From Chondrosia reniformis (taxonomy: Eukaryota > Porifera > Demospongiae > Chondrillida > Chondrillidae): 64,000 bases of DNA. The notes under the pieces were generated by a model. That model saw only the letters and a list, made by a program, of their open reading frames with translations, ran no database searches and had not been told where the DNA came from. Positions 1 to 64,000 of this stretch are shown one piece after another. Made by a program: the position numbers and the translations under genes. The stretch covers positions 7,379,673 through 7,443,672 of the forward strand of contig OX359197.1 in NCBI GenBank assembly GCA_947172415.1, read 5' to 3'. How positions within the stretch are numbered: position 1 is the stretch's first letter; every line of letters begins with the position of its first letter.

Positions 1-101
1 TTATTGTATTAATTAGGAAAATTTCAAATTAGTAAGATTTGACTGACTATATAGTATACACTCCATTGCTGGGGTAACCAAGGCAAATTATATTCCACAA
101 C

Positions 102-155
102 CATTGTATAACTATAACAAGGGGCACTTTGGCCTCTTGTTATAGTTATACAATG
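102..155. repeat. Perfect 20-bp inverted repeat (hairpin)
   Basis: Positions 102-121 and 136-155 are perfect reverse complements separated by a 14-base loop. The arms are AT-rich and lie in the intron downstream of the last Src exon seen here. It could be a miniature inverted-repeat element or a structured intronic hairpin. No coding exon is visible in 1-286. Confidence 0.75.
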
Positions 156-286
156 CGATATCCCACCGTTAACTCAGTAAATGCCTAAAAGCTTGTGAAA
201 AGCCTAGGGGAGGAGTGTATAACTATTAATATATCTTCAAAGTCCCATACTTGTAGAACCAGTAAATATATACGTATGTACCATAC

Positions 287-3200
287 CTTGGCTCCAGTGT
301 TGGCCTCGTATGCATCTTCAGTGATGACTCTTGCCAGACCAAAATCTGCTACCTTGCAAATGTGGTTGTCTCCCACGAGAATGTTCCTTGCAGCCAAGTC
401 CCTATGTATGTAGCACTGCACCTCCAGATAGGCCATTCCCGAAGCTACTTGTGAGGATACATCTATCAGCTCTGATAATCCCATTGATCGACCATCTCCT
501 CGAAGGTAATCCAGTAAGCTACCATGCTTCATCAACTCTGTGACTATATATATTGGCTCCTCTTTAGTGCATACAGCATACAATTGGATGAGCTTTGGGT
601 GACGGAGGCGGATCATGACAGATGCTTCTTGTAGGAACTCTGTGACCGGCATAGTTCCCATCTTTAAGGTCTTGACGGCAACAGGAGTTTTATTGTTCCA
701 CAGTCCTTCCCACACCTCTCCAAACTGCCCAGCTCCAAGTCTCCTTACCATCCTCAAGGAACGTCGATCAATCTCCCACTCATCATTGACAGACTTTGAG
801 AGACCTGCTGTCTGGGGCTTCTCTGCAAGGAGGCAAGGAGTTCTTAAACTGCTGCACAGTCCATCAGCTTGAATTTTGTAGTAGTCTACCAGTTCTTGAA
901 TGGAGTCAAAAGTGACTCTACGCGTGACAAAGAATCCTCCAGTATCCAGTCGTCTGATCCGGTAGTGACGAACCCTATCTGTGTCTCTGAGTGAGAGGGA
1001 GTAGTCACCAGCCGTGGTCTCACTGTCACGGACAAGGTAACTGCCATAGCTATTGTAAGACTGCATCAATTGTTTCTCTGCTTCAATCCTCTTGATCATC
1101 CCAAAGAACCACCTGTAGCAAGAATAGTATCCGGAACACGGGTTGGGGGTGAGGATTCAGTAGTGGAGAGTGAGGAGTGGAGAGTGAGGAGTGGGGAGTG
1201 GAGAGTGGGGAGCGGAGAGTGGGGAGTGGAGAGTGAGGAGTGGAGAGTGAGGAGTGGGGAGTGGAGAGTGGGGAGCGGAGAGTGAGGAGTGGAGAGTGAG
1301 GAGTGGAGAGTGAGGAGTGGGGAGTGGAGAGTGGGGAGCGGAGAGTGAGGAGTGGAGAGTGGGGAACGGAGAGTGAGGAGTGGAGAGTGGGGAGCGGAGA
1401 GTGGGGAGTGGAGAGTGGGGAGCGGAGAGTGAGGAGTGGGGAGTGGGGAGTGGGGAACAGGTAAATATACTATATATTCTGCCTACAATATGCATGACAT
1501 CATGTAAACATATCTATATATAGAGATTGTATATACACTTACATAGCATTGTATATCATATATATTAAGTACATAATATGATACAATCAATTATGTTATT
1601 ACACCTAAACTACATTAGATGATATCATTGTGTTCATTGTGTCAAGGTGAAGAATTCCCAAATTGTATGAAATCCTAAGCATTTGACTTCATCAGCACAC
1701 AGAGACACATAAAAGGAATATGTATCCTTTTAATAACAAGTGTTTAGACATAGAGTACATTGTGTATATAACTACATAGCTACAAGCTATAACACATCAT
1801 GCTCTAGTAGTCTGTTGGCAAAGCAGATGGAGGAGCTGCAGGAGTGTAGAGACAGGTCAACCACACTCGGGTAACCATGACAACAACAACAACATTGTTT
1901 ATTATGAAAACTGAAATATTTGGATGATAAAGCTGAACTGTAGAACAATATTTATTTCAGCAGAAAATGTGTAATATTATTATTAAGCAAAATTCATAGA
2001 ATAAAGAATTGAAGATTGAAAGTATATAGATCATAAATTTGGTCTCTGTGTAATGTGTGTATTTTTGCTGAATAAACCCATTTTCATTTTCAATATCTAC
2101 TAACAGTGAAAATTAATTAATTTAATCTAGCAGGCAATAAGTGGCTAGTATATTAAACATCTACAGAACTATTAACACACTCAAAATGTACGTTTATAAA
2201 GGTATACAACTTTTGCTGGGGCTGGCAAAGTATGTACTTCACTATACTGAAACATTCAATAAGTCATTATAATGAGATTCTACAGTATATGTAAATACAC
2301 AAACGGTACACTTATGTGTTCTACAGAGAATTGCTGCAAGATGCAGGATGCATCCTTGACCTCCGAGATGGACCATGCAGTCATGGCTAGGTACATGCAA
2401 ACTAGTCTATATACATCATACGTACATGCAGTACACCAAACAAGTATATGCACATTCAATATTAACATTCATAACAATAGCTACACATATATATATATTA
2501 TATTATAGACTTTCAACCATCATACATACTATAATAACAACATTATTAAAAGGGCTTAAGTGTACAATAATCTCGATCAGACAAGACATTTTTTGAGCTA
2601 AAGTCAATTTGTATAGTAGAATAAATTCAACACTCAGTGAAGTCCTTGGCAACATTTCAATGGAATTCACACCATCAGGAATGGTAATAGAATACAGAGA
2701 TATATACATTACCGAGGAATGTAAAGAAAATCAGTCAAATTACTCACATTAGACTTCACTCAACATTATCCTTGTACACCTTATTAGTATATCTAATATC
2801 CTTCTTTGCCTCTGCTTGTGTTGGATTCAATGGGAAATGATGAAATAATTTACAGGCTTTTCCTTTAAGCATGCATGTGTCTAGGAAATGTAGTTGTTGA
2901 ATTACATTAGAGAAATGGGTTTAACGAGTGAATAATCACGTATATAGAAAATACTGTCTCATAGCACAGATAGAGGCGGTAAAGTCTTGTCTCCTAAGCT
3001 ACGGATTGAGATATCTCTTCTTTAATTTCCCACCGAAACATTGTCTACTTGACTTTTAATATAATACAAGTGCATGGCGCTATATCTCTATCGTGATTCT
3101 ACGAAACCTTTAAAATCGGGTTACAAATTAACATCCATTTCCACTAGATCGATCAATAAATTAAATTAAACAGACACATATACACTCACTCTTCTGCCTC

Positions 3201-3500
3201 CAGTGACTTCCACTCAGCAATATAGTTACTCGGTACGTAGCCTTCTTGTCCCGTTTTCGTGTGACGCGTGTACCACCAGTCGCCTTCTTCTGTGCTGATG
3301 ATGTACAAGAGATCGCCTTTTCGGAATGTCAAGTCATCGTCAGTCCTCGAATCGTAGTCGTATTTTGCAATAAACACTGGTATATTAGGATCGGTCGGCG
3401 TTGTCAATATTGCTGACTGGTTGTGTAGCGAATCATGCCTTTCTGTCAGAGCTCTGGTGGTACCTTCTTTAGTGGACCTTCCGCTTGTGCAGTTACCCAT
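287..3500 (-). CDS. Src-family non-receptor tyrosine kinase, 5' two coding exons (partial)
   Basis: Two exons join in frame: 3500-3190 (start ATG at 3500, donor GTGAGT) and 1112-287. The intron lies in the EEWFFG linker typical of Src kinases. The protein begins MGNCTSGRS, giving a Gly2 myristoylation site and Cys4 as a possible palmitoylation site, so it should sit on the inner plasma membrane. Domains follow in order: SH3 ([13 protein letters not shown] to [10 protein letters not shown]), SH2 (SYLVRDSE phosphotyrosine pocket) and the kinase N-lobe ([11 protein letters not shown] loop, AVK lysine). Then come the catalytic loop [11 protein letters not shown] and the activation-loop tyrosine in [11 protein letters not shown]. 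Exon 2 ends exactly there at a GTATGG donor, so the remaining C-lobe and any regulatory C-terminal tyrosine lie beyond base 1. All catalytic residues visible here are intact. An ATG 34 codons upstream exists, but the MGNC start is preferred because it creates the lipidation signal. Confidence 0.95.
1155..1461. repeat. GA-rich minisatellite in Src intron
   Basis: About 300 bp of tandem units of roughly 7 and 14 bases built from GGAGTGG, AGAGTGA and AGAGTGG variants. It sits in the Src intron 40 bp before the exon acceptor. Open reading frames across it are artefacts of the repeat period. Confidence 0.95.
1462..3189. other. Rest of Src intron, no gene seen
   Basis: AT-rich intronic sequence between the minisatellite and the SH3 exon. 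Short open frames around 2272-2709 overlap on both strands and show no domain or splice pattern. I see nothing else in it. Confidence 0.6.
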
Positions 3501-3837
3501 TTCAGCGATGTCGGTAGACAAATAACAGTTCAGTAATGACTGCCTCAATTTACATTCCTCTCGAACTTTAGACGCCGCGACATGTTGCGGTTCGCAATGC
3601 ACGATTGCACTTTAATCTGATTATACTGTTATGAACACTTTGGGACAGTATAAATAAATAATTTACACGTCTATAGAAATTGTGGTTGCATACATAAAAG
3701 ACACACAAAGTTATAATAACAGACACCATACTATCAAAAACACTTTATACAAAACATGCATGTCAAACGTTTGCATAAATAACAGGAACAATCAACTATA
3801 AATTGGCTGAGAATAGCCCATGGTCAAATTGACGAGG

Positions 3838-5943
3838 CAGGAGAGAGGAGAGAGGAGATTCAACTGGTCAGGTTGATGAGGCAGGAGATGCAGCTGGTCA
3901 GGCTAATGAAGCAGGAGAGAGGAGATTCAGCTGGTCAGGCTGATGAGGCAGGAGAGAGGAGATTCAGCTGGTCAGGCTGATGAGGCAGGAGAGAGTAGAT
4001 TCAGCTGGTCAGGCTGATGAGGCAGGAGGGAGGAGATTCAGCTGGTCAGGCTGATGAGGCAGGAGAGAGGAGATTCAGCTGGTCAGGCTGATGGGGCAGG
4101 AGATTCAGCTGGTCAGGCTGATGAGGCAGGAGGGAGGAGATTCAGCTGGTCAGGCTGATGAGGCAGGAGAGAGGAGATTCAGCTGGTCAGGCTGATGGGG
4201 CAGGAGATTCAGCTGGTCAGGCTGATGGGGCAGGAGGGAGGAGATTCAGCTGGTCAGGCTGATGGGGCAGGAGGGAGGAGATTCAGCTAGTCAGGCTGAT
4301 GAGGCAGGAGAGAGTAGATTCAGCTGGTCAGGCTGATGAGGCAGGAGGGAGGAGATTCAGCTGGTCAGGCTGATGAGGCAGGAGAGAGGAGATTCAGCTG
4401 GTCAGGCTGATGGGGCAGGAGATTCAGCTGGTCAGGCTGATGAGGCAGGAGGGAGGAGATTCAGCTGGTCAGGCTGATGAGGGAGGAGAGAGGAGATTCA
4501 GCTGGTCAGGCTGATGGGGCAGGAGATTCAGCTGGTCAGGCTGATGGGGCAGGAGGCAGGAGATTCAGCTGGTCAGGCTGATGGGGCAGGAGGGAGGAGA
4601 TTCAGCTGGTCAGGCTGATGAGGCAGGAGAGAGGAGATTCAGCTGGTCAGGCTGATGGGGCAGTAGGGAGGAGATTCAGCTGGTCAGGCTGATGAGGCAG
4701 GAGAGAGGAGATTCAGCTGGTCAGGCTGATGGGGCAGAAGATTCAGCTGGTCAGGCTGATGAGGCAGGAGGGAGGAGATTCAGCTGGTCAGGCCGATGAG
4801 GCAGGAGAGAGGAGATTCAGCTGGTCAGGCTGATGGGGCAGGAGATTCAGCTGGTCAGGCTGATGGGGCAGGAGATTCAGCTGGTCAGGCTGATGGGGCA
4901 GGAGAATCAGCTGGTCAGGCTGATGGGGCAGGAGGGAGGAGATTCAGCTGGTCAGGCTGATGGGGCAGTAGGGAGGAGATTCAGCTGGTCAGGCTGATGG
5001 GGCAGTAGGGAGGAGATTCAGCTGGTCAGGCTGATGGGGCAGGAGATTCAGCTGGTCAGGCTGATGGGGCAGGAGAGAGGAGATTCAGCTGGTCAGGCTG
5101 ATGAGGCAGGAGAGAGGAGATTCAGCTGGTCAGGCTGATGAGGCAGTAGAGAGAAGATTCAACTGGTCAGGCTGATGAGGCAGGAGGGAGGAGATTCAGC
5201 TTGTCAGGCTGATGGGGCAGGAGATTCAGCTGGTCAGGCTGATGGGGCAGGAGATTCAGCTGGTCAGGCTGATGGGGCAGGAGATTCAGCTGGTCAGGTT
5301 GATGAGGCAGGAGAGAGCAGATTCAGCTTGTCAGGCTGATGAGGCAGGAGAGAGGAGATTCAGCTGGTCAGGCTGATGGGGCAGGAGATTCAGCTGGTCA
5401 GGCTGATGGGGCAGGAGATTCAGCTGGTCAGGTTGATGAGGCAGGAGAGAGCAGATTCAGCTTGTCAGGCTGATGAGGCAGGAGAGAGGAGATTCAGCTT
5501 GTCAGGCTGATGGGGCAGGAGAGAGGAGATTCAGCTGGTCAGGCTGATGGGGCAGGAGGGAGGAGATTCAGCTGGTCAGGCTGATGAGGGAGGAGATTCA
5601 GCTGGTCAGGCGGATGGGGCAGGAGATTCAGCTGGTCAGGCTGATGAGGCAGGAGAGAGGAGATTCAGCTGGTCAGGCTGATGGGGCAGGAGAGAGGAGA
5701 TTCAGCTTGTCAGGCTGATGAGGCAGGAGGGAGGAGATTCAGCTGGTCAGGCTGATGGGGCAGGAGATTCAGCTGGTCAGGCTGATGGGGCAGGAGATTC
5801 AGCTGGTCAGGCTGATGGGACAGGAGATTCAGCCGGTCAGACTGATGAGGCAGGAGAGAGGAGGCGCAGCTGGTCAGGCTAATGAGGCAGGAGATTCAGC
5901 TGGTCAGGTTGATGAGCAGGAGAGAGGAGATTTAGCTAGTCAG
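3838..5943. repeat. 2.1-kb minisatellite between Src and the Ank-ROC-COR-Death gene
   Basis: Tandem array of a core of about 20-21 bases (GATTCAGCTGGTCAGGCTGAT) followed by GRGGCAGGA and an optional GAGAGGA/GAGGGAGGA spacer, giving alternating unit lengths of about 30 and 37 bases. It occupies almost all of the space between the Src 5' end and the stop codon of the next gene at 5964. Variants include CTTGTCAGG, GGGGCAG and GGCAGTAG. It is not coding on either strand. Confidence 0.95.
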
Positions 5944-5963
5944 GATGTCAGGGCCAAATAGAT

Positions 5964-8900
5964 TTAGTCTGATCTTGAAGAAAGCTGCCTTTTCACGTCA
6001 TCTGCAAGTTGTTTATGATCATGTCCGCTCCTCTCCAAAGCCAAAAGGACAGATCTCCAAATGCGTGGTTGTTCACCTGTGGACAAACAATACGATAACT
6101 AATTTCATTTATCTTATTTACACTACAGACTAGCAATATACCTGTATGTGTATATTTCATCAGCCATTTTTCTATCATTTCCTGGAAACACTTTTTGGCA
6201 TATCTTTGGTCATGTTCAACTTCATCTAACAGAGACTTTTGAATACCCAGATGGGTACCAAGCATCCTCCAGTCAGCAGACATGTGTTCTCCGACATAAA
6301 ACAGCAGGTCTGATTCACTTGGTTCAGTTTCCATATCTGTGCAGACAATAATGAAGTCAATATCAGACAATGAGCAAAAGAAAATATACATTATTGTTCA
6401 TCTTCTACTAAAATATCATAATAACATTACGTATAAATAAAGTTTATTAGAGTTACCATTGGCAAAGTACGTATACGTATTGCTTGTGTTCATGACAAGT
6501 GACAATACAGTGTATGTGCAGAATGTTAAAGGCATATAGGTATGGTTAGTCATCAGGTATATGTAAATAATGCTACTATATATTAAAATGTACTGAAATT
6601 TCAACAAAAGTTAGGTTCACAACTGCACAGATATAGAAGATACTTACTAGTAATAGATGATTCTGGAGTCAGATTGGGAATGTCCACTACAAGCCCACTT
6701 AAGTTCTGCAGCTGATCTATGGTAACAGAAATATTACTAAAGATCCTTTCAAAGGGAATTAGAACAGATGTATCCGAGATTATATTTTCTTTTCCTTCTG
6801 AGAAGCCTCTTATGTAATGATGGCCTTCTCTTTTTGATTTGATAATCCCTTCCATAGGAAAGTACTGCGCAGTGGGTTCTCCATTAACAACTGGCTTTAG
6901 TACAGTTGTTATTTTTAGATTAGGTAAGTGCTGTTGTTTAGAGCTAAACAGTTCTTGAATTACTTTAGAAAAATATTCTAGACAGGAGGTAGCATGGGGG
7001 CGACAGCAAGCTAGCACCTGGATGGTGCATTTGCCAATGATCTCAATTTTCATGTCCATGCCATTGGTAACACGCCATGAAATGCCATTCTTCCACATTG
7101 TGCAGGAATGCCTTTCTACAACACTTTTCTGGGTTGCATGAGGTAACTTTTCAGCAAATTTTGCTGCCATTTTAAGGAACACACTGTGCTGAAACCGTGC
7201 AGAAAACACATGAGGAGATGCTCCTCTCATCTCCCAACACAACCAGTTACAGTCATTCTTTTGGTAGCTGAAGACATTGGTTGGAGCTTCTACCCTAACA
7301 AGCGAGGGGAAGTAGAGCCACTCTACACCATCTTCTGCAGGACTGAGGAGAGATGTAATTTCATCTCCTAGGAGCTCTTTGTCAACGGGATGACTGAATT
7401 CCATGGATATAAGTAGACACCTAATCATTTCTGAATCAAAAGGACTAGACGTGAAGGCCAATTCCAAATCGCTGGAAAGAACAAGTCCAAACTTGTTAGC
7501 AAGGTCTCTGTGATGCATTGGAAACTCATCTGATTCAGGAGCAAACAGTTTACCATGAATATCAGTTATTACTTTCTCCATCTCCACAATGAGCCATCCA
7601 TCCTCCAGCTTGTCTTTGTTCTGAAGGTAAATAGCAAGACCAGCGGATGACAGATCTTGACAGCATGTGTGAATGAGAGGGATGGTGTATGGGAAAGATC
7701 CTCTTTGTAGAATACTGCCAATTTGTAAACAATTCGTTTTCTGCATCCTCTTCCAAAATAAACAAGCACGGAGAGGAACCTTTGATGTGACATTCTCATC
7801 AATTGCTACTCTACCACCTTCAAAATAGCTCTTCAATTTCTCAAGACCTATGGAGGCTAACTTGCGACAATCCATAGTACAACAACCTTTAAATGTCACT
7901 CCTCGGAATTCAGTTTTAAGCTCTTCAAAACTATTTTGGTGGTAAGCATCCACAGAATTTCTATTCCAAAAGTAGAAGTGGTCACGATGGCTGCCAACAA
8001 GGATAACATTAATACTAACAATGGTATTTCTGGTACAAGAGATGGACTGAATAGGAGACAGCCATTCTGTACACTGCTGCACCCTCTTCTCATACGGGAT
8101 CCTCAGGTCTACTACCATAAAGAATGTGATAATGGTTCCTCTTGATGACAAGGCGGCCTCCAGAAAGGCATAATGAGAAGAATAGTATTCTGAGTGACCA
8201 GCAAAGTCAAAGAAGATGAGATTACCACATCTTTCATCGCATATTGTTTTAGTATCTATGCCAGCAGTTCTCTTTTCAACTGTTCCAACATTTCGAAAAC
8301 TTTTAAACCAAAGATTCCTTCCACTTTCACTAAATGCTTTCACAAGTGTGGACTTGCCAACTTGTTGGTGTCCAATAACACAAACAATTTTACGATTTTC
8401 AAGTGATAGTAGCTGTTCCTTAACTTTATGTAGCACAGACCGTCTAGCTATATCTGAAAAGGATTTGCCTTCTTTATCTTTAGCATCCAAATCAGCACCA
8501 GCTTCTAGAAGTGCCATCGGAATATTGTGATCCTTGCTACTTACTGAGTGGTGCAGTGCAGTTCTGTTATCATGGTCTGCAATATCTATGCAGCAGCCAG
8601 ATGATAGTAAAAATATAACTATCTCAGTGCTATTGCCTCTGGCAGCTTTCATCAATGCTGTTTGGCCATACTGATCACATACATCCTTTTTGCATCCTAA
8701 TCTCATCAGCAACTCAACCACTGACAAGTGACCTCTCTCAGCTGCCTTGTGAAGTGCAGTTTTGCCATCCTTATCTGCAGCATCCACATTACATCCTTTC
8801 TTAACCAGCAAATCAACCAACTCCAAGTGACCTCCCTCAGCTGCCTTGTGAAGTGCAGATTCACCAACTACACTAGGCATTTTCTGTGTTCTTCCTACCA

Positions 8901-10725
8901 GTAATTTAATTGTCTCCAAATGATAATTATTTTGTAGTGCCTTGTGAAGTGCAGTTTTGCCATCCTTATCTACAGCATCCACATTACATCCTTTCTTAAC
9001 TAGCAAATCAACAAACTCCAAGTGACCTCTCTCAGCTGCCTTGTGAAGTGCAGTTTTGCCATCCTTATCTGCAGCATCCACATTACATCCTTTCTTAACT
9101 AGCAAGTCAACCAACTCCAAGTGACCTCCCTCATCTGCCTTGTGAAGTGCAGTTTTGCCATCCTTATCTGCAGCATCCACATTACATCCTTTCTTAACTA
9201 GCAAGTCAACCAACTCCAAGTGACCTCTCTCAGCTGCCTTGTGAAGTGCCGTTTTACCATCCTTATCAGCAGCATCCTTATTACATCCTTTCTTAACTAG
9301 CAACTCAATCACTGAGAAGTGACTTTTCTCAAATAGATACTCAATTATTCCAAAGTGACAATTCTCAACTGACAAGTGAAGTACAGTTTTACCATCTTTA
9401 TCTGCAGCATCCACATTACATCCTTTCTCAACTAGCAAATCAACCAACTCCAAGTGACCTCTCTCGGCTGCCTTGTGAAGTGCAGTTTTGCCATCCTTAT
9501 CTGCAGCATCCACATTACATCCTTTCTTAACTAGCAAATCAACCAACTCCAAGTGACCTCTCTTAGCTGCCTTGTGAAGTGCAGATTCACCAACTACACT
9601 AGGCATTTTCTGTGTTCTTCCTACCAGTAATTTAATTGTCTCCAAATGATAATTATTTTGTAGTGCCTTGTGAAGTGCAGTTTTGCCATCCTTATCTACA
9701 GCATCCACATTACATCCTTTCTTAACTAGCAAATCAACAAACTCCAAGTGACCTCTCTCAGCTGCCTTGTGAAGTGCAGTTTTGCCATCCTTATCTGCAG
9801 CATCCACATTACATCCTTTCTTAACTAGCAAGTCAACCAACTCCAAGTGACCTCCCTCATCTGCCTTGTGAAGTGCAGTTTTGCCATCCTTATCTGCAGC
9901 ATCCACATTACATCCTTTCTTAACTAGCAAGTCAACCAACTCCAAGTGACCTCTCTCAGCTGCCTTGTGAAGTGCCGTTTTACCATCCTTATCAGCAGCA
10001 TCCTTATTACATCCTTTCTTAACTAGCAACTCAATCACTGAGAAGTGACTTTTCTCAAATAGATACTCAATTATTCCAAAGTGACAATTCTCAACTGACA
10101 AGTGAAGTACAGTTTTACCATCTTTATCTGCAGCATCCACATTACATCCTTTCTCAACTAGCAAATCAACCAACTCCAAGTGACCTCTCTCGGCTGCCTT
10201 GTGAAGTGCAGTTTTGCCATCCTTATCTGCAGCATCCACATTACATCCTTTCTTAACTAGCAAATCAACCAACTCCAAGTGACCTCTCTTAGCTGCCTTG
10301 TGAAGTGCAGATTCACCAACTACACTAGGCATTTTCTGTGTTCTTCCTACCAGTAATTTAATTGTCTCCAAATGATAATTATTTTGTAGTGCCTTGTGAA
10401 GTGCAGTTTTGCCATCCTTATCTACAGCATCCACATTACATCCTTTCTTAACTAGCAAATCAACAAACTCCAAGTGACCTCTCTCAACTGCCTTGTGAAG
10501 TGCAGTTTTGTCATCCTTATCTACAGCATCCACATTACATCCTTTCCTAACTAGCATATCAACTGTTCTAAAGTGACCTTTCTCAACTGCCTTGTGAAGT
10601 GCAGTTTTGCCATCCTTACCTACAGCATCCACATTACATCCTTTCTTAACTATCAACTCAACCACTAAAAAGTGACCTCTCTCAGCTGCCTTGTGAAGCT
10701 CAGATTCATCATCTATACCAGGCAT
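5964..10725 (-). CDS. Ankyrin-ROC-COR-Death domain protein (kinase-less DAPK-like ROCO protein), about 1461 aa
   Basis: Three coding exons join in phase: 10725-6648, 6336-6142 and 6076-5964. Residues 1 to about 760 hold about 22 ankyrin repeats (LHKAAERGHLELVDLLVKKGC type). A ROC GTPase-like domain begins near residue 775 with P-loop GHQQVGKS, Switch II-like DFAG and a G4-position VGSHRD. A COR-like region follows. The two small exons complete a C-terminal Death domain (DWRMLGTHLG, then across the last junction PRIWRSVLLALERSG). This order matches death-associated protein kinase 1 without its kinase and CaM segment. A TAG lies in frame two codons before the ATG, so no kinase is fused in this exon. 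It is expected to be a cytosolic scaffold or GTPase in stress or death signalling; that role is inferred from family. A 726-bp block of the ankyrin region is present twice (see separate entry). Confidence 0.9.
8935..10386. repeat. In-frame 726-bp tandem duplication within the ankyrin exon
   Basis: The block 8935-9660 recurs at 9661-10386 at a period of exactly 726 bp (242 codons), with no difference noticed on reading. Flanks beyond both ends continue as partial copies. Each block carries the same irregular units (an LQNNYHLETIKLLVGR unit and a VENCHFGIIEYLFEKS unit), so the duplication is of the whole block and not independent 33-aa repeats. Confidence 0.9.
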
Positions 10726-11587
10726 TTTCTATATTAGCAGTCTAATCTTCAATGTAGTTTTTTTCAACACTCCATAAACCTAAAGAAGTGTCTACATCTG
10801 AATTTGAAAATTCCAAGTTTCCTCAAAGTAAAATATAAAGTCTATCGATTGAACTAAGGTAAAGAGAAATAGAGAAACGTGACAAATTAATTATTTATAC
10901 AAGGAAGTTGGGAGAGTCAAAGTTTCTGAAAGATCAAATATTAATTATAAGATTGAAACAAGAAAATGTCCATATACAATAATATGTCCTATATATAGCC
11001 AATCTTTTAATGTATACAACTCCTTTTAGTCTGAAATCCTTTGGAGGCAATAACAATGTCTGTTAAGACAGTGATCATGTGATAAGGCTAACAATACAGA
11101 AGTAGCATACTAACATTTTAGATACACATCGATTAAGAATCTGTGTTTGAGTACATTATGATAGCTGAAGTAGGGGATGGTACTCCCAAACTCAGAAGTG
11201 GTTAATAAGAGGGATCATCAATCAAACATTAAGGATCAAGTTTATAGCCTTGATTAAATCAACTAAATGCAGTAACTAACTTCTACACATTCATCTTTCT
11301 TTCTTCTAAAGCCTCGTTCGTGTTGTGAGTTCCATGTACCACTGGCTATATTTGGTCTGCTACTAAATATATTATTATATCTAGCACTATGTTTAGTCAC
11401 TCTATCCAAACTGATTACATATGTACATATCATTATAGCTATTGCATCATATATACATACGTATATAAGACCATCTCCAACAATACTTCATCAATAAAAT
11501 TAAGCATGCAGATGATGCATGTAAAATACAGTATATAGTACACGGACTGTCAATAAAACACAATAAATAGGTGAAAGGTTAAAAAGG
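10726..11587. other. Intergenic, no gene seen
   Basis: AT-rich spacer between the start of the ankyrin gene and the stop codon of the PDE7 gene, both on the minus strand. It should hold the promoter or 5'UTR of the former and the 3'UTR of the latter. I recognise no distinct element. Confidence 0.5.
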
Positions 11588-14500
11588 TCAATCGCTGTCT
11601 TGTAGGTCTTCATCGGAGTTCCCTTTGATCACTTCATTCTTGTGAAGCAGGTCCTCCCAAGTGGTCCTGTTCCTTGTGAGGTGCCAGAGAAGAGACCTGC
11701 TCAGTGAACTGTGACAACACTGGTGCCACAGGGAGAAGAGGGGACACACCACATACTGGATAAAGTCTGTAGGGGAGACAGGTGGGGGGAGTGATGCATC
11801 GGACAGGGAGTGACACTGTGGGACAGGGGGAGGGAGAGTGACACTGTGGGACAGGGGGAGGGAGTGACACTGAGGGACAGGGGGAGGGAGAGTGACACTG
11901 TGGGACAGGGGGAGGGAGTGACAGTGAGGGACAGGGGGAGGGAGAGTGACACTGTGTGATAGGGGGGGAAGAGAATGCAACTGAGGTGTGTCAGGATAGG
12001 GGATGGCAATGTTACATATGTTGATAGGTAATACATAGCTCTATATTAGTGATAAAACGACTGTAAGGTGTACATACACACTGACACTTCCCCACCATAC
12101 AGTACATACGTATGTACGCACATACCTCTCTGAGATGCTGGAATCTGTACTGAGTGTCTGTCACAGAGAAATGAAATTGGTAAGTTTAAAGATCGCTCGC
12201 AGTCCCCTTGTCTAAAGAACTCCTCCATTATATTCTCACTCCATATTCTACAGACACTCCATGGCCTACATGGATTGCTGATGTCAGCACATTTTATGGC
12301 AATCTACAGTACAAAATGGAAATGGGAATAAGCAAACATAAATAAATGGCTAAAATAAGGCAGTTATTTATCTGCATGTAAGAAAAAGACAAAAATTCCC
12401 AGGGTCACTGATGAAGGATGGAATTCCCAGAAACAGCTGTCTGGGCCAGTGGAGTAAAAGAAGAAAAGAATATTCTCGTATCCTCATCCCAAGCTTTCAC
12501 CATATTTATTTCCCTATAGGCTTTTTAAAGTAGGCATACATAGCATTTAGGAAAATGTTGTATTAAATAATTATTTATGTATGTAATAAAGCAGTATACA
12601 TATTTCCCACAATGTGTCATATTTCTACACAAACCTCTAGCAAGAGCTTCCGGTCCTTCTTCCTTGACAAGTCAATGTCGTCACTCTTGAGTGCCTCTTC
12701 TAAACATGTAAAGTATGTCTTGTGTTTGCTGATGTCTGTGGCAAGTATCAAGCTGTCCATCAGCGCCAGTATCTCCTTCCTCACCTCCTCGGAGAGGTGC
12801 TCCAGCAGACCTGTCTCTGAGAGGAGGCCGTGGGCTGAGCGGATGTGGTGACGCTCCAGCAAGGAATCCACCTGTACAAGGGAAACAGGAAGTAATCATA
12901 CACTGTACAAGGGAAACAGGAAGTAATCATACACTGTACAAGCATAATAAAGATAGGCAAAATGATTGAGATGTATCATTTATCAATGTCACTATAAACA
13001 ATACAATCTCAAAGTAAAGATTTGGTGCACAATTTACAGGCTGTCACAGACATTTCCAATGTCATAAAGACATACGTATATAGCCACAAGAACAGCTGCT
13101 ATGTATGTGCATATATCTGTTGGTGGACTCACTCCATGAATACTGGTGAGGTAGCTGGCCGTATTGATTAGGAATGTCTGGTTCACTCCTGGGTGGTCAA
13201 TGTCATGTGTGATGGCTGCCATCAGAGCTGCCAGCACTTCTTGCGGCTTCAGAGATTCGTACAGCTGCTACAGGAAGAGTAGAACACTGAGACCTTCACA
13301 TCAAATCATGATACAATATTGGAATACAGGCAAACTGATATTCTGAGGCGGACATGTTTAGCTACTAGGCAGTTCCTTACTTGTGATTCAATGAGGAGAC
13401 AGTGAAGTGCTTGCAGTACGTCTGCAGCATGAGTGCAGTTGTGGTACGGGTTGTCGCTGTGGTAAGACTGCTCTGTGATGGCTGCAGGAGAGGGGGAGAG
13501 AGAGACAGTTACTGGAGAATGTATAGGTGTGTATTCATTAACCTAAGTACTTATATCCCAGTGTACTGAATCACAACTTACAACATTATTATTATTGAGT
13601 GTTGTTTTTGACTTAGACATAACATACGTAGGTACGTATATATCACTAACTACTAAGACATACTGTATAGTAGGTACGTATATATCACTAACTACTAAGA
13701 CATACTGTATAGTAGGTACCTATATATCACTAACTACTAAGACATACTGTATAGTAGGTACGTATATATCACTAACTACTAAGACATACTGTATAGTAGG
13801 TACATATATATCACTAACTACTAAGACATACTGTATAGTAGGTACGTATATATCACTAACTACTAAGACATACTGTATAGTAGGTACCTATATATCACTA
13901 ACTACTAAGACATACTGTATAGTAGGTACCTATATATCACTAACTACTAAGACATACTGTATAGTAGGTACGTATATATCACTAACTACTAAGACATACT
14001 GTATAGTAGGTACCTATATATCACTAACTACTAAGATATACTGTATACTAGGTACCTATATATCACTAACTACTAAGACATACTGTATAGTAGGTACGTA
14101 TATATCACTAACTACTAAGACATACTGTATAGTAGGTACGTATATATCACTAAACTGAGCAGCACTTACAGAGAAACTTGAACAGTTTTAAGATGTCCAG
14201 GTTGAAGTATTCCACTAGATGGTGCTTCTGCAGGAGGTGCAGAGCAATGTGGAACAAGGGACGACCTTCCGTGATTCTTCTAAAGGCAAATATATCAAAT
14301 TCCCAGCAATCCACACACTGCAGTAATCCCTGCATCAGCAAAGAGTTTTACATAAAAAGTGGTACTATCACACAGACCACATGTACGTATAACACAGTAA
14401 GTCATGATGCAAGACTTTTATGAATGTACTAAACGATACGAGACTTGGCTACCAACAACTGATCTAATAAGTGTGACACTTAAGAGATGAATTAAGAGAT

Positions 14501-17500
14501 ACCCGACTCATAGTGCGACCCAGGGTAGAGCAACTCACCAGAATCTGTACATTGCACTGGTTGCCATCAATACCAATCTGTTGCAGCACGTTTCCCTTCA
14601 TCATATTCTTGTATCCCCTGGCAGCCGGTCCACAGTCGTTGACAGAACCTCTCCTTTCACACATCCCAGGAAGACACAGCGGAACCAAACCTGAAGAGTG
14701 CAGTAGATACAGTGTACATGTAGCAAGAAGTGACTACCAACTCTCATACTACTAGTATACTGGTTTTCAACTACTGATATACTACTAGTATACTGGTTTT
14801 CAACTACTGATATACTACTAGTATACTGGTTTTCAACTACTGATATACTACTAGTATACTGGTTTTCAATTACTGATATACTACTAGTATACTGGTTTTC
14901 AACTACTGATATACATATTGATACTTAACAGTTGCTGGTTAAGCCAGTGTTGTATAAATAAGGACATTCCCCCACCTTCACTTCCTGGTAATTCTGGTAG
15001 TGTTTTGATGACATCATATCTGGTCCTTACAGTTTTCTTACTTAAAGCATCACCTACAGTAGCAGAGATGAGAAGTGTGAATACATACTACATACAGCAG
15101 GTTTCATTCAGGGGGGTGGGGCAAGGTGGGGATTTCCCCTTGCTGAAGAGTTGCCCCCCTGGATTTAGGTTGCTACTAAACTATTTTATCAAGGTGTGAC
15201 ACCACACTCCCCCTTACAAATATTTCTGGTTGAACCCTGTGTACAGGATACACTTGTGTGTGTATGTGTATTATACAACATACAGAAGCATGTCATTCTT
15301 ATGTGCATAGTCACTTATTATATAGGCCAGTGCTTTAGTGTACACTGAACACTAACTAACATATGTACGTAAGATAATCACAAATAGCATTTTAGTCAAG
15401 TCCTTCCTCATTTTCATGTTAACCTACCTACGTCCAGGAAGACTATTTGTGCTAACCCCTGAAATTCCCACAAATAATGTACTCTTGCACATGTCCATAT
15501 TTGGTCACACTATACATGTAAACATGTTTACAAATACCAAGACCCCTTTTCTGGTATGGTGGTAAACATGTTATCATACAAACATCAACACCCCTTTTCT
15601 GGTGGTGTTGTTTGTGTACAAGTTATGATCCAAACAGACTGAATGATAAACAAGTTGATCACAACCTTGTGGAATGTCTCAAGTGTGCAGTGGGTAGGCA
15701 ACCACAGGTGATGAGGCATGCATAACCATGTTTACATAAGGAGGCGTGTCCAGCATAGGGATGGGAGTGACCAGGAAGTCTAGGAATGCTGACACAAGCC
15801 ACCCCCTAGGCATCAGATTACAAAAGATTAGCATATTATGTCAACTGAGAGTTGACCGGCCACTGAAGGTACGTACACTATATAATCACCAGATCCATGC
15901 ACCAATATAGGTGGCTTAGAATCTTATTTCTGGCAGACAATATACTAACACCATTTTACTTCCAGTAGATTCAGTTTACAACAATTGCTACACACAAATA
16001 GAACACAAATAGTTAAGCGTGCTCATCAAAACACCAAATAGAATGGTTACCAGGTGGGAGTGCAGAAGGGTATTCCATCTGTAATATTAGAACGTGTGAT
16101 CACCTCCAAAGCACTTATGTTATTTAAAATAATATTTTGCCCGTAATCCTATACCTCATCACTTATCAGTTGTGACATACGTATGTATGTATGCAGTGTG
16201 TAATCCTTAGATGGAAAGGGGAGAACAGAGACAAATACATCACAAGAGAAGATTTAATAGTACACATACAATATCATGCAGCACACTAAAAGGCAAAGAG
16301 GATGTCCCTGCTATTAGCAATAGAGAGGAAAAAGGTGTGTCCAGTAGTAGTCACAGTGATCTAAGCTCCTGTGCTCTGGAGCTAGTACACTGAAATGTGT
16401 AGTCACATCATTGAAAGGTACAACTCACAGGTTTATTTGAACTAGAATGACAATCTATTAGGAAGTTTAGTCATGAAGAGTTACAAAGAAAAATCAAAAA
16501 ATGTCATCAGATACTAAGATCATCAGGTTCTTGTCAGATTTTCAGTGTCACCACAGATGCTTGCAATGACATTTATCACACATTTTAGGGGGAAATAGAT
16601 TTGATATACAGTTCCAGGAGCCACTCTAACTACCTAGACCCAATTTACAATAGAATATTATACATTTGGAATTCCTAGAATGTATATATACATTTACACA
16701 GAAACTATAAAAGAGATGAGTTGATTGATTGTCAAATGTAGGCATACAGAGGCAAGAGTTAAGAGACACCGAACAACCAAATCACAAGCTACAGATTAAG
16801 ATTAGTTGAGAGACAAGTGTAAAGGCTACAAATACTACACTTGATTTACATTCCTCTCGCATGATAAGACTCCACAAGAACTGTACATGTTCCAGTTCAC
16901 TAATGCTTAACTACACCGTTTGTGTTACTATAATATTTGTGGTACCATAATACAGTTTGTGTTACAATGATAATATAGTTTGTGTTGCTAATAATTGTGT
17001 ATTAGGAGGTCTTAAAGAAGCTATAGCAACTTCACTAGACAGAAGGTCAGCTGAGCAGGAAAAGGCAGTTTCCAGTTCCTAACAAGGTACTCCATGAAGC
17101 CTCTTGGTTGGATTTGATAGATTTCAGAAAGGATTTGACTATATTCACTTCCAGTGATCCATAGACTATAGGGAACATCAGTACACCACTTAATCATGCA
17201 TCCCTCATGTCTACGCTGTCTTATACTTACTTGCTGTATATATACAATTACTATAATTGTGATAAGGACATTGGTAGGAAGATTTCAACATGAACAATAA
17301 TATTTAGTTTGGGTATATATACGTACAATCCAACCATTGAGAAACATATAACCTCATCAAGTGTGGATTATTGATACGTATATGGAATAGTGATATACGT
17401 ATGATACACTGTATATTCCCCCTTTAGCAAATACATGGAGAGGCTACATGAAGAGGCTTCATGCAGTACAGATATGACAGCATGTAAGGCATTTAACAGA

Positions 17501-20500
17501 CACGGAACCCTTCACACAAGAACATTTTAAGTCAAAGGGCTTCTTCCTTGCATACATGACATCTCCACTAAGGCACTAAATGGACTTCTCATTGCCAGCA
17601 CTTCCATTTCAACAGCTTATCAAAGGAGGGATGCATACATACTTGTGCTAACACTTCCTCCAAAGGAGCTGTCCAGTGTAATCTATTTGTACTTCTGCCC
17701 CATTGCTATGGTAACAAGCTGATAATTATCTGCCAATCCTAAGTACTAGGTTTCTTTGTTTCATTAGTTATTGAAGAAAATATCACATGTTTCTTTGTTT
17801 ATTATCCATATATTGATCCTGGGCTACCCGGTTGCTATGGCATGTCAAGTGCATTCCACTTGTACATAAAGTTGGGCAATAGCTAGTTTAGAGGTTCTAT
17901 TGCATCACATGAACAGTGAGAGAGTTATAGTGATATCAGTGGAGGAAGAAATGATATCTACAAAGAAGCCTAGGAGGAATTTAACACAATCAAGTGATAA
18001 TGACATCAGTGCATGGTAGGTTATTGCACACAACCTTCCACATGGACATGAACATCCATTTAGTACACGTATAACTACACTATCATTGCAGGACTAAATA
18101 TGCTACTTGAGCCTCAAAACAAATATTTCCACAAGACAAACCTATTTAATATAAAGTCTTCCGGATGACGGCTACACATTGAGTTAGCTATAGGTGACTA
18201 CAACATGTGACCTCATTACAATGTACAGGAAAGAAATCTTCAATGGTTTGGACTGTATGTACACATTGAGAGTGAATATTATCATTGGCAGAAATTGAAA
18301 TTAACAATCAATAAAATTTATTGTATTTTTGAGGATATGAAATTGAAAATGCTTATTTCTATTAGCAAATGTCTACATGTATATACATATCCTGTAATTG
18401 GGATTGCCATTTACTACAAGGAATTGTCATAATAAAATTCCTTTCAAAATGTTTGACTAAAAGCTCTTGAAATCTACCAAATGCAGCTATTATTGTTGCT
18501 GTATTTAATTGAAACTTAAAAGCTAGCAACTCACACAAAGCAGAGGTTGATTCTTTTGTACTGAGAATTACAACAAGAGGTTTCTGTCTGAAACCTTTAT
18601 AATAAAGATCTTTTAAACTAAATCCTGCTCCCATCCTGAGTAATAAGAGACAGGATATCAGCTTTCCTCCACACAGGTTCAACAAAACTAGAAAGGAAGC
18701 ACCTAATTGGCCTCCAAATATGTTGCTACTACTACTGATCACAACACAATCTCACTGCCTCACAGTCTATTTGAGAAAGTGACTTTCAGTTAACAAGAAC
18801 TCAAATTTAAAAAATCATTTTCAAGTGCAAATGTAACACTATTTAGCAACCTATCATTTCCATGTAACACTATCATTAACATGTCGCCTTAACACTAGAG
18901 TGAGCACTTGGACAATATACAAAACCTTGGATGGCCCGATTTATGGAGTATTGCATAATAATAATCTTCATTAAACAAATAACATGAATATTTTACAATT
19001 AATTAATGGGATGAGAATACTAAACCCCAAAATACAGTATTAACATAAAATTTAAAATGAAAGTGAAATTAAAATATAGGTACGGATGGATGATAAAACA
19101 TGGCAACATTATACATAACATTTTAGTTCAACCACAAAAGGTTTGCACTGTAAACAATTCATGGTCAAATTACTCTTTACAAGTATCTCACACCGATTTT
19201 CAAAAGACACTCCCTGTAATGAACTAAAGTTTTAATTTCACTTTCAAACAGTTATGAATGAGCGCACATGCCAAAATCCAGTACCATAAGAACATAGACG
19301 TACTATCTACTTACAATGGATGAAATTACAATCCCTGTTTCTACAAAACTATCATAGCATTACAGCAAGGACACATCCATGTCACCATTCCAAAGCCATC
19401 ATATATGTTTATTAAGGAGATGTATACAGATTATGTACATAGTCACATTATCTTGTGTTGGGCTCCATGCTAAGGACATGACTGTAGGTACACACACTGT
19501 TATGGCTAAAATTACATTTTGTGATGGTTATCACCCTGACTGAGAGGTCATGAAGGTTGTAATCAACACATAATCTTACTGATAAGGGCTAATTAACTGC
19601 ATATAGGAGCCTAGTTATTTGCAATTCAACTACACTCATGTGTAGATATAGATACACACTACGTATACCTACACTTGAGGCCCTTTGTAGAAGGAAATAG
19701 CAAAATAGCTTATACACGCTGACAATCTTCTTCATCCTAACATATGCCAACCGGCAAACCACTTTGACTACAAAGTCATAGTGGAATTGCAAACTCTGTA
19801 GTCATTCGAAGACTGTATCCTCATCTAAATCTCTATAGGTTTTCCCTAAGTATTAAGTCAAGGAAAGAAGTGTATTTTAGTCCATCCTATTCAAAAGTTT
19901 CCCAGCCGCATACATTCATGTCAATTAGATATATCTACAGGAAAATGATGTTTTAGAAATACCTTAAAATTGGTATAATTAGACATAGCTGCGTGATAAC
20001 CCTTTACCAAATTTGTCTGGCTCCATTCGTAATTCACATTTTTATAGCATTCACTAAATAGCATTTATAGAATTAAATAAAGGAAATTTGTATCAAATGT
20101 ATTTAATTCTTACCCAACTATTCCACTTATTTCATACTAGTATTTAATATGGACATGATCATGGATCATGATTAACTGCTTCATTATAATTGATGGTTGA
20201 CTTTATGAGGTTTCTAAAATAACAGCTCTAGTCAAGGATGCAGCCTTCTCTATTTTTAACTGAAAATACCGCAAAGGACTCTATTGGACGAATGTTGAAA
20301 TTTTAATACTCGCAATTCCTCAGAAAGCTAAGTAAATACAAGTAAATAAACAGACTTCAATTGACTATAATGAACTAACTGCATTGCAGTGTTGCTAGTC
20401 ACTAGACTTTAAGTGCGCCACGATTGATCAAACATCTTCTGCTACCTGATATTTTTTTGTAAGCTATTTAATACTACAACAGCTCAATGATAGTATTTTC

Positions 20501-20786
20501 CTATATATTTTGAAAGGTCGCTACTAAACTCACCTAAATATCTGATGTAAACGGCTTTATTATCCTTACTGTCGTAAGATACGGCGCCTCTTCGCCTGAC
20601 TGTCTTGGGATCCATTCCATCTCTAGTTTCCTTTGAAGCTGTTGCGCTAATGCCACCTCGCCGTTTTAAGATTTCGGCTGGGATTTTTCGATCCAACGGT
20701 AGAATTGGTAATCCGTTAAATTCAGAGAAAATGACTGCAGTGTCAGTGGCACCGCTTGGAATACAACTGGCACTACCTCCCATCAT
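11588..20786 (-). CDS. PDE7: PDE7-type cAMP-specific 3',5'-cyclic nucleotide phosphodiesterase (about 490 aa)
   Basis: Nine exons join in phase with GT-AG borders: 20786-20534, 15053-14976, 14690-14539, 14329-14170, 13481-13381, 13267-13133, 12871-12635, 12303-12126 and 11766-11588. The N-terminus has [20 protein letters not shown] and [10 protein letters not shown], then [11 protein letters not shown] and CERRGS, the order seen in mammalian PDE7A1. The catalytic domain carries the metal-binding signatures [20 protein letters not shown] and CADISNP, so the zinc/magnesium site is intact. The length is close to human PDE7A1. It hydrolyses cAMP in the cytosol. The two RRG[AG][IV]S motifs resemble PKA pseudosubstrate sites, which in mammalian PDE7A1 are reported to bind the PKA catalytic subunit. 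The first intron is about 5.5 kb, and other introns carry minisatellites. Orthology to PDE7 is firm; PDE7A versus PDE7B cannot be decided. Confidence 0.95.
11775..11965. repeat. Minisatellite in last PDE7 intron
   Basis: Tandem units of GGGAGGGAGTGACACTGTG and GGACAGG beginning only 9 bases upstream (on the minus strand) of the last PDE7 exon. The pyrimidine-rich minus strand of this array forms the polypyrimidine context of the final acceptor. Confidence 0.9.
12394..12564 (+). mobile_element. Dispersed repeat family A, full-length copy 1
   Basis: A segment of about 170 bp starting AATTCCCAGGGTCACTG and ending near AGGAAAATGTTGT. It matches the reverse complement of 37523-37698 over its length and parts of 33857-34004 and 21196-21262. 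No protein is encoded. It lies in a PDE7 intron. It is probably a short non-autonomous transposon (SINE or MITE); see the findings. Confidence 0.75.
13617..14155. repeat. 42-bp tandem repeat, about 13 copies, in PDE7 intron
   Basis: Unit of 42 bases built on GGTACGTATATATCACTAAC. The period is a multiple of three, so one frame stays open through the array, but this is intronic between the 14170 donor and the 13481 acceptor. A common unit variant has ACCTA in place of ACGTA. Confidence 0.95.
14740..14915. repeat. 33-bp tandem repeat, about 5 copies
   Basis: Five near-identical 33-base units containing GTATACTGGTTTTCAACTAC and TGATATACTACTA. They lie in the PDE7 intron between the exons at 14690 and 14976. 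Confidence 0.9.
15054..20533. other. Large first PDE7 intron, no gene seen
   Basis: About 5.5 kb of AT-rich sequence. The longest open frame (minus, 18362-18742, 126 codons) shows no recognisable domain, no flanking splice structure and low-complexity hydrophobic composition. I see no RNA gene or clear transposon. Confidence 0.6.
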
Positions 20787-22244
20787 GGGCAGATCACTTC
20801 CATTATTCCTTTACTCCACTATTGAACAATCCTAATAAGTTTACTATATACCTTATTTGAATATTCGAAGGCTTTGATTTGAGTGGGCGGAATTTTTGAC
20901 CTAAATACGTTGCCATGATGCGTTTCAGCTGCTTCTAAATAAAGTAACATTATGGGCGAGTGCTTGTAATTGTTAAGAACGATCCTCCTAGGATTGAAGA
21001 ATTGAAGGACACTTAGATTTAATAGTAATAATTTTGACATAGTGCATCTGTGTCAGTTTCAGCATTATAATTTTCAGAGGATTCAGGATACTACTCCACT
21101 ACTCACTGACTAAAACACATCTGTATTGTTTCACAGCCACATTATTCAAATCAACCATTAATTTCTTCCTCTAGTTAAACGTGACATCTAAGATACCATT
21201 TTCCTACATGCTATATGCCTATTCTGTAAAAGAATCTTCATCTTCTTCTCCACTGGGTCTAGTTAAACATGTATTATATATACATTATCATATATGCTAG
21301 TATCAGTCCATACAATTGCAGTAACACTCTTAATTGGGTTATATTTAATCTGTTATATAAACAAAGCTTTTTATGTGTTCTCCTAATAAGTCAAAGTTGT
21401 ATTTATTAATTGACCACTTGATCACACTTATGGACTCTCTGTTACTTCATAGAGAATTCTCTTTCCATTATGGAACCACAGGATATTACTAACATAATTG
21501 TTCTCATTAAACATAATATTTGAAATAAACAGTTTTTGTACATTATAAATACCTTCTCACGAATGTCATAAACCAACAATAAAAAAAGGTTTACAATATT
21601 GTAGGAACATTTGAGAACCTAAAAAGGTTTACAATATTGTAGGAACATTTGGGAACCTAAAAAGGTTTACAATATTGTAGGAACATTTGGGAACCTGACT
21701 CTGTAGCCTGAGGAAGCCATATTAATATACTTGAATAAGTACAAGAAGATTGAGGAATCACTAGCAATTGTTATAAGTATTTTAACCTGATCTTCCTAGT
21801 ATATCATTCAATGAATGTCTCGCAATCATTACAACACAGACTAGTCAGACACAATGCAGTTGGACAATGAGACTACTATAAGCAGGAAAAATGATATTAC
21901 TATATACAGTGCAAAAGGTCATTATTGCACATACACAATTATACATCAAACATAGACACGTCATTCATGTCATACTCATTGTCAGTGTTGTCAGCCTAAC
22001 ATCTACGCTTCATTGTACATCACGTAGCACTTGAAAAGAAAATCACTTATATTTCAATATATTTAAATGATACATTTTTAATATTTTAGATATTAACATA
22101 AACTGTTACAAAACAAACTTCACTTTAAAACAAATATTTTGAGTTACAAAACATTATCATATACTGATAATAATGAAAAGCAGTTTGTTCACGTAAGACG
22201 GATCCATCTTTGATCCAAATAGATTAATCTTTCATCGATCTTCT
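20787..22244. other. PDE7 upstream region with short repeats
   Basis: This region should contain the PDE7 promoter. It includes a partial copy of dispersed repeat family A (reverse orientation, about 21196-21262) and three tandem copies of a 38-base unit with GGTTTACAATATTGTAGGAA (about 21583-21696). No further coding exon was identified. Confidence 0.6.
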
Positions 22245-22535
22245 TTAAACTTCCTCCTTCACCGAAGCCCTCAGTTCCGTTCTCATTATTAACGCATCGC
22301 CTAAGCACCTGATGTAAGCGGCGAGATGGCCATCCGAACCGTAGCAGACTGCGTCACGTCTAGTGTTGTTATAATTGAGGTCTCCGTCGCTATTGGAGGT
22401 GGGTTCGCTAATCGCACATCTCCTCTTTAGAACATTTGGGGCAACCTCAATGTCAAGAGGAAGAGCCTGAAGGTAGTCGGAAGAATATTGAGTGTTGGCG
22501 GGTTTCAGCTCCTCATGAAGTATACTTGATTCCAT
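22245..22535 (-). CDS. Detached copy of the PDE7 N-terminal pseudosubstrate-like segment (96-codon ORF; alternative first exon, microprotein or relic)
   Basis: The ORF reads as a diverged copy of PDE7 exon 1. ALPLDIEVAPNVLKRRCAIS aligns with [20 protein letters not shown], and TRRDAVCYGS with [22 protein letters not shown] aligns with [11 protein letters not shown]. In the main gene LGDAL is created by splicing exon 1 (ends 20534) to exon 2 (starts 15053); here it is contiguous in genomic DNA. The ORF then runs about 14 codons to a TAA at 22245. No phase-compatible GT donor follows the shared segment; a GC dinucleotide sits at the homologous position but lacks good donor context. It could be a free PKA-binding microprotein, an alternative first exon with an unusual donor, or a spliced-copy relic. 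Expression is not shown by the sequence. Confidence 0.55.
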   Translation of the reverse strand: MESSILHEELKPANTQYSSDYLQALPLDIEVAPNVLKRRCAISEPTSNSDGDLNYNNTRRDAVCYGSDGHLAAYIRCLGDALIMRTELRASVKEEV

Positions 22536-23751
22536 TTCGTTTGGTTGCTTCTTGAACTTGCTAACGCAAATATTACCTTTCTGTTAAAGATTTCTCTGAT
22601 AAGCAAGACTTCCCGAGTGGCCATTTTATATATTTAAAAGGATGACGTCATTTAACTGTCATCATAGTTTTCTTTACTATTTATGGCCGATAATATGGAA
22701 ATAAGACTTTGGATCAATGACTCACCTTTTCCTTAGTTTATACATTCTTTGAATTATTGATAAAATTAATAAAATGGTTAGTTCTTTAGGAGTATGGACT
22801 AAAAATCAAATTGAGTCCAAATAGAATGTCCATTTCAAAGAAAGACACAAACTTCAAATCTTACTAAAGAATCATCATCCTCCATACACTTTCAGTAAAC
22901 TTCTCCTAGCTAGCACGTCATAGTCTGTTCATTCTGTAGCAAGATATGCCATGCAAGCATGCAGTATGCATTAACTCAAACAGGTCAAGGATGTATGGTA
23001 GCCATAATCAAAACAGTAGTTCAATCGGTGCTGCTGACGTGCATGGCATGATCCTGTTAATTAAATAAGAGAATATTTATAATATGGACAAGCAGGAAGG
23101 GAAAGAATTCATTATGTAAACAGTGTCCTAAAATTCAAATAAATGTGAATTGCCCACTAGCCTCCTCTGAAGTAGCAAATTAGATAATGAGTCATTTGGT
23201 GGGTCCAATCAGAAATACATTTTAAAAACTTATATACTCCTACCATATTACTGAAAGGTCACCGCTCTCCTAATAACAATGTGTGGTGGTTTCATAAAAA
23301 TGAATTTCTTAAGGAAAGCCTTTTCATGTTAATCAAGGACTACATTCCCAAACATCTATGTAGCCTGTAAACATCCTCCACATACTCCTTCAGATCGATC
23401 ACCTGCAAGCGTAGTCAATAAGGAATGTCTGCTAATAGTTGAAAACACTTAGCAATGTCATCCATAATATATACATAGAATTACATGAACTGAAACTTGG
23501 AATCAACTCTCATAGACACCTCCAATGTATATCCTACCAGTTTTGGAAAGTTTGATGAAACTGGACATAAAGGTCACATTCTTTAATTTTATGTACACAT
23601 GGTGTTGATACTCTAGCAATAGGAGAGATAGGAAGCTACAACTTGGTGTCAGTTCTCACAGCCATCCCAATGTCTAACCTATGAGCTTTGGAAAGTTTGA
23701 TGAGAATTAATATTAGCCCTATCTCTCACCATACATCCCATCATCTAACTC
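22536..23751. other. Intergenic, no gene seen
   Basis: AT-rich sequence between the detached PDE7-like ORF and the 39-bp satellite. I see nothing codable or structured in it. Confidence 0.5.
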
Positions 23752-24693
23752 TTGACTCACATGGTGTGTTTACTTCTCACTTGTATGCATGTGACTCACA
23801 TGGTGTGTTTACTTCTCACTTGTATGCATGTGACTCACATGGTGTGTTTACTTCTCACTTGTATGCATGTGACTCACATGGTGTGTTTACTTCTCACTTG
23901 TATGCATGTGACTCACATGGTGTGTTTACTTCTCACTTGTATGCATGTGACTCACATGGTGTGTTTACTTCTCACTTGTATGCATGTGACTCACATGGTG
24001 TGTTTACTTCTCACTTGTATGCATGTGACTCACATTGTGTGTTTACTTCTCACTTGTATGCATGTGACTCACATGGTGTGTTTACTTCTCACTTGCATGC
24101 ATGTGACTCACATGGTGTGTTTACTTCTCACTTGTATGCATGTGACTCACATGGTGTGTTTACTTCTCACTTGTATGCATGTGACTCACATGGTGTGTTT
24201 ACTTCTCACTTGTATGCATGTGACTCACATGGTGTGTTTACTTCTCACTTGTATGCATGTGACTCACATGGTGTGTTTACTTCTCACTTGTATGCATGTG
24301 ACTCACATGGTGTGTTTACTTCTCACTTGTATGCATGTGACTCACATGGTGTGTTTACTTCTCACTTGTATGCATGTGACTCACATGGTGTGTTTACTTC
24401 TCACTTGTATGCATGTGACTCACATTGTGTGTTTACTTCTCACTTGTATGCATGTGACTCACATGGTGTGTTTACTTCTCACTTGCATGCATGTGACTCA
24501 CATGGTGTGTTTACTTCTCACTTGTATGCATGTGACTCACATGGTGTGTTTACTTCTCACTTGTATGCATGTGACTCACATGGTGTGTTTACTTCTCACT
24601 TGTATGCATGTGACTCACATGGTGTGTTTACTTCTCACTTGTATGCATGTGACTCACATGGTGTGTTTACTTCTCACTTGTATGCATGTGACT
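23752..24693. repeat. 39-bp tandem repeat, about 24 copies, with a higher-order 390-bp period
   Basis: Highly homogeneous 39-base unit (GACTCACATGGTGTGTTTAC followed by TTCTCACTTGTATGCATGT). Two marker variants, CACATTGTGTG and CTTGCATGCATG in adjacent units near 24030-24105, recur together ten units later near 24420-24495. This shows a duplication of a ten-unit block. Because 39 is divisible by three, two frames stay open through the array, but codon periodicity is that of the repeat only. Confidence 0.95.
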
Positions 24694-24779
24694 CATTATT
24701 TGAACATCTCCTCACTACTGTGATTTTGTCTGTATGTCATATCATGGGTTCACAGGAAGACTGATACAATCCCCTTTCA

Positions 24780-27700
24780 AATAAAAATCAATAATAAAAA
24801 AATAATTCTTTTGACTGGTTTCCATGGCAATGGCTTGGCTGAAAAATTGTTATTGAACTGTTGCTATAGTAATACTTGTCTGTAATAAATGTCATTCCCT
24901 GTCATATGATTGTTTTTGAATTGTTTTGAACATGTTATTGTTGCATAACAATTCTTAATGAACAATCCAAGCTAGAACATTCTAGCAAAGTTCTCTTATT
25001 AACAGGCAATCACAAATAATCATATGCTATATTGGTACCTCTTAAAGACATAAGATGATTAAACAGTTGATGCAATACAGGCATGTACTGATCCTTTTTA
25101 TTAAAATATAGGAATGAGTACCATAGACATAATATAAAACTGTAATTATACAGACAGCATAACTGCTTGAATATTATGTATCCCAGCCTATTCAGATATG
25201 GTAACTATGGTTACTATGAAACCAAAATGGCCAGCTACACTTGAGGCAGAAATGGTCAGATAACAGCTCCAGAGACCATGATTCAACTAATTGAGAGAAC
25301 TGACATAAATGGCTACGGGGCTCTCCAGCTGAGCAACAACACTTTCTGTTTGGCTGAATAACAGTAACATTACCAGAGAGTTATAGACTAGAGCTAAATT
25401 GTATGAAATAACAAGTTTGGGATTCCTTTGGTTAACCTACTTGCATTAATTTAAAGATATAAAAACTTAAAAACTGTAGCTAGTTCTATAGAAACAAAAA
25501 GGGAAACTAGGAATAAAAATGGCTGAAAATGTACTTGGTCTGGATTGAGACAGGCAACTCCAAGTCTTAGTACAATTCATATCTTTCTAGTCTGACTTGA
25601 GGGAAAACTGACTAACCATTTAAGAACCAAGTACAAATTACCATGGCAACACCAACATTGCCATAGTAACAGCTGGAATCAATCAAGGTTATTATAGAAT
25701 ATTAACTTTACATTATTAGCCTGAAAATGCACATATATAATTCAAAAAGTATTTCTACTAGTTGGTTTGGATTTGTCATACACACACCATATAAAATTTG
25801 GAATTTTAAACTTAGACTTAGTCATTTCGTCTGTCTCTGGCTTTAGTAGAGTCTGTCTACAGATTCACTTTATGAAGTACATGCTGAGTTAGGATATTTG
25901 TTGCCATTTCCATGTTGCAGCACCAAAAATTCACAAAGTTAATTGGTCCTTCTAGGAATAGCAATCAAAGTTGCCAACATTCAGCTATGGGCAAGACAAA
26001 TAAGCGTATTATATAAAGCTAGAATCTTGGTACAAATCAAAAGTGATCAGCAAGAGACCTAAACAACATCTTTAAAACTAAACGTTGTAATAAAACACGT
26101 ACAATACCAATTAAAGCTTCTTCAAACCAGCAATGGGAGATCTTCAGGGACGGCCATTTTGAGTGGGAGATTGTGCAATAAAATTGTATTTATCCCCAGG
26201 AAGAGACATTCCCTCATTTTAAGTACAGAATACAATATAACTGCTGTAGTTCCTGTTAAAGAACTCCATAGCCTACGAGTGTCTACAGTGCATGAACATT
26301 TCCCTAAAGACATGGTTGACAAAAAACGCACGAAAATTTCTTTGACTAGCTATTAAAATATTTCGTTTAGATTGTGAATATTATGTGCACGGATTTCTTT
26401 CATTTTTACCCATTTTGATAAAAAAAAGAAAAAACTAAAGCAATATGCAATTATCAGTTATAAGTTCTAAATGAATCTTGTATATGTGAGCGTTTATACA
26501 TGCAATTTGAGCATGATGCAATTGCACTGTTAAGTCATTAATGCTATAAAACAATTAAAGCTCAATAAATCATTGAAACGTAGACAGTTGTTGATTAAGG
26601 ACTTTTCATTCATGGGGTCACTGGACATGTTAGGTTTGTCTGAGTTCAATATCAATAACAACTTGCTGAATAGATCGGGGCATGTACTACATGTTGTCTA
26701 TTGTTCTCGAACATGACATCGAAAACAATAAACAGAATTTTGCTTCCACGATTTTCCGCCAAGTTCACGATATTTCCCGCCGACCATTTCTAATAAATAG
26801 TCGAGAAAATTTTCAGTCTTTGGCCTCCGGGCTATCAACTCTGGAGGTCTACTTTGGTGTGGATCGACGCGAAAACCGTGGTAGGAGCACGACCATGGTA
26901 CCATGCGACAAAGGGTCATCGGTGTTCGTATAGTGGGGTGGTCTCTCTATCATGGGTTAGTGCCTGGAGATGTATCTCACTATTAATCCTGCTTGTGTGT
27001 TTAAATTGGCACTTGCGGATTCTTGCTATACGACCCGTACCTGGAGGAGCGTGGGTCCAGTGCCACTACGTAGTCGGTCAGGAAGCTATTGTAGGCTGCC
27101 GCATCAGGTTGGTTTTGAAGACATTTAAAATTTGTGTTACAATTGCAATTTCACATGGTATTCTCTAATTCTTTTCTTATAGTTCATCGATGGGTCCCTA
27201 CTCTAAAGCAACCTGGCCGATCCCAATGAGCTAAAGTCTGTGTACAGTGTTCCCAAGCTGCGTTGTGTGCACACGATGATTCTCATTGGTGGGAGTTTGT
27301 GGTCCGCCAGGGTCGGGCTTGTTCTGTCCGTAGCGTGAGGCAGTGCAGGACTAGTAACTGGTCACAGGTCGGTCAGGTACGCCGGACCGTTCCCGAGCAG
27401 CTTCTCTTACGACGCAAGTAGTGGAAGTGTCAAACAGAGTTGAGAAACCGGAGGCCTTTTGGGGCACGACGTACTTCTACCTCCTCGTGGTGTGCCCTGG
27501 GATCACATTTACACTCATGTAAAGTGATGCAAAACGAAGTACTAGCGGCAATTCAGTAGCCACTCAAAAGGAGAAGGAACAAAGCTAAGAACATGGTCCC
27601 TTCAAAACCAGAAGAACTAATTTAAGAACTTCAGTTTAAACATTTTTTTAATTTTATAAATTCTATATGTACAACTGTGAATATTTCAAAATTATCATTT

Positions 27701-28490
27701 ATCCCAGTTTGGTGAAAATCGATGAATGATGAGATTGGTATATAAAGTATACATAAACAAACACATTCAGTATACTCTTGTAAATTATTGCATAACCTGG
27801 GGTCATCTGTCATGCAGATGATGTGAAAGAAGTACAGTTAACAACTGAAAGGATATGGATCAGTATATTTATATTAAATAATCAAAAATACTCAAGAGTT
27901 TACTAGTCCATTATAATAGTAAAATGTTCTTTTTGAATTCTGAACTAGAACATTATAAATTTTTGTATATATTTGATTGATCGATGGTTTTCAATGTATC
28001 AAGTGTCATGGAATTTTAGACTGATCATATATTAGCTAATAATCATAAAAATGGATTGGTATATACTACAGGGCCTGCTGGCTAAAGAGTAAGTCCCTTC
28101 GATCACCACCTTAGCTAGCTCTCTAGATCTTCAAAATATATATGCACATCGATCTCAGTTTGGTGATAATCGATGAGTGATGAGATTGGTATCATTACAA
28201 ACACATTCAGGATACTCTTGTAAATTATTGCATAACAAGTAAAGGTGTATAAAATCATATGCATATATGGTCCATAACAAGGATTGTATATATATATATA
28301 GCTGCAATGTAGTCATATATAAGTATTAATACCAAATTACAATGACATAAAATTCAATGTTTGTGAATCCAATAAAATTGAATGGATGTGAATGATATGG
28401 TGTTCATCAATTGGCGCCATAATATTATGTATGTTTTAAATGCAGTAGATATTAGATATACATAATACAGGATATGCACAAGCGAGAAGT
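24780..28490. other. Gene-poor stretch with a CpG-richer block and a duplicated 100-bp segment
   Basis: No recognisable gene on either strand. About 26750-27560 is clearly richer in GC and CpG than its surroundings, with only short frames. About 27705-27800 (CAGTTTGGTGAAAATCGATG through GTAAATTATTGCATAAC) is repeated with small differences at about 28155-28235. The 3'UTR of DDX43 lies at its right edge. Confidence 0.5.
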
Positions 28491-38794
<10,304 letters not shown>

Positions 38795-39172
38795 GGTCAC
38801 CGCTGCAAGCCTGCACCAGCAACCTTATAGCTAGCTACCTAGTACCTGTTCCACGAGGCTGATTGTTGCTTCATCGACATATAATATTGTGCAATATCAC
38901 CTCTTTGTAAAGGTTCATACTATGGAGCTACAAAATTCCTTACGGAATCGAGGCCCACTTTGGCGCTCCATAACACTCAAGATAACTAATTCATTTGCTT
39001 GATTCTGATTGATTACATTAGTGCATATATCTATACATGTGTATGCGCATTCATGAACAAATTTCCGGTTGCATATGCAAGCAGTCTCAAAAGCGTGACC
39101 AGTTGTGGTTATATATACGTACGTTGTTTGCTTTGCCCGAGCTGAAGTGACTGGTTAACAACTTCTCCAACC
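38795..39172. promoter_or_regulatory. Probable shared head-to-head promoter of DDX43 and the selenoprotein gene
   Basis: Only 378 bp separate the DDX43 start codon (minus, 38794) from the selenoprotein start codon (plus, 39173), so both promoters and 5'UTRs must lie here. I recognise no specific factor site. Confidence 0.55.
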
Positions 39173-40387
39173 ATGGCAGAATCGCCCTCTGAACAAATGG
39201 GCGAATCGCAACCCGAACGTGAGCAGGAGACTGACGCGGAGACCCCAAGTGCAGAGAAGAGTTTAGTTGAGCACTTTGAGGAGACGTGTTCCAAGAACGA
39301 CGCAACCTTTGTGGTCTACTACAGAGGAGTTTGGTGACCCTACTGCAAGGTAAGGCGGCTTAGTAATGCTTATGATCATTGTATTAATCTTCTCCCTCTC
39401 CTCTCAGAACTACCTCAAGGAGTTTAACCAACTTCTTGAGGAGTTCAAACAGCTAAACGTTACCATCTTCGGGGTGTGTGCGCAAGAACAGGCTGATGTT
39501 GACAAAGCAGTTCAAAGTTGGGAACTAAACTATTCTGTTAGCAATCCCCAAGCAATCCTTCACGCATGTACAGATGTATGATGTGGTTGTCACTCCTTTC
39601 CCCTTCTGTAGTGTTTCTCTGATCCAACTCATACACTCAATAAACATCTTCAAGAGAAATTTGAGTTTGCAGTCAAGGTATCTGGAGGGGAGGGGTCAAC
39701 TGACTCCTCCTTCTATAAGGTCCACCCATCCATTAAGCAATACAAGTATGGTGTTGCACAACCTGGTGTACTATGTGTAAATCGAGAAGGAAAGAAGCTG
39801 TATTCTTGGGCCATTGACCCCTCATTTGTAAGTTGCATTCCTTTGGCTCCCATGAGGGCTCTAATGTTCCTTTCACTACCCACATGACCAAAGATTCATT
39901 CATGATAATTCAACTAGCTTGGCCATAAAATACAGTTATACTGGAAGTGATTCTGAAGGACTTCATGTGCAATGGTATTTCTGTGCATCCTATTAGGCAA
40001 GAAAACAGTTACAAATAGAAAAGACTATTTTCCTATACTTGTGTCTTAGGGTAAATCTAAATATTAGTTGTGTGTGCTACTGCTGCATATGCAGTGTAGT
40101 TACAGTCAGGAAAGTGCTAAGTACAGCTAAGTACAGCTAAGATAGCAATTCAATATTCAACTTGTTTTTGTGATGTGTGACCCTTTTGATAGTTCAACCA
40201 GCTAAATGAATTTTAATGGTAGTCATTCTGACTGTTTACTTTAACCGCATAGATGAACTTGGGTGGTGCAACTGACAGACCAGTTCCAGTGGACATTTGG
40301 AAGTACATTAAAGGTCGAATCACTGGAGAGAACACAAGTGAAGTCCCACCTTCAATGAGAAAGAGAGGGAAATTGTCTCTATTCTGA
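39173..40387 (+). CDS. Thioredoxin-fold (Prx-like/AhpC-TSA type) selenoprotein, SelenoL-like, 231 aa with Sec55
   Basis: Exons: 39173-39349, 39408-39575, 39612-39827 and 40253-40387, all in phase. Exon 1 contains an in-frame TGA at 39335-39337 within YYRGVW-TGA-PYCK. Reading it as selenocysteine gives the redox motif U-P-Y-C in the position of the peroxiredoxin-like CxxC, after a beta-strand (FVVYYRG). The fold continues uninterrupted for three more exons (TIFGVCAQEQADVDKAVQSW, YGVAQPGVLCVNREGK, ending DIWKYIKGRITG), so the TGA is not a terminator. A SECIS-like hairpin follows in the 3'UTR at about 40476-40550. The closest known group is the Prx-like selenoprotein L family of aquatic animals, which usually has UxxU; here the second position is Cys (TGC). 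A redox enzyme role is expected; its substrate is unknown. The family name is moderately sure; selenoprotein status is strongly supported. Confidence 0.9.
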
Positions 40388-40475
40388 GAGCATCTGGAAA
40401 TGGTCACATCTCGACTCAAAAACCTATCTTTCTTTGAATTCATTGTCTTGTTTTTCATTTCTTCTGTCATTGTAA

Positions 40476-40550
40476 GTTTGAGTTTAGCCATGATGCACTT
40501 GTAGTGAAACTGCTTTTAGCAGCACTCAAGAGCTGATACTCTATAGAAAC
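40476..40550 (+). promoter_or_regulatory. SECIS element in the selenoprotein 3'UTR
   Basis: The SECIS quartet partners are ATGA at 40490-40493 and TGA at 40534-40536. Between them, 40495-40506 (GCACTTGTAGTG) pairs with 40523-40533 (CACTCAAGAGC) through one A-A mismatch and one bulged U. The apical region has AAA at 40507-40509, then a small extra stem CTGC-TTTTA-GCAG (40510-40522), as in form 2 SECIS. It lies 103 bases after the stop codon. A lower stem is only weakly paired (GAGT with ACTC). Confidence 0.85.
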
Positions 40551-40716
40551 TCTACTTGATTGTAACAGATGATTTATAGTTTACATACGGTCCAAATCAC
40601 CCTCAAGCGCCTCCTAATGATAACGACCCCACATTTCAGGAAGCGCCACCCAGCTAGACAGTCTCTCAATTTTTAGCTCGATCGAAAGCGCCCCTTGTAG
40701 TTTTCATTTCTAGTTG

Positions 40717-40914
40717 ATGCGAATGCGGTACAACACTTGCAATTGACCACCAGCTGCAGCACCTTAGATTTCGATAGCGAGTTTTGACGTCAAATGAAGC
40801 CATAGACAGATGATCTACATGATCTTCCGGGTCTATTTCCTGCTCGCCTTTCCTATGTATAAGGAGCTGTGCAGAAGGACTTTCTATAATACAGTGTTGT
40901 ACCGCATTCGCCTT
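40717..40914. repeat. 19-bp perfect inverted repeat spaced by about 155 bp
   Basis: GCGAATGCGGTACAACACT near 40719-40737 is the exact reverse complement of a segment near 40895-40913. It lies in a more CpG-rich stretch upstream of the sulfotransferase gene. It may be the ends of a small element or a regulatory palindrome. Confidence 0.7.
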
Positions 40915-41027
40915 CAGTCCAAGGCTGGTTTAAATGGGGGACCTATGGTTACAGTATCTAGGGTTAAAGTGGTAGATATAGGAATTCATTAAATTTTTGC
41001 CCTCACAATACGATTAGCATTCGGCAA

Positions 41028-42236
41028 ATGGCCGCGTCTTTGAGAAAGATTATAGTGATTCTCTCTACGGCCTCATTGCTAGCCATAATTGGCATTTTAT
41101 CGCAGCAAAACTCATTGTCCAGGACTTCAGATGCAGTAGCAACTCTACCTCGTCACCATTCTATTTATTCTTTTAATACAATGTCGGATTTATCTAACAG
41201 AGATGCCCAGTCGATCCCCCTTGTACAGAAAGCAGTGAAAGAGCTTAAATCACACCCAAGTTTCCTCGAATCTTTTAAAAATCCGTGTTGGTTTGGGGCT
41301 GGAAACCTCTCTTGTCTTCCGTACTTCTATCTTCTTGGCTACCCGAAGTGCGGGACGACTAAATTGTACAATCTCCTGAAGATACACCCTCACTATGCTA
41401 GTTCGAAGATAAAGGAACCGCATTATTGGAGGAAACAACGAAATTACATCTCGTATTCTAACATCACCGGAACTGTGGAACTGAAACCGTCTATTTCAAA
41501 GTATGCTAAAGTATTCAAGACCGCAAGCTCGCTGATCTATTCGTCACCGGGTCAAATGATAACAGGCGATTGTTCCGCCTCGACTGCATGGGACTTGCCG
41601 TTTGGATTGCCGATTGAGATGGTTGGCTATGATGCGATACCTTACATGATCCATTCCATTCTACCTAATGCTAAATTCATTGTAATTATGAGGAATCCGT
41701 CTGATCGCCTTCGATCTGAATATTACTACTTTGGAATCAAGTATAAATATACTTTAAGTGCCGATGATTTTCACGAACTGACAATAGCATTTATTAATGC
41801 ATACAAGTCGTGTACATCAGCTGGATTCTCTGAATTGCATTGTATCTACTCTAGGCAGCTGAAATATGCACATTTTCGCCCTCTAGTCAGCATGTATTAT
41901 TATAGTTTGGCAAGATGGTTCAAGTATTTCAAGAGAGAACAATTTTTACTTTTAACTACTGATGAACTCGCAGAAGATGAACTAACTGTTGCATTGCAAA
42001 TGTACCAATTTCTAGGTCTAGCTAAACCGAACGCTCATATACTGAACCTTGTACAGAAACGTGAAGGTAGGCAGGTCAACTCAATAAAGAAAAGAATGTC
42101 AAAATATCATACAAGTCTGGCTCCAACAGTACATAACAAGACAATAAAAATACTGAATCAATTCTTTGAACCATTTAATGCTAAACTTGCGTCATTGGTA
42201 GGGGATAATAAGTTTCTATGGAAAGCTAGCTACTAG
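41028..42236 (+). CDS. Intronless CHST15-like carbohydrate sulfotransferase, 402 aa
   Basis: Single-exon type II membrane protein. A short cytoplasmic start (MAASLRK) is followed by a hydrophobic signal anchor at about residues 8-25, so a Golgi-lumen enzyme is expected. The 5'-phosphosulfate loop is YPKCGTTKLYNLL (about residue 105) and the 3'-phosphate site is IVIMRNPSDRLRSEYY (about residue 220). KEPHYW and GDCSASTAWD between them are typical of the GalNAc-4-sulfate 6-O-sulfotransferase (CHST15) group. It uses PAPS to sulfate a glycan; the acceptor cannot be told. The neighbours at 50132 and 54568 are paralogues with an intron after the membrane anchor and a long stalk, both absent here. 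Confidence 0.92.
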   Translation: MAASLRKIIVILSTASLLAIIGILSQQNSLSRTSDAVATLPRHHSIYSFNTMSDLSNRDAQSIPLVQKAVKELKSHPSFLESFKNPCWFGAGNLSCLPYFYLLGYPKCGTTKLYNLLKIHPHYASSKIKEPHYWRKQRNYISYSNITGTVELKPSISKYAKVFKTASSLIYSSPGQMITGDCSASTAWDLPFGLPIEMVGYDAIPYMIHSILPNAKFIVIMRNPSDRLRSEYYYFGIKYKYTLSADDFHELTIAFINAYKSCTSAGFSELHCIYSRQLKYAHFRPLVSMYYYSLARWFKYFKREQFLLLTTDELAEDELTVALQMYQFLGLAKPNAHILNLVQKREGRQVNSIKKRMSKYHTSLAPTVHNKTIKILNQFFEPFNAKLASLVGDNKFLWKASY

Positions 42237-42414
42237 AACAAAACAACTTTCATAACTCAATTGTCAGACCAAACTCAACTATTCATAGCTATATATAGCA
42301 AAACAATTATTTAATGTGCAGTTTTTATATATCAAAGTGTGTAATGGTATTTTTGATATCATATCCAGTGTCCAGACAAGTGAGTAAAACATATTAATGC
42401 AGGAAAACAATTCC

Positions 42415-42535
42415 ATCAGTATCAAATCTCAGATTATTATGGCATGAAACTTTCTTGAACAGGCAGGTTTCAAAGGATGGTCAAGTACGCACTAATAGAT
42501 TAATTTCACCGGTGTTTCATATTTTACCCTCTAAA
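42415..42535. mobile_element. Half copy of the palindromic MITE family B
   Basis: Contains GGCATGAAACTTTCTTGAAC and GCAGGTTTCAAAGGATGG and continues CGCACTAATAGATTAATTTC. This matches the left half of 54149-54379; the right half is missing. Confidence 0.65.
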
Positions 42536-42736
42536 GGGACAATTAGTCATACAAATGTTTACAGAAGCAGAACCATACATTGCTCATAGCAAGTAACTTA
42601 TCCACCGGAACAGATACTAGTTAAGATCTTCGGGTCTAAACATTCTATTTGTGAATACAGTTGTTGCCTTAATTGATTAAAATGTTGAATAATGTATAAC
42701 TTAGAACATTAATAATTTCATTAAATAAGTAAATTT

Positions 42737-43450
42737 CTATCTTTTCCTTTTATGTGAAGATTTAGTGTTTGAAGGTGAAGACACTGGAGACATTGAACCA
42801 GTCGAAGACCTTCCTCTCTTCCTGTGACTGTTCACAGGAGCAGTGGAAGACGTGATCACTGCAGATACAACCTCTGGACTTTGACCTCCTACAAATATAC
42901 ACAAGAAACTAACTGATTTCAACATTACTGAACTACATTTTCTATGTCAATATACTATGAATATCTGAATAACATACTCTCTGTATTGCTTTCCTTTGTT
43001 TCAGATGTACCACCCTTGATACACTTTAACTGTTTAATGTCATCTGGAAGGCTGAATTCTTTTTTCTCATTTGGAAATGGGAATTTTTCAACCTCGTCCA
43101 AGGCATCGATATCGTACAGTGTGTACAAATAGGACCACAGGTCTTTTGTGGAGACAGAAAATCCTACCGCTTGACTGAAGGAGTGCTGAATCAGAGCCAT
43201 GTTGAAGTGCTTGTTAATACCTAAAGATGGAAAGACCTGCATTCATATGCTATACAAGTCACGTGCACCTTGAGTACCACTATACTGCATAAGAATAGCA
43301 TTGCGACTGACACAAGGTCGTCTGGTAACGACTATTTTCGGTTGTTATTTCTAGTAGACACTTACCTACGGGTTTGCGACCCTGCATGGCGTGGAACAGA
43401 GCCACTTCCTGCTCAGGAGTCCAGATCAACTTGGATTGATCGTCAGCCAT
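42737..43450 (-). CDS. MRGBP: MRGBP (MRG-binding protein, Eaf7 family), NuA4/TIP60 subunit, 159 aa
   Basis: Three in-phase exons: 43450-43366, 43220-42978 and 42888-42737. The protein starts MADDQSKLIWTPEQEVALFH and contains GRKPVGINKHFNMALI and the helical segment STKDLWSYLYTLYDIDALDE, the conserved Eaf7/MRGBP core. The tail is Ser/Lys/Arg-rich and ends SSHKRKR, a likely nuclear localisation signal. It is shorter than human MRGBP (204 aa), the difference being in the tail. It is expected to bridge the MRG15 chromodomain protein to the TIP60 histone acetyltransferase complex in the nucleus. Confidence 0.95.
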
Positions 43451-43505
43451 TTTATAGAGGACACATATTGCGTAACCTTCCCCCAATGTGAGTCTAAAGC
43501 CATTC

Positions 43506-43735
43506 CACAGGATCAAATATCAGGTTTCAGATGGCATGAAACCTATTTGAAACTCTATGAACTGCCAGGTTTCAAAAGGTATGAAAGTATGTATAAACTC
43601 GGAAAGGGGGCTGTTAAAATTTGAAACCAGTGAAATTAATCTGTTAGCACATTTTTGAGCACCCTTTGAAACCTGGCTGTTCAAGAAGTTTTAAATAGAT
43701 TTCACACCATATGAAACCTGTAATTTGATCCTGTG
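43506..43735. mobile_element. Palindromic MITE family B, full copy 1
   Basis: About 230 bp with terminal inverted repeats beginning CACAGGATCAAAT and ending ATTTGATCCTGTG. Sub-terminal inverted segments are built on CAGGTTTCATATGG and GAAACCTATTTGAAAC. No coding capacity. It lies just upstream of MRGBP. I see no clear target-site duplication. Confidence 0.85.
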
Positions 43736-43984
43736 ATGCCTGTGTTACATTGACTCATTTGTTGTGACTGATGAATGATTGCATGGGATTCAAATAAACA
43801 AATCAAATGCCATTGCTTAGACACGGGGATTGCGCAATTGCAACGTTTTTTTGTTTATAGAAGATAATAACTTTTACAATTATGGTCTATGGTCAAGTAA
43901 GACAGTTCCTGTACATATAAATAAAAAGTCAAATCACTTCACTAGCTTAAAGTGGTTACATAGAATGTGTCATTTGATAGGAAG

Positions 43985-46900
43985 TCAGTCCAAGTCAAAC
44001 AGATGATCACTCTCAACTGTCACTTGCAAAGGGACCGAGACGTCCTTCTCCTTCACTTTATCTGAGATTGTGTAACCACAACTGTTGACACTCTCTGACA
44101 CACTAACACAGGTGGCTCCTTGTTCATTGTGTAGTGCGTGTGGTGATACAGTTCTGTCAGGGACATCCACACCATTCAAATTACCTTCTCCTAACATTTC
44201 ACTTTCATTTTCTTTCTGAAATGTGTCTACCAGACCTTCAGGAGGTGTGTCCTCAGATACCAGACCTTCAGGAGGTGTGTCCTCAGATACCAGACCTTCA
44301 GGAGGTCTGTCCTCAGATACCAGACCTTCAGGAGGTCTGTCCTCAGATACCAGACCTTCAGGAGGTCTGTCCTCAGATGTTTCCTTATTTGGGATCTCTT
44401 TGGACAATTCTATTACAACATCTTCACTAGTCACCTCTGAAGATGATTGGACTTTTATGACCTCTTTAGCCTTAACGTGTCCCCACTATAGAGAGGCAAC
44501 AGTGGAGTGTTCAATATACAAACATCACTGCACAGATCAGTGATACATGTTGAGTGCATTACCTACCACAGCGTCTTCATTCAGCAGCTCCTCTATACTT
44601 CCTTGTACATTGGAGACAGTGTACAAGAGCTTTGGCTGCGAGTGATAGTGGAAGAGACAATATTCACTTTAATGACTTCTTTAAATATTTCTAAGTGTAG
44701 TGCTTCCCCACCTGGCACTGAGTGGCATTCAGACCTGCTTCAAACTCCTCCCACAGAAACTGACCATCTTTCACTAGCATCAAAACTACATTATCTGGTG
44801 AGATATCCACACTGCATTCACCAGGTCTCATCTTGCAAGATGAATCAGAAGACAGTTTGAGATAGAAGGAATAATTTTGGAAAGTTTTCGATGAAGCAAA
44901 GGTTATCTGAATCTGTGAATTAACATGTAAAATATTTAGAATTAATCTGCAAGTATATGTTGATCATTAACAGAAGATATATACACACATTCAACTGCTA
45001 ACCTGCCCCGCCCATTCAACTGCTAACCTGCCCCGCCCATTCAACTGCTAACCTGCCCCGCCCATTCAACTACTAACCTGCCCCGCCCATTCAACTGCTA
45101 ACCTGCCCCGCCCATTCAACTGCTAACCTGCCCCGCCCACTTACCCAGTTTTCCTGCACACAGTATACAAGTGTATTCCTATTAACTTGTTCTACATCTA
45201 GGACTACGATAAGATGGCCGTCATCCTGTCTGTAACGATAGGGAGGACACACCCAACCAGAATTGGACAGCAAAGATGGCGACCTTGAGGAGCTGGAGTC
45301 ACCAGACTTTGTTGAAAACCTAATAATACCTTCGCTTCTAATTCCTGTGTACAACAGATGTAAGTCTTCATTAGCAGCTGTAAAGTACATTTGTATCAAA
45401 GAAGCTCACCAACATCTCCAGATGTTATATTTTTTCCACAGTTATCCTTTTCACTTTGCACATCTGCAAGGCTTCCTTTAGTCTCAGAAGGTACATCAAC
45501 TTCTGAGGTGGTGGTACCACCCAATCTAGACACGCCTCCATTAGCCATCCTGTCATCCTCCTGCTTCCTATCATCCTCCTGCTTCCTATCATCCTCCTGC
45601 TTCCTGTCATCCTCCTGCTTCCTGTCATCCCCTAACTTCCTGTCATCCTCCTGCTTCCTGTCATCCTCCCGCTTCCTGTCATCCTCCACTGTCTGTATCC
45701 CATTTTCTGCTGGTTTGAATTGGGTAAAGTTGGCAAGCTTTGGAACTTTCTCTTGTAAAACTTTAAGAGTTACAGTGAGTAATTCCTTCTTATTGTCAAA
45801 CTCAGCTTTTGATTCATCTGTGTTCACCACATATGGCAGGTCAATCTGCTTCAATATGAACATGAATGACACTCTCTTACACACACCCTGCCCATCCCAC
45901 AAGCCCTTCAATAAAGTTACTCACCTTAAGCACAAATCTGGGCTGATTGACCTCCAGCTCGAGCTTCTTGTCAAACACTTCAAGATCCACATCCTTCACA
46001 GATCTCACGCCTGGTAACCCAATTTGAACTACCAGTTCCTTTGGTCTCTTTACAGACGTGGACACTCTAACAGACAACATTTACACACTCATTACACAAC
46101 TCATTTAGCAGAGTCTCGTATTCCAGACCTCGTTTCTAAGAAGTCAGCCATGTCCACCTCACCACGATGGGTAATGGAGTACTTTGGCTCCAATGGAGAC
46201 GGTAATTTTTCAGATGAATCACTGACTTCTGAATTCACTTCAACTTTCTGATTTGGAAATGGAACAGCAAGAGGTGACTTGTCAGCTTCTGGAAGTGGTC
46301 CCTAAAGAAATCAGATCAAGTCACAAAGAAGACAGAGAAACCTTTTAAACTTCAAGCTAGTAATCTCTTCATGAGCACTCAACTGACTAAAGGTTTATCA
46401 GTCGATGCTAGTACCTACCTCCGGATGAACTTGTCTTAGGAGCGTGGCTGATGGCACTCCTTTGTATTTGGTTTTGAGGTATTTGACTGGAAAGAGAATA
46501 ATCATTTAATTATAGAACAAGATTGTGTGTCAGTTAGTAATTAATGAAATTGACATTGGCCTGCAAAACTTGTTACATAACCAACTTGGGCTGAAATGTT
46601 CTACAAATTAATTAAGAAAAACATGTACACCTTCAAGATCACAAACAACTCAGCCTTCAAATGATTCAAGTGAATTGTGCATTTAAAGTGACAAGTTTAT
46701 TCACCTCTCTTCTCCAGTTTCAGACCAAACTGTCTGTGTAACCCCTCCAGACCAGTGTCTACCAGAAGCTGCTTGAATCTCGGATCCTGCAGCAAGAGGA
46801 CAGTACTAGAGGGGCGGAGCTAACTCAACATGTCACCTGCCACTCACAGACTCTCCTTGTTCAAGAGTTGACGGATTAAAGACAACATCATACACCATAC

Positions 46901-48056
46901 ACCTCTTGCCAGCTAATATTAAAATGTTATAAAATTTATCACAATATACAGAATGCATACCATAGGGGCTATAATAATAATACAGAGAATATATAAATCT
47001 ATTCTTTAGATATTTAATACATAGCTCCAGCACCTCACTATAAAGGGCTGTGATATACGAGGAGGCTACAATTGAACATCTGTTTGAACTAAAACATTCA
47101 TATACAATTTCACTTGTGTTGGCTAAAGTCACTACACTGCAGTGCTGTACTAGAGGATTACAGTGAGCACACATTCATGTCCACAAGGTACCATTATCAA
47201 TGTCCAGTCTCCCTTGCGTCAGGCTGTAGGGGACTGACCACTGCTGGCCCTGTTGGACACCTTCAGCTGTTGCCATGACGGTAGCCATCTTGATCAGCTC
47301 ATTTTGACACATGTTTACAAACACTTTGCTACCTCCGTCTGCCAAGTTCTTTGTCTTAAAGGTAAATCCAGGCTAAAGTTTCAAGAAAATACAAAACATT
47401 TCTACTCACTTGGGTAGGATGAAGAAGTGTCTGTTGTTCCAAGTCGCTTAAAGTGTAAAGCAGTGAAAGTTGTAACTTGTGTAGACATAGTACTAAATGT
47501 ATAGCTATCGGATCCCTGTATAGCTATCGGATCCCTGTATATCAGAGAGCCACCATACTGAGGTAGACAGCATAGAGTGGATGGTCTGGTCTGGCAGAGC
47601 GTGACTCATTGACCACGCCCCCAGGTGCCACAGAAGGGTTCAGTGGATCAGCATCTAAATATGCCTATGGACTTACTAACTAGAGGCAAAATGGCTGCTA
47701 TTCGTTGGATCTGGCCACACGAGACTGAACAGCATATTGATGGGTGTGTATCTACAAGCAGTGTATGCTGCTGTCTTACGATCGGATTAATAAACTTGAC
47801 ATCTTGTCCGCGTTCCCTCTCCAACCGAATAATTTCTTCTTCGTAGATTTTCTTGTTTTCTGGATTCGATATCTCTTCAGCATATTCGACTAACAGTTTT
47901 CGAAACTCTTCTTTCCGCATCGCACCTCTAATTCTATCCAGTTCCTTATTTGGTGGAATAAAACTTATTTTCCAAGTGCATAAATAAAATTTGTAAAGAG
48001 AATAGCCAACCAACCTCCTCCGTTGGCTGGAAATTGCCACCTGGTCGCTGCGCCAT
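43985..48056 (-). CDS. DNAAF2: DNAAF2/Kintoun, PIH1-domain dynein-arm assembly factor, 13 exons, 775 aa
   Basis: Exons: 48056-48015, 47944-47780, 47372-47192, 46912-46848, 46786-46705, 46486-46419, 46301-46129, 46066-45925, 45848-45410, 45344-45145, 44912-44712, 44635-44567 and 44485-43985; phases agree throughout. The N-terminal PIH1 domain has EFRKLLVEYAEEISNPENKK, RGQDVKF, MVYDVVFNPSTL and RFKQLLVDTGLEGL. The CS/PIH-C region has KRPKELVVQIGLPGVRSVKD and DLPYVV. The Kintoun-specific C-terminal region has CPPYRYRQDDGHLIVVLDV and YSFYLKL. It acts in the cytoplasm with HSP90/HSP70 in preassembly of axonemal dynein arms, consistent with a ciliated animal. Two exons contain coding tandem repeats (EDDRKQ hexads; SEDRPPEGLV decads). 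A fragment of exon 46912-46848 and its flank is copied near 49999-50076. Confidence 0.93.
44229..44378. repeat. Coding 30-bp repeat x5 in the DNAAF2 last exon
   Basis: Five tandem 30-base units encoding SEDRPPEGLV or SEDTPPEGLV. In frame, with few differences between units. Confidence 0.9.
44996..45140. repeat. 25-bp tandem repeat x6 in DNAAF2 intron
   Basis: Six units of ATTCAACTGCTAACCTG plus CCCCGCCC, starting 5 bp after the exon donor at 45145 (minus strand). Confidence 0.9.
45545..45690. repeat. Coding 18-bp repeat in DNAAF2 exon 9
   Basis: Seven to eight tandem 18-base units encoding EDDRKQ (one LGDDRK variant), making a highly charged linker. Confidence 0.9.
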
Positions 48057-48327
48057 AGTATCTTTCCCTGATATTACTGGAAACCACAAGTGTTTAACCT
48101 CATATACCGATGCACGGCTGATCTTGTGAATACATCACCAGATCTAGAACAACTCAAGAAACGTACTCGACAATGGAAGCAAATGAGTTGATTCTATAAA
48201 TCCTAAAGCATCACTACATCATGATAAAATTACAAAATCGATGTTAATAGTTAAAGGCTCAAGATCACTATAGCTATAAAATGAAAAAAAAAAACTACAA
48301 AGTCAGAAACCTTTATGCTTATACTTC

Positions 48328-49764
48328 TTAATTTCCTTCATTCTGAAATACTAGAGTCAAGTGATAGTCCAGAATGTATTCATGGATATCGATATCTTCT
48401 ACTGCTTCATGCTTGTATCCATACTTGAGCAGTTCCTTGATGAGGTCTCTATCGCTGCCAAGGAAGGTGTAGCCCATAAATCTCTTCTCTGCCAATGCAC
48501 CAAGCTCATATCTTTCCACAAAATCTTTATGGGTGGTAATACCAATCAACACGTAATCACCATCTTGTTGCTTTGTCTTCATGTGCTCCAGGAAGGATTG
48601 AATCAACTGAGCAGGATTTAATGGTGACCCCCAATATGGCCATGGACACTGGAACCACACTACCTTATTTCGTACCTCCAGATCCTCTGGAACATCTGTA
48701 GCATCAATGTTATCCTTCCAAGCCATGTCAAAGAGAGGTGGCTGAACGTTAACTAACTCTCGCAATATAGCAACATTATCAGTGACATCATAGGCACAAT
48801 TTGGTCTCAATTCTCTAAAATTTGAGATACACCATTCAATTGACTGTAGCATCCCTTCAGTAAATTTAGGTAAACCTTCCTCAAATTTTGTTACAACCAT
48901 CTCGTTCCAACTTTTACGAAGAGCAGCCAAAGCAATTGAGAAGGTGAAATTACCTTCACCAAAAATTACAACATCTTTTCTTTGCTCAATTAGGAGGCTT
49001 TCAGGACTATGATTCTTCTCAACAGGCTTTTCATAAGAGGGACCTCCATTTATTTCCATGACACCAGATTTTAGTTCGGGATCATTTGTTACCTTTAGCA
49101 ATATATATAATTTACCTTGCAGGTTATCTATAGCACTTCCATGGAGATTGTAACCCAATGATTCTGCAAACTTTCCCGGTAATAACTCTCCCAGTTTATA
49201 ATGTTTTACATCGGGAAAAGAAATTTCACTGATCCCAATAAATACGAAATCTCCCAATTTCTGCAACTTTCTCGTAAAGGAGAGGAAATCTCTTATTTCA
49301 CGGTCGTCATTCGGTTCGAACTCTATTCTGTAACGAGTAGGTGGTGGCTGAAGATCCACTAGGCTCTTTATCATTAAGAAAATGTGAGCTCGCGTTTCAT
49401 CGATCATAGTGCTAGCGCCATTCGTTGTAAGCTGCTTCAGCAAAGAATTTACTGTTTTTAAAGTTTGATAATCTGGTGTCATAGGGTCAATTTCATAGCT
49501 GAATTCACCATCGTCTAATATCCTAATTCCAAAGGAAGTAGTCTCCTTTATGGCATCATTTTTCAGAGGGAGCAACATAACCTTGTGGTCATCATAATTT
49601 ATATACGTGTACGTGTTCCTCCTCGCATACTCCTCTAAGGCTCTTGCAGACTCAGTACTTGAGGTGTTAATATTATAAGCAATCTTCCTGCTTTTGACCA
49701 TGTCTTTTATATCATCTGGTATGTATGAGTCGGGTAAGGTACTGATGGGTTTTAACATGTCCAT
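48328..49764 (-). CDS. Two-lobed Rossmann-like protein with a BMT5-like (GEGNFTFS) second lobe, 478 aa, function unknown
   Basis: Single exon; an in-frame TAG lies five codons before the ATG. The C-terminal lobe (about residues 265-478) has VVIFGEGNFTFSIALA, close to the GEGDFSFS SAM-site motif of the DUF2431/BMT5-like rRNA uridine methyltransferase-type domain. It continues with ELVNVQPPLFD, WFQCPWPYWG, DYVLIGI and RYELGAL. The N-terminal lobe (about 75-240) repeats the same succession in weaker form: IRILDDGEFSYEID, SLVDLQPP, DFVFIGI, HYKLGEL. I therefore read it as an internal duplication whose first lobe has lost the glycine-rich SAM loop. A methyltransferase activity is possible for lobe two but unproven. 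It lies 271 bp downstream of the DNAAF2 start, on the same strand. Confidence 0.7.
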   Translation of the reverse strand: MDMLKPISTLPDSYIPDDIKDMVKSRKIAYNINTSSTESARALEEYARRNTYTYINYDDHKVMLLPLKNDAIKETTSFGIRILDDGEFSYEIDPMTPDYQTLKTVNSLLKQLTTNGASTMIDETRAHIFLMIKSLVDLQPPPTRYRIEFEPNDDREIRDFLSFTRKLQKLGDFVFIGISEISFPDVKHYKLGELLPGKFAESLGYNLHGSAIDNLQGKLYILLKVTNDPELKSGVMEINGGPSYEKPVEKNHSPESLLIEQRKDVVIFGEGNFTFSIALAALRKSWNEMVVTKFEEGLPKFTEGMLQSIEWCISNFRELRPNCAYDVTDNVAILRELVNVQPPLFDMAWKDNIDATDVPEDLEVRNKVVWFQCPWPYWGSPLNPAQLIQSFLEHMKTKQQDGDYVLIGITTHKDFVERYELGALAEKRFMGYTFLGSDRDLIKELLKYGYKHEAVEDIDIHEYILDYHLTLVFQNEGN

Positions 49765-49974
49765 CGAAGTCTTTTTCTAAAAGTAACTGCAATGACTACA
49801 ATTCACGCATACAGTCACCTGATTTCACTCCCGTTTATGGTCATGTTCTTCTATAATAAAGTACTTAATTATATTCATAGTTCACTCCCGTATATGGGAA
49901 GCCTATATATGAATAATTCATTTTTAAAAATTTAATTTGCACAAAGAGCAAAAATATTATTAGAAATCATTCTG

Positions 49975-50076
49975 TCACACTTGTTTCCAAAGAAAACGGT
50001 ACTAGAGGGGCAGAGCTAACTCAACATGTCAGCTGCCACTCACAGATTCTCCTTGTTCAAGAGTTGACGGATTATA
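49975..50076. other. Patchwork insertion: sulfotransferase 3' end fused to a DNAAF2 exon fragment
   Basis: 49975-50000 copies the last codons of the neighbouring sulfotransferase (TCACACTTGTTTCCAAAG..., found again at 50131-50156). It joins directly to 49999-50076, a copy of DNAAF2 46803-46880 (TACTAGAGGGGCAGAGCTAA through GAGTTGACGGATTA) with few changes. The fragment includes part of a DNAAF2 exon plus its donor site. Confidence 0.85.
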
Positions 50077-50131
50077 AACAGTAAAAAATAAAAATTTAAA
50101 CTCAACAATAGAAAATCCAGTATATATACTA

Positions 50132-53092
50132 TCACACTTGTTTCCAAAGAAAACGGTCATCTTCTAGAAATTTTGCCAGCTTTTTATTATGAGGTTCAAA
50201 GAATTCATTAATCATGGCTCGAGTTCTGTCCTCCATGTAAACAGTTTTATCAACCTCAGGAACTTTTTCAGCTAAGTCACTTTTTGAATGAGTTTTATTC
50301 TTCATTTTTTGAATCTTTAGCATGTGGTGGAAAGAAAAATAAGAAATTTCTTTGGTACTCTCCTGTTTCAGTCTCTCAAGGTTTTTTTCAGGAATTTGAG
50401 TGAATCCAAGAAAGTCATACATTTGGAGAGCAATGGCCGTTGCATTCTGGTAAAGGTCCTCATTCCTCAGGACTAAAATATTTTCTTTTGGAAAGTACTT
50501 ATACCATTGTTTTAAGGTGTAATAATACATAGTAGCTTCCAGCCTAAACCAGCTCTTTAGGATTGGAGACAAGGGAGAAGGTAACCACCTGCGGTACTCG
50601 TGTACACAGTAGAAATCCGGGTTGCCACTCCTCACACATGCCTCATAAGCTCTGAATGTGTGATTTGCTACTAAATGGAGATTCCCTGCATTCAGCAATG
50701 CCATTGGTACATGTCCCTCAGTTCCAGAGAAGAAGTAGTAGTCTGATCGGAGTCTGTCAGCAGGATTTCGTGTAATTGCAATAAATTTAGATTTTGGGAA
50801 GAATTTGTACAAAATATATGGAAGAGCATCGCTGGGTAAGTCTTCAAAAGACTTATTAAATGTTCCATACCAAGCAGTAGATGCACTACAATCTCCAAGT
50901 ACATTCCTGTCTGGATATCTCCTAACTGAAGCAGTATAATTGTATGAGTAATACATCAGGTATTGATAGATTTCAAGTTCATTGGCCTCCGGATTGTTAC
51001 TCATATTATGCTTGGTCCACCAGTGCATTTCTTTTACAGTAGCCACGTAGTCAGGATGGTGCAGTAGTAGAGTGTACAGTTTTGAGGTACCACACTTTGG
51101 GTAGCCCATTAAGAAGAAATAAGGTAAACACACAATATGTTTGCTCCTATATATTGGCGGTTTTGGAGGATCTGGGTGGCCATTTTGTGGCTTTGGAGGA
51201 TCTGGTAGAGATAAAAGAGTGCGGAAACTTGGATTTTTCGACTGTTTTTCAAGAACAACAGTAGACGGCTGTAGGTTTTGCACTTTTTCATGTGATACAT
51301 GCTTAGTTGCAGCAATCCTCTGCTTTTCTTCAAACTGTTTTCTCCGAATCTCAGCAACCCTCTTACGTCTTGCTTCTAATTGATTTCTCTCAGCTTCACT
51401 CAACTTTGCATTATTGGCTGTTCTTCTTTGTTCTTCTATTTGTCTTTTCTGGGCCTCTGAGAGAGAAACAACCTTATGATTTCCCCTTGCCTGTTTCATG
51501 TAACGTGCTCTTATCTTCTGATATTGCGCTAAAAGCTTGGAACTGTCTGTTTCCCAGCATGGAGTCTTATAGCCTGACAAAAATGTATTTGGTATTACTC
51601 TCTCAAGAGAATCAATAAGGATGTTCAAATTCTTTTGATGTTTATTAATTACATATTGACTTCTGTAATCCTTAACTTCATTAACACTTGCATTATTTGG
51701 ATTGGTTGGTGGTAAACTCTTAGTCAAAGTACTATCTCCTCTGTTTTGACTGGTTGATGGCAGAGTTGCTGATTTAATAAGTGATTTATGTGAGGAGGGA
51801 GAGGCAGTGAGTGGGTAGACATCCTCCTTGGTAGAATGATCCGAGGTTGACTGTTCTGGCTCCAGTGGGTGTATGCTTACACTGTTTCCATGTTCAATAG
51901 TTTTGGTAGATGTTGAGGCCTGAGTCAGCTCAAGTCTCTCATTAATCTATGAGAATAAGAGTTGATGAATAATTATCAGTATAATCAAACTACAGGTCTT
52001 TAGTCCTATTTATTTCAAGTAAATAAAAAAATATTTACAACAAGTATTTCAAGTTTAAAAAACTCGTGGGGTACCAAGCATGCACCCCCATGTGAAACAA
52101 AAATAATTGAATATAAAAATCTAATTCGCTCCATAAAAAGTACAGTAAAACTGAAAATTTTCTACAAAAATAGTGAAGATGTAGGGATGGTACAAAAAGT
52201 AGAGAAACAAGAAAGAATGTTACACAGTGAAGCATTAGCTGTGCATGAATCACACAAGCAAGGGTAAGGTGTAAACGACTGAAGAAGTGTTAAAAGGGCC
52301 AATGGCGGATTAAGTGGTATATACGTAAACAATATATTATGCGGAATTGATATCAAAAAACTATGGCGGATGGCGGATTTACGAGCTATTGGCGGATCTA
52401 TATAGTTTTGTAATGAATTCGTGCAGGAGAAGGTCAGCGGATTGTGCGGTTTGGTGGATAAAGCGATGGTGGATTAGACGGAGTGCACTGTATATATAAT
52501 GGCTGTCTGCATAGGAGTATCAAACATTAACATGATACATAGGGCTCCACTTAATCTAATAACACTTAAAAGAACTAGGCCCACTGTAATTGTAATTGTA
52601 TATTGATACCTCTTATACTAACCACAAAGTATTAGTCACCAATCACACTAATTAATTTCATTTTATCAAAGCTAGCTGCATGGTAACATAAATATCACGG
52701 ATCAGCGCTACTTCTCAAAGACTAGCAATAGGGTTATAAGCATTATGTAAACTTCAATAAATAGTTCCAGATTTCTCAGGGGATTGTATATAAACCTCTG
52801 TGTTAATCATTAAAATGTGAAGTATCTATTTAATTCCCATAAAAGAGGATCATATAGCAGTAATTGGTTGACCACATGTTAGTCTTACATAGCCATAGAC
52901 TGCTTAATCACCTCCACATTCATTTGATAATGAAACAGGGCAAAAAGACTGTTAAAAGAGGGAGTGTATAGCAGTAATTGCACTTACCTGTATAATAGGG
53001 AGAGTGGTCATTAGAGAGGAACTCAATAGGATGATCAACACAGTCACCAGTGAGGCTAACAGTAAATACCAGCTCAAGGAACGGTTATTCAT
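50132..53092 (-). CDS. CHST15-like sulfotransferase with stalk, tandem copy 1, 639 aa
   Basis: Two exons, 53092-52988 and 51946-50132, joined in phase 0. Exon 1 is just the membrane anchor (MNNRSLSWYLLLASLVTVLI...). Exon 2 starts with a Ser/Thr-rich segment, then a charged helical, likely coiled-coil stalk (EAQKRQIEEQRRTANNAKLS and EARRKRVAEIRRKQFEEKQR). One PDPPKPQNGH-type unit follows, then the catalytic domain. Catalytic motifs: GYPKCGTSKLYTLL (5'-phosphosulfate loop), KEMHWWTKH, GDCSASTAWY and FIAITRNPADRLRSDYYF (3'-phosphate site); the C-terminus is FLWKQV. It is a Golgi type II enzyme using PAPS with an unknown glycan acceptor. It is nearly identical to the gene at 54568-57013. Its intron is 1.04 kb against 0.25 kb in the other copy, with a unique segment at about 51993-52868. 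Confidence 0.92.
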
Positions 53093-54148
53093 GGTTAAAC
53101 ATATAGGACTGCCTAAATAAAAAGAATAAAATAATATTCATGTTACAACATTTTCTATCAATAGCCGTTTTTACTAGGTTGAAATCGAACCATACACAGA
53201 TACGGTTCGATAACGTTTTGGACAATAAACACACTTGGTGGGATTCTTTGAACAAAGCAAGGAAAATTGCAACTTGAAAGAGACAATCTATAGTGCCTCA
53301 GTGCGATGGTCTGGTAGGTATTGATTGGAAATGCAGACATTTGTCTGTTAGTATCTGATGTACTGTACTGACATTACTAATAGAAGACGTAGCCTTAGCT
53401 ATCTAGAATCTCTAAGTCGACGTCGAAGCTTTTCATTAAATTAATTGCGACCAAACCTCTACTTGTATAGCTGCACCGCTCTTGTCCTTTGCTTGTAAAT
53501 TGATCTTGAAATAATCCCCAACGCTGTCTGATCTCCTAGTCTATCCCTCGATACCGAATACCGTATGGCCGGAAATTTTGGCGGAGAATTTATTTTGGCG
53601 GATTGGCGGTTTTGGGCCCGGTTTTGAGAGCAATCCGCCAATATTTCATCCTCCAAATTACAAATTAAATTACTGTACAAGAGCCTTTTGGCAGTCTTAA
53701 CCGTGTGCGAATCGTCTCAGCCGCTCTATACGTACCTCGATACCGAATAATATAAAGCACCTCCTGGGGGCGTAACCCTTAGGGCCAAGCAAGTGACGAT
53801 GGCTTTTCCGTTCCTCTGTAATATAACCATAACTGCCTAACTGAATAATTCTCCTTAATCAATTGTACATAGAAACAAGATAAGCCTATATTACGGAATC
53901 AGCAAAAGTTGGCTGCACACATGTAAGCTATCGCCACTTGCAAGCTTACCCGGGCCCCTGTGCCCAGACAGCATAGCTATATAGCTCTGTCTGGGTTTAG
54001 TAAGCCCTCAACACTTAAGCTAAGGCAACCTAGCAACGCAGGCTAGAAACCATGTCCACCTTTCTAACTTCCAAACCTTCTCGAATAACAAATTTTGTAG
54101 TATCAACTCTGTTACTGAACTAACTCTCGTAGGCTTTCAATTAGGCTT
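53093..54148. other. Intergenic spacer between the tandem sulfotransferases
   Basis: The first 70 bases upstream of the start codon match the same region of copy 2. Around 53540-53640 lies GGCGGA/GGCGGT-rich sequence related in style to 52310-52470. The motif CTCGATACCGAATA occurs at about 53536 and again at about 53736, flanking roughly 190 bp, which may mark an inserted element. No gene seen. Confidence 0.5.
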
Positions 54149-54379
54149 CACAGGATCAAATTACAGGTTTCAGATGGAATGAAACCTATTTGAAACTTCT
54201 TGAACGGCCAGGTTTCAAAGGGTGGACAAGTATGCACTAGGAGATTAATTTCACAAGTTTTAAGTTTTTCCCAGATCCTTTTCCATGTTTATCATGTTTT
54301 CATGTCTTTTGAAACCTGGCAGTTCCCAAGAGTTTCAAATAGGTTTCATTCCATATGAAACCTGTAATTTGATCCTGTG
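54149..54379. mobile_element. Palindromic MITE family B, full copy 2 with 3-bp target-site duplication
   Basis: 231 bp with terminal inverted repeats CACAGGATCAAATTACAGG / CCTGTAATTTGATCCTGTG extended by GAAACCTATTTGAAAC inverted segments. The element is flanked by CTT on both sides (54146-54148 and 54380-54382). It is homologous to 43506-43735 and 42415-42535. Confidence 0.85.
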
Positions 54380-54567
54380 CTTTCAATTGTGGAGTCAAAG
54401 GATACAAGTGACGTTATTAAAGAGGCCTAAAGCTACTGGGGGTCTTTATACATTGACAGAGTAATTGGGAAACCAAGAAATGGATATTTATTAATTCATC
54501 ATGCAACTTCACTTTTTTAATTATTAATAAAAAATAATACAACAAAAAATACTCAACAATAGAAAAT

Positions 54568-57013
54568 TCACACTTGTTTCCAAAGAAAACGGTCATCTTC
54601 TAGAAATTTCGCCAGCTTTTTATTATGAGGTTCAAAGAATTCATTAATCATGGCTCGAGTTCTGTCCTCCATGTAAACAGGTTCATCAACTTTTTCAGGA
54701 ACTTCTTCACTCTCAACCTTTTCTGTCTTAACCTCTTCAGCTAAGTCACTTATTGAATGAGTTATATTCTTCATTTTTTGCTTCTTAATCATTAGCTGTT
54801 GCATGTGGTGGAAAGAATACTTAGTGATTTCTTTGGTACTCTCCTGTTTCAGTCTCTCAAGGTTTTCTTTAGGAATTTGAGTGAATCCAAGAAAGTCATA
54901 CATTTGGAGAGCAATGGCCGTTGCATTCTGGTAAAGGTCCTCATTCCTCAAGACTAAAATATTTTCTTTTGGAAAGTACTTATACCATTGTTTTAAGGTG
55001 TAATAATACATAGTAGCTTCCAGCCTAAACCAGCTCTTTAGGATTGGAGACAAGGGAGAAGGTAACCACCTGCGATACTCGTGTACACAGTAGAAATCCG
55101 GGTTGCCACTCCTCACACATGCCTCATAAGCTCTGAATGTGTGATTTGCTACTAAATGGAGATTCCCTGCATTCAGCAATGCCACTGGTACACGTCCCTC
55201 AGTTCCAGAGAAGAAGTAGTAGTCTGATCGGAGTCTGTCAGCAGGATTTCGTGTAATTGCAATAAATTTAGATTTTGGGAAGAATTTGTACAAAATATAT
55301 GGAAGAGCATCGCTGGGTAATTCTTCAAAAGACTTATTAAATGTTCCATACCAAGCAGTAGATGCACTACAATCTCCTAGTACATTCCTGTCTGGATATC
55401 TCCTAACTGAAGAAGAAGCTCTGAAGTAATACATCAGGTATTGATAGATTTCAAGTTCATTGGCCTCCGGATCGTTACTCATATTATGCTTGGTCCACCA
55501 GTGCATTTCTTTTACAGTAGCCACGTAGTCAGGATGGTGCAGTAGTAGAGTGTACAGTTTTGTGGTACCACACTTTGGGTAGCCCATTAAGAAGAAATAA
55601 GGTAAACACATAATATGTTTGCCCCTATATATTGGCGGCTTTGGAGGAGCTGGGTGGCCATTTTGTGGCTTTGGAGGATCTGGGTGGCCATTTTGTGGCT
55701 TTGGAGGATCTGGGTGGCCATTTTGTGGCTTTGGAGGATCTGGGTGGCCATTTTGTGGCTTTGGAGGATCTGGGTGGCCATTTTGTGGCTTTGGAGGATC
55801 TGGGTGGCCAGTTTGTGGCTTTGGAGGATCTGGGTGGCCATTTTGTGGCTTTGGAGGATCTGGGTGGCCAGTTTGTGGCTTTGGAGGAGCTGGGTGGCCA
55901 TTTTGTGGCTTTGGAGGATCTGGTAGAGATAAAAGAGTACGGAAACTTGGATTTTTCGACTGTTTTTCAAGAACAGTGGACTGCTGTAGGTTTTGCACTT
56001 TTTCATGTGATACATGCTTGGTTGCAGCAATCCTCTGCTTTTCTTCTAACTGTTTTCTCCGAATCTCAGCAACCCTCTTACGTCTTGCTTCTAATTGATT
56101 TCTCCCAGCTTCACTCAACTTTGCATTATTGGCTGTTCTTCTTTGTTCTTCTATTTGTCTTTTCTGGGACTCTGAGAGAGAAACAACCTTATGATTTCCC
56201 CTTGCCTGTTTCATGTAACGTGCTCTTATCTTCTGATATTGCGCTACAAATGTGCCAATGTCTATTTCCCAGCATGGAGTCTTATAGCCTGACAAAAATG
56301 TCTTTGGTATTACTCTCTCAAGAGAATCAATAAGGATGTTCAAATTCTTTTGATGTTTATTAATTACATATTGACTTCTGTAATCCTTAACTTCATTAAC
56401 ACTTGCATTATTTGGATTGGTTGGTGGTAAACTCTTAGTCAAAGTACTATCTCCTCTGTTTTGACTGGTTGATGGCAGAGTTGCTGATTTGATAAGTGAT
56501 TTATGTGAGGAGGGAGAGGGAGTGAGTGGGTAGACATCCTCCTTGGTAGAATGATCCGAGGTTGACTGTTTTGGCTCCAGTGGGTGTATGCTTACACTGT
56601 TTCCATGTTCAATAGTTTTGGTAGATGTTGAGGCCTGAGTCAGCTCAAGTCTCTCATTAATCTATGAGAATAAGAGTTGATGAATAATTATCAGTATAAT
56701 CAAACTACATGACATAAAGGCCATGAAGTAAAGAGGGAAAACATGAAAGAAGTAATAATTGTTGGGAATTGATCCTAGGATAGCTGGTTGACCACATGTT
56801 AGTCTTACATAGCCATAGACTGCTTAATCACCTCCACATTCATTTGATAATGAAACAGGGCAAAAAGACTGTTAAAAGAGGGAGTGTATAGCAGTAATTG
56901 GCACTTACCTGTACAATAGGGAGAGTGGTCATTAGAGAGGAACTCAATAAGATAACCCCTACAGTCACCAGTGAGGCTAACAGTAAATACCAGCTCAAGG
57001 AACGGTTATTCAT
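54568..57013 (-). CDS. CHST15-like sulfotransferase with stalk and expanded Pro-rich repeat, tandem copy 2, 732 aa
   Basis: Two exons, 57013-56909 and 56661-54568. Same plan as copy 1: membrane anchor (MNNRSLSWYLLLASLVTVGV...), Ser/Thr-rich segment, charged coiled-coil stalk, proline-rich linker, catalytic domain. The linker here holds about ten tandem PPKPQ[NT]GHP[DA] decapeptides where copy 1 has one or two. PAPS-binding motifs are intact (GYPKCGTTKLYTLL; FIAITRNPADRLRSDYYF). A C-terminal insertion rich in Glu/Val (KTEKVESEEVPEKVDE) is longer than in copy 1. High identity across exons, part of the intron and about 70 bp upstream indicates a recent tandem duplication or gene conversion. Confidence 0.92.
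55635..55925. repeat. Coding 30-bp minisatellite in sulfotransferase copy 2
   Basis: About ten 30-base units (plus strand GGCTTTGGAGGATCTGGGTG + GCCATTTTGT) encoding a decapeptide PPKPQNGHPD. The few differences give T for N and A for D. Confidence 0.95.
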
Positions 57014-57814
57014 GGTTAAACATATAGGACTGCCTAAATGTAAAGAATTAAATAATATTCATGTTATTATTACTTTACAACATTAGAGTTACTAGTTTCA
57101 TAATTCTCTATATGTTTTCTCTTTTTCGATCCGATCATTAGCCGTTTCTACAAATCGAATCATATACGTACAGTACTAACGAAAATTGATGACCGCTTGA
57201 CGTTATGGAGGTTCACGAGAATAGGCAAAAACCGCAACTTGAAAGAGACACTCTAATGCAGTACATCAGACACGTTTTCAGTCAATACTTACCAGTCCAT
57301 CGCACTGCTCACGAGGCACTACGCAAGTTTTACACAAACGGACACTATAGATTAAAGTAGCCTCTTCGTGTACTACGGTGAAACTCCTATAGCGGACTCC
57401 ACAGAGTGTCCGCTATTCGGAAACTTTTAAGTTAATTAGCTAATGTGACCAAACCTCTAGATCTACTTTAATTCTTGTCCTTGTAAATGGGAATCTTGAA
57501 ATAAGAGAACACCATATACTGTTATCTGTACTTAGACTGGTCGACTTGATATTAAAATATTCCACCATTGTATTGATGATGATGTCACGTTCAATTACGT
57601 ATATACATATATGGGGTCCCCATATATGCACGCATATGCGATTGATCTGATGTCTAAAGAATGGATAGTATATATAGTATTGTAAAGTAAATATGAACTA
57701 CAAAGATTGGTTACAGATTATGTAAAAATTAGGCTCGCATCAAAAGGACGCAACCAAAGAGTTATATATATATCATCTACTGTTTCTAATTGGTAAATTT
57801 CTGTCAATCCTTCA
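57014..57814. other. Intergenic, promoter side of sulfotransferase copy 2 and 3' side of the plakin
   Basis: The first part resembles the upstream region of copy 1. I see no gene or defined element in the rest. Confidence 0.5.
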
Positions 57815-60800
57815 TCACTGTCTGTTGTTGACCTTAGTTTTACTACCAGTCGTAGATACTTTAGATGGAGTGGGTAGACGACTTCCTTTAGGAGTAGGGG
57901 AACTCTTGGTAGTAGGTGTGCCTCTTCCAGTGGGTGTGGCTACCCTGCCTTTACCTCCAGGTTCACCTGCATTTGGTGAAGGGGATTTTGATGCTCTGAA
58001 GGTGGTTGCCTTGGCAACTTGACCTCCCTCTTGAATGCTGGTTTCTTTAGTAGATGTTATCTTTCCCTTCACAGTCCCATCCTGACTTGCACTAACCTCC
58101 ACACCAACTGACCTCTTTGTTTTGGCTGATCTAAGGAGTGAAAATTATACACAAGGATATCAAATAGATAATATGAAAGGTTGACCACAATAATGGCAAC
58201 ACCTGTAAGTTGGTGTCTTCAATTCTGATTGGCTGACAGCTCCAATGTTTCCTTCTCCCACCTCCCGTCTGGGGGACTGTCTTGGTAGGGCGTGCTTCTT
58301 GGGAGTGGCTGAGGAACTGGGAGGAGGACCCTGAGCTCTTGCATTGGGCCTAGCGGCACTACCAGGAGCTGTGGAACCAACATTGGCCTTGTACAACCCT
58401 GGCTTTGTGGGCGTGGCAGCATCCTTGGAACGACTTGCTTCTAGTCTACCACTTGGCAATTGTCTGACAGTAGTTCCATTTCCAATTTGAGCTTCATTCT
58501 TAGTTTTAATTTGGGTATTGGATTTGGTAGTAAATCCTGCCATTCCCAAGCCAGGAGTACCTTTTCCAAGTGCAACATTAGTCCTTGAATCAGCTACAGG
58601 CCAAACAAAATCACACCTTTAACCACTTTCATTTATCTCAGAAACACTAGCTCTCTTAGTTGAGCATGTAACCTCATCTAGTAAAAGTGTCCTCAGATAC
58701 AGAATGGAAGACATCATCAAACTCAGACGGTAATTCCAGCATAAAGTGTAATATCATCACTGGACACACAATACAGGATTTAGTGTAAAGTTGCTTCATA
58801 CTAGTTTACCAGTCTACAAGTCTACTGAAATACATTGTAGGACATTGTAGGCTAACAGAGTGCTATGTATCAATACGTAGATATTAATCTCTTACTCTTT
58901 AGTAAGTAATTTCTGCTAACCTCTGCAAGGATCATGTTTTCTGAGGAAGACATCAAGGGGGTCCCATCCACCGCCCACTCTCACCATCACTGTGCTACGG
59001 AGAATACGCACTAGACGCAACTGCTGAGAGTCACCAAACTACAGCACCGAAGAGAGCATATATGGTGAGGGGATCAAAGGGGCGTGGTTAGGGGATCAAG
59101 GGGCGTGGTTAGGGGATCAAAGGGGCGTGGTGAGGGATTAAAGGGGCGTGGTGAGGGATTAAAGGGGCGTAGTGAGGGATCAAAGGGGCATGGTGAGGGA
59201 TCAAAGGGGCGTGGTGAGGGATCAAAGGGGCGTGGTGAGGGATTAAAGGGGCGTGGTGAGGGGATCAAAGGGGCGTGGTGAGGGATTAAAGGGGCGTGGT
59301 GAGGGATTAAAGGGGCGTGGTGAGGGATTAAAGGGGCGTGGTGAGGGATTAAAGGGGCGTGGTGAGGAAAAGGATCATACTAAAGGACTTAACTCACCCT
59401 ATACTTTCCTTCAGATATCTTCTGCACTTGATAACGCTTGGGACATGTACACTGAGCTATCTGCCGCTCAATCTACACACACACACACATATATATGGGT
59501 ACACTACAGCAATGATATTGAAAATGGCACAACTAGAGTACTAATTGGCTTTGTACTGAAGACATTCAAATACTACTTAATTCAGTTAGTCTACACACAA
59601 ACACAATATCATGTATCATGTATCATGTTTTATAGTGGAAGAGCACTAAGTGAACAGGCCTGGAATGAGAGCCAACCTCAACAGCTATCTTTTCTGAGTC
59701 AGTTTTCGGTTCTTTCTTTGGAGCTGCTTTTTCTGGTCTTAGAATTTCAATCACTTTCTGAATGTTGTAGACACCAATGTGCTCCCGATCCAAAACTAAC
59801 GCTACTTTGTTCAGCTCTACTGGATTGCTAGGAAGACCTATGAAAATAAGCACCCAGGGGCTGTAATAAGTCACCTGAATGAGGCACTCTGATTAAAATC
59901 AATTTAGGCTCTTAAAATCTAACAGGGACTCTTAATTAGCCTACCAGAGGCTCTTAAAACTAACAGGGACTCTTAATTAGCCTACCAGAGGCTCTTAAAG
60001 CTTTTATAAGTTCTTCTTTTGTCAGATTTCCATCGTGATTAGAATCAGCCCTTCTAAATAGCTCATTTAACCTCAGCTTGTTTCTGTCTACCCAGACATT
60101 AAACCTCTTCCTCCAGGCCTCAAAATCAAACGATCTGTTCACAAGACAATAGACAATAAAACAGAAAAATTATCAATATATATACACATATATGCATATC
60201 TTCAATTATTGTATTCAAACTTGAATAGACTACACCTATGAATATGGTGTATACAAACTTGGTTGTTAACAGCACTATTGACAACCTACACACACCTCGC
60301 CATGGCAACATCCTTTGTTCTGGTCTTGCCTTCAAGAAGGTGTCGATGTCTATCAGACATTCTCATCCAAAGCTTCTGCCATCTCTTGTGAAGAGAGCGT
60401 ATCTTCTTGTCCAAATCATTTTTACCTTTTCCTTGCTTGTGCCCTTTCTCAGCTTTACTGAGCGCATCCATGTCGGGTTGGTGGTTGGCCATCTGGTCTT
60501 GGAAGGCCTGAGGGGAAGAGAAATGTGGTGGATGGATGAATGGATGAATGGATGGGTGGATGGGTGATTAGATACCTCGTGTTCAGCAAGTTGCTGTTCA
60601 ATGACATCCAATTCCTCTCCAACTGGTTCCTGCTCCTTCTCATTGATCCACGTTTCTGCCTCACCAACCCAGTTGGTTAGTTTGTCCAACATGTCTTGCA
60701 ATCCTTTCATCTCCAGCAGGGCTAAGTGAAAGTTGTGTCAGGTTAATGGAGACACTTTACCGTCAGTACGTAGAGTACATAAGGACCACTATTTATACAA

Positions 60801-63800
60801 TAATGCAGAGATAACAATAATATTATAATTATACCTCCTGAGAGCTCTTCAGATCTTTTACCAGCGGTAGTCTTCAACTTTGACCACTTCAGATCAAGGT
60901 CATGCATCATGGCTTGAACTACTGGCGATGCACGGGGATGCGCCATCTCCAAGATGTCTCTGCCACATTCCAGTGCCTTCTCAAGCTCCGGCTGTTTAGA
61001 GTGTATACTTGCTACAAAGTCCTGAAGAGGGAGCATGCAGCTGGTATTAAAAAGTAGATCACACATCCACACATCCATACAAGCACATCCACATCCACAC
61101 ATCCACACATCCACACTGACCTTTTGGTCCTGGATCTGCTTGTCCAGTTTGTTGGGGTTGTCGGATGGCGGTGCAGGATCACTAAGATGATCCAGATTCT
61201 CATCCATCCACTGCATCAACCCGTCATACTGTGACTGGAAGGACTTGGCATCCTTGCAGAAGAGTAGTACAACCATTAACCTTACCCATGCACCCTCTAA
61301 TAGAGGTGACACTCACTTTGAGAGCTCCCTTTAGTCTCTCTTGTTTGGAGGCAGCCAGAGCTCTGACCTCATCCCACAGTGCAACCAGCTCATCCACTTC
61401 CTTCTGAGTCTCCAATGGCTCATCTAAATAGTTGTCAATCAGATCCTTGGCGCACTCCTTGATTGCTTCATACTTCTTCTCCTGCCCTACCAGCTCCTTC
61501 TCCAGTGCCTGTATCACAGAAGAGGCTTCTATTAAACCTCTTTCGAAAGATAGGGTCTTAATTGTACATCTTAGAAGGACAAATAATCAAGTTCATAGAG
61601 ATCTCCAGCAAACGAGGTTGGAATTGTAGATGGGTGGGCTCCAATTGGGTATATAAGCTTACCTTGTGTTCGGTAATGAGTTGTCTAACAGTAGCCACGT
61701 CACCATGTACAGGAGCATTCTCATCAAGCTGGGCAAGGGTTTTCCCCAACCAGGTCCTCAGGGGACTCAATAACACTCTGAACTCTCCCAACTTCCTATA
61801 GGCTTCCTACAGGGGTGGACATGTTCTTGTGAACATACTCAGTATATCTCAGTATATCTCAGTATATCTCCAACCTAGCACAATATCCTACAAACACCTC
61901 AATGTGGAAACACATTAAAATACACTTTAGGTGGAAATTGCAACTTCACTGCCTGACCCAATGAGTACGCACCTGTAATTTGTCTTGCCTGCTGACAGAC
62001 TTCTGACAGACTTCATCCCACTTCTTCTCAATGTCATCCAACTTAGCTTTAACCAAAGCTTCATCTTCTCCCTCCTTCTGCTTCTTCAGAAGGTTCCCTG
62101 CCTTCAGGACAGAGTTTAAACTGGAATTCCTAGCTCCCAACTGTTTCTGGAAAGCCTGCATAGGACACAACACGGGTCAATAAAACTGCAGAAAAAGGTC
62201 AGTGACAGACCAACTTTGTGTTTGTTTCGAAGTGTACCAACAGCATCAGGATCACCTAATCACAGACAAAATTCAAGAATATGTCCACACGGAGACACAA
62301 CCACACAAAGACACACCCACACGAAGACACACCCACACAGACACACCCACACAGAGACACACCCATCTAAATATCGGTGCAAGGTATGTTCAAACCTGTT
62401 ATTGATTCAGGATTGTCAAGCTGGTCCTCAGCATCTGTCAACCATTTCATCAACTCATCATAAGCTTCTTCAAACTGTCCCAAAGCCAATAGCGCCTCCT
62501 CTAACTTGCTTTGCCTTTCACTGCCTTCAGCATTCACAATGTCCCATTTGGCCTTAAGTAGAAGGACACAAAAGGACAGATTATTTCCTTTCCAGCTCAG
62601 TTAGTACTTCTCTGTCAGTGGGTCATGAAGACTAACTTGTAGCTCCTCTAGTTTCTTCTGAACGACCTCAGCATCCTCTGGAACACACTGCCTACACAGC
62701 AGCTGGCCACAGCCAACCACCTCATCAACCCTGTGCTCACTGTCATCCAAATCCTTCTGAAAGGTCTACTCAGATGGATGAAAGGTTACCATGGAGATCA
62801 CATGTGACCACAAGTGCAGGTCCAAAGAGACATACCTTGTGGTCTTCCAATTGTTTCTTTACTGCCTCTAGCTCTGAATGAATGGGCTCCTCCCTCTCCT
62901 GTTCTAACTCTTTCTCGTTCAACCAGCTCAGAACGTCATTGTACATCAAATCAAACTCTTCTGCCTGAGTCTTGGCTACATCTAGCTGCTGTCCCCGGTC
63001 ACCCAGACCTGCCAAGAGGTCTTCATACCTGCAGTAAGGGGAGAGCAGTGAAGGGGAGAGCAGTGAAGGGGGGAGCAGTGAAGGAGTGCCCATCAGAACA
63101 GCAAATACTTGCCTCTGCCTGACTGCCCTGACCCAATTGTCCACCTGCTGCTGCTCCTGTGAATCTCCCTGTGGCTTCAAGCCCTCTCCCTCTGATTTCA
63201 ATGCCTCAACTGGTGGGGCATGTGCCTTGACCTAAAGGAACAGGTACAAAGGACACCAAACCCTTGTTAGGGAGAGTGACACTGTAGCACACTGATATAC
63301 GAACCTCTTCAATTAGGGCTTCAAGAGACTTTATGTCTTTTGCACAACTCTCTGGAAGTCCATGTACTTTGTCATCGAGTCCAATTACCTTCTCTGTATC
63401 ATCCAACCAATCAATTTCCTTCTTTCTGTTGCCATGGAATCGTTTAGCCTTCTCAAGGGCATTGTTCAGTTCCTTATCTCGAGCCTCACAGCGTCTGTTC
63501 AACTCCTCCCACCTACACACATACACGAGGACAAATGTAGGAATCTGGACACAAAGGTTACAAACTGCAGTGGTACCAACTTGCTGTTGAAGTCTTTGAT
63601 ATCAGCTCTAAGATCAGAAGTGTCACCCGAACTACTAGAACTTATCAGTTGTCCGGCAGCATCCCTCACAGAAGCAACACTAGGAGTTCTTGCTTCTATT
63701 TCTGTCTTTAGCTCCTGTTTATGTAGAAAGATAGGTCAATATGCCAGTTGAGGCCTCTAGCAGCCAGCTCATCCCACCCACCTGCAGATCAGCCATTTTC

Positions 63801-64000
63801 TTCATAATGGTGTCCTCCTCCACCCCTGGGGGGACGGGATTCACAAGATCAGCCATTTCGTTGCTGACCCACAGAAGCAACTCTGCCAAAGCATCATGAA
63901 ACTTGCCTACATTACCAAACGGAAGACATTTCTCAGTAGAGAGACAACATGTCAAAGAGAAATATTAGGACATTCCTCTACTGCTTACCCAGTTTAAGTA
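57815..64000 (-). CDS. Spectraplakin (MACF1/dystonin/Shot family), C-terminal part, 22 exons in window
   Basis: Exons: >64000-63989, 63906-63782, 63714-63581, 63512-63305, 63231-63113, 63028-62836, 62756-62637, 62552-62396, 62255-62215, 62155-61973, 61806-61663, 61508-61317, 61252-61121, 61021-60835, 60721-60576, 60507-60296, 60134-59986, 59837-59677, 59472-59398, 59038-58921, 58593-58203, 58130-57815. All junctions are in phase. The first fifteen exons after the cut one encode about seven spectrin repeats. Next come a canonical EF-hand ([12 protein letters not shown]), a degenerate second EF-hand ([10 protein letters not shown]), a GAS2 microtubule-binding domain ([58 protein letters not shown]) and a basic Ser/Pro/Thr-rich tail. 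The tail has SRLP in a basic-proline context, a possible EB1-binding SxLP site. The protein should link actin and microtubules; the actin-binding and plakin parts lie beyond the right edge. The intron after exon 63231-63113 uses a GC donor (AG|GCAAGT). Confidence 0.93.
59066..59365. repeat. About 20-bp minisatellite in plakin intron
   Basis: About 14 units of GGATTAAAGGGGCGTGGTGA or GGATCAAAGGGGCGTGGTGA between the two GAS2-domain exons. The unit carries a CpG and a GGGGCGTGG box. Confidence 0.95.

Follow-up and report, generated by a model that had tools for sequence, protein, structure and literature searches.

A gene in the window, the 64,000-nt stretch of Chondrosia reniformis DNA analyzed here (C9:7379673–7443672 of a genome of 117,379,552 bases in 15 contigs), very probably encodes a peroxiredoxin (Prx)-like selenoprotein with an AhpC/TSA domain, in which the UGA at codon 55 is read as Sec by means of a type II SECIS, and which is not Selenoprotein L (SelL), resembles the bacterial UxxC proteins and most likely belongs with the AphC-like selenoproteins of sponges. 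The preliminary description of this DNA had taken the gene for a SelenoL-like one and a possible intermediate in the history of the UxxU motif. Its account of a UPYC selenoprotein gene of a sponge, AhpC/Prx-like by sequence and provided with a SECIS candidate, stands; the SelenoL placement and the role of intermediate do not.

The gene extends over positions 39173–40387 (+) and comprises four exons holding 218 codons and a TGA stop (Table 1). The frame starts with the ATG at 39173 and meets an in-frame TGA at codon 55, which is followed by PYCK up to the donor at 39350. Codon 58 is TGC (Cys58), giving the motif UPYC, and the residues preceding Sec55 are VVYYRGVW. All four exons are in phase 0, the introns begin with GT and end with AG, and the four-exon frame contains no internal stop besides the TGA at codon 55. 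The gttagc donor of intron 2 seems weak, but the join between exons 2 and 3 agrees with the homology, LNYS/CFSDP aligning without a gap with LNFPVLSDP of one relative. The assembly has a QV of 69.8, as far as the text of the genome report tells (PMC12181767), so a single-base error turning TGC into TGA at this position is unlikely.

Table 1. Coordinates of the selenoprotein gene and of related features (positions in the window unless a contig is named)
Feature	Position	Strand	Details
Exon 1	39173–39349	+	Codons 1–59, ending in ...GVW-U-PYCK; open frame save for one TGA
TGA read as Sec55 (predicted)	39335–39337	+	UPYC, Sec replacing the first Cys of CPYC
Exon 2	39408–39536	+	Codons 60–102; in phase and with Pfam match
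Exon 3	39612–39827	+	Codons 103–174; in phase and with Pfam match
Exon 4	40253–40387	+	Codons 175–218 and the TGA stop at 40385–40387
Open frame after the stop	40388–40504	+	38 codons, hydrophobic; TAG end inside the SECIS candidate
Type II SECIS candidate	40490–40537	+	First-ranked in the consensus scan; fold; 102 nt after the stop
SelL, UMPU (UxxU)	C10:7230008–7230451		122.4 bits to NF040769 (over the cut-off); two TGAs in one open frame
SelL-like UHPC gene	C10:5898021–5898494	−	78–81 bits to NF040769 (range of the three genes), under the cut-off; SECIS candidate
SelL-like UHPC gene	C10:5901039–5901512	+	78–81 bits to NF040769 (range of the three genes), under the cut-off; SECIS candidate
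SelL-like UHPC gene	C10:5906911–5907384	+	78–81 bits to NF040769 (range of the three genes), under the cut-off; SECIS candidate

Comparison of the four-exon protein with Pfam revealed a match to AhpC-TSA at residues 41–120 (56.4 bits, gathering cut-off 26), which spans the TGA and exons 1–3. The matches to Redoxin (39.1 bits, cut-off 26.6) and Thioredoxin (26.3 bits, cut-off 23.5) also run across the TGA, and a PDB search returned 45 sequences at E≤1, mainly PDI, Trx and Prx-like, the best at 1.1e-4. When the protein was aligned with seven plasmid-encoded relatives, picked from 23 matching records and with Cys entered for the Sec of the window protein, R51, G52, position 55, P56 and C58 were invariant. 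Position 55 is Cys in all seven relatives, so that the in-frame TGA does lie, as first noted, where the CxxC begins. The Arg of an RP motif near the C-terminal end was invariant both in this alignment and in one with SelL, UHPC and bacterial proteins; compared with the plasmid relatives, the window protein has an additional stretch, MNLGGA, ahead of the RP motif, and no relative ending in MNLGGATDRP was found on plasmids.

Two other assignments were rejected. The family PF13911 (AhpC-TSA_2), which we take to be the Pfam model of SelU/PRXL2, was absent among the eight Pfam families that the protein matched at E≤10, and we do not place it in SelU/PRXL2. Canonical peroxiredoxins carry the active-site signature PxxxT/SxxC; this signature is absent from the window protein, where VVYYRGVW stands before the Sec, and a classical peroxiredoxin was therefore discounted. 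Judged from its motif and domain family, the protein is likely to be a Prx/Trx-like oxidoreductase using a Sec55–Cys58 selenenylsulfide, the bond that the preliminary description had proposed and that is the natural expectation for a Sec–Cys pair. The Sec55 selenolate, as the attacking residue of the motif, would reduce a peroxide or a disulfide, both being possible substrates because the classical Prx signature is missing; Cys58 would then resolve the intermediate to the selenenylsulfide, which thioredoxin or glutathione could reopen.

The SECIS candidate in the 3′ UTR reads ATGAT - GCACTTGTAGTG - AAACTGCTTTTAGCAG - CACTCAAGAGC - TGAT. It consists of an ATGA-T quartet, a helix interrupted by a single A.A mismatch and a single bulged U, the AAA apical bases and a TGAT quartet, with an apical mini-stem of 4 bp (CTGC/GCAG), and thus combines a TGA/GA quartet, AA apical bases and a stable helix at a 3′ UTR position. 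We scored it with a purpose-written consensus scan, designed after the candidate had been seen and with settings that were not blind. On both strands of the window the candidate ranked first of ten matches scoring at least 15, with 23.0; the runner-up at 63063 (20.9) falls within a repeated GC-rich stretch and was taken as a chance match. The best of 11 matches in 320 kb of background (both strands of 16 × 10 kb from the same genome) scored 18.5, and sequence simulated at two compositions, 8 Mb each, gave 2 and 4 matches of at least 23, corresponding to a chance expectation of 0.00015–0.0003 per 600 nt. As controls, the scan gave 25.0 after SelL, 18.3, 18.3 and 15.5 after the three SelL-like genes, and 18.8 after a GPx gene whose end was judged by eye. 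Three of the five control scores fell inside the background range, of which the window candidate was clear; the scan alone therefore does not separate every SECIS.

The helix and apical loop of the candidate have a folding energy of −13.2 kcal/mol, more stable than in any of five control candidates of the genome (−8.9 to −12.2; in this part two of them have identical sequences), and 2 of 95 loose background candidates were as stable. The MFE z-score was −0.60, compared with −3.11, −2.99 and −1.56 for three controls of the same genome, which were better, and −0.03 for GPx, which was worse. An own SECIS in the 3′ UTR, as previously claimed, is upheld at the level of a candidate: the consensus scan returned 40490–40537 as its top match, while the z-score speaks against it, as does an Rfam search of 38000–42000, which reported no SECIS even at E≤10.

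The genome also carries genes of the Sec machinery. Six matches to tRNA-Sec were obtained, three of which were examined with ARAGORN: one scored 76.8 bits (cut-off 47) and was assigned the anticodon TCA, and a second, at 47.4 bits, was called tRNA-Ser. SepSecS was matched in six pieces belonging to a single locus. The eukaryotic machinery would decode the UGA of codon 55 as Sec via the type II SECIS of the 3′ UTR. That we are dealing instead with a decayed gene, a pseudogene in which a Cys codon mutated to TGA and a hairpin arose by chance, is most unlikely: the weak-looking donor of intron 2 and the unremarkable z-score would suit such decay, but the four in-phase exons contain no further internal stop, the TGA falls precisely on the conserved Cys column, the chance expectation of the SECIS candidate is low, and tRNA-Sec and SepSecS are present.

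The window protein carries Sec as the first residue of a UxxC within RGxWUP[FY]C, matching a signature found in bacteria. A DNA pattern for [FY][FY]RGxWUP[FY]C including the TGA, run against a bacterial and archaeal genome collection, found the Sec motif in at least 120 stretches. Among the matches listed, 80 loci were from Acidobacteriota, Proteobacteria, Poribacteria, Desulfobacterales, Chloroflexi, Planctomycetes and others. In all 80 fetched loci the motif lay in an open frame (the TGA and the motif were set by the pattern, the open frames were not); 74 reached a stop within the locus, and 71 that were closed and had at least 45 codons upstream were used to build a profile. The matches listed included Sec-UxxC Prx-like genes of Desulfoluna spongiiphila and four Poribacteria loci, both bacterial groups that live with sponges. 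The bacterial matches resemble the published selenoproteins described as 'Prx-like, UxxC' (PMC1088965, PMC2398784, PMC13188914).

To place the gene relative to SelL, we used the NCBIfam model NF040769 (SelL_rel_redox, cut-off 120 bits), which matched five places in the genome. Four are the SelL gene and three SelL-like UHPC genes (Table 1); the latter have one TGA each and lie within about 10 kb (C10:5898021–5907384) on the same chromosome as SelL. The fifth, at C3:9036051–9036233, scored 24.9 bits, a weak match that covers the end of the SelL-related model and is interrupted by stops; it may be another Prx-like gene or exon. At the protein level SelL scored 136.8 bits, over the cut-off, and the UHPC protein tested 88.4, under it; the window protein reached 22.4, and two bacterial Cys relatives scored higher (24.8 and 37.4). 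SelL has a strong SECIS candidate 52 nt past its TAA stop and matches Pfam AhpC-TSA_2 with 47.7 bits, a family that the window protein does not match. Scored against a profile built from this genome's four SelL-like proteins, the window protein obtained 15.1 bits, inside the range of the seven plasmid Prx-like proteins (8.9–22.0). By contrast, the profile of the 71 bacterial Sec-UxxC proteins, which were found via the window's own motif, a bias that favors the window protein, gave it 71.3 bits, against 38.2 for SelL and 20–25 for the UHPC proteins; three other peroxiredoxins of the genome scored 23–41 and the plasmid Cys proteins 92–188.

The preliminary description saw in the gene a SelenoL-like member with Cys in place of the second Sec, a possible intermediate by which the UxxU diselenide motif was acquired or lost. 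We regard this as highly improbable and rejected SelenoL membership on the NCBIfam and own-genome profile scores. Both proteins are AhpC/Prx-like and share R-x(3)-U-x(2)-[UC] with a Pro within the motif, and seven columns, with Sec counted as Cys, are invariant across the window protein, SelL, one UHPC protein and two bacterial proteins. However, the Pro directly follows the Sec in UPYC and stands one place later in UMPU and UHPC, the UxxU of Selenoprotein L is lacking, and the window protein is 18% identical to SelL and 17% to UHPC, whereas its identity to two bacterial Prx-like proteins is 28% and 27%. A tree was built from 51 rows: 36 bacterial Sec proteins drawn from the 71, the seven plasmid Cys proteins, the four SelL-like proteins, three peroxiredoxins of the genome and the window protein. 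In it, SelL and the UHPC genes formed a clade with 100/100 support and the window protein, a long branch, fell outside; joining it to that clade gave a p-AU of 0.29, a value that leaves room for the SelenoL placement. A true SelL and the three UHPC genes are found at other loci of the genome, and a UxxU/UxxC transition is better sought in the UHPC genes. With SelL (UMPU) and three clustered UHPC genes on one chromosome, the UxxU/UxxC question can be asked in this very genome.

Closer relatives were sought in several collections. The motif with its TGA was not found in viral contigs; six viral stretches matched a pattern for close relatives, none of which was confirmed, and further viral searches returned none. 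No close relatives were found in phages. Among 398 genomes from a single phylum (that of a Gammaproteobacterium), 15 matched at E≤1e-6, the best with 42 bits, and none of these matches went past residue 109 of the 169-residue query, that is, its first two thirds. Only five of ten genomes carrying the bacterial motif matched the query at E≤0.001, and the query search therefore misses many distant family members. By the searches made the gene is single-copy in the sponge genome, the method being the one that missed five of the ten genomes known to carry a distant member.

Bacterial SECIS elements lie in the coding region, right after the UGA. Had the sponge acquired a bacterial Sec-UxxC Prx-like gene from a symbiont, a eukaryotic SECIS would have replaced the bacterial one. 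The Sec motif is common in bacteria, including Poribacteria, which are reported at high concentrations in Chondrosia reniformis (PMC12181767), and a similar origin has been proposed for the diatom AhpC_b (PMC7539508). Nevertheless, we consider such a symbiont origin very unlikely: the best identity in the set used for the tree was 26%, the 15 matching genomes of the 398 reached 42 bits at best and did not match beyond residue 109 of the query, and the gene has three introns. An old transfer from bacteria may have taken place.

Our preferred reading, a sponge selenoprotein of the AhpC/TSA type, has counterparts in several published systems. As far as the text of Jiang et al. 2012 (PMC3473315) tells, AphC-like selenoproteins were seen only in sponges, namely Amphimedon (three; Aq.AphC.like_a/b/c), Oscarella (two; Oc.AphC.like) and Suberites (partial; Sd.AphC.like), apart from the SelL of Amphimedon. 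Like the window gene, they come from sponges and have a Trx-like domain that locally resembles prokaryotic AhpC around the Sec, a reported SECIS and, in that account, one Sec; the exon number is also similar, one Amphimedon copy having five coding exons and the window gene four. They differ in that the SECIS core is GUGA_AA in Amphimedon and AUGA_AA here, and in that Amphimedon has three copies and the search of this genome found one. The window gene shows the sponge origin, AhpC-like domain, in-frame Sec codon and 3′ UTR SECIS candidate of this family, features that other Prx-like selenoproteins would also display; compared by description rather than by sequence, it most likely belongs to it (PMC3473315). 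On the same descriptive footing, the tandem pair in that account may correspond to the UHPC genes of this genome.

UxxC Prx-like selenoproteins have long been known in bacteria, according to the texts of PMC1088965 and PMC2398784. With these proteins (for example Prx-like 1, pfam00578; also PMC13188914, as described there) the window protein shares the AhpC-TSA domain and the Sec in first position of a Trx-like UxxC, whereas its gene has introns and a eukaryotic 3′ UTR SECIS candidate, and its identity to bacterial relatives is about 20–39% over the core. AhpC_b of Thalassiosira oceanica is likewise a eukaryotic AhpC_TSA selenoprotein with UxxC, whose database homologues are prokaryotic in the account given by PMC7539508; the likeness is one of description. 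SelL, with two Sec and a single SECIS as far as PMC3316567 describes it, is also Prx-like and carries its Sec in a motif whose two active residues have two others between them, but that motif is UxxU, the second Sec being preceded by Pro, and the protein is encoded here by a separate gene. The window gene looks like one more representative of a type that earlier work has reported from sponges and bacteria. With it, animal UxxC Prx-like selenoprotein genes gain an example from a chromosome-level sponge assembly; ordinary annotation tends to truncate genes of this sort at the TGA.

The terminator of the window gene is itself a TGA, whereas the four SelL-like genes end in TAA (three) or TAG (one), 52–63 nt ahead of their SECIS candidates. 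The open frame beyond the terminator is probably untranslated. Its 19-residue hydropathy maximum is 2.54; when 20,000 tails were simulated with a similar composition, 3,432 were open as long and 113 had an open part as hydrophobic. The 102 nt between the UGA terminator and the SECIS candidate exceed the minimum of 51 nt reported for Sec insertion, as far as the text of PMC3737529 goes. The same SECIS might recode the terminator in a fraction of the products, giving a membrane-tailed isoform with a second Sec, but we hold this to be extremely improbable, a long shot, because the TAG that ends the tail lies inside the SECIS candidate, so that ribosomes making the tail would run into the SECIS, and because the T-rich 3′ UTR favors hydrophobic codons.

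The surroundings of the gene show further features. A likely head-to-head neighbor occupies 38452–38830 (−); its exons presumably resemble a KH domain, and one piece tested had no Pfam match. Just downstream of the gene, 40719–40737 and 40893–40911 are the 19-nt arms of a perfect inverted repeat, separated by 155 nt; this could be a small mobile element. Directly downstream follows an intronless-looking sulfotransferase gene at 41028–42233 (+), which matches Sulfotransfer_1 with 61.6 bits.
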